NCBI GenBank assembly: GCA_944363925.1
Contig: CALVVS010000005.1
Coordinates: 1-39,651 of the forward strand
Origin: an uncultured Bacilli bacterium
GTDB lineage: Bacteria > Bacillota_I > Bacilli_A > RF39 > UBA660
Direction of reading: 5' to 3'
DNA length: 39,651 nucleotides
The notes beneath the pieces were generated by a model. The model worked only from the letters and a program-made list of their open reading frames with translations. It did no database searches and had not been told where the DNA came from. Position 1 is the first letter of the stretch. Each line of letters begins with the position of its first letter. A program made the position numbers and the translations under genes. Below, one piece after another: positions 1-39,651 of the stretch.

Positions 1-1120
1 TTAATATATAGCTGGATAGTTCAGTATAGTTAATGTCTAACAGTAATAGATAACAAATGCTAACTATAAAAATTATTCCTACTTGAATTAAATAGTACCA
101 TATTGGAAGATTTTCTTTTAATATAGTAACTTCATATTTACCATTTCCTAAGTTTTTGGCTTCGTCTAAAACATTTTGAACTTTAGCAATGGTTTCTTTA
201 TCTATGCCTTCAATGTCGTCTACTTTAGTTTCTTCAATTATTTTTTTAACGCCTCTTGTTAAATCTTGCATGGCACCAACTTTATCCATTGATTGGGCTT
301 GAAGCATGGCAAATTCTTCCGGAAGTTTATAGGCGTCTATTTTACTATATACGGGTATTAAAACTTTTGATTTGTCCTGATGCATCATTTCTAAAAATCT
401 ACTCCACTCATTTTTGACCCATACAGCATTAAAGTTTTCTTCGCTTGTTCCAACTACAAGCATTACTTTTGAGGTTTTTAAAGCTGAGTAGATATAAGGC
501 TCATATTCTTTTCCAAGTTTATTTTCTAGGGTTATTTTTGAGAAAAATACTTTAAACCCAAGAGATGTTAGTTTATCATAGATGTCTTCGGCAATGACAG
601 AGTCATGGGTACGATTTCCTTGTTTATCGGTTTCTTTATAACAAATGAATATGTCATAAGGTTTTTCTTTTGAAGAAATTGATAGGATGTTTTTTTGAAT
701 TTCATCAATTTGTTTAGCTTCTTTTTCGTAGAGTTTTAAAGCTTCACCATATGAATTTTTTTTGATATATTTAAAATCATTATCTAGCAAGATTGAATAG
801 TCGCTTGTTCTATGACATGTTGGTATTTTTGTTTTGGTTTTAGGGTCATCGACATATTCAACGCCATATTTACAAAGAAGTATACCCCAGTGGGCTTCTG
901 TTTCATTATTATCTATTTTTAATATGGTTTCATATATTTCTCTTGATTTATCAAATTCATTATTTAATCTTAAGTCATTGGCTCTATTATATAGATTTAC
1001 TATTCTTTCATTATCAATATTGGGCAAGGTCATTATACTTTTACAGTATAGACATTTACCGGTATTAGTGCCTTTAATTGGCTCAATATCGCCGCCACAC
1101 ATTTTACATTTAAAAGTCAT
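1..1120 (-). CDS. Zinc-ribbon/TIR-domain membrane protein (3' end beyond the window)
   Basis: The frame opens with ATG at 1120 behind an AGGAGTG ribosome-binding site and runs to the left edge without a stop, giving 373 residues. Residues 1-30 form a zinc ribbon (C5, C8, C23, C26). Residues about 35-75 look like a TPR-type helical hairpin. A TIR domain spans about 154-295: it begins KPYDIFICYKETD, has a GFKVFFSKITLE strand-loop, and continues GKEYEPYIYSALKTSKVM. By analogy with NAD-cleaving TIRs, E205 or E207 is the best candidate catalytic glutamate (inference). A hydrophobic segment at about 339-361 should be a membrane span. It is the last visible gene of a cluster with queH, a deacetylase and an unknown anchored protein, 21 bp behind the last. 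TIR proteins can be NADases in phage defence or signalling modules; no defence partner is visible here. Domain call is firm, role is open. Confidence 0.88.
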   Translation of the reverse strand, partial: MTFKCKMCGGDIEPIKGTNTGKCLYCKSIMTLPNIDNERIVNLYNRANDLRLNNEFDKSREIYETILKIDNNETEAHWGILLCKYGVEYVDDPKTKTKIPTCHRTSDYSILLDNDFKYIKKNSYGEALKLYEKEAKQIDEIQKNILSISSKEKPYDIFICYKETDKQGNRTHDSVIAEDIYDKLTSLGFKVFFSKITLENKLGKEYEPYIYSALKTSKVMLVVGTSEENFNAVWVKNEWSRFLEMMHQDKSKVLIPVYSKIDAYKLPEEFAMLQAQSMDKVGAMQDLTRGVKKIIEETKVDDIEGIDKETIAKVQNVLDEAKNLGNGKYEVTILKENLPIWYYLIQVGIIFIVSICYLLLLDINYTELSSYIL

Positions 1121-1141
1121 TTAAAACACACTCCTAATTTT

Positions 1142-1756
1142 TTATTTATTTTCTAGATATTCATTTTGCTCTTTTAAAACTTCTTTTGCTTTATTTTTGT
1201 CTTTTAATTTATAAATTTCATATCTGATTTGCTGAAGGGTTTTATATTGATTCTTTTCTTTTTTAGTTGGTTTTTCTATTATTTTAAGTTTTTCTATATT
1301 TTCTTCAATATTAGTTAATATTATATTTAATTCATTATTATTAAATGTTTTATTAGAAATATAATCTTGATATAAAGTTATGACAATATCTAGATTTTCT
1401 AATTTGTAAAAATAGTTATTAAATTCATTTTTATATTTATCATATTTTTTATTTTTTAGTAAGGCATTAAGGTACCATACGGTGTATACTGCATATTCTT
1501 TTTCGGCATCTTTACTATCTTTTCTTGTTTTTATAAAAGTATCTTTTTCTTTAAGCATCATACTATAGTATTTTATTTGTTTATTATAGTCTTTAGTTTC
1601 ATAAAGATTTCGGCATAGAGATATTAAATCGTTATAGTCTTTAGTTTCATTATATTTTTGTTCTAGGTGTTTTGGGAGGTCTTGGTCCCAATAATAGGAA
1701 AAAATTAACGTACTGGTGATGATGATTAGAAGGACAAGAATTATTTTTTTTAACAT
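1142..1756 (-). CDS. Unknown membrane-anchored, lysine/glutamate-rich helical protein
   Basis: A 204-residue protein I do not recognise. Residues 4-21 are strongly hydrophobic after MLKK, which fits an uncleaved N-terminal anchor or a signal peptide with no obvious lipobox cysteine. The remainder is charged and mostly helical, with repeated Tyr/Lys/Glu-rich stretches (NETKDYNDLI followed by YETKDYNKQI at about 36-60), resembling degenerate TPR-like pairs. It would therefore face the outside, tethered to the membrane. The start is ATG at 1756 with GGAG 8 bp upstream. It begins 12 bp after the deacetylase gene and ends 21 bp before the TIR gene, so the three are very probably co-transcribed. 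No function is assigned. Confidence 0.8.
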   Translation of the reverse strand: MLKKIILVLLIIITSTLIFSYYWDQDLPKHLEQKYNETKDYNDLISLCRNLYETKDYNKQIKYYSMMLKEKDTFIKTRKDSKDAEKEYAVYTVWYLNALLKNKKYDKYKNEFNNYFYKLENLDIVITLYQDYISNKTFNNNELNIILTNIEENIEKLKIIEKPTKKEKNQYKTLQQIRYEIYKLKDKNKAKEVLKEQNEYLENK

Positions 1757-1768
1757 TTTATAGTCTCC

Positions 1769-3160
1769 TTAATTATTTACTCCGTGAGTAATCATTGGTG
1801 TACTCATGGTTATTTTAGCAAAAGTATAGCCATTGTTTTTACCATATTTAATGATATTTCTTAAGGCATCTCTTGTATATGGTTTAATATCATGCATTAA
1901 AATCATATTACTTCTATTTTTCTTTAAATATTTAATAACGGTATTATAAACGCCAGAGGCAGTTGATACTTCACCGGCATCTCCAGATGAGATATTCCAA
2001 TCATAGTAGCGATAGCCTTTATTTACGGTGTCTTTTGTTAAAACTGACATAATTCCTTTAGAATATTTTTTAGATATTGTATTTGATGAACCGCCTGGAA
2101 ATCTAATTATTTTAGATTCATAGCCTGTTATTCTTTTTACTCTATTTTGAACTTGTTTTAAATCTCGATAATAGTTATCTACTGAACTATAAACTGTTTG
2201 ATAATTATGTGAGGCGGTATGAAGGCCGACTGTATGACCTTCGTCATAAGCTCTTTTTATTAGGTAATCTGGCCCACTATTTGTGACAAAAAATGTAGCT
2301 TTAACGTTTTCTTCTTTTAATATATCTAATATGACATTGGTTGTTCCTTCTTTTGGACCGTCATCAAAGGTTAGGTAAATTATACTACTACCATCAGCTA
2401 CTGGTCTATTTACAACTTTGACTGTTCTTTCTATTTTGGCAACATTGCCAGCTTCATCAGTTACTGAATAGGTTATTTTATAGGTTCCTAATTTTTTTGT
2501 ATTGACATTTCCTGATGTTTCAACTTTATTTGTGATATCGCTATCACAATTATCTATGGCAGTGTATCCAGGATCTTTCCATGTTTCATTTAGATAAAGT
2601 GTTATTGTACTACCTTGTTTTAAAGTTATTACTGGAGCAGTTTTATCTTCTTTTATGATAGTTCTTTTTACTTTAGTGGTATTTCCTGCTGTATCTTTAA
2701 CAAAATAAGTAATAATATTGTCTTTTTTAGTTATTTTTACTTTTTTAGTTAAATCACCGTCGTAGTTATCAGTTGCACTATAACCTTCTTCTTTATATTC
2801 TGCATGTGGGCAGATGGAAACTTTTTTATCTCCTTTTAAAGTTATTTTTGGCTTTTCATTATCAGATATTTTGACTTTTCTTATTTGTTTGAAATTAATT
2901 CCGGCTATTTTTACCTCATAAATTACTTCATAGGTTCCTAGTTTATTTTTGTTTATTTTGCTTTTTACTTTGACTTTTTTTGTATAGTCTTTTCCAAATC
3001 TAGTTACTTTATAGCCTGGTTCTTTATATTTTTGACCATATTTTAAGGTTATATTTTCACCGTTTTTTAATTCAAATTTGGGAGGCCAAAAAAATAAAAT
3101 AATGATTCCAATTAATAATAAAATTATTGCAATAATACTAATAACATACTTCTTTTTCAT
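1769..3160 (-). CDS. Membrane-anchored polysaccharide deacetylase with Ig-like (DUF5011-type) repeats
   Basis: A 463-residue envelope enzyme. An N-terminal membrane anchor (5-25) is followed by three Ig-like repeats (about 28-97, 103-169, 174-250) of the kind that recur in bacterial surface proteins; two carry the ATDNYDGDLT or AIDNCDSDIT type motif and end in DTAGN or DEAGN. A NodB/CE4 catalytic domain follows (about 260-450) with all five motifs: TFDDGP (264-269; D266 likely base, D267 metal ligand), HTASH (314-318; metal-binding His pair), RFPGG (353-357), DWN (387-389) and LMHD (421-424; H423 likely acid). Such enzymes remove N-acetyl groups from peptidoglycan or another GlcNAc polymer outside the cell; the substrate here is not determinable. 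The ATG at 3160 follows AGGAG. It lies 8 bp after queH and 12 bp before the next gene. Confidence 0.93.
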   Translation of the reverse strand: MKKKYVISIIAIILLLIGIIILFFWPPKFELKNGENITLKYGQKYKEPGYKVTRFGKDYTKKVKVKSKINKNKLGTYEVIYEVKIAGINFKQIRKVKISDNEKPKITLKGDKKVSICPHAEYKEEGYSATDNYDGDLTKKVKITKKDNIITYFVKDTAGNTTKVKRTIIKEDKTAPVITLKQGSTITLYLNETWKDPGYTAIDNCDSDITNKVETSGNVNTKKLGTYKITYSVTDEAGNVAKIERTVKVVNRPVADGSSIIYLTFDDGPKEGTTNVILDILKEENVKATFFVTNSGPDYLIKRAYDEGHTVGLHTASHNYQTVYSSVDNYYRDLKQVQNRVKRITGYESKIIRFPGGSSNTISKKYSKGIMSVLTKDTVNKGYRYYDWNISSGDAGEVSTASGVYNTVIKYLKKNRSNMILMHDIKPYTRDALRNIIKYGKNNGYTFAKITMSTPMITHGVNN

Positions 3161-3168
3161 ATTTACTC

Positions 3169-3783
3169 CTATTTATTTTGATATTCTAACGCTTCGTTTA
3201 GAGAATATTTACAGCCGCAATAGTGCTGGCGATAAATATTATATTTATTTGCAAGTTCACTACTTCTTTTATACCCTTCTTTTTTCTTAAAATCAGAATA
3301 AAGATATTTTATGTTATATTTTTCGGATAATACCTTTCCAATTTTATTTAGTTTTTCACTATTTTTATATGGACTTACTGATAAGGTTGTACTGAAATAT
3401 TCAAAGTTATATTTTTGCGCTAATTTAGCGGTTTTTTCTAATCTTAGATAGAAGCATTTTGTACATCTTTCCCCGCCTTCTTTTTCATTTTCTAATCCTT
3501 TGGCTAGGCTTTTGAATTCTTTGCTTTCGTAACCAATTTCGATTATTTTTACTTTTATTTTCATTTTTAAAACGATTTCTTTTAGGGCATCAAATCTTTT
3601 AAAATATTCTTCTTCTGGATAAATATTAGGATTATAGTACAGTAATGTTATATCAAAAAAAGGATAAAGCCTTTCTAATACTGAACTGCTGCATACTCCG
3701 CAACAAGCATGAAGTAATAGTTTGGGCTTACCTTTTAAGTTTGCTAAAGTTTCTTCCATTATTTGATTATAATTTGTTTTCAT
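3169..3783 (-). CDS. queH: Epoxyqueuosine reductase QueH
   Basis: Converts epoxyqueuosine to queuosine in tRNA, the last step of queuosine synthesis, and is the non-cobalamin replacement for QueG. At 204 residues it has the family's usual length. The conserved cysteine set is complete: HACCGVC near the N-terminus (C27, C28, C31), RCTKC followed by an arginine (C107, C110) and YRQHYCGC near the C-terminus (C189, C191); these bind the Fe-S cluster and a second metal. The start is ATG at 3783 with AAAGGTG upstream. It heads a cluster with the deacetylase, an unknown anchored protein and the TIR protein. No other queuosine genes are in the window, which is compatible with queuine or precursor salvage. 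Confidence 0.93.
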   Translation of the reverse strand: MKTNYNQIMEETLANLKGKPKLLLHACCGVCSSSVLERLYPFFDITLLYYNPNIYPEEEYFKRFDALKEIVLKMKIKVKIIEIGYESKEFKSLAKGLENEKEGGERCTKCFYLRLEKTAKLAQKYNFEYFSTTLSVSPYKNSEKLNKIGKVLSEKYNIKYLYSDFKKKEGYKRSSELANKYNIYRQHYCGCKYSLNEALEYQNK

Positions 3784-3806
3784 AATTTCACCTTTGTTTC
3801 AAGGAT

Positions 3807-3815
3807 ATTATATCA
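3807..3815 (-). promoter_or_regulatory. Probable extended -10 promoter of the queH cluster
   Basis: On the minus strand TGATATAAT gives an extended -10 (TATAAT at 3807-3812) 24 bp upstream of the queH ATG. The -35 position (TTTTAA) lies in the end of gpmI and is poor. No terminator was seen between gpmI and queH, so read-through may also supply the cluster. Confidence 0.5.
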
Positions 3816-3818
3816 TAT

Positions 3819-5309
3819 TTATTTCATAATTAAAACATCGCCAGTCATTTCTTTTGGGATTGTTAATCTAAGGAGAGTTAATATTGTTGGTGCAATGTCG
3901 GCAAGTTTACCATTTTTAAGCATAATATTTTCTTTAGTGATTAAAAACGGAACGGGATTTATGGAATGCGAGGTGACAATGTTTCCTTCATCATCAAGCA
4001 TATAATCGCAATTTCCATGATCGGCGGTGACAATTAAAATACCATTTAGTTTTTGTATTTTTTTATATATTTTACCAATACATTTGTCGACTGTCTCTAA
4101 GGCTTTAACGGTAGCTTTAAAGTTTCCGGTATAACCAACCATATCACCATTAGCAAAGTTTAGAATTATGACATCATAATTTTCTATTTTAGGTAGCAAA
4201 GTACTAGTGATTTTATTCGCACTCATTTCTGGTTTTAAGTCATAGGTGGCTACTTTTGGCGATGGTATGAGTATTTGGTCACAGTGACTTAGTTTGTCTT
4301 TGTTTTCACCATCAAAGAAGTATGTAACATGGGCATATTTTTCTGTTTCGGCAATTCTAAGTTGTGATAGCTGACTTCTTTCTAATACTTCGCCTAAGTA
4401 GTTAGTAATTTTTTGATGAGCAAAGAAATTAGTACATATAACTTTTTCATCGACAGGCATCATGGTTACTAGTTTTAAGTTAGGAATATATTTTCGCTCA
4501 AAGCTATCAAAATTTTCATTAGTTAAGGCAGTGAATAGTTCTCTTAGACGATCTGGTCTAAAGTTAAAGACGATGATGCCATCATTTTCTTTAATGATAC
4601 CATTTACACTAGAAAACGGTTCAATGAATTCGTCGGTTATATCATTTTCATAGCTTTCTTTAATTTTTTCTTCTATGTTATAGGTTTTAGTTTCTTCAGT
4701 CATTTCTTTATAGGCTTTTTGAATACGATCCCATCTATTATCTCTATCCATTGCATAATAGCGGCCAGATATTGTGGCAATTTCGCCAGTGTTTGTTTGA
4801 CTTATTTTTTCTTCTAATTGATGGATATATTTTAAAGCTTCGGTTTGTTTAGTATCTCTTCCATCGGTAAAGATATGATAATAAATATGGTTTATATTTT
4901 CGTTTTTTAAGATATCGATGAGCTTTAATAAATGGTTAATATGAGAGTGAATACCTCCATCGCTTAATAGACCGCAAATATGAAGATCAGAGTGGTATTT
5001 TTTAAGATGTTTAATAAGGTTTTTATATTCTTTATTTTTAGTAAATTCACTACTTTCTAAGGCTTCGGTTATGACATCTAAAGATTGTTTAGGAATTCTA
5101 CCAGTTCCAATATTGATATGACCGACTTCACTATTACCCATTTGGCCTTCTGGAAGACCTACTGCCGGGCCGCTTGCTTCTAAGGTGGTGTGCGGATATT
5201 TACTAAATAGTATATCTAAATTTGGTGTTTTAGCGGCACTTAAGGCATTGCCTTGTGTACTTGGTCTAATACCTACTCCATCTAAGATACATAGTAATAA
5301 TGGTTTCAT
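3819..5309 (-). CDS. gpmI: 2,3-bisphosphoglycerate-independent phosphoglycerate mutase
   Basis: Glycolytic enzyme interconverting 3- and 2-phosphoglycerate with two Mn ions. The alkaline-phosphatase-type metal site opens with CILDGVG (D10). The phosphoserine nucleophile is S60 in GQMGNSEVGHINIG, and TADHGN near the C-terminus supplies further ligands. The frame is open 14 codons further upstream, but I place the start at ATG 5309: it has a GAAGGAG site at normal spacing and gives the family's N-terminus MKPLLLCILDG, and the longer version would overlap the stop of the preceding prepilin peptidase gene. Length is then 496 residues, slightly below the Bacillus enzyme. It sits 13 bp after the prepilin peptidase gene, an unusual operon partner for a central glycolytic gene. 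Confidence 0.96.
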   Translation of the reverse strand: MKPLLLCILDGVGIRPSTQGNALSAAKTPNLDILFSKYPHTTLEASGPAVGLPEGQMGNSEVGHINIGTGRIPKQSLDVITEALESSEFTKNKEYKNLIKHLKKYHSDLHICGLLSDGGIHSHINHLLKLIDILKNENINHIYYHIFTDGRDTKQTEALKYIHQLEEKISQTNTGEIATISGRYYAMDRDNRWDRIQKAYKEMTEETKTYNIEEKIKESYENDITDEFIEPFSSVNGIIKENDGIIVFNFRPDRLRELFTALTNENFDSFERKYIPNLKLVTMMPVDEKVICTNFFAHQKITNYLGEVLERSQLSQLRIAETEKYAHVTYFFDGENKDKLSHCDQILIPSPKVATYDLKPEMSANKITSTLLPKIENYDVIILNFANGDMVGYTGNFKATVKALETVDKCIGKIYKKIQKLNGILIVTADHGNCDYMLDDEGNIVTSHSINPVPFLITKENIMLKNGKLADIAPTILTLLRLTIPKEMTGDVLIMK

Positions 5310-5322
5310 TTTATCAGCTCCT

Positions 5323-6084
5323 TCATTTATATATGTTGATGATAGTATCAATGTTTATTTGTAATAATAACAGTAAGGTGGCTCCAGCGGCAAGAAAGGG
5401 TCCAAAAGGAATAATATTATCTTTCTTTTTCCAAAGGATAATTAAGGCAATTGGAAGGCCGATTAGTGAGCCAACAAAAATTGATAAAATAGCAATTGGA
5501 TAGGTTAAAACCATGCCGAAGATGAACATGAGTTTAATATCACCCCCACCCATCGATTCTTTTTTAAACAGAAAATCACCGAATTTTTTTAATAGGTACA
5601 TGGTTGCAAAAGCTAGAAGACCATTTAATATAGAATATAAGGCTGGCTCTATACCATTTATTATAAGAATTTCGATGAATAAGATAAGTGAGAAAGTGAT
5701 TAAGACTTCGTCGGATATTATTAAGTAATGATAGTCACTGACGACGATGATAATCATCATAGATACAAAGGTTAGAGCGATGATTAATTTTGGAGTTAAA
5801 CCAAATGAGATATAGCATAAGACGAAGAGGATGCCAGTTAATAGTTCGAATATTGGATAAAATAATGATATTTTTTGATGACAATGTTTACATTTTCCTT
5901 TTTGAAATATATATGATAAGACTGGCACTAGTTCTAGGGCAGTTAATCTATGATTACAGTTTGTGCAGTGGCTTGGGGGAAAGATGATTGACTCACCTTT
6001 AGGAAGTCTATAACCTACTACATTGTAAAAGGAACCAAAAATAGTTCCTATTATGAATAAAAATATACCGAATGCTATTTCCAT
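5323..6084 (-). CDS. Prepilin peptidase (A24 family, PilD/ComC-like)
   Basis: A 253-residue polytopic membrane aspartic protease that cleaves the leader of type IV-type pilins and usually N-methylates the new N-terminus. The N-terminal cytoplasmic zinc motif is complete (C40, C43, C65, C68). The catalytic aspartates are D117 in VVSDYHYLI and D182 in the GGGDIK motif. About seven to eight hydrophobic spans follow the usual pattern. The start is ATG at 6084 with AAAGGTGAT. It follows the PilC-like gene by 10 bp and precedes gpmI by 13 bp. It could process pilins of an unseen competence or type IV locus as well as the TadE-like proteins of the Tad operon at 35-36 kb (inference). Confidence 0.93.
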   Translation of the reverse strand: MEIAFGIFLFIIGTIFGSFYNVVGYRLPKGESIIFPPSHCTNCNHRLTALELVPVLSYIFQKGKCKHCHQKISLFYPIFELLTGILFVLCYISFGLTPKLIIALTFVSMMIIIVVSDYHYLIISDEVLITFSLILFIEILIINGIEPALYSILNGLLAFATMYLLKKFGDFLFKKESMGGGDIKLMFIFGMVLTYPIAILSIFVGSLIGLPIALIILWKKKDNIIPFGPFLAAGATLLLLLQINIDTIINIYK

Positions 6085-6094
6085 AATATCACCT

Positions 6095-7825
6095 TTAGGC
6101 TTGAATTTGACCGTACATTGAGAACATTGGAACGACTATTGATAAGACGATAATACCAACCATGACGGTTAATAAAATAATGAGGGCTGGTTCAACAAAT
6201 GTCTTGATACGGGTAACGGAATTTTTATGTAGATCTTGATAATATAGGGCAATTTTATTCATCATTTCTGGAAGCTGGCCTGTTCTTTCACCAGTAACAA
6301 TCATTTCATAGGCTGGGATTGGAAAGGCCCATTGGTCTTTAAAAGCCGCAGATATTGATTTTCCTTGAGCGATGTTATTGATAGCATCATAGATTAAGGA
6401 TCTATATATTTCGTTATTGGTTACTTTATTTAATATTTCCATACTATCAGTTATAAAGACATTATGGGATAGTAATGATGAAAATGTTTTTGCAAAAGTA
6501 TTTACTTCTTTATATATTACGACATCGCCGAAAACTGGCAAGTGCATTAAAGTCCATTGAATTGTTCGTCTAAATGATTTAACATTTTTATATAGGTAGA
6601 TGCATAATACTAATATTACGACAACGCTGATGCCAATATATATGATATATTTTTGAAGGAATTCGCTTACAGCTAAGACTGCGAGGGTTATTCCTGGAAT
6701 TTTAGCATTGTCCATTGTACTATAAATTTCAACAAATTTTGGTACAACATATAACATGATAAAAGTACCTACACCAATGGCAATAACGAAGATGATGGCT
6801 GGGTAAAGCATGGCTGTAACCATAGCTTTTCTAGTGGCTTCAATTTCTGTGAAGTATTCTTCCATATCATCTAAGGTTTCTGGTAATTCACCAGTCATTT
6901 CAGCAGTTTTAACCATGTTGGTTAAGATGCTTGGAAAAGCATTGTCTTGTTTTTCTAAGGCTTCACTAAAACTTTTGCCGGTTGTTAAGTCATAGTTTAA
7001 AGTTGATAAAATTCTTTTATATTTTTTACTTTTAAATTGTTTTGTTAGAATATTTATGGCTTCAGCTAAGGGCATACCGACTTTTAGATAGGTTGATAGC
7101 TGAGCTAAAAAGAAAATTAGATCTTTTGTTTTGAATTTATCATGTGAACCGCCGACGCTACCATACATGGCATTTATCCATCTATTTGTTCTAATGCTAT
7201 AAACAATGTTACCTTGACTTTTTAAATATGAGTGAACTTCGACTATTGAGAAGGCTGAAAAATAACCTCTAAGGACTTTTCCTTCTGGGTTTCTTATGAT
7301 ATATTCATAAGTTTGTTTTTCTTTAGTTTTTTGTGCTTCTGGGCCGTCATAATTAATACTCATTTCTTCGGCATTTTGATATTTATCTTTAACATTGCCA
7401 AGTCCAAAAAATCTTTTTATTTTATCTGTAAAACTTAATACTTCGGTTCCAATTTGTTCTAATCTTTCACCAGTAGTTTTATCTTCTAATTTAGAACTAT
7501 CTTGGATATAGTCATTTAATCTTTTTTGGGCTTTTCTTTCTTGATTTTCTTGTATTTTTTGTCTAGTTTCTTCTTCTTTTTGTCTTTTTAAAGCTTTTTC
7601 TTTTTCGTGCTGAGCTAATAAAACATCAGTTTTTTTGTAAATATCTTTATTTTTTTGAGAATTGATAGTTGTTTTTTCTTTTTTATCTTTAGAAAATAAT
7701 TTGGCTGGCAAACTTAAAATAGCAATTATTCCTAAAAATACATATTTTATAAATGAAAAAATAGCTTTTAAAACGACTATAAGACCTTCAAAAATATATT
7801 TAAGTGGTGAAAGTACTATTTTCAT
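6095..7825 (-). CDS. Type II secretion/type IV pilus platform protein (PilC/GspF/ComGB-like) with long N-terminal extension
   Basis: A 576-residue inner-membrane platform protein of a type IV pilus or competence pseudopilus. Two T2SSF repeats are visible, about 235-360 (LAQLSTYLKVGMPLAEAI, then TAEMTGELPETLDDM) and about 435-565 (FAKTFSSLLSHNVFITDSM, then GERTGQLPEMMNKIA). Each ends in membrane spans. The family is usually about 400 residues; here the first 170 add an amphipathic/hydrophobic stretch (1-45), a Lys/Glu-rich probable coiled coil (58-112) and a linker before a small domain (about 175-225) common at PilC N-termini. It starts at ATG 7825 with AGGAAGGTG. No PilB-type ATPase or pilin gene lies beside it; only the prepilin peptidase gene follows. 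Confidence 0.9.
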   Translation of the reverse strand: MKIVLSPLKYIFEGLIVVLKAIFSFIKYVFLGIIAILSLPAKLFSKDKKEKTTINSQKNKDIYKKTDVLLAQHEKEKALKRQKEEETRQKIQENQERKAQKRLNDYIQDSSKLEDKTTGERLEQIGTEVLSFTDKIKRFFGLGNVKDKYQNAEEMSINYDGPEAQKTKEKQTYEYIIRNPEGKVLRGYFSAFSIVEVHSYLKSQGNIVYSIRTNRWINAMYGSVGGSHDKFKTKDLIFFLAQLSTYLKVGMPLAEAINILTKQFKSKKYKRILSTLNYDLTTGKSFSEALEKQDNAFPSILTNMVKTAEMTGELPETLDDMEEYFTEIEATRKAMVTAMLYPAIIFVIAIGVGTFIMLYVVPKFVEIYSTMDNAKIPGITLAVLAVSEFLQKYIIYIGISVVVILVLCIYLYKNVKSFRRTIQWTLMHLPVFGDVVIYKEVNTFAKTFSSLLSHNVFITDSMEILNKVTNNEIYRSLIYDAINNIAQGKSISAAFKDQWAFPIPAYEMIVTGERTGQLPEMMNKIALYYQDLHKNSVTRIKTFVEPALIILLTVMVGIIVLSIVVPMFSMYGQIQA

Positions 7826-7858
7826 CTTGACACCTTCCTATTCTCATACACTAAATTT

Positions 7859-7864
7859 ATTATA
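7859..7864 (-). promoter_or_regulatory. Likely -10 of the pilC-prepilin peptidase-gpmI operon
   Basis: TATAAT on the minus strand 33 bp upstream of the PilC-like ATG. The -35 region is AT-only (TTTTAT at 17 bp) and weak. It lies back to back with the plus-strand promoter of the YqfQ-like gene. Confidence 0.5.
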
Positions 7865-7905
7865 ACATAATATGTTTTAAAATAAAACTTTTTTTAGTTA
7901 AATCA

Positions 7906-7911
7906 TATAAT
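7906..7911 (+). promoter_or_regulatory. Likely -10 of the YqfQ-like gene
   Basis: TATAAT on the plus strand 22 bp upstream of the ATG at 7934, with no good -35 at 16-18 bp. The short leader holds an AGAAGGGGG ribosome-binding site. Confidence 0.45.
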
Positions 7912-7933
7912 ATTTTAGAAGGGGGCATAAATC

Positions 7934-8287
7934 ATGAATTATTATAATCCTTATTATTATATGATGCCTACTATGAGTTCAGGACTTGGACGTGGGTTAT
8001 TTGGCGGTAGTTTACGTAGTGGTATTAATTGGTCATCTATTTTAAATGGTGCGCAGAGGACTTTAAATATTGTAAATCAGGCAATTCCTATTGTTAAACA
8101 AGCGGCACCAATGATGCGAAATGCGAAGACGATGTTTAAGGTGATGAACGAATTTAAGAAAGTGGATGTTCCTTCTAGCAATAGTTCTACTGGTGTAAGT
8201 TCAAATGTTACTGAAAATGTAAATAATTCAGTAAGCAGTGAAAATGCCCAAGTTATTTCTAGTGGTGGGCCAACATTTTTTGTCTAA
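7934..8287 (+). CDS. Small VrrA/YqfQ-like protein
   Basis: A 117-residue protein and one of only two genes on the plus strand. The N-terminus is rich in Tyr, Met and Gly (MNYYNPYYYMMPTM, then LGRGLFGG); residues about 33-76 are helical with the pattern NGAQRTLNIVNQAIPIVKQ followed by APMMRNAKTMFKVMNEFKK; the tail is Ser/Asn/Val-rich and probably disordered. The RGLFGG start plus the TLNIVNQAIPIVKQAAPMMRN helix matches what I recall of the YqfQ/VrrA family of Bacilli, whose function is not well defined. The start is ATG at 7934 behind AGAAGGGGG. A hairpin terminator begins at its stop codon. Family assignment is moderate; gene reality is high. Confidence 0.7.
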   Translation: MNYYNPYYYMMPTMSSGLGRGLFGGSLRSGINWSSILNGAQRTLNIVNQAIPIVKQAAPMMRNAKTMFKVMNEFKKVDVPSSNSSTGVSSNVTENVNNSVSSENAQVISSGGPTFFV

Positions 8288-8317
8288 AAAACGTTAGATT
8301 TTAGGTCTAGCGTTTTT
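8286..8317. terminator. Bidirectional terminator between convergent genes
   Basis: AAAAACGTTAGA (8287-8298) pairs with TCTAGCGTTTTT (8306-8317) with one G-T wobble and a 7-base loop, with A- and T-runs on both sides. It lies exactly between the TAA of the YqfQ-like gene (8285-8287) and the TAG of the minus-strand secreted gene (8318-8320), so it can serve both. Confidence 0.85.
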
Positions 8318-9241
8318 CTATTCAATAATGTATGGGTTATTTTGGGTTCCTGTACCCCCTGTGATTTGGACCTCAGAAGAGAGATATAAGGAAGGCCGAA
8401 CCGCATAATCGTCATTGCCATAGTAGTCGACACGGCCGTTTGAATACACACGAAATGTATGGTAAGAGTCACCAGCACAAGGGGTTAAAATCCACCAATA
8501 ATCATTTATATACATCCATGTTGTATTTTTACAACTACTATAATTATTGTTATTTAAGCTAAATGAACCACAATTACTTTTATTACTATTACTTCTTATA
8601 TATTCTGATACTGTGACCAAAGCTACTTTTCCGTTCCATTTTTTATAATTTTCATTACTTATTGTATTAGCCATATTATTATTATCATTTGTTACAGCAC
8701 CAATACTCCAATCTTTGGCTACGATCTGACTTTTAGCAGTCGCATTTAAACCATTATAATACGTTCCATTTAAGTATGTATTTAAGCTTGCTGGTCTGGC
8801 CCAATTATTATTTCCGATTGTATCCCAATACTGTTCTCCTATACTTGCTATCCTCATTATTTTTATTGTCATATCTGGTTCTATTGATACTATACGCCAG
8901 CCAGCTTCTTCATTATTAAATGTTACATAATTATTGGGGTTGGCTCCTTTATAAAAATATCTTCCATCATCGTACTCATCTTTATATAGTCCATCTCCTG
9001 AAGTTACTACTTTATCTTCAAAAATGGTGCCATCTAATGGTCCAGGTGGAAAGCACTTGTTATATAGCTCATCAATAGCTCCTTGTACATCAGCGCTTTT
9101 TAGGCCACTTTCACTATTATCATATATTACATTATTGCTTGGAAAATAGGTGGCGGCTTTGACGGTTATGGAACCTACTAATAAGGCGGTAAATAGACAA
9201 AGAAAAATACGGTTTTTAAATAGTTTTTTGATTTTATTCAT
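8318..9241 (-). CDS. Secreted DUF6273/FGE-like protein with DGR-variable-region-like C-terminus
   Basis: About 307 residues. A signal peptide (basic MNKIKKLFKNR, hydrophobic core, TVKA-AT cleavage) is followed by a short segment ending DVQGAIDELYNKC that is typical of a secreted family in gut Bacillota. The main domain follows the DUF6273/formylglycine-generating-enzyme-like plan: GWRIVSIEPD, then SLNTYLNGTYYN, then KVALVTVSEYI, then WWILTP and finally AVRPSLYL. The C-terminal part between WWILTP and AVRPSL is rich in Asp, Tyr, Asn and Gly codons of the NNY type and is visibly more GC-rich than the rest. That is the look of a variable region in a diversity-generating retroelement target; no reverse transcriptase is in the window. 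Start: the ATG at 9247 is too close to the AGAGAGGT site, so ATG 9241 is preferred. Probably a surface binding protein controlled by the divergent regulator (inference). Confidence 0.82.
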   Translation of the reverse strand: MNKIKKLFKNRIFLCLFTALLVGSITVKAATYFPSNNVIYDNSESGLKSADVQGAIDELYNKCFPPGPLDGTIFEDKVVTSGDGLYKDEYDDGRYFYKGANPNNYVTFNNEEAGWRIVSIEPDMTIKIMRIASIGEQYWDTIGNNNWARPASLNTYLNGTYYNGLNATAKSQIVAKDWSIGAVTNDNNNMANTISNENYKKWNGKVALVTVSEYIRSNSNKSNCGSFSLNNNNYSSCKNTTWMYINDYWWILTPCAGDSYHTFRVYSNGRVDYYGNDDYAVRPSLYLSSEVQITGGTGTQNNPYIIE

Positions 9242-9293
9242 TTTCATACCTCTCTTTTTGACAATTTTTTCCTATTTTTATGATTACAATTTT

Positions 9294-9322
9294 ATTATAT
9301 GTCTTTATTTCAGACATGTCAA
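9294..9322 (-). promoter_or_regulatory. Consensus promoter of the secreted protein gene
   Basis: TTGACA (9317-9322) and TATAAT (9294-9299) on the minus strand, separated by exactly 17 bp: a perfect sigma-A consensus. The 17-bp spacer is itself a perfect inverted repeat (see the operator entry), so a bound repressor would sit squarely between the two boxes. Confidence 0.88.
9299..9317. promoter_or_regulatory. Palindromic operator candidate 1 (ATGTCT-N7-AGACAT)
   Basis: A perfect 6+6 inverted repeat with a 7-bp centre that occupies the spacer of the secreted-protein promoter. The adjacent XRE-type protein is the obvious candidate ligand. Confidence 0.75.
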
Positions 9323-9329
9323 GCGTTAA

Positions 9330-9348
9330 TTGTCTGATTTTGAGATAA
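9330..9348. promoter_or_regulatory. Palindromic operator candidate 2 (TTGTCT-N7-AGATAA)
   Basis: A near copy of operator 1 with the same half-site spacing (TTGTCT and AGATAA, one mismatch between arms). Its centre is 31 bp from that of operator 1, close to three helical turns. It lies just upstream of the preferred start of the XRE-type gene, suiting autoregulation. Confidence 0.62.
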
Positions 9349-9365
9349 TTTTAATGGTGATGAAT

Positions 9366-9602
9366 ATGATAGGAAAAGTATTAAGGTATATGAGAAGTAA
9401 AAATAATTACAGACAAGATGAGGTTAGTAAAATTGCGGGGGTAGCGCGAAATACTATATCGCAATATGAGACGGAAACAATTCAGCCAACTTTTGATATG
9501 ATTGAAAAGATTGCGAATAAGTGTGGTTATAAGGTTTATTTTGAAAGTGTTGATGGCAGTGATCGCTTTCAAAGTAAGGATATTATAAGAAAAGATGTAT
9601 AG
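9366..9602 (+). CDS. XRE-family helix-turn-helix regulator
   Basis: A 78-residue single-domain HTH_3 protein: IGKVLRYMRSKNNYRQDEVS (helices 1-2), then IAGVARNTISQYETETIQPT (helix 2, recognition helix and following turn) and FDMIEKIANKCGYKVYFES. It should bind palindromic DNA as a dimer. The frame is open from a TTG at 9330 and contains ATGs at 9354, 9360 and 9366; ATG 9366 is preferred because GGTGAT precedes it and because the HTH begins right there, but 9354 is possible. It is divergent from the secreted DUF6273-like gene, with two matching palindromes between them, which suggests it represses that gene and itself (inference). Confidence 0.87.
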   Translation: MIGKVLRYMRSKNNYRQDEVSKIAGVARNTISQYETETIQPTFDMIEKIANKCGYKVYFESVDGSDRFQSKDIIRKDV

Positions 9603-9603
9603 A

Positions 9604-9631
9604 AAAAATAGCGTTTTTAAGCGCTATTTTT
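9604..9631. terminator. Bidirectional terminator overlapping the ABC-F stop codon
   Basis: AAAAATAGCG (9604-9613) pairs perfectly with CGCTATTTTT (9622-9631), loop 8, with A/T runs at both ends. The minus-strand ABC-F gene ends with its TAG at 9624-9626 inside the stem; the plus-strand regulator gene ends at 9602, 1 bp before the stem. Confidence 0.88.
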
Positions 9632-11219
9632 GGTTGTCATATTTTTCTAAGTATTCTTCATAGGTCATTTGTTTATCAATATAGGTACCATCTTCTTTTA
9701 TTAATATTAAACGGTTGGCTAGAGTGTTTATAAGTTCAGTATCATAGGTAGCTAAAATGATAGGACCATCAAATTTACTTAAGCCATTATTTAAAGCGGT
9801 TATGGATTCGATGTCTAAATGATTTGTCGGTTCATCTAAAAGTAAGACATTTCCTTTATTTAGCATCATTTTGGCAAACATACATCTAACCTTTTCACCA
9901 CCTGAAAGAACATTTACTTTTTTTAAAGCTTCATCGGCAGAAAATAACATTCTGCCAAGAAATCCTCTAACAAAGGCATCTTCTTTATTTTCGGAAAATT
10001 TACGCAACCACTCTATTAGGGGTTCATCATTATTAAAATATTTATCGTGATTTTTAGGAAAATACGATGTTATGACGGTGGTACCTTTTTTTATTTCCCC
10101 ACTATCAGGTATTTTTTCACCGGCTAAAATTTGCAGCAAGGTGGTTTTGGCTAATTCATTTTCGCCAATTAGGGCTATTTTATCATCTTTTTTGATGTTT
10201 AAGGTAAAGTTTTTTAATATGGGTTTATCTTGGATGGTGACATTTATTTTACTTAAGGTTATGATTTCTTTACCTAATCTACGTTCATAATCAAAGTTAA
10301 TATAAGGGTATTTTCTGGTCGATGGTTTAAGTTCTTCAATGGTGATTTTGTCTAGAAGTTTTTTTCTAGAGGTGGCTTGTTTTGATTTTGAGGCATTGGC
10401 AGAAAATCTCGCAATAAAGGTTTGAAGTTCTTTAATTTTTTCTTCTTTCTTTTTATTAGATTGTTTTATTTGTTTTTGCATGAGTTCATTTGATTTATAC
10501 CAAAAGTCATAGTTACCGATGGTTATTTGAATTCTTTCTCTATCGATATCAACCATATGAGTACATACAGTGTTTAAAAAGTGTCTGTCATGTGATACTA
10601 AGATGACAGTTCCTTTATAATCACCTAGAAAGTTTTCTAACCATATTTTACTTTGAATATCTAGTCCATTAGTTGGTTCATCTAACAAGAGGATATCTGG
10701 CTCGCCAAAAAGGGCTTGGGCTAGTAAGACTTTTACTTTATCTTTATCTTTTAAGTTACTCATTTTTTCTTCATAAAGGTCATTTGGAATTCCAAGTCCA
10801 GCTAATAAGATTGAGGCATTACTTTCAGCTTCCCAGCCATTTAAGGCTTCAAATTCAGCTTCGAGTTCGCCAGCTTTAATTCCATCTTCATCGGTAAAAT
10901 TTTCTTTAGAATATATGGCTTCTTTTTCTTTCATGATTTTATATAGTCTATCATTACCCATAATGACAGTTTCTAATACGGAATAGTCATTATATAGGTT
11001 ATGATCTTGTTTTAAATAGGATATTCTTTCACCTTTATCTTTGATTATCTCTCCAGTGGTACTTTCTATTTGACCGGTTAAGATTTTAAGTAGTGTGCTT
11101 TTACCGGCACCATTAGCGCCAATAACACCATAGCAATTACCTTCGTTAAATTCTAGGTTAACATTTTCAAAAAGAACTCTTTTTCCATATCTAAGAGATA
11201 GATTTATTACTTTTAACAT
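9624..11219 (-). CDS. ABC-F family ATPase (YkpA/YbiT type)
   Basis: A 531-residue soluble protein with two ABC domains and no membrane spans. ABC-F proteins bind the ribosomal E site and relieve stalled or poorly initiating ribosomes; some protect from antibiotics. Domain 1 has GANGAGKST (34-42) and LLLDEPTNGLD; its signature is degenerate (SNLKDKDKVKVLLAQALF in place of LSGGxK), as in the YkpA/YbiT branch. The helical linker (about 245-300, Lys-rich, with ARFSANASKSKQATSRKK) is the interdomain arm. Domain 2 has GENELAKTT (Ala for the Walker Gly, also a feature of this branch), LSGGEKVRC and LLLDEPTNHLD. At 531 residues it matches housekeeping YkpA rather than the antibiotic-resistance types. 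ATG 11219 follows AAAGGTGAT. Confidence 0.92.
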   Translation of the reverse strand: MLKVINLSLRYGKRVLFENVNLEFNEGNCYGVIGANGAGKSTLLKILTGQIESTTGEIIKDKGERISYLKQDHNLYNDYSVLETVIMGNDRLYKIMKEKEAIYSKENFTDEDGIKAGELEAEFEALNGWEAESNASILLAGLGIPNDLYEEKMSNLKDKDKVKVLLAQALFGEPDILLLDEPTNGLDIQSKIWLENFLGDYKGTVILVSHDRHFLNTVCTHMVDIDRERIQITIGNYDFWYKSNELMQKQIKQSNKKKEEKIKELQTFIARFSANASKSKQATSRKKLLDKITIEELKPSTRKYPYINFDYERRLGKEIITLSKINVTIQDKPILKNFTLNIKKDDKIALIGENELAKTTLLQILAGEKIPDSGEIKKGTTVITSYFPKNHDKYFNNDEPLIEWLRKFSENKEDAFVRGFLGRMLFSADEALKKVNVLSGGEKVRCMFAKMMLNKGNVLLLDEPTNHLDIESITALNNGLSKFDGPIILATYDTELINTLANRLILIKEDGTYIDKQMTYEEYLEKYDNQK

Positions 11220-11236
11220 TTACATCACCTTTTAAC

Positions 11237-11264
11237 ATTATACATGATTTAGCTTTATTTTCAA
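11237..11264 (-). promoter_or_regulatory. Promoter of the ABC-F gene
   Basis: TTGAAA (11259-11264) and TATAAT (11237-11242) with a 16-bp spacer, 18 bp upstream of the ATG. It lies in the 59-bp gap after smc. Confidence 0.7.
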
Positions 11265-11278
11265 AGAAAAAGAAGAAG

Positions 11279-14218
11279 TTATTCGATTTCTTCTAGTTTG
11301 ACACTTACAAGTTTACTGACGCCAGATTCTTGCATGGTTATACCGTATAAGATATCAGCATATTCCATTGTTTTCTTTTTGTGGGTTATGATGATAAATT
11401 CGGTTTTTTCTTTTAATTTTTCGACGTATTTGCCGAAAGTATCGACGTTGGCTTCGTCTAAAGCCGCTTCGACTTCATCTAAGACACAAAATGGCGATGG
11501 TTTTGATTTAATAATAGCAAATAGTAAGCTTATAGCAGTTAAGGTTTTTTCGCCACCTGATAGTAGTGATATACTAGTTAATTTTTTACCTGGTGGGCTG
11601 GCGATAATTTCAACGCCAGTTTCTAACAGGTTATTTGGCTCAGTTAATTTTAATTCGGCATGGCCACCTTTGAATAATTCTTTAAAGGTTAAAGAAAAGT
11701 TAGTACTGATGGCTTTAAAGGTTGTTTGAAATTCGCTTATCATGACTTTATCCATTTCATCAATTATTTGAAGTAAAGTGTTTTCAGCTTCAGTTAAGTC
11801 AGATATTTGTTTTGTTAAGAAGGTGTATCTAGTATTTACTTCTTCGAATTCTTCTGGGGCAGTTAAGTTAACTGCGCCTAGTTCTTTTATTTGTTTTTTT
11901 AATTTATTTACTTCAGTTTTGGCTTGGTTAAAGTCGATATCTAATTTATAGTTTTCTTTAGCTTTTTCGTAGGTCATACTATAAGTTTCAGTTAGGGTGT
12001 TTAAAAGATTATCTAGCTTAACTTCTAACCGGCTGGCTTTTATTTCTAAATCTTTTAAGTCGGCGGATTTTTGACTATATAGGCTATTTTCTTTTTTCAA
12101 AGATGCTTCATAGTCTTCTAGGGTGTCTTTTAAGTTTTGTTTTTCGTTATTTAATCTTTCAAGTTCTTGGGTGGCTTCGGTTTTGGTTTTTAAGGCAGCG
12201 TAATATTTATTTAAGATTTCTTCTTCTTCGGCTGATAGACCACCATTTAACATTTTATTATTGCTATTTAAGTCGAAGGTTATGCTTTTTAGTTTTTGAT
12301 TTAATGTGTTTAGGGCCATTTTTTTAGAGTTTAGGGTTTCTTCTTTTAACATTTTTTCTTTATTTAAAAGAAATATTTTATCTTCTTTGGCTTTTAGGTT
12401 ATAATCGACTTCATTTATTTGGTTTTCAATTTCTTTGATTTTATCAATTAGTATTTCTTTGGTTTTAAGGGTATTTTCTAGTTCATATTTATCACTGATG
12501 ATATTACGTGTTTTATTTTGTTTACCACCGGTCATGGAGCCGCCGACATGGATTATTTCACCATCTATGGTGACAATGCGGTAGCGATTATTTATTTGTT
12601 TACTTATATAAGTAGCTGCGTCAATATTATCAGTTACAATGATATTACCTAACTGATTTAAAATGATATTTTGATATTTAAGGTCATATTTTACAAGATT
12701 ACTAGCAATACCAATATAGCCTTTTAGATTTTTGATTTTATTTAAGGTTTCATTATCGATATATTTAGGTTTTATTATATTTAATGGGAAAAAGGTAGCT
12801 CTACCAATGTTTTTTAAGTATTTGATAGCTTCTTTGGCGGATGCTTCATCATCGGTGATAATGTTATTAGTATTATAGCCTAAAGCGGTGGTAATAGCGA
12901 GAGCGTATTTTTCATCTATTTCTATTAAGTTACCTAAGGCGTTATGAATACCTCTTAATTTGGGGTTATTTAGAACGCTTCTTACTGGCTCTGGTAAGGA
13001 ACCACCATTTTCAATGCTGTTTTTTAGGTTATCTATTTTGAATTCTAGGTTACTATTTTCTCTAACTAGATTGGTTAGTTTGGCTTCTAAGGATGATTTA
13101 TTTTGCTTTATTTGATTTTGATTTTCTTCTTCACTATTTATTTTTAAGGTGATGTTTTTTAAAAACTCATTTATTTGATTAATTTCACCTTCTATTTCAT
13201 TTATGTTATTTTTAGTAGTTAATTCACTTTCTTTTAAGTTTAAGATATTTTGATGCACTTTATAATCTTCTAGCTGATTTTTCTTTCTTTCTTCGATGAT
13301 TGATTTTTGACTATTTAATCTTTCAGCTAAGGTTGTTAAATCGAGAATTTTAGTTTGAAGGGCTCTTATTTGATCTTCTATGGAAGAAATGGAGCTTTTA
13401 TATTTTTCAATATTGGCTTCATTTTGATTTCCAGAGGTCATAAGAGCTATTACTTCTTTATTTAAAGCATTTATTTTATCTTTACTTTTTTGATATTCAA
13501 AGTTGATGTTGGTGATATCTTCGGTGATTAATGAAAGCTCGAGATTTTCTAATTTGCTTTTGGTTTCATTATATTTGATAGCTTTATCTTTGGCGTCTTT
13601 TAATGGGGTTAATCTATCTTCTAATTCTTTTAAGATATCATTTATACGATTTTTATTATCATGGGTTTTATCTAATTTTTTTAAGGCTTCTTCTTTTCTT
13701 CTTTTATATTTTAAGACGCCTGATGCTTCTTCGAAGATAATTCGGCGGTCTGATGGCTTACTAGAGATAATATTTTCGATTTTTCCCTGTGATATGATAT
13801 TAAAGCTTTCTTTAGCTATACCGCTATCTAAAAGAAGGTTGGTCAAATCTTTTAATCTAACTCTTTCACCGTTTAAATAATATTCGTTTGTTCCATCTTT
13901 ATAAACACGCCTTTTTATTTCTATTTCATCATAATCAAAAGGCAGATATTTATCTTTATTATCAAATGTTAAGGATACAGAGGCAATATTCATGGGATTT
14001 CTAGATTTACTTCCAGAAAAAATAACATCAGTCATTGTACCATCGCCTCTTAATGATTTGACTGATTGCTCGCCCAAGACCCATCTAATAGCGTCGACAA
14101 TATTACTTTTGCCTGAGCCATTTGGTCCGACAATACCGTTTATACCGTTTGTAAATTCTAAATTGGTTTTATCAGCAAATGATTTAAAGCCATGTGCTTT
14201 TAATGATTTTAAATACAT
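11279..14218 (-). CDS. smc: Chromosome segregation protein SMC (short form)
   Basis: Condensin ATPase that loops and segregates the chromosome with ScpA and ScpB. The head starts HGFKSFADKT with GPNGSGKSN (31-39); the hinge lies at about 400-560 and ends IIHVGGSMTGG; the C-terminal head has SLLSGGEKTLTAISLL (near 884) and CVLDEVEAALDEAN (near 914). Two long coiled-coil arms flank the hinge. Total length is 979 residues, against about 1,180 in Bacillus: the loss is in the coiled coils, with both heads and the hinge complete. I recall Mollicutes SMC (P115) being about the same size. The GTG at 14227 is open in frame, but ATG 14218 has AGGGTG at proper spacing and gives the family start MYLKSLKAHGFKSF. 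It is followed after a promoter by the ABC-F gene; rnc and ftsY, common neighbours, are absent. Confidence 0.96.
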   Translation of the reverse strand: MYLKSLKAHGFKSFADKTNLEFTNGINGIVGPNGSGKSNIVDAIRWVLGEQSVKSLRGDGTMTDVIFSGSKSRNPMNIASVSLTFDNKDKYLPFDYDEIEIKRRVYKDGTNEYYLNGERVRLKDLTNLLLDSGIAKESFNIISQGKIENIISSKPSDRRIIFEEASGVLKYKRRKEEALKKLDKTHDNKNRINDILKELEDRLTPLKDAKDKAIKYNETKSKLENLELSLITEDITNINFEYQKSKDKINALNKEVIALMTSGNQNEANIEKYKSSISSIEDQIRALQTKILDLTTLAERLNSQKSIIEERKKNQLEDYKVHQNILNLKESELTTKNNINEIEGEINQINEFLKNITLKINSEEENQNQIKQNKSSLEAKLTNLVRENSNLEFKIDNLKNSIENGGSLPEPVRSVLNNPKLRGIHNALGNLIEIDEKYALAITTALGYNTNNIITDDEASAKEAIKYLKNIGRATFFPLNIIKPKYIDNETLNKIKNLKGYIGIASNLVKYDLKYQNIILNQLGNIIVTDNIDAATYISKQINNRYRIVTIDGEIIHVGGSMTGGKQNKTRNIISDKYELENTLKTKEILIDKIKEIENQINEVDYNLKAKEDKIFLLNKEKMLKEETLNSKKMALNTLNQKLKSITFDLNSNNKMLNGGLSAEEEEILNKYYAALKTKTEATQELERLNNEKQNLKDTLEDYEASLKKENSLYSQKSADLKDLEIKASRLEVKLDNLLNTLTETYSMTYEKAKENYKLDIDFNQAKTEVNKLKKQIKELGAVNLTAPEEFEEVNTRYTFLTKQISDLTEAENTLLQIIDEMDKVMISEFQTTFKAISTNFSLTFKELFKGGHAELKLTEPNNLLETGVEIIASPPGKKLTSISLLSGGEKTLTAISLLFAIIKSKPSPFCVLDEVEAALDEANVDTFGKYVEKLKEKTEFIIITHKKKTMEYADILYGITMQESGVSKLVSVKLEEIE

Positions 14219-14244
14219 AATTATCACACCCTACACTATTTTTA

Positions 14245-14273
14245 ATTATACATTAATTTGACATTTTGCGCAA
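14245..14273 (-). promoter_or_regulatory. Promoter of smc
   Basis: TTGCGC (14268-14273) and TATAAT (14245-14250) with a 17-bp spacer, just downstream of the terminator of the preceding small genes. The -10 ends 26 bp before the ATG. Confidence 0.7.
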
Positions 14274-14282
14274 TTGAGAAAG

Positions 14283-14311
14283 AAAAAAAGTTTCGGTTGT
14301 TTTGAAACTTT
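14283..14311 (-). terminator. Terminator of the two-gene unit 14838-14310
   Basis: On the minus strand AAAGTTTC (14304-14311), 9-base loop, GAAACTTT (14287-14294), then a run of Ts. The perfect 8-bp stem begins within the TAA stop (14310-14312) of the gene it ends. Confidence 0.85.
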
Positions 14312-14540
14312 ATTTGGTTTTATGTTTTTGGACATCTTGAGTTAATTTTTCGATTTTAGATATTATTTTTATTACTTGCGCTTCGGAAATTTTTTTTAAT
14401 AAATCTAAGTGGTCTAGAAAGCCTTGAAGTTCGGGCAGACCATACCATCTTTTTTCTGTAAAACTATATTGATAGATTAGGCCATCTTCTTTTTTTAAAA
14501 TGACAAGGTTAGTTTCGTCAACATAATATTCTCTATCCAT
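14310..14540 (-). CDS. Small unknown protein (76 aa)
   Basis: Not recognised. The N-terminal half (DREYYVDETNLVILKKEDG, then LIYQYSFTEKRWYGLPELQG) looks like a small beta-sheet module with a conserved-looking tryptophan; the rest is helical. A GTG at 14549 is in frame, but ATG 14540 sits at a better distance from AAAGGTGG. It overlaps the end of the upstream gene by 8 bp, so translation is likely coupled. A terminator starts at its stop codon. The small size and lack of signal or membrane segments suggest a soluble cytoplasmic protein. Confidence 0.75.
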   Translation of the reverse strand: MDREYYVDETNLVILKKEDGLIYQYSFTEKRWYGLPELQGFLDHLDLLKKISEAQVIKIISKIEKLTQDVQKHKTK

Positions 14541-14838
14541 TTTTACCACCTTTGATTACGGTAAAGGGTTTATCGTTACTGATTTTTTTCATTTTTACTT
14601 TTCCTTGTTTATCTTTGTTAGGGGTATAAAAGTTAGTGTTGACCATTTCTAACATGGCTTCGATTACTTCAGATTTTCCAGAAATTACAATTACATTACT
14701 AGTTCCGATTTCTAAGCGCGTGCCGTCTTTTAAGATTAAGACAGTGATATCGTCACCTAGATTATGGCTACTACTGCTTATAGGTAAAACGAATTGATTG
14801 TCACCAATAGTAATTATAGCGTGTTTATCTTTTTCCAT
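14533..14838 (-). CDS. Small unknown protein (101 aa)
   Basis: Not recognised. The sequence is mostly alternating hydrophobic residues (HAIITIGDNQFVLPI, DITVLILKDGTRLEIGTS), suggesting a beta-rich fold, and ends with a basic tail KPFTVIKGGKNG. The frame opens at ATG 14856, but that codon lies inside the purine-rich GGAAGGAG; ATG 14838 has that site at normal distance and is taken as the start. It lies between the rpoC terminator and smc and is translationally coupled to the next gene. Confidence 0.75.
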   Translation of the reverse strand: MEKDKHAIITIGDNQFVLPISSSSHNLGDDITVLILKDGTRLEIGTSNVIVISGKSEVIEAMLEMVNTNFYTPNKDKQGKVKMKKISNDKPFTVIKGGKNG

Positions 14839-14860
14839 AAATCTTACTCCTTCCATTTTT

Positions 14861-14866
14861 ATTTTA
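14861..14866 (-). promoter_or_regulatory. Possible extended -10 promoter for the 14838-14310 unit
   Basis: TGATAAAAT on the minus strand is an extended -10 23 bp before the ATG at 14838, directly after the rpoC terminator; no good -35 is present. Confidence 0.4.
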
Positions 14867-14875
14867 TCATAAAAT

Positions 14876-14907
14876 ATTAAAAAGAACTAATTAATCCATT
14901 AGTTCTT
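14876..14907 (-). terminator. rpoC terminator containing the stop codon
   Basis: Minus strand: AAGAACTAAT (14898-14907), 6-base loop, ATTAGTTCTT (14882-14891), then TTTAATATTTT. The perfect 10-bp stem is built from the last codons of rpoC; its TAA (14891-14893) falls at the loop and 3' arm junction. Confidence 0.85.
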
Positions 14908-17900
14908 GTTCTAGAGCTTCTAAAGGCTCTTCATTTAGCATTTCATTTTCTAAAGTATATTCGACATCACGGTATTTTCTAGCACCAGTACCAGCTGGAA
15001 TTAGTTTACCGATAATAACATTTTCTTTTAAACCAGTTAAATGATCTATTTTACCATGAACAGCAGCGTCAGTTAAGATTCTAGTCGTTTCTTGGAAAGA
15101 TGCGGCTGACAAGAAACTCTCGGTTTCAAGTGAAGCTTTGGTAATACCAAGCAATACTGGTTTTCCTGTTGATGGACGTTTACCTTCTAAGATTAATTTT
15201 TTATTTTCTTCAGTAAATTTATTGATGTTGACCATTGTTCCAGGTAAGAATAATGAGTCACCGGAATCAATAATTCTAATCTTAGAGATCATCCTACGGG
15301 CCATAATTTCAACGTGTTTATCTGAAATATCAACACCTTGTGAACGATATACTTTTTGAATTTCAAATAGAATATATTGCTGAACAGTGATTGGGTCAGT
15401 GACAACTAACAACTCTTTTGGTGAAATGGCACCGTGAGTTAGTCTTTGTCCGGCCTTAACTTCTTCACCTTTTTCGACTGCTAATTTAGCACCGTAGTTA
15501 GAGGTGTGTTCACGTGTTTCAACGTCATTTTTAACATATATTTTATATGTACCATTATCTTCTTCAATTTTAGAGACAACACCATTGATTTCAGAGATAG
15601 TTGCTTTACCTTTAGGGTTACGAGCTTCAAAGATTTCAGTAACACGAGGAAGACCTTGTGTGATATCGTCTCCACCGGCAACACCACCAGTATTGAAGTT
15701 TCTCATGGTAAGCTGTGTACCTGGTTCACCGATTGACTGAGCAGCCATGATACCAACGGCTTCTCCAATTTCAACTTCTGAACCGGTAGCTAGGTTACGT
15801 CCATAACATTTACGGCATACACCGTGATCTGTTTTACAAGTTAGAACACTTCTAATTGGTACTTTAGTAACGCCGGCGTTAATAATTTTTTCAGCAACTT
15901 GTTCTGTGATATATGTATCTTTATCAAATAATACTTCTTTAGTTTCTGGGTGTAAGATTTTTTTATTGGTGTATCTTCCAACAATTCTATCTTCTAATGA
16001 TTCAATTAGGGTTCCGTCAGTATTATAGAATGCTTCTACGACAACACCTTGTTCGGTTCCGCAGTCGTCTTCTTTAACGATAACGTCTTGAACAACATCG
16101 ACAAGTCTTCTAGTTAAGTAACCAGCGTCAGCTGTTTTTAAGGCTGTATCAACGGCACCTTTACGAGTTCCGTGAGTAGATGTGAAGAATTCTGATACGG
16201 TAACACCTTCTGATAAAGAAGATAAAATTGGAATTTCAACATAATCACCATTTGGTTTACTCATGATACCACGCATACCAGCCATTTGGCCATATTGGTC
16301 GATAGAACCACGAGCTTTTGAATCGATCATCATGGTAATAGATGATTCTGGGTTGGCTTTTAACCTTTTATCTAAATCGTCATAGATTTTAGATTTAGCA
16401 TCAAACCAAGTTTGAATTACATTGTCATATCTTTCCTTATCAGTAATTAAACCACGTTTAAATTGTTTAGTAATAGTATCAATTTTTTTATTAGCTTCGG
16501 CAATAATTTCTTCTTTAACTGGGCTTTCTTTGATATCGTCAATTGAAATACTAATACCAGATAAAGTTGAATATTTAAAGCCTAAATCTTTAATAGCGTC
16601 AAGCATAACTGATGTTTCAGTTGTGTGATAACGTTTATATATTTGGGCAATTAATCTAACGATTGCGCCTTTGTTTAAAGCTTTGACTAAAGGCATTTTT
16701 TCAATTTCTTCTTTGATGTTTTTACCTTTATCGATAAAATATTTAGCAGGAGTGCATTTTACAGCATTATCAACACTACTATCATTGATATATTGGAAAG
16801 TATCAGGGAAAACTTCATTGAATATTATTTTTCCAGGAGTTGTTACTAAATATTTATCCATGTATTTATCTGGGAATATTTTATGTCTAAATGATTTGAC
16901 TGGTAAGGCTATTCTAGTGTGAAGAGTTATTTCTCTTCTTTCATAAGCCATAATAACATCATTAGAGTTTCTAAATATTCTACCTTCACCTTCTAAGCCA
17001 GCTTTTTCCATAGTTAGATAATAGTTACCTAGAACCATATCTTGTCCTGGAGTGGCGATTGGTGAACCATCTTTTGGAGACAAGATGTTGTTAGCGCCTA
17101 ACATTAATAGTCTTGCTTCGGCCTTTGCAGCTTCGCTGATTGGTACGTGAACAGCCATTTGGTCTCCATCGAAGTCGGCATTGAAGGCTGGACATACTAA
17201 CGGGTGAAGTCTTATGGCTTTACCTTCGATTAATTTAGGTTCGAAAGCTTGGATACCAAGTCTATGTAAAGTTGGGGCACGGTTAAGTAATACTGGGTGT
17301 TCTTTGATTTTTTCTTCAACGACATCCCAGACACGTTCATCTTGGTTTTCAATCATACGTTTAGCTGCTTTGATATTACTAGCAATTTCTTTAGAAACTA
17401 AACCGTTGATAACATGTGGTTTAAACAATTCTAGGGCCATTTCTTTTGGTATACCACACTCATACATTTTAAGTGATGGACCTACGACGATAACAGAACG
17501 GCCTGAATAGTCAACACGTTTACCAAGTAGGTTTTGACGGAAACGACCTTGTTTACCTTTTAACATACTTGATAATGATTTTAATGGTCTATTACCAGGA
17601 CCGGTGATATTTTTACCACGTCTTCCATTATCAAATAAGGCATCGACTGCTTCTTGCAGCATTCTTTTTTCATTTTGAATTATAATTGAAGGGGCACCTA
17701 AGTCGATTAGTTTTTTAAGACGATTATTACGGTTGATAACACGTCTATATAAGTCATTTAAGTCAGAAGTAGCAAATCTACCACCGTCTAACTGAATCAT
17801 TGGTCTAAGCTCTGGTGGAATAACTGGAAGAGCAGTTAAAATCATCCACTCAGGGCGGTTACCTGATTCTAAGAAGGCATCTAAGACATCTAATCTTTTG

Positions 17901-18526
17901 ATTAAACGAATACGCTTTTGACTAGAGGTGTCTTTGATTTCAGCAATTTCTTTTTTGATTTCGTTTACTTCTTTTTCTAAGTCAACTTCTTTTAATAGTT
18001 CTTGTATTGCTTCGGCACCCATACCAACTCTAAAGCTATTACCATATTTTTCATAATATGAACGATATTCTTTATCACTGATTGTTTGTTTCTTTTCAAG
18101 TGGGGTGTCACCTGGTTCTAAAACAACATATGATACGAAATATAGTACTTCTTCTAATTCTCTTGGTGACATATCAAGAACTAGCCCCATTCTTGATGGA
18201 ACGCCTTTGAAGAACCAGATATGTGATACTGGTGTGGCTAGTTCGATATGACCCATACGTTCACGGCGGACTTTAGATTTAGTAACTTCAACGCCGCAAC
18301 GGTCACAGATAATATTTTTATATCTTAGTCTTTTATATTTACCGCAGGCACATTCGAAGTCTTTGGTTGGACCAAATATTTTTTCACAAAATAGTCCGTC
18401 ACGTTCAGGTTTTAGGGTTCGGTAGTTCATGGTTTCGGCTTTTTTTACTTCACCATAAGACCATGAACGAATTTTTTCTGGTGAGGCAATGGCAATTCTT
18501 ATTCCTTCAAAACTATTTGCATCCAT
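14891..18526 (-). CDS. rpoC: RNA polymerase beta' subunit
   Basis: The 1,211-residue catalytic clamp subunit. The N-terminal zinc site is C59, C61, C74, C77 ([10 protein letters not shown], then IICDRCG). The active-site [14 protein letters not shown] is near residue 450 and holds the three Mg-binding aspartates. Bridge/trigger-loop sequences [20 protein letters not shown], the second zinc cluster ([12 protein letters not shown]) and [20 protein letters not shown] follow in order. Length matches Bacillus (about 1,200). The ATG at 18526 shares its A with the rpoB stop (TAATG), so the two are coupled. The gene ends in a terminator; rpsL and rpsG, which often follow rpoC in Bacilli, are not here. 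Confidence 0.99.
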
Positions 18527-21500
18527 TAATTATCCTCCCCTTCCAAATTTTTAAGATCTTCATCAGTTGGCTCTTGTTCTTCATTTTCATCAAATTCATT
18601 TAATTCATTTTCTAATTCACTAGGTATTTCTTGCTTTTGAGCTTCATTTTGAGCTTTATCTTTTAGAATTTCACTTTCTAAATCGCTATCTGGAACATAT
18701 GAATCTTTTTCAGCTTCTTCTAGTTCTTTTAGTTCAACAAATTCGCCATCTTTATTTAAAACAGTAATGTCTAGTCCGAGTGCTTGGAATTCTTTAATAA
18801 CTACTCTAAAGCTTTCTGGAACACTTGGTTTTGGCAAATCTTCGCCTTTGACTAGAGCTTCATAAACTTTGACACGTCCTGTAACATCATCTGATTTAAC
18901 GGTCATCATTTCTTGTAAGATATTAGCGGCACCATAAGCATATAATGCCCAAACTTCCATTTCACCGAAACGCTGACCACCAAACTGAGCTTTACCACCT
19001 AAAGGCTGTTGGGTAACTAATGAGTATGGACCAGTAGATCTTGCATGAAGTTTATCATCGACCATGTGGTCTAGTTTAATCATGTACATTACACCGACAC
19101 TGATACGGTTATCAAAGCGTTCGCCGGTACGGCCATCGTATAAATACATTTTACCATCTTTGTCTAAACCAGCTTCTTCTAGGGCACTGACAATTTCATC
19201 TCTAGTCGCACCATCGAAGACTGGAGTAGCAACGTGAATTCCTAATGTTTTAGCGGCCATACCTAAGTGTAATTCTAAGATTTGGCCTAAGTTCATACGA
19301 GATGGAACACCTAGTGGGTTTAATAAGATGTCAACGGTGCGTCCATTTTTATCATAAGGCATGTCTTCTTCTGGAAGTACTAATGAGACAACACCTTTAT
19401 TTCCGTGACGACCAGATATTTTATCGCCGACACCTATTTTACGTTTTTGAGCAATATATACTCTGACTTTTTTACTTACACCAGCTGGAAGTTCATCACT
19501 ATCTTCTTTAGATAATATTTGAACATCGTGGACAATTCCACCTCCACCGTGCTGAACTCTAAGGGAAGTATCTCTAACTTCTCTTGTTTTTTCACCAAAA
19601 ATGGCATGAAGTAATTTTTCTTCGGAAGTAAGTTCGGCCATACCTTTAGGTGTAACTTTACCAACTAAGATATCGTCATCTTTAACTTCTGTACCAATTC
19701 TAATGATACCATTTTCGTCTAAGTTTTTACGAGCTTCTTCTGAAACATTTGGAATATCTCTAGTAAACTCTTCGGCACCTAGTTTAGTATCACGGCACTC
19801 AATTTCATAGTCTTTGATATGGATTGATGTGAAGACATCATCATTAACTAATCTTTCGTTTAAGATGACAGCATCTTCGTAGTTATAACCATCGTAGTTG
19901 ACGAAGGCAATGGTTAAGTTTTTACCTAAGGCCATTTCTCCTTGATCGGTTGAAGGACCATCAGCAATGACGTCACCAACTTTAACTTTATCGCCTTTTC
20001 TTACGATTGGTTTTTGATGATAACAAGTTCCCATATTACTTCTTTCGAAGCCTTCTAGGTAATAAGTATCTGTACCTTTAGCATTTTTAACGATGATTTT
20101 ACGAGCATCGACATAATCGACAACACCATCGGCTTTAGCACATATTACAACACCAGAATCTCTAGCGGCAATAGCTTCAATACCAGTTCCAACGTATGGA
20201 GCTTCGGCTTCTAGAAGTGGGATGGCCTGACGCTGCATGTTGGCACCCATTAAGGCTCTTTTACCGTCGTCGTGTTCAAGGAACGGAATTCCACTAGTAG
20301 TAATTGAGATTATTTGTTGAGGTGAAACATCCATATAATCGATTTTTTCTTTTTCGATGATTAAGTTATCGTTTTGATATCTTACTGGAACTCTATCTTC
20401 GATGATTTCACCTTTGTCGTTTGTTTTAACAGTTGCAGGAGCGATATAATATTCTAATTCCTCGTCAGCTGTCATATATCTTATTTCATCGGTTAATTTA
20501 TTGTTTTCAATTTTACGATATGGTGTCATGATGAAACCATATTCATTTACTTTAGCATAGCTAGCTAAAGAAGTGATTAAACCAATGTTTGGACCTTCTG
20601 GAGATTCTACAGGGCAAAGTCTTCCATAATGTGATGGATTGACGTCACGAACTTCCATACCAGCTCTATCTTTTGATAGTCCGCCTGGTCCTAGAGAAGA
20701 TAATCTTCTTTTATGAGTTAATTCAGCAATTGGGTTAATTTGGTCCATAAACTGTGATAATTGAGATGAACCAAAGAACTCTTTGATTGCAGCGGTAAGT
20801 GGTCTTATGTTAATTAGACTTTTTGGAGTTACTTCAGCAATATCTTGAGTACTCATTCTATCTCTAATCATTCGTTCAATACGACTGACACCAATTCTAA
20901 ATTGATTTTGTAATAATTCACCAACTTGTCTTACACGTCTATTAGATAGGTGGTCGATTTCATCAAATGAGCCTATACCATCTAATAGATTTAAGTAATA
21001 TGAAAGTGAAGCATAGATATCAGATACAGTTAAACGTTTAATATCGATACTTTGATCGTTACCAATTATTTTGACAATTTTATCAGGGTTTGTTTTAGAA
21101 TATACTTTAACGATTTGAACATCGCCATAAGTGTCTAGTTCTTCATTGATTAGAGCTGATTTTTTGCCATAACCATTACTAAAGATCGGTTTTAATTTAG
21201 CTAATAGTTCTTTAGTGATAATATCACCGTTTTTAGCAATTGTTTCACCGTCTATTTTGATATCTTCAGCTAATTTGCAACCTAGAAGTCTATCAGTGAT
21301 ATTTAATTTTTTATTAAATTTATAACGTCCAACTTTAGCTAGGTCATATCTAAATGCGTCAAAAAATCTAGTGATTAATTGGTTTTTAGCACTTTCTAAA
21401 GTACTAGGTTCTCCAGGTCTTAATTTTGAGTGAATATCGATTAGGGCTTCATCAGTATTTTTGTTAGTATCTTTTTCAATGGTTTTGATAAGATAATCGT

Positions 21501-22143
21501 TTTCACCAAATAAATCAAGGATGTCACTATCACTTGATAGACCAATAGCTCTAAGCAAGGTAGTTGCGGGAACTTTTCTCGTTCTATCAATTCTGACATA
21601 AATAATGTCTCTAGCATCGGTTTCAAATTCTAGCCAAGTACCTCTAGTTGGAATTATTTGAGCTCCAACGGTTATTTTTCCATTCTTTTTATCTACTTCT
21701 TTGCCAAAATAAACTGATGGTGAACGAACTAATTGTGATACAATAACACGTTCTGCTCCATTGACAATGAAGGCTCCACTGTCAGTCATAACTGGCATGT
21801 CACCCAAATAGATTTCTTGTTCTTTAACTTCACCGGTTTCAACATTGAAAAGTCTTGCTTCTACTTTTAGTGGCGCAGCATAAGTAGTATAGCGTTCTTT
21901 ACATTGTTTAATGGTGTGTCTTGGTTCATCAAAACTGTATTCGCCAAATTCTAAGGACAAATTACCAGTGAAACTCTCCACTGGAAAAATATCATCAAAA
22001 ACTTCTTTAATGCCTTCAGTTAGGAACCAATTGTATGAATCTTTTTGAATTTCTAATAAGTTGTTTAATTCGATTGCGTTTTCTGTTTTACCGTAATTTC
22101 TTCTCTCTCTTTTTCCGTTAATTTTTTGTATTTTGTATGCCAA
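18526..22143 (-). CDS. rpoB: RNA polymerase beta subunit
   Basis: The 1,205-residue beta subunit, full length for Bacillota. The rifampicin-pocket segment [11 protein letters not shown], then [20 protein letters not shown] (about 455-485) retains the residues equivalent to E. coli D516, H526 and S531, so nothing here predicts rifampicin resistance. The C-terminal clamp [20 protein letters not shown] is present, followed by an acidic tail (about 1120-1205). Start choice: the frame begins with GTG at 22152, but that codon abuts the AGGGG site with no spacing. TTG at 22143 lies 8 bp from AGGGG and gives [19 protein letters not shown], so I prefer it. A strong promoter lies immediately upstream. 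Confidence 0.98.
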
Positions 22144-22179
22144 GTATTTCACCCCTATAAACTAGTTTTTTAGATTTTT

Positions 22180-22201
22180 CATGCACTATCTAGAGTACAT
22201 G
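22180..22201 (-). other. Hairpin in the rpoB 5' leader
   Basis: Minus strand CATGTACT (22194-22201), 6-base loop, AGTGCATG (22180-22187); 8-bp stem with one wobble. There is no T-run after it, so it is not a terminator. It lies between the promoter and the rpoB start and may affect mRNA stability or translation (inference). Confidence 0.5.
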
Positions 22202-22214
22202 TCGCCAATTTATA

Positions 22215-22243
22215 ATTATAAAGGTTTTATCCTCAAAAGTCAA
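22215..22243 (-). promoter_or_regulatory. Promoter of rpoBC
   Basis: TTGACT (22238-22243) and TATAAT (22215-22220) with a 17-bp spacer. The -35 overlaps the TGA stop of the upstream methyltransferase gene, so rpoBC has its own promoter even though it sits directly after the ribosomal protein genes. Confidence 0.87.
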
Positions 22244-22824
22244 CGATTTTTAGCACATAATATATAAAAACCTTTATTTTTTGTAACGATGGTAACATCG
22301 TACCATTTTTGCAAATCTCTGGTTAAAGATTTTGCTCCATTACTTTTGTTAATAACTAACCATATTTCGCCGGTTTCCTTTAGATATTCTTTAGCATTAA
22401 ATAAAATATCATATAGTATTTTTTTCCCGACTTTAATTGGTGGGTTGGTAATTATTATGTCATATTTTTTAGTGATATTTTCATAAATATTACTTTTGAA
22501 AATATTGACATCTACTTTATTTAATTTGGCGTTTTCTTTGGCTAAAGTGATTGCTCTTTCACTTATATCTATCATATCGATATTGGCATTTACCTTCTTT
22601 TTTAGATAAATGCCAATTGGGCCATAACCGCAACCAAAATCTAAAATATCGCCTTTCATTTTAGTTAAATCAATATTTTCCAGTAAAGTCCTAGTGCCAA
22701 AATCTAAGCCTTTTTTGGAAAATACACCATTATCAACTATAAAATTTAATTTTAAGTCATTTATAATAGTATTAATTTGCCTGCGGTTACTTTTTACATA
22801 ATCATTTGTAAAATAATGTGACAT
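22240..22824 (-). CDS. RsmC-like class I SAM methyltransferase (Bacillus ybxB position)
   Basis: A 194-residue protein with the SAM-binding motif LDFGCGYGPIG (61-71) and the catalytic NPPI motif (128-131) of N2-guanine/N6-adenine methyltransferases. The single-domain length corresponds to the C-terminal half of E. coli RsmC, which methylates G1207 of 16S rRNA. It lies between rplL and rpoB, the position of ybxB in Bacillus, which supports an rRNA methyltransferase role by context. The exact target base is inferred. ATG 22824 has a weak AAAAGGAG site upstream. The gene ends at a TGA that overlaps the rpoB -35 box. Confidence 0.88.
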   Translation of the reverse strand: MSHYFTNDYVKSNRRQINTIINDLKLNFIVDNGVFSKKGLDFGTRTLLENIDLTKMKGDILDFGCGYGPIGIYLKKKVNANIDMIDISERAITLAKENAKLNKVDVNIFKSNIYENITKKYDIIITNPPIKVGKKILYDILFNAKEYLKETGEIWLVINKSNGAKSLTRDLQKWYDVTIVTKNKGFYILCAKNR

Positions 22825-22854
22825 TTTTTATACTCCTTTTAATATATGGGTAAA

Positions 22855-22882
22855 GCCCACACTATATTTTTATAGTGCAGGC
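22855..22882 (-). terminator. Hairpin between rplL and the methyltransferase gene (attenuator or processing site)
   Basis: Minus strand GCCTGCACTATA (22871-22882), AAAA loop, TATAGTGTGGGC (22855-22866): 12 pairs including two wobbles, followed by only TTTACCC. The stem is strong but the T-run is poor, so it may only partly terminate, or protect the end of an rplJL message. Confidence 0.6.
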
Positions 22883-22897
22883 CTTTAATTTTCACAT

Positions 22898-23266
22898 TTA
22901 TTTAACTTCAACAGTAGCGCCAGCTTCTTCGAATTTAGCTTTTAATTCATCAGCTTCTGAAGTTGGAATATTTTCTTTAATAGCTCCACCATTATCAGCG
23001 ATATCTTTAGCTTCTTTTAAGCCTAAACCTGTAACTTCTTTAATTAATTTAATAACTGGTAATTTGTTAGGTCCAGCGGCTGTTAATGTTACAGTAACGC
23101 TTGATGGTCCAGCTGCTTCTTCTGATTGAGCAGGTGCAGCAGCAACAGCTACAGCACTTGGATCAACACCAAATTCCTCCTTCATTGCATCTACTAATTC
23201 CATTACTTCAAGCATAGTCATTTCTTTTAGACCAGCGATAAATTCATCTTTATTAATTTTTGCCAT
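22898..23266 (-). CDS. rplL: Ribosomal protein bL12 (L7/L12)
   Basis: A 122-residue stalk protein that recruits translation GTPases. An N-terminal dimerisation region (DEFIAGLKEMTMLEVMELVD) is followed by the Ala-rich hinge (about 40-52) and the C-terminal domain with VIKLIKEVTGLGLKEAKDI. Length is standard. ATG 23266 follows GAAAGGAATG, 15 bp after the L10 gene, in the usual rplJL pair controlled by the L10 leader. Confidence 0.98.
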   Translation of the reverse strand: MAKINKDEFIAGLKEMTMLEVMELVDAMKEEFGVDPSAVAVAAAPAQSEEAAGPSSVTVTLTAAGPNKLPVIKLIKEVTGLGLKEAKDIADNGGAIKENIPTSEADELKAKFEEAGATVEVK

Positions 23267-23281
23267 TTATATCATTCCTTT

Positions 23282-23785
23282 CTAATTTTCTTCTTTTTCC
23301 TTTAAATCTTTTGCATATAAATCTAAGCAAATAGACAAGTTTTTAAGTGGGTAAATAAGCCCACTGGCAAGCATTGTAAGTAAGCCATCTCTTGATGGTA
23401 ATTTTGATAATTCAGATAATTTAGCTTCATCAGTTTTTTCACCATCGATTAGACCAACTTTAACAATTAAGGCTGGATGTTTTTTAGCGAATTCATACAA
23501 AACCTTAACTGGAGCAACTGGATCGGTTCCGAAAACCATTGCTTTTGGCCCTTTTAAGTCTTCATTTAAGTCGATTTTTAAGGTATCCATTGCCCTTTTA
23601 ACTAATGTGTTTTTATAAATTTTGAATTCTGAATCATTTTCTTTTAAGGTTCTTCTTAATTCATTTGTTTCGTCAACAGATAACCCTTGATATTCAAAAA
23701 GAACTGTAGCTGTCGCGTTTTTAGTTTTCTCAGCTATTTCATCGATGATTTCTTGCTTCTTATCTAGTATTTTTTGATTAGCCAA
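23282..23785 (-). CDS. rplJ: Ribosomal protein uL10
   Basis: A 167-residue stalk base protein that binds 23S rRNA and carries L12 dimers on its C-terminal helix (LKNLSICLDLYAKDLKE). The N-terminal domain begins NQKILDKKQEIIDEIAEK. The start codon is TTG at 23785: no ATG is available in the conserved N-terminus, and AGAGAGGTG lies at proper distance. It is preceded by an L10 leader and consensus promoter. L10, usually with L12, binds its own leader to limit synthesis (established for the family). Confidence 0.97.
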   Translation of the reverse strand: MANQKILDKKQEIIDEIAEKTKNATATVLFEYQGLSVDETNELRRTLKENDSEFKIYKNTLVKRAMDTLKIDLNEDLKGPKAMVFGTDPVAPVKVLYEFAKKHPALIVKVGLIDGEKTDEAKLSELSKLPSRDGLLTMLASGLIYPLKNLSICLDLYAKDLKEKEEN

Positions 23786-23796
23786 CTTCTAGCACC

Positions 23797-23920
23797 TCTC
23801 TTTCTGTTTGCCGCTATAAAAAGCTCTGGATATTATGCCAGAGCTAAAAGACTTTATTAAATGTCTCGGTAGGAAATTAAGCTTTCTAGCACCTACTGTC
23901 TACGGCATAATCAAATTTCG
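23797..23920 (-). ncRNA. Ribosomal protein L10 leader
   Basis: The transcribed leader of rplJL contains GCCGTAGACAGTAGGTGC followed by GCTTAATTTCCTACCGAGAC, the recognisable core of the Firmicutes L10 leader: GTAGG pairs with CCTAC. It ends in a hairpin with a short T-run just before the rplJ ribosome-binding site. Known role: the L10-L12 complex binds it and lowers expression. Extent is approximate. Confidence 0.82.
23817..23845 (-). terminator. Attenuator hairpin in the L10 leader
   Basis: Minus strand AGCTCTGG (23838-23845), 8-base loop, CCAGAGCT (23822-23829), then TTTTATA. A perfect 8-bp stem 30-odd bases before the rplJ start, placed to act as a conditional terminator. Confidence 0.7.
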
Positions 23921-23925
23921 AATTA

Positions 23926-23954
23926 ATTATATCATAGCTTTTATTATTTGTCAA
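23926..23954 (-). promoter_or_regulatory. Promoter of rplJL
   Basis: TTGACA (23949-23954) and TATAAT (23926-23931) with a 17-bp spacer: perfect consensus. The -35 lies in the last codons of rplA (Phe-Asp-Lys-stop). Confidence 0.9.
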
Positions 23955-24639
23955 AGCTATTTGGGTCTACTTTAATACCAGGTCCCATAGTAGCTGATAA
24001 GGAAATATTTTTAACATAAGTTCCTTTGACAACACTTGGTTTAGATTTGATAATTAAAGTAACAAAGGTTTTTAAGTTTTCTAATAAGTCTTCATCACTA
24101 AATGAAGTTTTACCGATTAAAGCATGAACGTTTCCGTAAGAATCTGTACGGTATTCAACACGTCCTTTTTTAACTTCTTCAACAGCTTTTTTAGTATCTA
24201 CGGTAACTGTTCCGGTTTTAGGGTTTGGCATTAAGCCTTTTGGTCCTAAAATACGACCAATTTTACCTAAAGCTGGCATCATATCTGGTGTAGCAATTAA
24301 ACTATCGAAGTCAAACCAGTTTTCTTTTTGGATTTTTTCAATCATGTCAGTATCGCCAACATAATCAGCACCAGCTTCTTTAGCGGCTTTGGCAGCATCA
24401 CCTTTGGCAATAACTAATACTCTTTTAGTTTTACCAGTTCCTTTTGGTAATACTACAGCACCTCTTAGTTGTTGATCGGCTTTTTTGGTATCTAAGTTTA
24501 GGTGCATAGCTACTTCGATGGAAGCATCAAAAGCAGCATATGAAGTTTCTTTAACTAGTTTGATTGCTTCTTCTTTAGTGTAAAGCTTATTTTTGTCGAG
24601 TTTTTGAGTCTCGGCTAAATATTTTTTACCTTTTTTCAT
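23944..24639 (-). CDS. rplA: Ribosomal protein uL1
   Basis: A 231-residue protein of the L1 stalk, which moves deacylated tRNA out of the E site; it is also a translational repressor of its own operon. Recognised by [20 protein letters not shown], then [27 protein letters not shown] and the C-terminal [15 protein letters not shown]. Length is normal. ATG 24639 follows GGAGG. A GTGG/CCAC hairpin in the gap from rplK is a candidate L1 site. Confidence 0.98.
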
Positions 24640-24653
24640 TGTTTTACCTCCTT

Positions 24654-24680
24654 GTGGTTATTGCGGATTGTTCCTCCCAC
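24654..24680 (-). promoter_or_regulatory. Possible L1-binding hairpin upstream of rplA
   Basis: Minus strand GTGG-GA-GGA-loop-TCC-GCAATAA-CCAC: a short stem with an asymmetric internal loop, immediately before the rplA ribosome-binding site. The same GTGGGAG/CCAC pattern occurs in the rplK leader, matching the idea of an rRNA-mimicking L1 target. Confidence 0.5.
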
Positions 24681-24692
24681 ATAGCATGGGTT

Positions 24693-25127
24693 TTAGTTTT
24701 CGATTTTAACGCCCATATTTAATGCAGTACCTTCGATAATTTTCATTGCATCTTCAACGGTATAGCAGTTTAAATCTGGTAATTTTGTTTCAGCGATTTC
24801 TCTAAGTTTGTCTTTAGATAAGGTAGCAACAGTTTCGTTTTTACCGTTAACTGAACCTTTTTTAATGCCGCAAGCTTTTTTTATTAAGAAAGCTGCTGGC
24901 GGAGTTTTTACTACAAAGCTGAAACTTCTATCATCATTGACAGTAATTTCAACTGGTAATATATCTCCCATTTTATCTTTTGTTGCATCGTTAAATTTAG
25001 TACAAAATTCTCCTAAATTAATTCCGGCAGGTCCTAAAGCTGTACCAACTGGTGGAGCTGGTGTTGCTTTTCCGGCTGGAATTTGGATTTTAATTTTTTT
25101 GATCTTATTAGTTGCATCTTTTGCCAC
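24693..25127 (-). CDS. rplK: Ribosomal protein uL11
   Basis: A 144-residue protein of the GTPase-associated centre, needed for stringent-factor activation. It has [19 protein letters not shown], then [15 protein letters not shown], and a C-terminal RNA-binding domain ending NMGVKIEN. The frame opens with GTG at 25136, but the GTG at 25127 lies 8 bp from AGGAGG and gives the family N-terminus [11 protein letters not shown], so GTG 25127 is chosen. It is first gene of the rplKA pair. Confidence 0.97.
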
Positions 25128-25151
25128 GAAAAACACCTCCTATAATTTTTT

Positions 25152-25216
25152 CGTGGGTGGTTCCAATGATTATCCGCTTTTCATATTTTCATCTTTCTCA
25201 TTTGGTAATCTCCCAC
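25152..25216 (-). promoter_or_regulatory. rplK leader hairpin, candidate L1 autoregulatory site
   Basis: Minus strand: outer stem GTGGG (25212-25216) with CCCAC; inner stem GATTACC with GG-A-TAATC (one bulge); strongly asymmetric internal loop between them. This resembles leader sites by which L1 represses rplKA in other bacteria. It lies between the promoter and the rplK ribosome-binding site. Confidence 0.55.
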
Positions 25217-25249
25217 TTTTTCTATATTAAAAAATAATATAGCGTATTA

Positions 25250-25278
25250 ATAATAGCACAATTTAAAGTAATTGTAAA
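25250..25278 (-). promoter_or_regulatory. Promoter of rplKA
   Basis: TTTACA (25273-25278) and TATTAT (25250-25255) with a 17-bp spacer, giving a leader of about 115 bases before the rplK start. The rest of the gap back to nusG (25279-25335) is A/T-only with a repeated ACTACTTAA and shows no clear terminator. Confidence 0.75.
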
Positions 25279-25335
25279 CTTTTTTACTACTTAAATAATA
25301 TTTTTTATAATTTTAAATATTAATTTTTTAACTAC

Positions 25336-25860
25336 TTAAGCTTTAGAAATTTGAGATAGTTCTAATTCGACGGTTGTTTCTTGACCGAACAGGTCAATCG
25401 ATACTTCAATTTTGGCATCTTTTAGATTAGCGGTTTTAATTACTCCGTACATGCCTTCGAAAGGTCCAGATATAACCTTAACTTTTTCACCTTCTTTAAG
25501 GTCGTTTTCGGCATCTAATCTGCTCATACCCATTGAACCTAAAATTTTATCGACTTCAGCTGGCGTTAGCGGGAAAGGTTTAGCTCCTTTACCAGATGAG
25601 CCAATAAACCCAGTAACACCTGGCGTATTTCTGACGATGAACCAAGCTTCGTCAGTCATGACCATTTCAACAAGGATATATCCTGGAAATAGTTTGACTT
25701 TTTTTTCTTTACCATTAGCGTCAACAACTGTTTCTTCTGGAACAACTACTCTTAAGATGTAATCTTCCATGCCCATTGAGCTAGCACGCATTTCTAATTT
25801 TTCTTTGACTTTATTTTCATGTCCAGAATAAGTGTTTACGACATACCACTCTTTTTCCAT
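25336..25860 (-). CDS. nusG: Transcription elongation factor NusG
   Basis: A 174-residue Spt5-family factor that binds RNA polymerase and controls pausing. The NGN domain spans about 3-110 (EWYVVNTYSGHENKVKEKLE; LFPGYILVEM; VRNTPGVTGFIG), and the KOW domain about 120-174 (GEKVKVISGPFEGMYGVI). Length is standard. ATG 25860 follows GGAGGGG. It comes 3 bp after secE, the usual pairing. Confidence 0.98.
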   Translation of the reverse strand: MEKEWYVVNTYSGHENKVKEKLEMRASSMGMEDYILRVVVPEETVVDANGKEKKVKLFPGYILVEMVMTDEAWFIVRNTPGVTGFIGSSGKGAKPFPLTPAEVDKILGSMGMSRLDAENDLKEGEKVKVISGPFEGMYGVIKTANLKDAKIEVSIDLFGQETTVELELSQISKA

Positions 25861-25863
25861 GTA

Positions 25864-26070
25864 TTACCCCTCCAATAGTGTTCTAACCGCAGCAATTATA
25901 ACATCTGATAGCATAAAGAATAATGCGAATACGACGATACATACTAAAACGGCTACAGAATATTTAAACATTTCTTTTTTCTTAGGCCATCTAACTTGTT
26001 TGAATTCACCGCGAAGGCCACCTAAAAATTTCTTTTTTTCTTTTTTCTCTTTCTTTTGCTTTTTTGCCAC
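25864..26070 (-). CDS. secE: Preprotein translocase subunit SecE
   Basis: A 68-residue single-span SecE of the Gram-positive type: a Lys-rich cytoplasmic N-terminus, the amphipathic GEFKQVRWPKKKEMFKYSVA helix and one membrane span (about residues 40-61). GTG at 26070 is preferred because AGGTGA precedes it at good spacing; the in-frame GTG at 26079 has its ribosome-binding site too close. It is directly followed by nusG. Confidence 0.95.
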   Translation of the reverse strand: MAKKQKKEKKEKKKFLGGLRGEFKQVRWPKKKEMFKYSVAVLVCIVVFALFFMLSDVIIAAVRTLLEG

Positions 26071-26100
26071 TTTACTCACCTACTTTAAATTTTTGTAAAT

Positions 26101-26150
26101 AAAAAACACTTATTTGTGTTCACTAATAAATTATCACAATAAGTGCTTTT
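26101..26150 (-). terminator. Terminator of the tcdA unit, overlapping the secE promoter
   Basis: Minus strand AAAAAGCACTTATTGTG pairs with CACAAATAAGTGTTTTTT around a loop of about 16 bases, one bulge, ending in Ts. It begins within a few bases of the stop at 26157-26159. The secE -35/-10 region lies in its 5' arm and loop. Confidence 0.72.
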
Positions 26151-26156
26151 TGTCAA
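26128..26156 (-). promoter_or_regulatory. Probable promoter of secE-nusG
   Basis: TTGACA (26151-26156) and TAATTT (26128-26133) with a 17-bp spacer; GATAAT two bases earlier is an alternative -10. The -35 abuts the TAA of the upstream gene and the spacer forms part of a terminator stem. Confidence 0.62.
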
Positions 26157-26687
26157 TTAGTTTATTAATAAATCAGTGATTAAATTAGCGGCATCACTAC
26201 CAAAGTCTTTTATTTTATATAATAAGTCTTTGAAAAAATGATTTTTAGTGTTTTGAGCATTTATTTTTAAGAGGTAATTTTCATCATATTTATTTAATTC
26301 GATGTTTTTGGTATATCTTTGATATTTATTTTTTAACTGCTTTAAATCTTCTTTACTACCATATATGTATATTGTTTTATTACATAGATAAATACTATTA
26401 GGAACAAATGATCTATAAAATTGCTTGATAATATTATAGTTACAGATAATAGTATCTAAAGATTTCTTTTTAAAGTATTTTTTTATTTTTTTGATATTTA
26501 TTTTTTTATTTTTACCACGTTTAGTTATATTAAATTTCTTACCGGTTAAGCTTATATTATTTAATAGGTAGCAGGTTTGAATATTATCGTTATTTTCAAT
26601 GGCATCTAAAATATTTTCTTCGTTTAAACCTATGCCGAGCAATGAGCCTTTTAATTTTTTTATGATTTTAAGTATTTGGTTATTCAT
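26157..26687 (-). CDS. Unknown protein co-transcribed with tcdA
   Basis: A 176-residue protein I do not recognise. It is Lys/Asn/Ile-rich, with no signal peptide or membrane span. The first part (KIIKKLKGSLLGIGLNEENI, then LDAIENNDNIQTCYLLNN) and DTIICNYNIIKQFYRSFVPN give alternating helix and strand, as in a Rossmann-like fold; a degenerate methyltransferase is one possibility, but no motif proves it. The ATG at 26687 overlaps the tcdA stop by 8 bp with GGAGG upstream, so the two are coupled. Lysine richness at 58-75 could suit nucleic-acid binding (inference). Confidence 0.78.
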   Translation of the reverse strand: MNNQILKIIKKLKGSLLGIGLNEENILDAIENNDNIQTCYLLNNISLTGKKFNITKRGKNKKINIKKIKKYFKKKSLDTIICNYNIIKQFYRSFVPNSIYLCNKTIYIYGSKEDLKQLKNKYQRYTKNIELNKYDENYLLKINAQNTKNHFFKDLLYKIKDFGSDAANLITDLLIN

Positions 26688-27357
26688 AAGTATCCTCCAA
26701 AATTTTATTAATTACATAGCTTGCAGCAAGTAAGCCGGCTGATGCTGGAACAAAGGCATTGGAACCTATTTTATTTTTTATTAAGGGTTTTTCTTTTGAA
26801 AAAACTACTGGCACTTTACCTTTGATATTTTCTTCTTTGACCATTTTCCTGATTATTTTAGCAATTGGGTCATATTCGGTTTTTCTAATATCGTTTATTT
26901 CTAAAAATTCTGGGTGCATTTTATTACCAGTTGCCATTACTGATATAAATGGAATTTTTTCTTTTAAACATTTTTTAATAATTAGCTTTTTTGTTTCAAT
27001 GGTATCAATGGCATCGATGACGAAATCTATTTTATGTTTAAATAGTTTTTCTATATTGGTTTTATCAATAAATTCATTTATTTTTATTATTTGACAGTTA
27101 GGATTTATATTTTTAGCTATTTTTTCGGCAACATCTACTTTATTTTTACCAATTGCCGGCTGGTAAGCTAAAGCTTGTCTATTTAAGTTAGTGATATCTA
27201 TTATATCGCTATCTACGGCAATGATGTTTTCAATGCCACTTCTAACTAGGGTTTCAAAAGCATGGCCACCTACGCCTCCTAAACCGACAATTAAGACGGT
27301 TTTATTTTTTAAAATATTTATTTTTTCGCCTATTAATATTTCTAAACGGTCAAACAT
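26680..27357 (-). CDS. tcdA: tRNA threonylcarbamoyladenosine dehydratase TcdA
   Basis: A 225-residue E1-like enzyme that cyclises t6A37 of tRNA to ct6A using ATP. ATP-binding VGLGGVGGHAFE (24-35) is followed by DSDIIDITNLNRQ, DAIDTIETK and ATGNKMHP. The TcdA-type ending (GKVPVVFSKEKP, then FVPASAGLLAASYV) separates it from ThiF/MoeB. The single domain length fits the shorter Gram-positive forms. ATG 27357 follows AGGTGG. The next gene overlaps by 8 bp. Confidence 0.92.
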   Translation of the reverse strand: MFDRLEILIGEKINILKNKTVLIVGLGGVGGHAFETLVRSGIENIIAVDSDIIDITNLNRQALAYQPAIGKNKVDVAEKIAKNINPNCQIIKINEFIDKTNIEKLFKHKIDFVIDAIDTIETKKLIIKKCLKEKIPFISVMATGNKMHPEFLEINDIRKTEYDPIAKIIRKMVKEENIKGKVPVVFSKEKPLIKNKIGSNAFVPASAGLLAASYVINKILEDTYE

Positions 27358-27374
27358 TTTACCACCTATTTAAG

Positions 27375-27380
27375 ATTATA
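27375..27380 (-). promoter_or_regulatory. Likely -10 of tcdA
   Basis: TATAAT on the minus strand 17 bp before the tcdA start, directly after the terminator of the three-gene unit; the -35 position is only a T-run. Confidence 0.48.
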
Positions 27381-27394
27381 CATTATTTTTTTAA

Positions 27395-27432
27395 AAGAAA
27401 AAAGTCTTAAAAATTTATCTTTTTAAAACTTT
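27395..27432 (-). terminator. Terminator of the three-gene unit, containing the last stop codon
   Basis: Minus strand AAAGTTTTAAAAA (27420-27432), 6-base loop, TTTTTAAGACTTT (27401-27413), then more Ts; 13 pairs with one wobble. The 50-residue gene ends in it: its TAA (27415-27417) lies in the loop. Confidence 0.82.
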
Positions 27433-27567
27433 AGTGCGGGATTTTGATATATTTTGATTATTATCTAGTTCTTCTAATCTATTTTGAAGAAATTTTAATA
27501 TTTCACTATTTTGAGCAATTTGTGATTTTAATTTTTCATTGTCTATTTCTTCGATATATTCTTTCAT
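27415..27567 (-). CDS. Small coiled-coil protein (50 aa), last gene of the three-gene unit
   Basis: A short but well-supported gene: ATG at 27567 behind a perfect AGGAGG at 6 bp, formed by the last codons of the upstream gene. The 50-residue product has a heptad-like helix (KLKSQIAQNSEILKFLQNRL) and a basic tail SKSRTKVLKR. The tail resembles the C-terminus of the unit's first protein (SKIKVLKRK), which also follows a coiled coil, so the two may share an interaction motif or a common origin. Function unknown. Confidence 0.72.
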   Translation of the reverse strand: MKEYIEEIDNEKLKSQIAQNSEILKFLQNRLEELDNNQNISKSRTKVLKR

Positions 27568-27569
27568 GA

Positions 27570-28574
27570 TTATCCTCCTATTATCTTATACCCATTTTTT
27601 AGGACTTTGGTTTTGGCTTTTTTATCGTATTCTTCGTCATGAAGACATTCAAATTCTATTAATTGTTCTAAATATTCTTCATCGATGGTAAGGCAAGTTA
27701 GTTTACCAGATTTTGAATATGATAATTTCCATTTATTTTCTGGAATTAACTCTTTTAAAGGTTTTACATAATTGATTTTGGTTTTATTAAAATCTAAGTA
27801 TTCGTTAGTACAAAAGTTATAAATATTTCCATTTATACTAGCGATAAAGTTAGCTACTTTTTGTCCAACGTTTGTTTTAAAATACCAATATCTATCTAAT
27901 TCATCAGTTGCTTTATTTTTAAATGTTTCGATCCAGCTTTCTTTACTTACGCCTTTGGGTAAAATGATTTCCCCATTTTGAAGCATACTTTCTAATATGA
28001 GAGCAATTTCGTCTATTCCTTCATAAGTTATATCGATTAGATTTTCTTCTTCGGAAAAAGATTTGTCAGAACTTGAAATATTTTCTAAAACGGCTATAAA
28101 GATATTAGAACTTTTTATATTTTCTAGGTTTTGTTTGTTTAATATAGCCATTTTTTGAAATTTTGGAGTGAAATATCCATTTTTTAATATTCTTTTTTTA
28201 GCATTTTTATCATAAGTGTTTTGGTATGATTTTTCAAACTCGCTTATTAAATAACATTTATTATCATCTACATCAATACTGATAATTTGATAATTTACGA
28301 TATAAACAAGGTCCCAGATTTCTTTGGGCATGATGTCAGAAAAGGCTTTAGCATATAGTATTTCAGTACTATCTGATAAATATTTATGGGTATTAAAATT
28401 ATAAATTTTACCGTCGATGGCGGCTACTGAATTTAACGAAGTCCTCAAGTTTTCTTTTATAAAAGCTAAAAATATATTGTCGCCATTTATGTTTTTCAAG
28501 TCATTTGGATTTAAGTAATCTATATTATTATAGATTTCTCCATAGTTATCAATGTTAAAATATTCTTTTTTCAT
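27570..28574 (-). CDS. Unknown protein with two tandem copies of an about 95-residue domain
   Basis: A 334-residue protein with no signal peptide or membrane span. Residues about 44-134 and 237-329 are copies of one another: AIDGKIYNFNTHKYL matches SINGNIYNFCTNEYL, the LIPENKW and IMPKEIW segments align, and both units end YDK-AK--LKNGY. The repeat is an alpha/beta pattern I do not recognise. The middle (about 140-235) is acidic and helical. The ATG at 28574 lies 1 bp after the preceding gene with AAAGGA upstream, and the 50-residue gene follows after 2 bp, so the three are one transcript. Confidence 0.82.
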   Translation of the reverse strand: MKKEYFNIDNYGEIYNNIDYLNPNDLKNINGDNIFLAFIKENLRTSLNSVAAIDGKIYNFNTHKYLSDSTEILYAKAFSDIMPKEIWDLVYIVNYQIISIDVDDNKCYLISEFEKSYQNTYDKNAKKRILKNGYFTPKFQKMAILNKQNLENIKSSNIFIAVLENISSSDKSFSEEENLIDITYEGIDEIALILESMLQNGEIILPKGVSKESWIETFKNKATDELDRYWYFKTNVGQKVANFIASINGNIYNFCTNEYLDFNKTKINYVKPLKELIPENKWKLSYSKSGKLTCLTIDEEYLEQLIEFECLHDEEYDKKAKTKVLKNGYKIIGG

Positions 28575-28575
28575 A

Positions 28576-29418
28576 CTATTTCCTTTTTAATACTTTAATT
28601 TTACTAATTTCTTTTTCAATTTCACTATCTAAATTAGCACTCTGCACTCTAAGATTTTCATTTTGACGACTCATTTCTTTTAGCTTTTCTAATATTTCTT
28701 TTTTCTTATCAATTTCTTCTTTTAATCTTTGGTTTTCGGCTTCTAATTGTTTCAATAATATTTCATCTTTCATTTCTTCTTTATAAAATGAAGGACACAA
28801 ACTTTTTATAAATTCATTGTTTAAATATTGATATAACTCTGACGTTTTAAAATCACCATTATAATTTGGGTTATTTATATTTATAGGTGCTAGAAATAAA
28901 ATTTCTTTAGATATTAACATATTATTATCTCTATCAACATAAAACTTAGCTTGGGTTATTGGGTAGTTATGGTCTTTTATTTTAACAAATTTATATCCAT
29001 TAGAACTATATTCTTCTATTTTTCCAATTTCAAAATAACATGAATTTAAAACCACGTTATATTTTTTACCGGTTATAAAGGTTGTTTTAGGATCTAAACA
29101 ATTAAAACATCTATGTCCAAAATCTGGAAATTCTCCTAACTCTACTATTTCTAAATTATCATCTTTAGTAATATTAAAATCTTTTAAGGTTTCATTTATA
29201 TCATTAATTTTTATAATTGGGACAATGCCACATCTTTTTTTAGTATTTTTAAATTCTACTTTCTCATTATAAGTCATAGCAATTGATACATAACCGTTTT
29301 TAGTATGTTTAGCTGAAGTATTAATCCAATAATCTCTATACCATTTTATATTATTTAATATAGAACTTTGTTTAAAATCATCAGGTGATAAAAGTGTTAC
29401 TTCAATATCTTTATTCAT
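28576..29418 (-). CDS. Unknown DUF6273-like protein with C-terminal coiled coil (halves possibly swapped)
   Basis: A 280-residue, apparently cytoplasmic protein and first gene of the unit. Residues 5-70 read LLSPDDFKQ, WINTS, GYVSIAM and CGIVPIIKI, resembling the C-terminal half of DUF6273/FGE-like domains (LLS-E, WWLRT, GVRPAI). Residues 85-210 read VELGEFPD, MLISKEILFLAPI and SELYQYLNNEF, resembling the N-terminal half (FGKYPQ, LLISKYIL, S-LR-WLN-F). If right, the order is reversed from the secreted paralogue-like protein at 8318-9241. A C-F-N-C pair near 104-107 and another Cys are present. Residues 220-280 are a coiled coil ending SKIKVLKRK. Promoter and AAAGGAG site precede ATG 29418. 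The family link is by eye and moderate. Confidence 0.8.
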   Translation of the reverse strand: MNKDIEVTLLSPDDFKQSSILNNIKWYRDYWINTSAKHTKNGYVSIAMTYNEKVEFKNTKKRCGIVPIIKINDINETLKDFNITKDDNLEIVELGEFPDFGHRCFNCLDPKTTFITGKKYNVVLNSCYFEIGKIEEYSSNGYKFVKIKDHNYPITQAKFYVDRDNNMLISKEILFLAPININNPNYNGDFKTSELYQYLNNEFIKSLCPSFYKEEMKDEILLKQLEAENQRLKEEIDKKKEILEKLKEMSRQNENLRVQSANLDSEIEKEISKIKVLKRK

Positions 29419-29444
29419 ATATTTTCTCCTTTAACTTGCCAATT

Positions 29445-29473
29445 ATTTTAACAGTAAACTATATATATGTCAA
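29445..29473 (-). promoter_or_regulatory. Promoter of the three-gene unit
   Basis: TTGACA (29468-29473) and TAAAAT (29445-29450) with a 17-bp spacer, 26 bp before the ATG at 29418 and directly after a terminator hairpin. The unit is therefore self-contained. Confidence 0.82.
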
Positions 29474-29474
29474 T

Positions 29475-29499
29475 AAAAGTCTAGCTTTTAACTAGACTT
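29475..29499 (-). terminator. Terminator behind the decayed gene copy
   Basis: Minus strand AAGTCTAG (29492-29499), 7-base loop, CTAGACTT (29477-29484), then TTATTG; a perfect 8-bp stem separating the pseudogene from the promoter of the three-gene unit. Confidence 0.72.
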
Positions 29500-29557
29500 C
29501 TAATTATGTATTTTTAAGGCTTATTAGATTATTTGACTGTTTTATACTAATCTATAT

Positions 29558-29938
29558 TTATAGGTGCAGGGTCTTTTGGTTTGGCATATCATAATTTAAT
29601 AATAAATCTTTTTTAAACTCTTTATTCAAAAAGCGATATAACTGGGAATTTTTGAAATCATTATCATAATTATTATGGTCTTTTACATTTATTGGTGCTC
29701 TGAATAAGACACCTGCAGATATTAACATACTATTTTCTTTATCGACATAAAATTTAACTGGTTTTATTGGATAATAACAGCCTCGCAATTTAATAATCTC
29801 TTGATTATTATAAATATATGTTTGACAGTTATACCACTAAAATTTTCTACATCTCGGCCCAATTTTTTGCATGACTTTAGAACTATCTTCTATTTCTTCT
29901 CTTGATAAAAGTGTTATTTCTATATTAATTGATGACAT
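29558..29938 (-). pseudogene. Decayed copy of the 28576-29418 gene
   Basis: From ATG 29938 (GGAGG upstream) the frame encodes SSINIEITLLSREEIEDSS, which matches the paralogue's NKDIEVTLLSPDDFKQSS, and then hits an in-frame TAG at 29837-29839 (codon 34). Downstream, in the same frame, YPIKPVKFYVDKENSMLISA and FKNSQLYRFLNKEFKK match YPITQAKFYVDRDNNMLISK and FKTSELYQYLNNEFIK. About 100 codons between the two matches are missing and the C-terminal coiled coil is absent. Near the end another frame reads KDPAPINID, hinting at a further frameshift. The start signal is intact, so a 33-residue peptide could still be made, but a functional protein is unlikely. A shorter open stretch from 29788 is the surviving C-terminal part, not a separate gene. 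Confidence 0.75.
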
Positions 29939-29951
29939 GTAGACCTCCTAT

Positions 29952-29984
29952 TTAAAAAAAATTAAGCCTAGTTTTCATTAGGCT
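29952..29984 (-). terminator. murC terminator containing the stop codon
   Basis: Minus strand AGCCTA (29979-29984), 8-base loop, TAGGCT (29965-29970), AA, then eight Ts. The murC TAG (29968-29970) is the start of the 3' arm. Confidence 0.85.
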
Positions 29985-31296
29985 CATCTTTTTTATCGTG
30001 TATTTCATGATATTTATTTATATATTCTTGTTCAAAAGAGGTTAGATCATTTGGACTCATGAATAACAATACTACATCTTCATAATCTAACAATTTATCT
30101 ATTTCTTCTTTTGAGATGTGCTGGGCGTTAGGTATAGCTTTGATAATATCATTTATATCTATTTCGTGATTATCTTGCTCTCTAGCAGCATAAATATCCA
30201 TGATATAGGCTTTATCTACGGTTTTTAATATTTCAATATATTCATCTTTAAAGGCTTTAGTCCTAGAATATGTATGTGGTCCCCAAATGGCTACAATTTT
30301 TTTATGAGGGTATTTTTGTTTTGCTGATTTAATGGTGCATTTTAATTCAGTTGGATGATGAGCATAATCATCAATTAAAATGTTTGATCCAACGACAGTT
30401 TCATTAAATCTTCTTTTGGCAGCATGAAATTCTTTTAGTATTTTAGAAATTTCTTTGGCATCAAATCTTTCGTAATAGCACAAACTGATAACAGCTAAGG
30501 CATCTAAAAGCATATGTTTTCCATAAAGTGGAAGGTCAAAATGACCATAGTAATTATCTTCGACAAAAACATCAAAGATGACACCGCTTTCAGTATATTC
30601 GACATTTTTAGCTATAATATCATTATCATCATCTAAACCATAATAAAAGATGGGTTTAGAAATTTGTAGGCTATGGGTATATGGATCATCGCCGCAGGCA
30701 ATAACCATTTTTTCAGCGTTGTTGGCGTAATCAGTATAGGCATCAATAACGTCGTCAATATCTTTATAGTAATCAACGTGATCTAATTCTATATTAGTGA
30801 TTATGGCATAATAAGGGGTATATGAAAGAAAATGTCTTTTATATTCACAAGCCTCTAATATAAAATATTTATTTTCTCTACTAGCAAGACCGGTACCATC
30901 GCCAATAAGACAATTGGCCCCTTTGATGGCATTTAAAACTTGATAAGCCATAGTAGAAGTAGTGGTTTTTCCATGACAACCAGCAACAGTGATGGTCATA
31001 TACATTTTGGTTAGTTTAGCGACCATTTCTTCATATGTATAGATTTTTAAATCTAATTCCTTAGCTTTTAGAAGTTCTGGGTGGTCATCTTTAATAACAT
31101 TACCTTTTATGATAATCATATCTTTGTTGATATTTTTTTCATCGTATGGCAATATTTCAATGTTTCTTTCATTTAGCCCTTTTTCGGTAAAGAAATGTCT
31201 TTCAACGTCACTTCCCTTTACTTCATAGCCTAAATCGTGCAGAAAGCAAGCTAATGCACTCATGCCAGTACCCTTTATTCCAATCAAATAATACAT
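29968..31296 (-). CDS. murC: UDP-N-acetylmuramate--L-alanine ligase
   Basis: Cytoplasmic ATP-dependent ligase that adds the first amino acid of the peptidoglycan stem. The N-terminal UDP-binding loop is GIKGTGMSALA (6-16); the ATP site is AGCHGKTTT (about 104-112); NIELDHVDYY supplies the central-domain Mg/Lys region; DDYAHHPTE (about 311-319) is the C-terminal Mur ligase signature. Length (442) is normal. It is the last gene of the Tad operon, 11 bp after tadC, an unusual position: murC is more often with division genes. ATG 31296 follows AGGAGG. It shows that the organism makes a peptidoglycan wall. Confidence 0.96.
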   Translation of the reverse strand: MYYLIGIKGTGMSALACFLHDLGYEVKGSDVERHFFTEKGLNERNIEILPYDEKNINKDMIIIKGNVIKDDHPELLKAKELDLKIYTYEEMVAKLTKMYMTITVAGCHGKTTTSTMAYQVLNAIKGANCLIGDGTGLASRENKYFILEACEYKRHFLSYTPYYAIITNIELDHVDYYKDIDDVIDAYTDYANNAEKMVIACGDDPYTHSLQISKPIFYYGLDDDNDIIAKNVEYTESGVIFDVFVEDNYYGHFDLPLYGKHMLLDALAVISLCYYERFDAKEISKILKEFHAAKRRFNETVVGSNILIDDYAHHPTELKCTIKSAKQKYPHKKIVAIWGPHTYSRTKAFKDEYIEILKTVDKAYIMDIYAAREQDNHEIDINDIIKAIPNAQHISKEEIDKLLDYEDVVLLFMSPNDLTSFEQEYINKYHEIHDKKDEPNEN

Positions 31297-31307
31297 TGAT
31301 GTTCCTC

Positions 31308-32009
31308 CTAACTAATAAATTCAATCAAATATGGTCCTAGTATTAAAATTAAAATCAATGGGACAATAAATAGTACAGAGATAATACTTACTTTATTCGG
31401 TATTTTATTGATTTGTTCTTTGATAGTTAATATTTCTTTATCTCTTAAAAAGTCAACTTCATTATAAAGAGTATCTAAAATACTATTACCAAATCTATTT
31501 GTTTGAATTATATTTAATATTATGTTATTAATAATATCTGATGATATACGGTTTTTCAAGTCACTTAGGGCTTCAATTAAAGATTTTCCATAGTTCATTT
31601 CATCTAAAGCGGCTTTAAATTCTTTAGAAATTTCTGAATTAACATTATCACAGGTAACTTTTAAAGCGTTTTCTAAGTTACGACCTGATTCTAAAGTTAG
31701 GGTTAAAATTTCAAAGAAATATAAAGCTTGATGTTCTAGACGTCTATTTCTAATTTTGGTTTTTTTGGTTATATTTAAGTAATAGAACAAATAATAGCAA
31801 GCAATGGCAACAAATGGTGCATAAATATAACCCATATCTGTTAGTAGTATCGTTAATATAAAAGATGTGGCAGTAATTATTAGTCTAGACAAACAAAAGC
31901 TTACTACATTATATTTAGTGTCGTTTCCTAGACACTTTAATTTAGTTTCGATTTCTTTTAATTGCTTTTTATCATAAATTTTTTCAATGAATTTGGTTTT
32001 ATCGTCCAC
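31308..32009 (-). CDS. tadC: Tad pilus platform protein TadC-like
   Basis: A 233-residue membrane protein with one T2SSF domain (FFEILTLTLESGRNLENALK, then MNYGKSLIEALSDLKNRI, about 85-195), two spans near 45-85 and one C-terminal span (ILILGPYLIEF). It should partner TadB in the membrane below the TadA ATPase. The start codon is GTG at 32009, overlapping the last base of the tadB stop (ATAGTG), so they are coupled. TadC rather than TadB is assigned by order and shorter length. Confidence 0.88.
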   Translation of the reverse strand: MDDKTKFIEKIYDKKQLKEIETKLKCLGNDTKYNVVSFCLSRLIITATSFILTILLTDMGYIYAPFVAIACYYLFYYLNITKKTKIRNRRLEHQALYFFEILTLTLESGRNLENALKVTCDNVNSEISKEFKAALDEMNYGKSLIEALSDLKNRISSDIINNIILNIIQTNRFGNSILDTLYNEVDFLRDKEILTIKEQINKIPNKVSIISVLFIVPLILILILGPYLIEFIS

Positions 32010-33502
32010 TATATCACCACCTTCATTACTTTACGAACTACTACCACAAAAATTATATAGTAAATTATCATAAATATCAAGAGGATGCGACCAATATCGG
32101 TGGTTATAAATGGTAGGAAATAACCTGGACTTATTAAACTGATAACAAAAACAAAGAAAAATGGAATGCCTAGCAAGACATAAACGATTATTCTACTTCC
32201 ACTAGTTAGGCTTTTTAGTTCTAATCTAAGTCTTCTTTTATCAAACAAGTTTCTTTCAATGGTGGAGAATACTTTAATGATATTACCACCGGTTTTATTT
32301 AAGATTGTAAGTGAGGCGGTTAAATATGTAGCTTCTTCCAGATTTACTCTTTCAGCAAACCGTTTAAAAACTTTACTTATATCAAGACCATAAAGTAATT
32401 CGAGATTCATCCTTTTAAATTCAGCGCCTATGGTTCCACCAACTTCATTTTCAACGATTTCAATGGCTTGGGTAATACTTCTTCCAGATTTAAAGGAATT
32501 ATTCATGATAGTTATAGCAGCAATGAAGTCACTTTCTAAATTCCATCTAAATACTTTATATTTTGCGAATAGGTATATATCTAAAACAAAGAAGCCTAAG
32601 GTGAAAACGCCCAATGTTTCTAGACTACCTAATAATTTGAATTGAAAGGCTTTAATAATAATAGCCATAATGGTAAATAAACAAGCAATGATAATTTTAC
32701 CGCTTAGAATATCAAGACCAGTTTTATGGGTTTTACTGATGATAGTATATTTTTCTAGTTTTTTGGCATATTTACTTGCAACGACTGATTTTTTTAATTT
32801 TTTTGTTATAACTTCTAAGAATTCTTGATAAAGATTTTTGATTTTTTCTGAGGTGCTTAAATTATCATTTTTTAATGGTTTAACTATATAAGGATCTAGT
32901 CTTTCTTCTAATTTAACTACTTTAAATAATTTAATCGTTCTAAGGATTAAGAGAAAAACTATGATAAAGCAAATTATTTGAATTACATATATTGAGGTAT
33001 TATATGGTGTTATATGGATGTTGGCGTTTTTGGTGGCAATATTGCCAGCGGAGTCTTGAACCGTGCAGGTATAAGTATAGTTTCCAGCTTTATTTAAGGA
33101 TAATGTTTCAATATTACTTTGAATTTTATTTGTTAGATTACCATCATAATTATCAGTGGCTCTACAAGAGATTAAATTTTTATCGTCTGTTGGAGTTGTA
33201 GTTATTTCGCTTTCGGATAAAATTATTTCTGGAATTTCTTTATCTATAATATATTCTCCGCTATTGATAATATCTGAAGTGCCATTTGATAAGTTTACTT
33301 GAACACTAATTTTGTAAGTACCAGTTTCTGTGAAATTGAACTGAGTGTTTATGTTTTGGGCAATATCAGTGGTGTTTACTAAAATATTATTCTTATAGAT
33401 TTGATATGTATAAGAGGTAACGTTTTCAGATGGTGAAAAAACGATAGTTATGTCGCTATTTACTGGTTTATCTATTTTTTCAATATCGAATTTTCCATTC
33501 AT
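32009..33502 (-). CDS. TadB-like platform protein fused to two N-terminal Ig-like domains
   Basis: A 497-residue protein. The C-terminal 300 residues are TadB-like: FIAAITIMNNSFKSGRSITQ, MNLELLYGLDISKVFKRFAE and a terminal hydrophobic block. The N-terminal 165 residues are two Ig-like modules (about 1-86 and 90-165); the second carries the ATDNYDGNLT/QDSAGN pattern also found in the deacetylase at 1769-3160 and a Cys pair (C113, C146). A membrane span (169-189) followed by Arg/Lys predicts the Ig part outside, yet no signal peptide exists. TTG at 33526 is in frame, but ATG 33502 directly follows AAGGAGGTG and is preferred; the TTG would overlap tadA. Canonical TadB has no such domain. Confidence 0.88.
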   Translation of the reverse strand: MNGKFDIEKIDKPVNSDITIVFSPSENVTSYTYQIYKNNILVNTTDIAQNINTQFNFTETGTYKISVQVNLSNGTSDIINSGEYIIDKEIPEIILSESEITTTPTDDKNLISCRATDNYDGNLTNKIQSNIETLSLNKAGNYTYTCTVQDSAGNIATKNANIHITPYNTSIYVIQIICFIIVFLLILRTIKLFKVVKLEERLDPYIVKPLKNDNLSTSEKIKNLYQEFLEVITKKLKKSVVASKYAKKLEKYTIISKTHKTGLDILSGKIIIACLFTIMAIIIKAFQFKLLGSLETLGVFTLGFFVLDIYLFAKYKVFRWNLESDFIAAITIMNNSFKSGRSITQAIEIVENEVGGTIGAEFKRMNLELLYGLDISKVFKRFAERVNLEEATYLTASLTILNKTGGNIIKVFSTIERNLFDKRRLRLELKSLTSGSRIIVYVLLGIPFFFVFVISLISPGYFLPFITTDIGRILLIFMIIYYIIFVVVVRKVMKVVI

Positions 33503-33515
33503 CTTAAGCACCTCC

Positions 33516-34844
33516 TTACTCGCCAAAAATATCTTTTAGATCATCAATACCTTTAGCTTTTATTTTTTGATAAACTTTAGGAATATATTTATGAAGTAGA
33601 AATTCCCCATCGACATCGCCATTAGGAAGAACGCCGGTTTGTCTAAATTTGAATATTTCTTTTTGTTTGATTTCACCATTTTCGATACCGATAATTTCGT
33701 TTATGCTACTGACTCTTCTTCGGCCATCAGAAAGTCTTTTTACTTGAACGATGATTTGAATAGCGCTTTCAATATATTCTCTGATAGCAACAACAGGTAT
33801 TTCGACACCGTTCATTAAAACCATAGTTTCTAGTCTATTTAAGGCATCGGCCGGTCCGTTGGCGTGCATTGTAGTCATACTTCCTTCGTGACCGGTGTTC
33901 ATGGCCTGAAGCATATCAAAGGCTTCTTTACCTCTGACTTCACCAACTATTATTCTATCGGGACGCATTCTAAGGGAGTTAATAACTAAATCTCTAATAG
34001 TAATAGCTCCTTCGCCTTCATAATTTGTAGTTCTAGTTTCTAAGGAAATTACATGTTTTTGTTTAAGTTTTAGTTCGGCAGCATCTTCGATAGTAATGAT
34101 ACGATCATCAGGATCACAAAATGATGATAAAACATTTAACAAGGTGGTCTTTCCGGCACCAGTACCACCAACGACAAGGATGTTTAATCTAGCGTGTACA
34201 CAAGCTTCTAAAAATCTAGCCATATAAGGGGTTAAGGTTCCTGTTCTAAGCAGATCTTCGATATTAGCAAGCTCGCTTTTGAATTTTCTTATAGTAACTA
34301 CTGGGCCATTTAAGGAAAGTGGTGGCAAAATGGCATTTAATCTCGAACCATCATCCAATCTGGCGTCAACCATTGGATGAGCAATATCAATGGTTTTACC
34401 GATAGGTTGAATTAGCCTTTGAACAACTCTGACGATATGATCATTATTGATAAAACTAATACTATCATCTTTAATTACTTTACCATCTAATTCTATATAA
34501 ATTTCGTTTGGAGAATTAACCATGATTTCAGTTAGTTCTTTATCTTTTAATAGTTCGGTTAATGGCCCATATCCATTGACCTCATTATCGATCAGATTAT
34601 ATATATAACTTAGTTCTTCATTTGACAAATCATATCCTTCAACAGATTTATCAATTTCATCTTTGATAAAGTTTTTCATATCTTCGCTAGTTTTATTTTT
34701 ATTATCGATGATATTTTGAATGATTTTATTTCTTAATTCGTCAAGCAAAACTTTATTTGGAAATTCATCATAGTCATCTACTTCTTTTAAAAGTTTTGGT
34801 TCATCTGATTTGGTGAATTCGTCGATGAAACGTTTTGTTTCCAT
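33516..34844 (-). CDS. tadA: Tad pilus secretion ATPase TadA/CpaF
   Basis: A 442-residue hexameric cytoplasmic ATPase that powers pilus assembly. After an N-terminal helical part, the nucleotide site is GGTGAGKTT (near residue 230), followed by the Asp box (RIITIEDAAELKL), Walker B-like MRPDRIIVGEVRGKEA and the His box (GHEGSMTTMHANGPADALNR). PLTELLKDKELTEIMVNSP and DGSRLNAILPPLS identify the CpaF branch rather than PilB. ATG 34844 follows GGAGG. It lies between the TadZ-like gene and tadB. Confidence 0.96.
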   Translation of the reverse strand: METKRFIDEFTKSDEPKLLKEVDDYDEFPNKVLLDELRNKIIQNIIDNKNKTSEDMKNFIKDEIDKSVEGYDLSNEELSYIYNLIDNEVNGYGPLTELLKDKELTEIMVNSPNEIYIELDGKVIKDDSISFINNDHIVRVVQRLIQPIGKTIDIAHPMVDARLDDGSRLNAILPPLSLNGPVVTIRKFKSELANIEDLLRTGTLTPYMARFLEACVHARLNILVVGGTGAGKTTLLNVLSSFCDPDDRIITIEDAAELKLKQKHVISLETRTTNYEGEGAITIRDLVINSLRMRPDRIIVGEVRGKEAFDMLQAMNTGHEGSMTTMHANGPADALNRLETMVLMNGVEIPVVAIREYIESAIQIIVQVKRLSDGRRRVSSINEIIGIENGEIKQKEIFKFRQTGVLPNGDVDGEFLLHKYIPKVYQKIKAKGIDDLKDIFGE

Positions 34845-34856
34845 GATTATCCTCCT

Positions 34857-35597
34857 TTACTTTAAAATTTTATCTATTAGTTTAGTTAAAGTGATAGTAC
34901 TTTTTTCTTTTTGATAGTTTTTTTCTAATGTGATTATTTGGCCAGCCATTTGAATTTTACGCATATTTTTAATATATGAATTTGCCGGTAATATATAGTT
35001 TATTTCTTTTTCTAAGAAAGCTGTAATTTCATAGGAGCTTATATGATCTTTTGATAATGCATCATTTAAAATGATATCATATTTAGTTAAGTTCATATCT
35101 TTATAAATAGAAAGCATGGTTTTCATGTTTTTTAAATCCATTAGATCACTAGTTATTACATAGATTATATTATCACTATTATCAAATGTTACTAGGTTTA
35201 TGTTATCGATAATATGATTGGTATCAATTAAAATAATGTCATATTTATATTTTAATTTTTTGATTAATATATCTATATATCCTGAGCTGATTTTTCCTAC
35301 TTGTCTTGGGTCTTTAGGGGCTGCTAGAACATCGATATAATCATTATATTTTATAATATATTCATTTAATTCTTTAAGTCCATGATTCATATAATCGTTT
35401 ATTAGGTTATATATGTCTTTGTTTATCCTTAAATTTAATGATGCAGCAATTACTCCAGAGTACAAGTCCATATCAAGAATAATGGTTTTTAATTTTTTAT
35501 TTGACAATATTCCGGCCAATGACAAGGCAACGGTACTTTTTCCGGTTCCGCCTTTTACTGATGTGACGGTTATTACTTTTGCTTGTTTTATAGGCAT
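34857..35597 (-). CDS. TadZ/CpaE-like MinD-family ATPase
   Basis: A 246-residue P-loop ATPase with the deviant Walker A TSVKGGTGKSTVALSLAG (12-29), ILDMDLYSG as switch I/Walker A-prime partner and YDIILIDTNHII as Walker B. The family places the Tad machine at a cell site. It lacks the N-terminal receiver-like domain common in CpaE. Start ATG 35597 follows AGAGGG; the tadE-like gene ends 1 bp upstream. Confidence 0.9.
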   Translation of the reverse strand: MPIKQAKVITVTSVKGGTGKSTVALSLAGILSNKKLKTIILDMDLYSGVIAASLNLRINKDIYNLINDYMNHGLKELNEYIIKYNDYIDVLAAPKDPRQVGKISSGYIDILIKKLKYKYDIILIDTNHIIDNINLVTFDNSDNIIYVITSDLMDLKNMKTMLSIYKDMNLTKYDIILNDALSKDHISSYEITAFLEKEINYILPANSYIKNMRKIQMAGQIITLEKNYQKEKSTITLTKLIDKILK

Positions 35598-35598
35598 T

Positions 35599-35973
35599 TT
35601 ATCCCTCTATTCTTTTTATTATTATTTGATTATTTTCTGTATATCCAACATATGTCAATTTGATATCAAATTTATGATTAAGCAAATTATTATACAAAGC
35701 ATTATATTGTTTGGTGACGGTTATTTTTATATAATTTTTAATTTCTATTTTTATGTCTCCTTCAATATTGGATTTCAGTAGATTTTCTAAAATAAGACTT
35801 AAGTTTTCTTGATTTTTATTATTTAATCCATATTCGATGGTGTCTTTTATAGCAGTTTCATATTGACTTTTGGTTATTTGTAAGTTCCCTATTTCCCAGA
35901 TTAAAGCGATTAGTAATAATAAGACAGGCAAGACAAATACGAAAATTATTAGGGTTTGACCTTTATTATTCAC
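35599..35973 (-). CDS. TadE-like pseudopilin, second copy (lacks Glu+5)
   Basis: A 124-residue small pilin-like protein. NNKGQTLIIFVFVLPVLLLL is the N-terminal TadE pattern: a short basic leader, Gly-Gln cleavage position and a hydrophobic helix. Position +5 after the Gly is Ile, not the Glu of standard prepilins. The remainder is a predicted extracellular domain. The start is GTG 35973 with AGGAG 9 bp upstream; it overlaps the previous gene by 8 bp. Probably a minor pilus component. Confidence 0.85.
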   Translation of the reverse strand: MNNKGQTLIIFVFVLPVLLLLIALIWEIGNLQITKSQYETAIKDTIEYGLNNKNQENLSLILENLLKSNIEGDIKIEIKNYIKITVTKQYNALYNNLLNHKFDIKLTYVGYTENNQIIIKRIEG

Positions 35974-36322
35974 CGTTTAGATCTCCTAAATTTTCATATA
36001 TTACTTTAGATGAAGTAATTTCATATTTTTCCCCTAAAACATTTGACAACACAGGGGCGTTTATTTCAATATTTTTTTTAACAGTTAAGGTTGTCATGCC
36101 GTTTAAAGTTTTATCATCTAAGATGATGTTTTCGCTTGCTAGATATGTACCCAATTCTTTTAAGTCGCCATTTTTATACATGGTTGTTATGTTATCTAAG
36201 TCGCTGTTTAAAGTATATTTTGTCAAAAAAATATTACCAATATCAATCATTGCCATAAGTATTAATAGCAAAACTGGTAATATAAGTACAAACTCTACTA
36301 ATGCTTGCCCCTTTTTATTCAT
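35966..36322 (-). CDS. TadE-like pseudopilin, first gene of the Tad operon
   Basis: A 118-residue protein starting NKKGQALVEFVLILPVLLLI. It has a full prepilin motif: Gly before the cut site, then QALVEF with Glu at +5, then the hydrophobic helix. It should be cleaved by the prepilin peptidase (the only one seen is at 5323-6084). The rest is a small exported domain. ATG 36322 has a weak GGAAAG site. A promoter lies just upstream. No Flp major pilin gene follows or precedes it in this window. Confidence 0.88.
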   Translation of the reverse strand: MNKKGQALVEFVLILPVLLLILMAMIDIGNIFLTKYTLNSDLDNITTMYKNGDLKELGTYLASENIILDDKTLNGMTTLTVKKNIEINAPVLSNVLGEKYEITSSKVIYENLGDLNGE

Positions 36323-36347
36323 ATTATCACGCTTTCCTATTATCTAA

Positions 36348-36376
36348 ATTATATCAAAAAATAAGGGTAATAACAA
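36348..36376 (-). promoter_or_regulatory. Promoter of the Tad-murC operon
   Basis: TTGTTA (36371-36376) and TATAAT (36348-36353) with a 17-bp spacer, 25 bp before the first TadE-like start. Confidence 0.72.
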
Positions 36377-36392
36377 TATATTATTAGAGCAT

Positions 36393-36423
36393 AAAAGAAA
36401 CATTTTTGAAGAATGTTTCTTTT
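36393..36423. terminator. Strong bidirectional terminator upstream of the Tad operon
   Basis: AAAAGAAACATT (36393-36404) pairs perfectly with AATGTTTCTTTT (36412-36423), 7-base loop. It ends mutS transcription, although about 150 bp after the mutS stop, or a small RNA in between. Confidence 0.87.
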
Positions 36424-36571
36424 TGTCAAATTATATAGCTATTTTGCTTATCTTTGACGTATTATTAACTATATCACATTTTTATTTGATTGGCTATATT
36501 TTTTTATTCAATGTGTCAAGTGATTGTGAAAAGTTAGCTTATTTACTTATAAAATTAATGTTTAATTTACG
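36424..36571. other. 148-bp gap between mutS and its terminator
   Basis: No open frame with a ribosome-binding site on either strand. Minus strand contains TTGACA-like and TGTGATATAGT (extended -10-like) elements ahead of the terminator at 36393, so a short non-coding transcript is possible but unproven. Confidence 0.4.
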
Positions 36572-39100
36572 TCATTTAATTTCGTTTTTTAATTTATAAA
36601 GTATATTTAATGCTTCCATTGGGGTAATTTCTAAAGGATTTATTTTTTCTAATTCTTCTTCTATTTTTGTTTTTTTAGGCATTAGTTCATCGATTGGCAA
36701 GGCTTCTTGTATTTTTATGTCACGTTTTTTTTCATTAGATTCATAAACTGTTAAAATTTCACTAGCTCTTTGAATTACAGAATCTGGAAGGTTAGCAAGT
36801 TTGGCTACATGAATACCATAGCTTTTATCGACGCTACCTTCTTTTATTTTATGAAGAAAGGTTATTTTTCCATCTTCTTCATAAGCGCTTACATGGATAT
36901 TTTTTAAATGTTTTAATGTTTTATCTAGGTCAGTTAATTCGTGATAATGGGTTGAAAAGAAGGTTTTTCCTTTGATGTTTTGGTGGATATATTCGATAAT
37001 TCCTTGCGCTAAGGCCATACCATCGAAGGTGGCGGTTCCTCTACCTAATTCATCAAACAAAAGAAGGCTTTTATCGGTAGCAGAGGTTATGGCAGTGGCT
37101 GCTTCAGTCATTTCAACCATAAAGGTTGATTCACCGCTTACCAAATCATCAGATGCTCCAATTCTGGTATAGATAGCATCAAATATTGGCAACTTAGCTT
37201 CGGTTGCAGGAACAAAAGAACCTATTTGAGCCATGATGGCAATAATAGCCATTTGACGCATATATGTTGATTTACCGGCCATGTTGGGTCCAGTTATAAG
37301 TAAGATATTGGTGTTTTTATCCATGATAATATCGTTTGAGACAAATTCACTATTAATAACTTTTTCAACAACTGGATGACGGGAATCTTTGATATATATT
37401 TCTTTATCGGTGATTATTGGTCTTACGTAGTTATTTTCTTCAGCGATAGTGGCAAAAGATTGCAAGACATCGATTTCACTAATGATTTTAGCTACTTCTT
37501 GAAGTTTTGGAATATATTTTTTGACTTCATCTCTTATTTCACAGAAAAGATTATATTCTAGTTCGATGATTTTTTCTTCGGCATTTAGAATTAAGGCTTC
37601 TTTTTCTTTTAAGATTGGGCTGATATATCTTTCACAGTTAGAAAGGGTCTGTTTTCTTTGATAGCCCCACTCGTCTTTGACTAAGCCTGTATTTCCTTTG
37701 CTTATTTCGATATAATAGCCAAAGACACGGTTATAGCCAACTTTTAGATTTTTGATACCGGTTTTTTCTTTTTCTTCTTGTTCAAATCTAGCAATGAAGT
37801 CTTTACCACCTTTTCTTAAAGTTTTAAGTTCGTCTAGTTCTTTACTATACCCTTCTTTGATTAAGTAACCTTCTTTGATGGTTGCAGGTGGGTTTTCATA
37901 AATACTATTTTCTAAAAGATTATATAAATTTTCAAAGTTATAGAGCGGTTTATAATAATTTATTTTAGTTAAAATTTCAAATATTTGGGGTAAAACTTTT
38001 AAGGATGATTTTAATTGTAACAAATCTTTACCATTGACATTTCCAAAGGCTATTTTACCACTTAATCTTTCTAGGTCGTAGACTTCTTGCAGGTATTTTT
38101 CTAGATCGTTTTTCAAGATAAATTCTTTGAGCAAAGTCTCTACTGTGTCATACCTTTTTTCAATTTCTGTTTTATCGATCAAAGGGTTTAACAAGTAGTT
38201 TTTTAGCTGTCTTGCACCCATTGCAGTTTTGGTTTTATCTAAAAGCCATATTAGGGAATTATTTCTCTGTTTTAGTCTTAATGTTTCGATGAGTTCGAGG
38301 TTTCTTTTAGTATGAACATCCATCCTTAAATGGTCTTTTGTTTCTCTTATTTCTAGCTTTTGAAGATGATCAAGATTTCGCTTTTGATTATGAATAATAT
38401 AGGCTAGAAGGTGTTTGACGGAGTTGATATATCTTTGATCGATGACATCTTCATAGACATAGGAGTACTCATCTGATAGTTCATCAGTAATGGTAATAGT
38501 TAGGTGAAACTGGTTTTTAAGCATTGAATAAATATTTTTATCGGTTTTACTATCAATTATTACTTCTTTAACACCTAAATTGATGATTTCAGAGACTAGT
38601 TTTGTTTGGTTATGATCTAATAAAAAAGCATAAATTTCGCCGGTTGAGATATCGGCATAACTAACAGCGTAGCCGTGTTTGAAATCGGTAATAGAAGCGA
38701 TGAAGTTAAAATCATTGGCCTTTAGGGCATCGGTATCTATAATTGTGCCAGAACTTATGATTTGAATAATACCTCTTTTAACGATGCCTTTAGCAGCTTT
38801 AGGGTCTTCTAATTGTTCAACAATACCTATTTTATGACCGTTTTCAATTAATTTATCAATATATGTACTAGCGGCATGATATGGTATGCCACACATAGGA
38901 ATTCTTTCATCTAGACCAGCTGATTTGCCAGTTAAGGTAAGTTCTAGTTCATGACTTACTTTTATGGCGTCATCAAAAAACATTTCGTAAAAATCACCTA
39001 ATCTGAAAAATATGATTAGGTCTTCATTTTGGTTTTTAATTTCTAAGTACTGCCTCATCATAGGGGTTACTTTATTTATATCAACATCTTTTCTTTCCAT
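36572..39100 (-). CDS. mutS: DNA mismatch repair protein MutS
   Basis: An 842-residue mismatch sensor. The mismatch-binding motif is FFRLGDFYEMF (F37, E39) in domain I. The ATPase has TGPNMAGKSTYMRQ near residue 600, the LLLFDELGRGTATFDGM Walker B/D-loop and FFSTHYHELTDL. The C-terminal helix-turn-helix and a short tail ending MEALNILYKLKNE (dimer/clamp region) are present. Length is normal for MutS1. ATG 39100 follows GGAAGTGAT. mutL, its common neighbour, is not in the window. Confidence 0.98.
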   Translation of the reverse strand: MERKDVDINKVTPMMRQYLEIKNQNEDLIIFFRLGDFYEMFFDDAIKVSHELELTLTGKSAGLDERIPMCGIPYHAASTYIDKLIENGHKIGIVEQLEDPKAAKGIVKRGIIQIISSGTIIDTDALKANDFNFIASITDFKHGYAVSYADISTGEIYAFLLDHNQTKLVSEIINLGVKEVIIDSKTDKNIYSMLKNQFHLTITITDELSDEYSYVYEDVIDQRYINSVKHLLAYIIHNQKRNLDHLQKLEIRETKDHLRMDVHTKRNLELIETLRLKQRNNSLIWLLDKTKTAMGARQLKNYLLNPLIDKTEIEKRYDTVETLLKEFILKNDLEKYLQEVYDLERLSGKIAFGNVNGKDLLQLKSSLKVLPQIFEILTKINYYKPLYNFENLYNLLENSIYENPPATIKEGYLIKEGYSKELDELKTLRKGGKDFIARFEQEEKEKTGIKNLKVGYNRVFGYYIEISKGNTGLVKDEWGYQRKQTLSNCERYISPILKEKEALILNAEEKIIELEYNLFCEIRDEVKKYIPKLQEVAKIISEIDVLQSFATIAEENNYVRPIITDKEIYIKDSRHPVVEKVINSEFVSNDIIMDKNTNILLITGPNMAGKSTYMRQMAIIAIMAQIGSFVPATEAKLPIFDAIYTRIGASDDLVSGESTFMVEMTEAATAITSATDKSLLLFDELGRGTATFDGMALAQGIIEYIHQNIKGKTFFSTHYHELTDLDKTLKHLKNIHVSAYEEDGKITFLHKIKEGSVDKSYGIHVAKLANLPDSVIQRASEILTVYESNEKKRDIKIQEALPIDELMPKKTKIEEELEKINPLEITPMEALNILYKLKNEIK

Positions 39101-39126
39101 TTATATCACTTCCATTTTTTGGTTAT

Positions 39127-39156
39127 ATTATAACATTTAATAAGCTTTTTTTTCAA
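39127..39156 (-). promoter_or_regulatory. Promoter of mutS
   Basis: TTGAAA (39151-39156) and TATAAT (39127-39132) with an 18-bp spacer, 26 bp before the ATG. Confidence 0.75.
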
Positions 39157-39253
39157 CTGATTTATAGGTTCTAATATGAGAATATAAATTCAAAATGGAC
39201 GATTAAATATTTTATCTGATTAATGGTATAACGAACAATTACATATTTTGACC

Positions 39254-39283
39254 AAAAAAATCTTTCATATTCCACGAAAGATT
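39254..39283 (-). terminator. Terminator of the Rpn-family gene
   Basis: Minus strand AATCTTTC (39276-39283), 9-base loop, GAAAGATT (39259-39266), then a run of Ts to 39254. It is 50 bp after the stop at 39334. Confidence 0.85.
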
Positions 39284-39333
39284 TAAAATTTAAGTTTTTT
39301 GATTTTAATGTCTTCGGTGAAGGTTTGAAAATT

Positions 39334-39651
39334 TTATTTAAAGTTTTCAAGGTTTTCTTTTTCATTTTGAATAGCTTCTATTTCTTTTTTAGATAAGCCT
39401 GTTATTTTAGAAATCATTTCTATATTTAAACGATTTTCTAACATCTTTTTAGCGACACTTAAATTATTCTTTCTTTGACCAATTTGTTCTCCATCTGTTT
39501 TAGCTTCGGAAATTAAAGTTTTAATTAATTTTTCATTTTCTTCTTCAGGTGTCATAAAAGCCGTAAACTTTTGGTTTTCATTTAATCTTTTGACCTCTTT
39601 TTCAAATAGTTCCATATATTCATCACCTTCACTCATTTTATCTAACTCTTC
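39334..39651 (-). CDS. Rpn-family nuclease/transposase-like protein, C-terminal part (5' end beyond the window)
   Basis: The frame is open across the right edge without an upstream stop, so the ATG at 39636 is probably internal and only the last 105 residues are seen. The segment EELDKMSEGDEYMELFEKEV, the internal KTDGEQIGQRKNNLSVAKKM and LNIEMISKITGLSKKEIEAI are typical of the C-terminal tail of Rpn/PDDEXK proteins, which carry an E-G-x-x-x-G-rich helix and a small HTH-like end. The PD-(D/E)XK catalytic domain would lie outside. These are multi-copy, mobile-like genes in gut Bacillota. It has its own terminator and lies upstream of mutS. Confidence 0.72.
   Translation of the reverse strand, partial: EELDKMSEGDEYMELFEKEVKRLNENQKFTAFMTPEEENEKLIKTLISEAKTDGEQIGQRKNNLSVAKKMLENRLNIEMISKITGLSKKEIEAIQNEKENLENFK

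Follow-up and report, generated by a model that had tools for sequence, protein, structure and literature searches.

Judging from its codons, the C-terminal end of one gene in the window (i.e. the whole stretch of 39,651 nucleotides that was analysed, contig C5 of a genome assembly of an uncultured RF39 gut bacterium of the Bacilli) is a variable region (VR) derived from a diversity-generating retroelement (DGR), and it bears the signature of such an element itself. It quite probably forms part of a dispersed family of DUF6273 surface proteins that is written in trans by DGRs, the copy in the window now most likely being dormant.

The window gene and its variable region

The relevant features of the window are listed below (TR, template repeat).

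8318..9247, (-) strand: DUF6273 target-family gene, 309 aa (ORF; Pfam DUF6273 E 8.8e-8; AlphaFold2 mean pLDDT 88; ~45 paralogs in its own genome)
9170..9238, (-) strand: N-terminal hydrophobic helix, residues 4-26, predicted secretion signal or membrane anchor (model helix H4-26, of low confidence there)
8378..8836, (-) strand: DUF6273 domain, residues 138-290 (Pfam match; fold matches to C-type-lectin-like structures)
8405..8479, (-) strand: VR core, residues 257-281, CAGDSYHTFRVYSNGRVDYYGNDDY (entropy peak; codon signature relative to L005/L015; aligned to TR1, the G002 TR and other TRs)
8393..8404, (-) strand: conserved VR 3' end, AVRP, GCGGTTCGGCCT (place of the template's IMH-like end; IMH function presumed)

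In the protein, the hydrophobic N-terminal helix is followed by a VQGAIDELY helix and then by the C-terminal DUF6273 domain with the VR. From its sequence, the product is a predicted secreted or membrane-anchored DUF6273 protein, presumably displayed at the surface. No sequence match for it was found in the PDB, and a fold search was used with the AlphaFold2 model, which was built with 46 family members. The best solved match was the DUF6273 domain of 9qa6 (Z 16.6, 188 residues, 2.9 A), the matched part being the DUF6273 N-terminal domain of the Thomasclavelia ramosa IgA peptidase (PMC12402451). C-type-lectin-like domains came next (Z 5-6.7), and the BFVD matches include many phage DUF6273 proteins. 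A preliminary description, made from the window alone, had considered a DUF6273 or FGE-like host fold plausible, and both the Pfam match and the modelled fold support a C-type-lectin-like host, with the VR located at the C-terminus of the C-type-lectin-like domain.

The same description had drawn attention to a stretch rich in NNY codons and in GC between WWILTP and AVRPSLYL, and ORF, motifs and codons are indeed as it described them. Directly after LTP, 22 of 25 codons are NNY at 44% GC, no 25-codon stretch of any other window gene being equally extreme in both values; over the 34-codon VR stretch the GC content is 47%, compared to 32% in the rest of the gene and 31% in the window. It had also warned, rightly, that D, Y, N and H codons always end in a pyrimidine. 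NNY runs in other window genes reach up to 16 codons versus 12 in the VR, for which reason the length of the run by itself was not counted as evidence for a DGR; the weight for a DGR origin is carried by the comparison with homologues.

In this comparison, which depends on the alignment to a few paralogs, ten unambiguous template-N positions and the 12 framework codons interleaved with them were compared between the window and the paralogs L005 and L015. At the variable codons bases 1-2 differ in 10/10 cases while base 3 is kept in 10/10, whereas the framework codons differ at bases 1-2 in only 2/12 (Fisher p = 1e-4 versus the variable codons). Changed codons of the gene body retain base 3 only about half of the time. 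The window gene therefore has the variable codons of a DGR-derived VR (i.e. bases 1-2 change and the pyrimidine third base is kept), and all variable codons of its VR are still NNY. At the AVRP position TR1 has GCGGTCCGTCCG and TR2 has GCGGTCCGCCCA, so that the GCGGTYCG-like 3' end of the window VR is conserved with the TRs and may fulfil the role of an IMH.

DGR cassettes and targeting in trans

As previously noted, neither a reverse transcriptase (RT) nor a TR is located within the window; both are found on other contigs of the assembly (G000; 1.44 Mb, 111 contigs, 76% complete). The remote or trans-acting DGR that had been predicted on these grounds exists in this genome in the form of two cassettes, each with a TR, a MutS_I-like ORF, bAvd and RT, alongside many targets of the trans type.

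Contig C2, loci L002/L085: cassette 1, in the order target gene, TR1, MutS_I-like ORF (136 aa), bAvd (116 aa), RT (377 aa)
Contig C13, loci L001/L106: cassette 2, in the same order with TR2, MutS_I-like ORF, bAvd, RT (338 aa)

In protein form TR1 reads LSPNSGNSNNVFNVNNNNGNFNNNNANNTNAVRP. Both RTs have RVT_1 matches and carry, besides YMDD, the DGR-type [IVL]GxxxSQ in place of QGxxxSP (IGNMTSQ on C2, IGGLSSQ on C13). The bAvd model PF22296 is above its cut-off in both cassettes (Pfam 3.9e-12 and 1.4e-10), with NF033474 matches below theirs. The MutS_I-like ORF between TR and Avd (L085:2950-3360 and L001:2667-3026, both on the (-) strand) resembles MutS domain I only, its Pfam match being clear on C2 and below cut-off on C13. 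A third RT of this genome (L003, G000:C31; RVT_1 match, 578 aa) is of another kind.

The VR of L021, which adjoins TR1 in cassette 1, differs from TR1 at 17/35 adenines and at 0/67 other bases, and with this A-only TR/VR pair, the DGR-type RT and the Avd beside RT and TR, the genome holds all three DGR features that were looked for. L046 differs from TR2 at 13/30 adenines and 2/69 other bases, and L048, on another contig (C38), has 16/30 adenines and 3/66 other bases changed, with a small deletion. In G002, a sister species, four contigs, two of which (C20 and C39) are without an RT match, carry four VRs that fit one TR sequence (17-20/36 adenines changed, versus 0-1/66 other bases), so that targeting in trans is well supported in this lineage by sequence comparison. 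G002 carries three copies of one TR sequence with ~128/129 bp in common (L146 on C1, L157 on C4 and L155 on C2). On C1 and C4 the TR copy is located downstream of a target gene whose tail is duplicated; neither copy has an adjoining RT or Avd in the flanks examined, and one has a MutS_I-like ORF. These TR copies appear homogenised and would have to act in trans.

Of the 39 genomes searched, 18 have relatives of the C2 RT, and all of these belong to the genus. The DNA identity between the C13 cassette (L106) and its counterpart in G012:C21 (L107, L365) is ~96%, with flanks at 84.8%, and that between the C2 cassette (L085) and G002:C2 (L086, L368) is 94.5%, with flanks at ~78-87%. Contamination was rejected as the source of the cassettes, as the C13 flanks and the C2 Ffh (83-84% identity to five relatives) are more diverged than the cassettes, so that both contigs look native and only the cassettes look exchanged. 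From these identities, it seems that the two DGR cassettes move between species at fixed sites.

A dispersed family of fresh, ageing and decayed targets

Searching the window protein against its own genome gave 52 matches at E <= 1e-20, and 48 aligned ORFs cover >180 residues (one being a double count from overlapping loci), which puts the number of paralogs at ~45. The target family was found in 40 of the 44 genomes of the genus. Its entropy peaks in the VR (residues 257-282), with a mean of 2.8 bits over residues 255-282 versus 1.1-1.5 elsewhere. Besides these paralogs, the short ORFs L055-L060 (C29, C35, C45, C27, C8) hold only the N-terminal leader of the family (~residues 4-66) with other or truncated C-termini.

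Pairwise comparisons show hypervariation confined to the VR: L011 and L020 share 91% identity over the body versus 53% over the VR, and the 12 VR codons that differ between L006 and L015 are all NNY with base 3 kept in all of them, giving 0 third-position changes in the VR versus 36 in the body. Eight fresh paralogs have a fourfold third-base identity of 0.79 for the VR versus 0.55 for the body (p 1.7e-13 by Fisher's test, with pairs that are not independent). Silent sites of the VR are thus more alike than those of the body, as is characteristic of a shared template that has overwritten the old sequence. A group of four (L005, L006, L015 and L016) shares a fresh framework, the TR of which is absent from the assembly. 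Within a single genome, the family covers fresh, ageing and decayed VRs.

The window gene itself is flanked by a small ORF adjoining pilC on one side and by an xre/ABC-F pair on the other. G052 (63%), G004 (55%), G018 (50%) and G012 (39%) have a copy at this site and G053 has a fragment of one; in two further genomes, G047 and G050, the ABC-F gene is followed by the small ORF and pilC, and no target gene was matched between them. Going by this synteny, the locus is common to part of the genus and the target gene comes and goes. No relatives of the window protein were found in viral contigs, which gives no sign of a phage origin of the window copy, and no prophage context was seen for the family.

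Is the window copy still being rewritten?

A current DGR target would be expected to have a VR framework that is younger than its gene body, which is not the case for the window gene. Its fourfold-site identity to the fresh group is 0.575 in the VR versus 0.571 in the body (p = 1); the silent divergence of the VR thus equals that of the body, which leaves no sign of recent rewriting, unlike in about a dozen paralogs. Relative to L015, base 3 differs at 6/12 framework codons. The earlier reading as a DGR variable region stands as far as the anatomy is concerned, and the codon signature (10/10 versus 2/12) agrees with it; recent rewriting is not supported.

It had also implied a near-identical template differing at adenines only, and here the outcome was negative: no template matching the window VR in this way was found in the own assembly, in scans of the genus or in a set of 71 distinct TRs collected from related Bacilli and from viral contigs, nor did an ungapped A-tolerant scan of the RT loci give a clean one. 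Non-A mismatches amount to 22/63 with TR1 and 19/62 with the G002 TR (19-22 over the whole VR for the nearest TRs), the best TR having 12 within the first 66 nt. No TR of the own genome, as far as its 76% complete assembly goes, matches the window VR at its non-A positions. Against the TR library the window VR scored above all 300 codon shuffles, but one random window stretch scored equally, and this score was set aside as support.

Two other explanations were weighed against a dormant, DGR-written copy. The VR could be a fast-evolving lectin loop, shaped without any DGR, either by diversifying selection of the ordinary kind or by gene conversion among paralogs. The loop is indeed the most variable part across the whole family, amino acids encoded only by NNY codons (D, Y, N, H, C) make the codon signal look stronger, and runs of 12 NNY codons are not rare in the window. 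However, base 3 is kept at 10/10 changed variable codons although silent framework sites changed, and A-only TR/VR pairs and DGR cassettes occur in the same family of the same genome, by which this explanation is already disfavoured and, in our view, highly improbable.

The VR could also still be written actively, from a template (in a third cassette, or as a TR without an RT) that is private or was not assembled and lies in the missing part of the genome. Such a template may exist there, since the assembly (in 111 contigs) lacks about a quarter of the genome and has no template for the L005/L006/L015 group either, despite the fresh framework that this group shares with L016. The G002 TR copies without an adjoining RT or Avd, and the fact that the variable codons of the window VR all remain NNY, also fit an active state. 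Against it stand the drift at base 3 of the framework, the equal silent divergence of VR and body, and a search of the 44 genomes of the genus, in which the framework with <=3 mismatches occurs only as the window VR itself. Overall, an active state is considered rather unlikely. One genome per species was compared, the syntenic copies of other species having an overall identity of 39-63%; within this comparison, the window copy is probably a dormant (archived) target.

In the course of events proposed for such a dormant copy, a remote DGR cassette would transcribe an AAY-rich template, which the bRT/Avd complex would copy with errors at adenines, after which the cDNA would replace the 3' end of a target paralog, presumably by retrohoming. 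In this way ~15 residues of the presumed ligand-binding face would be changed. The template of the window copy would have resembled the one behind L005, L006 and L015, and the framework of the copy would afterwards have drifted at silent sites, leaving an archived target.

Relation to known systems and implications

The mechanism of DGRs is already known, and what is notable is how large a dispersed family this small genome holds. In Treponema denticola, one TR/RT core serves several distant VR genes in trans and leftover targets exist (PMC4891356). Targets kept after loss or mismatch of the template are thus shared with that system, which however has 2-7 targets, compared to ~45 family members here, and differs in target family and host; in the present genome the RT is accompanied by a MutS_I-like ORF plus bAvd. 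Cyanobacterial DGRs likewise have scattered C-type-lectin (CLec) VR paralogs with a graded TR/VR similarity that includes remnants, and exchange DGR components between genomes; their targets are often regulatory multidomain proteins, in contrast to the small, single-domain, secreted or anchored proteins of this reduced Bacilli genome (PMC7517822).

DUF6273 targets with a C-type-lectin-like fold, in which the C-terminal end of the domain holds the VR, are also known from Faecalibacterium prophages and as tentaclins, but the Faecalibacterium DGR is phage-borne and acts on receptor-binding proteins, whereas the present family is chromosomal and bacterial, with remote DGRs (PMC11792537, PMC10743442). 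Incomplete DGR loci with remote targets are shared with Thiohalocapsa PB-PSB1, a multicellular bacterium with putative antigen sensors, where trans diversification was explored by reads and not, as here, from assembly sequence alone (PMC10907252). In the DGR papers searched, nothing on RF39 and nothing relevant on Tenericutes was found.

The presence of a VR signature should not be equated with present activity. With this caution, the results show that a small, uncultured lineage of Bacilli harbours a DGR whose dispersed target family is unusually large. It is conceivable, though doubtful, that the genus keeps an archive of VR paralogs (up to ~50 per 1.0-1.5 Mb genome) which is rewritten in turn by horizontally exchanged cassettes with different templates, in which case dormant copies would be reserve display genes that a new cassette could reactivate. 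As fresh to decayed VRs occur here beside two apparently mobile cassettes, the spread of DGR targets and their fate after template replacement become testable from sequence.
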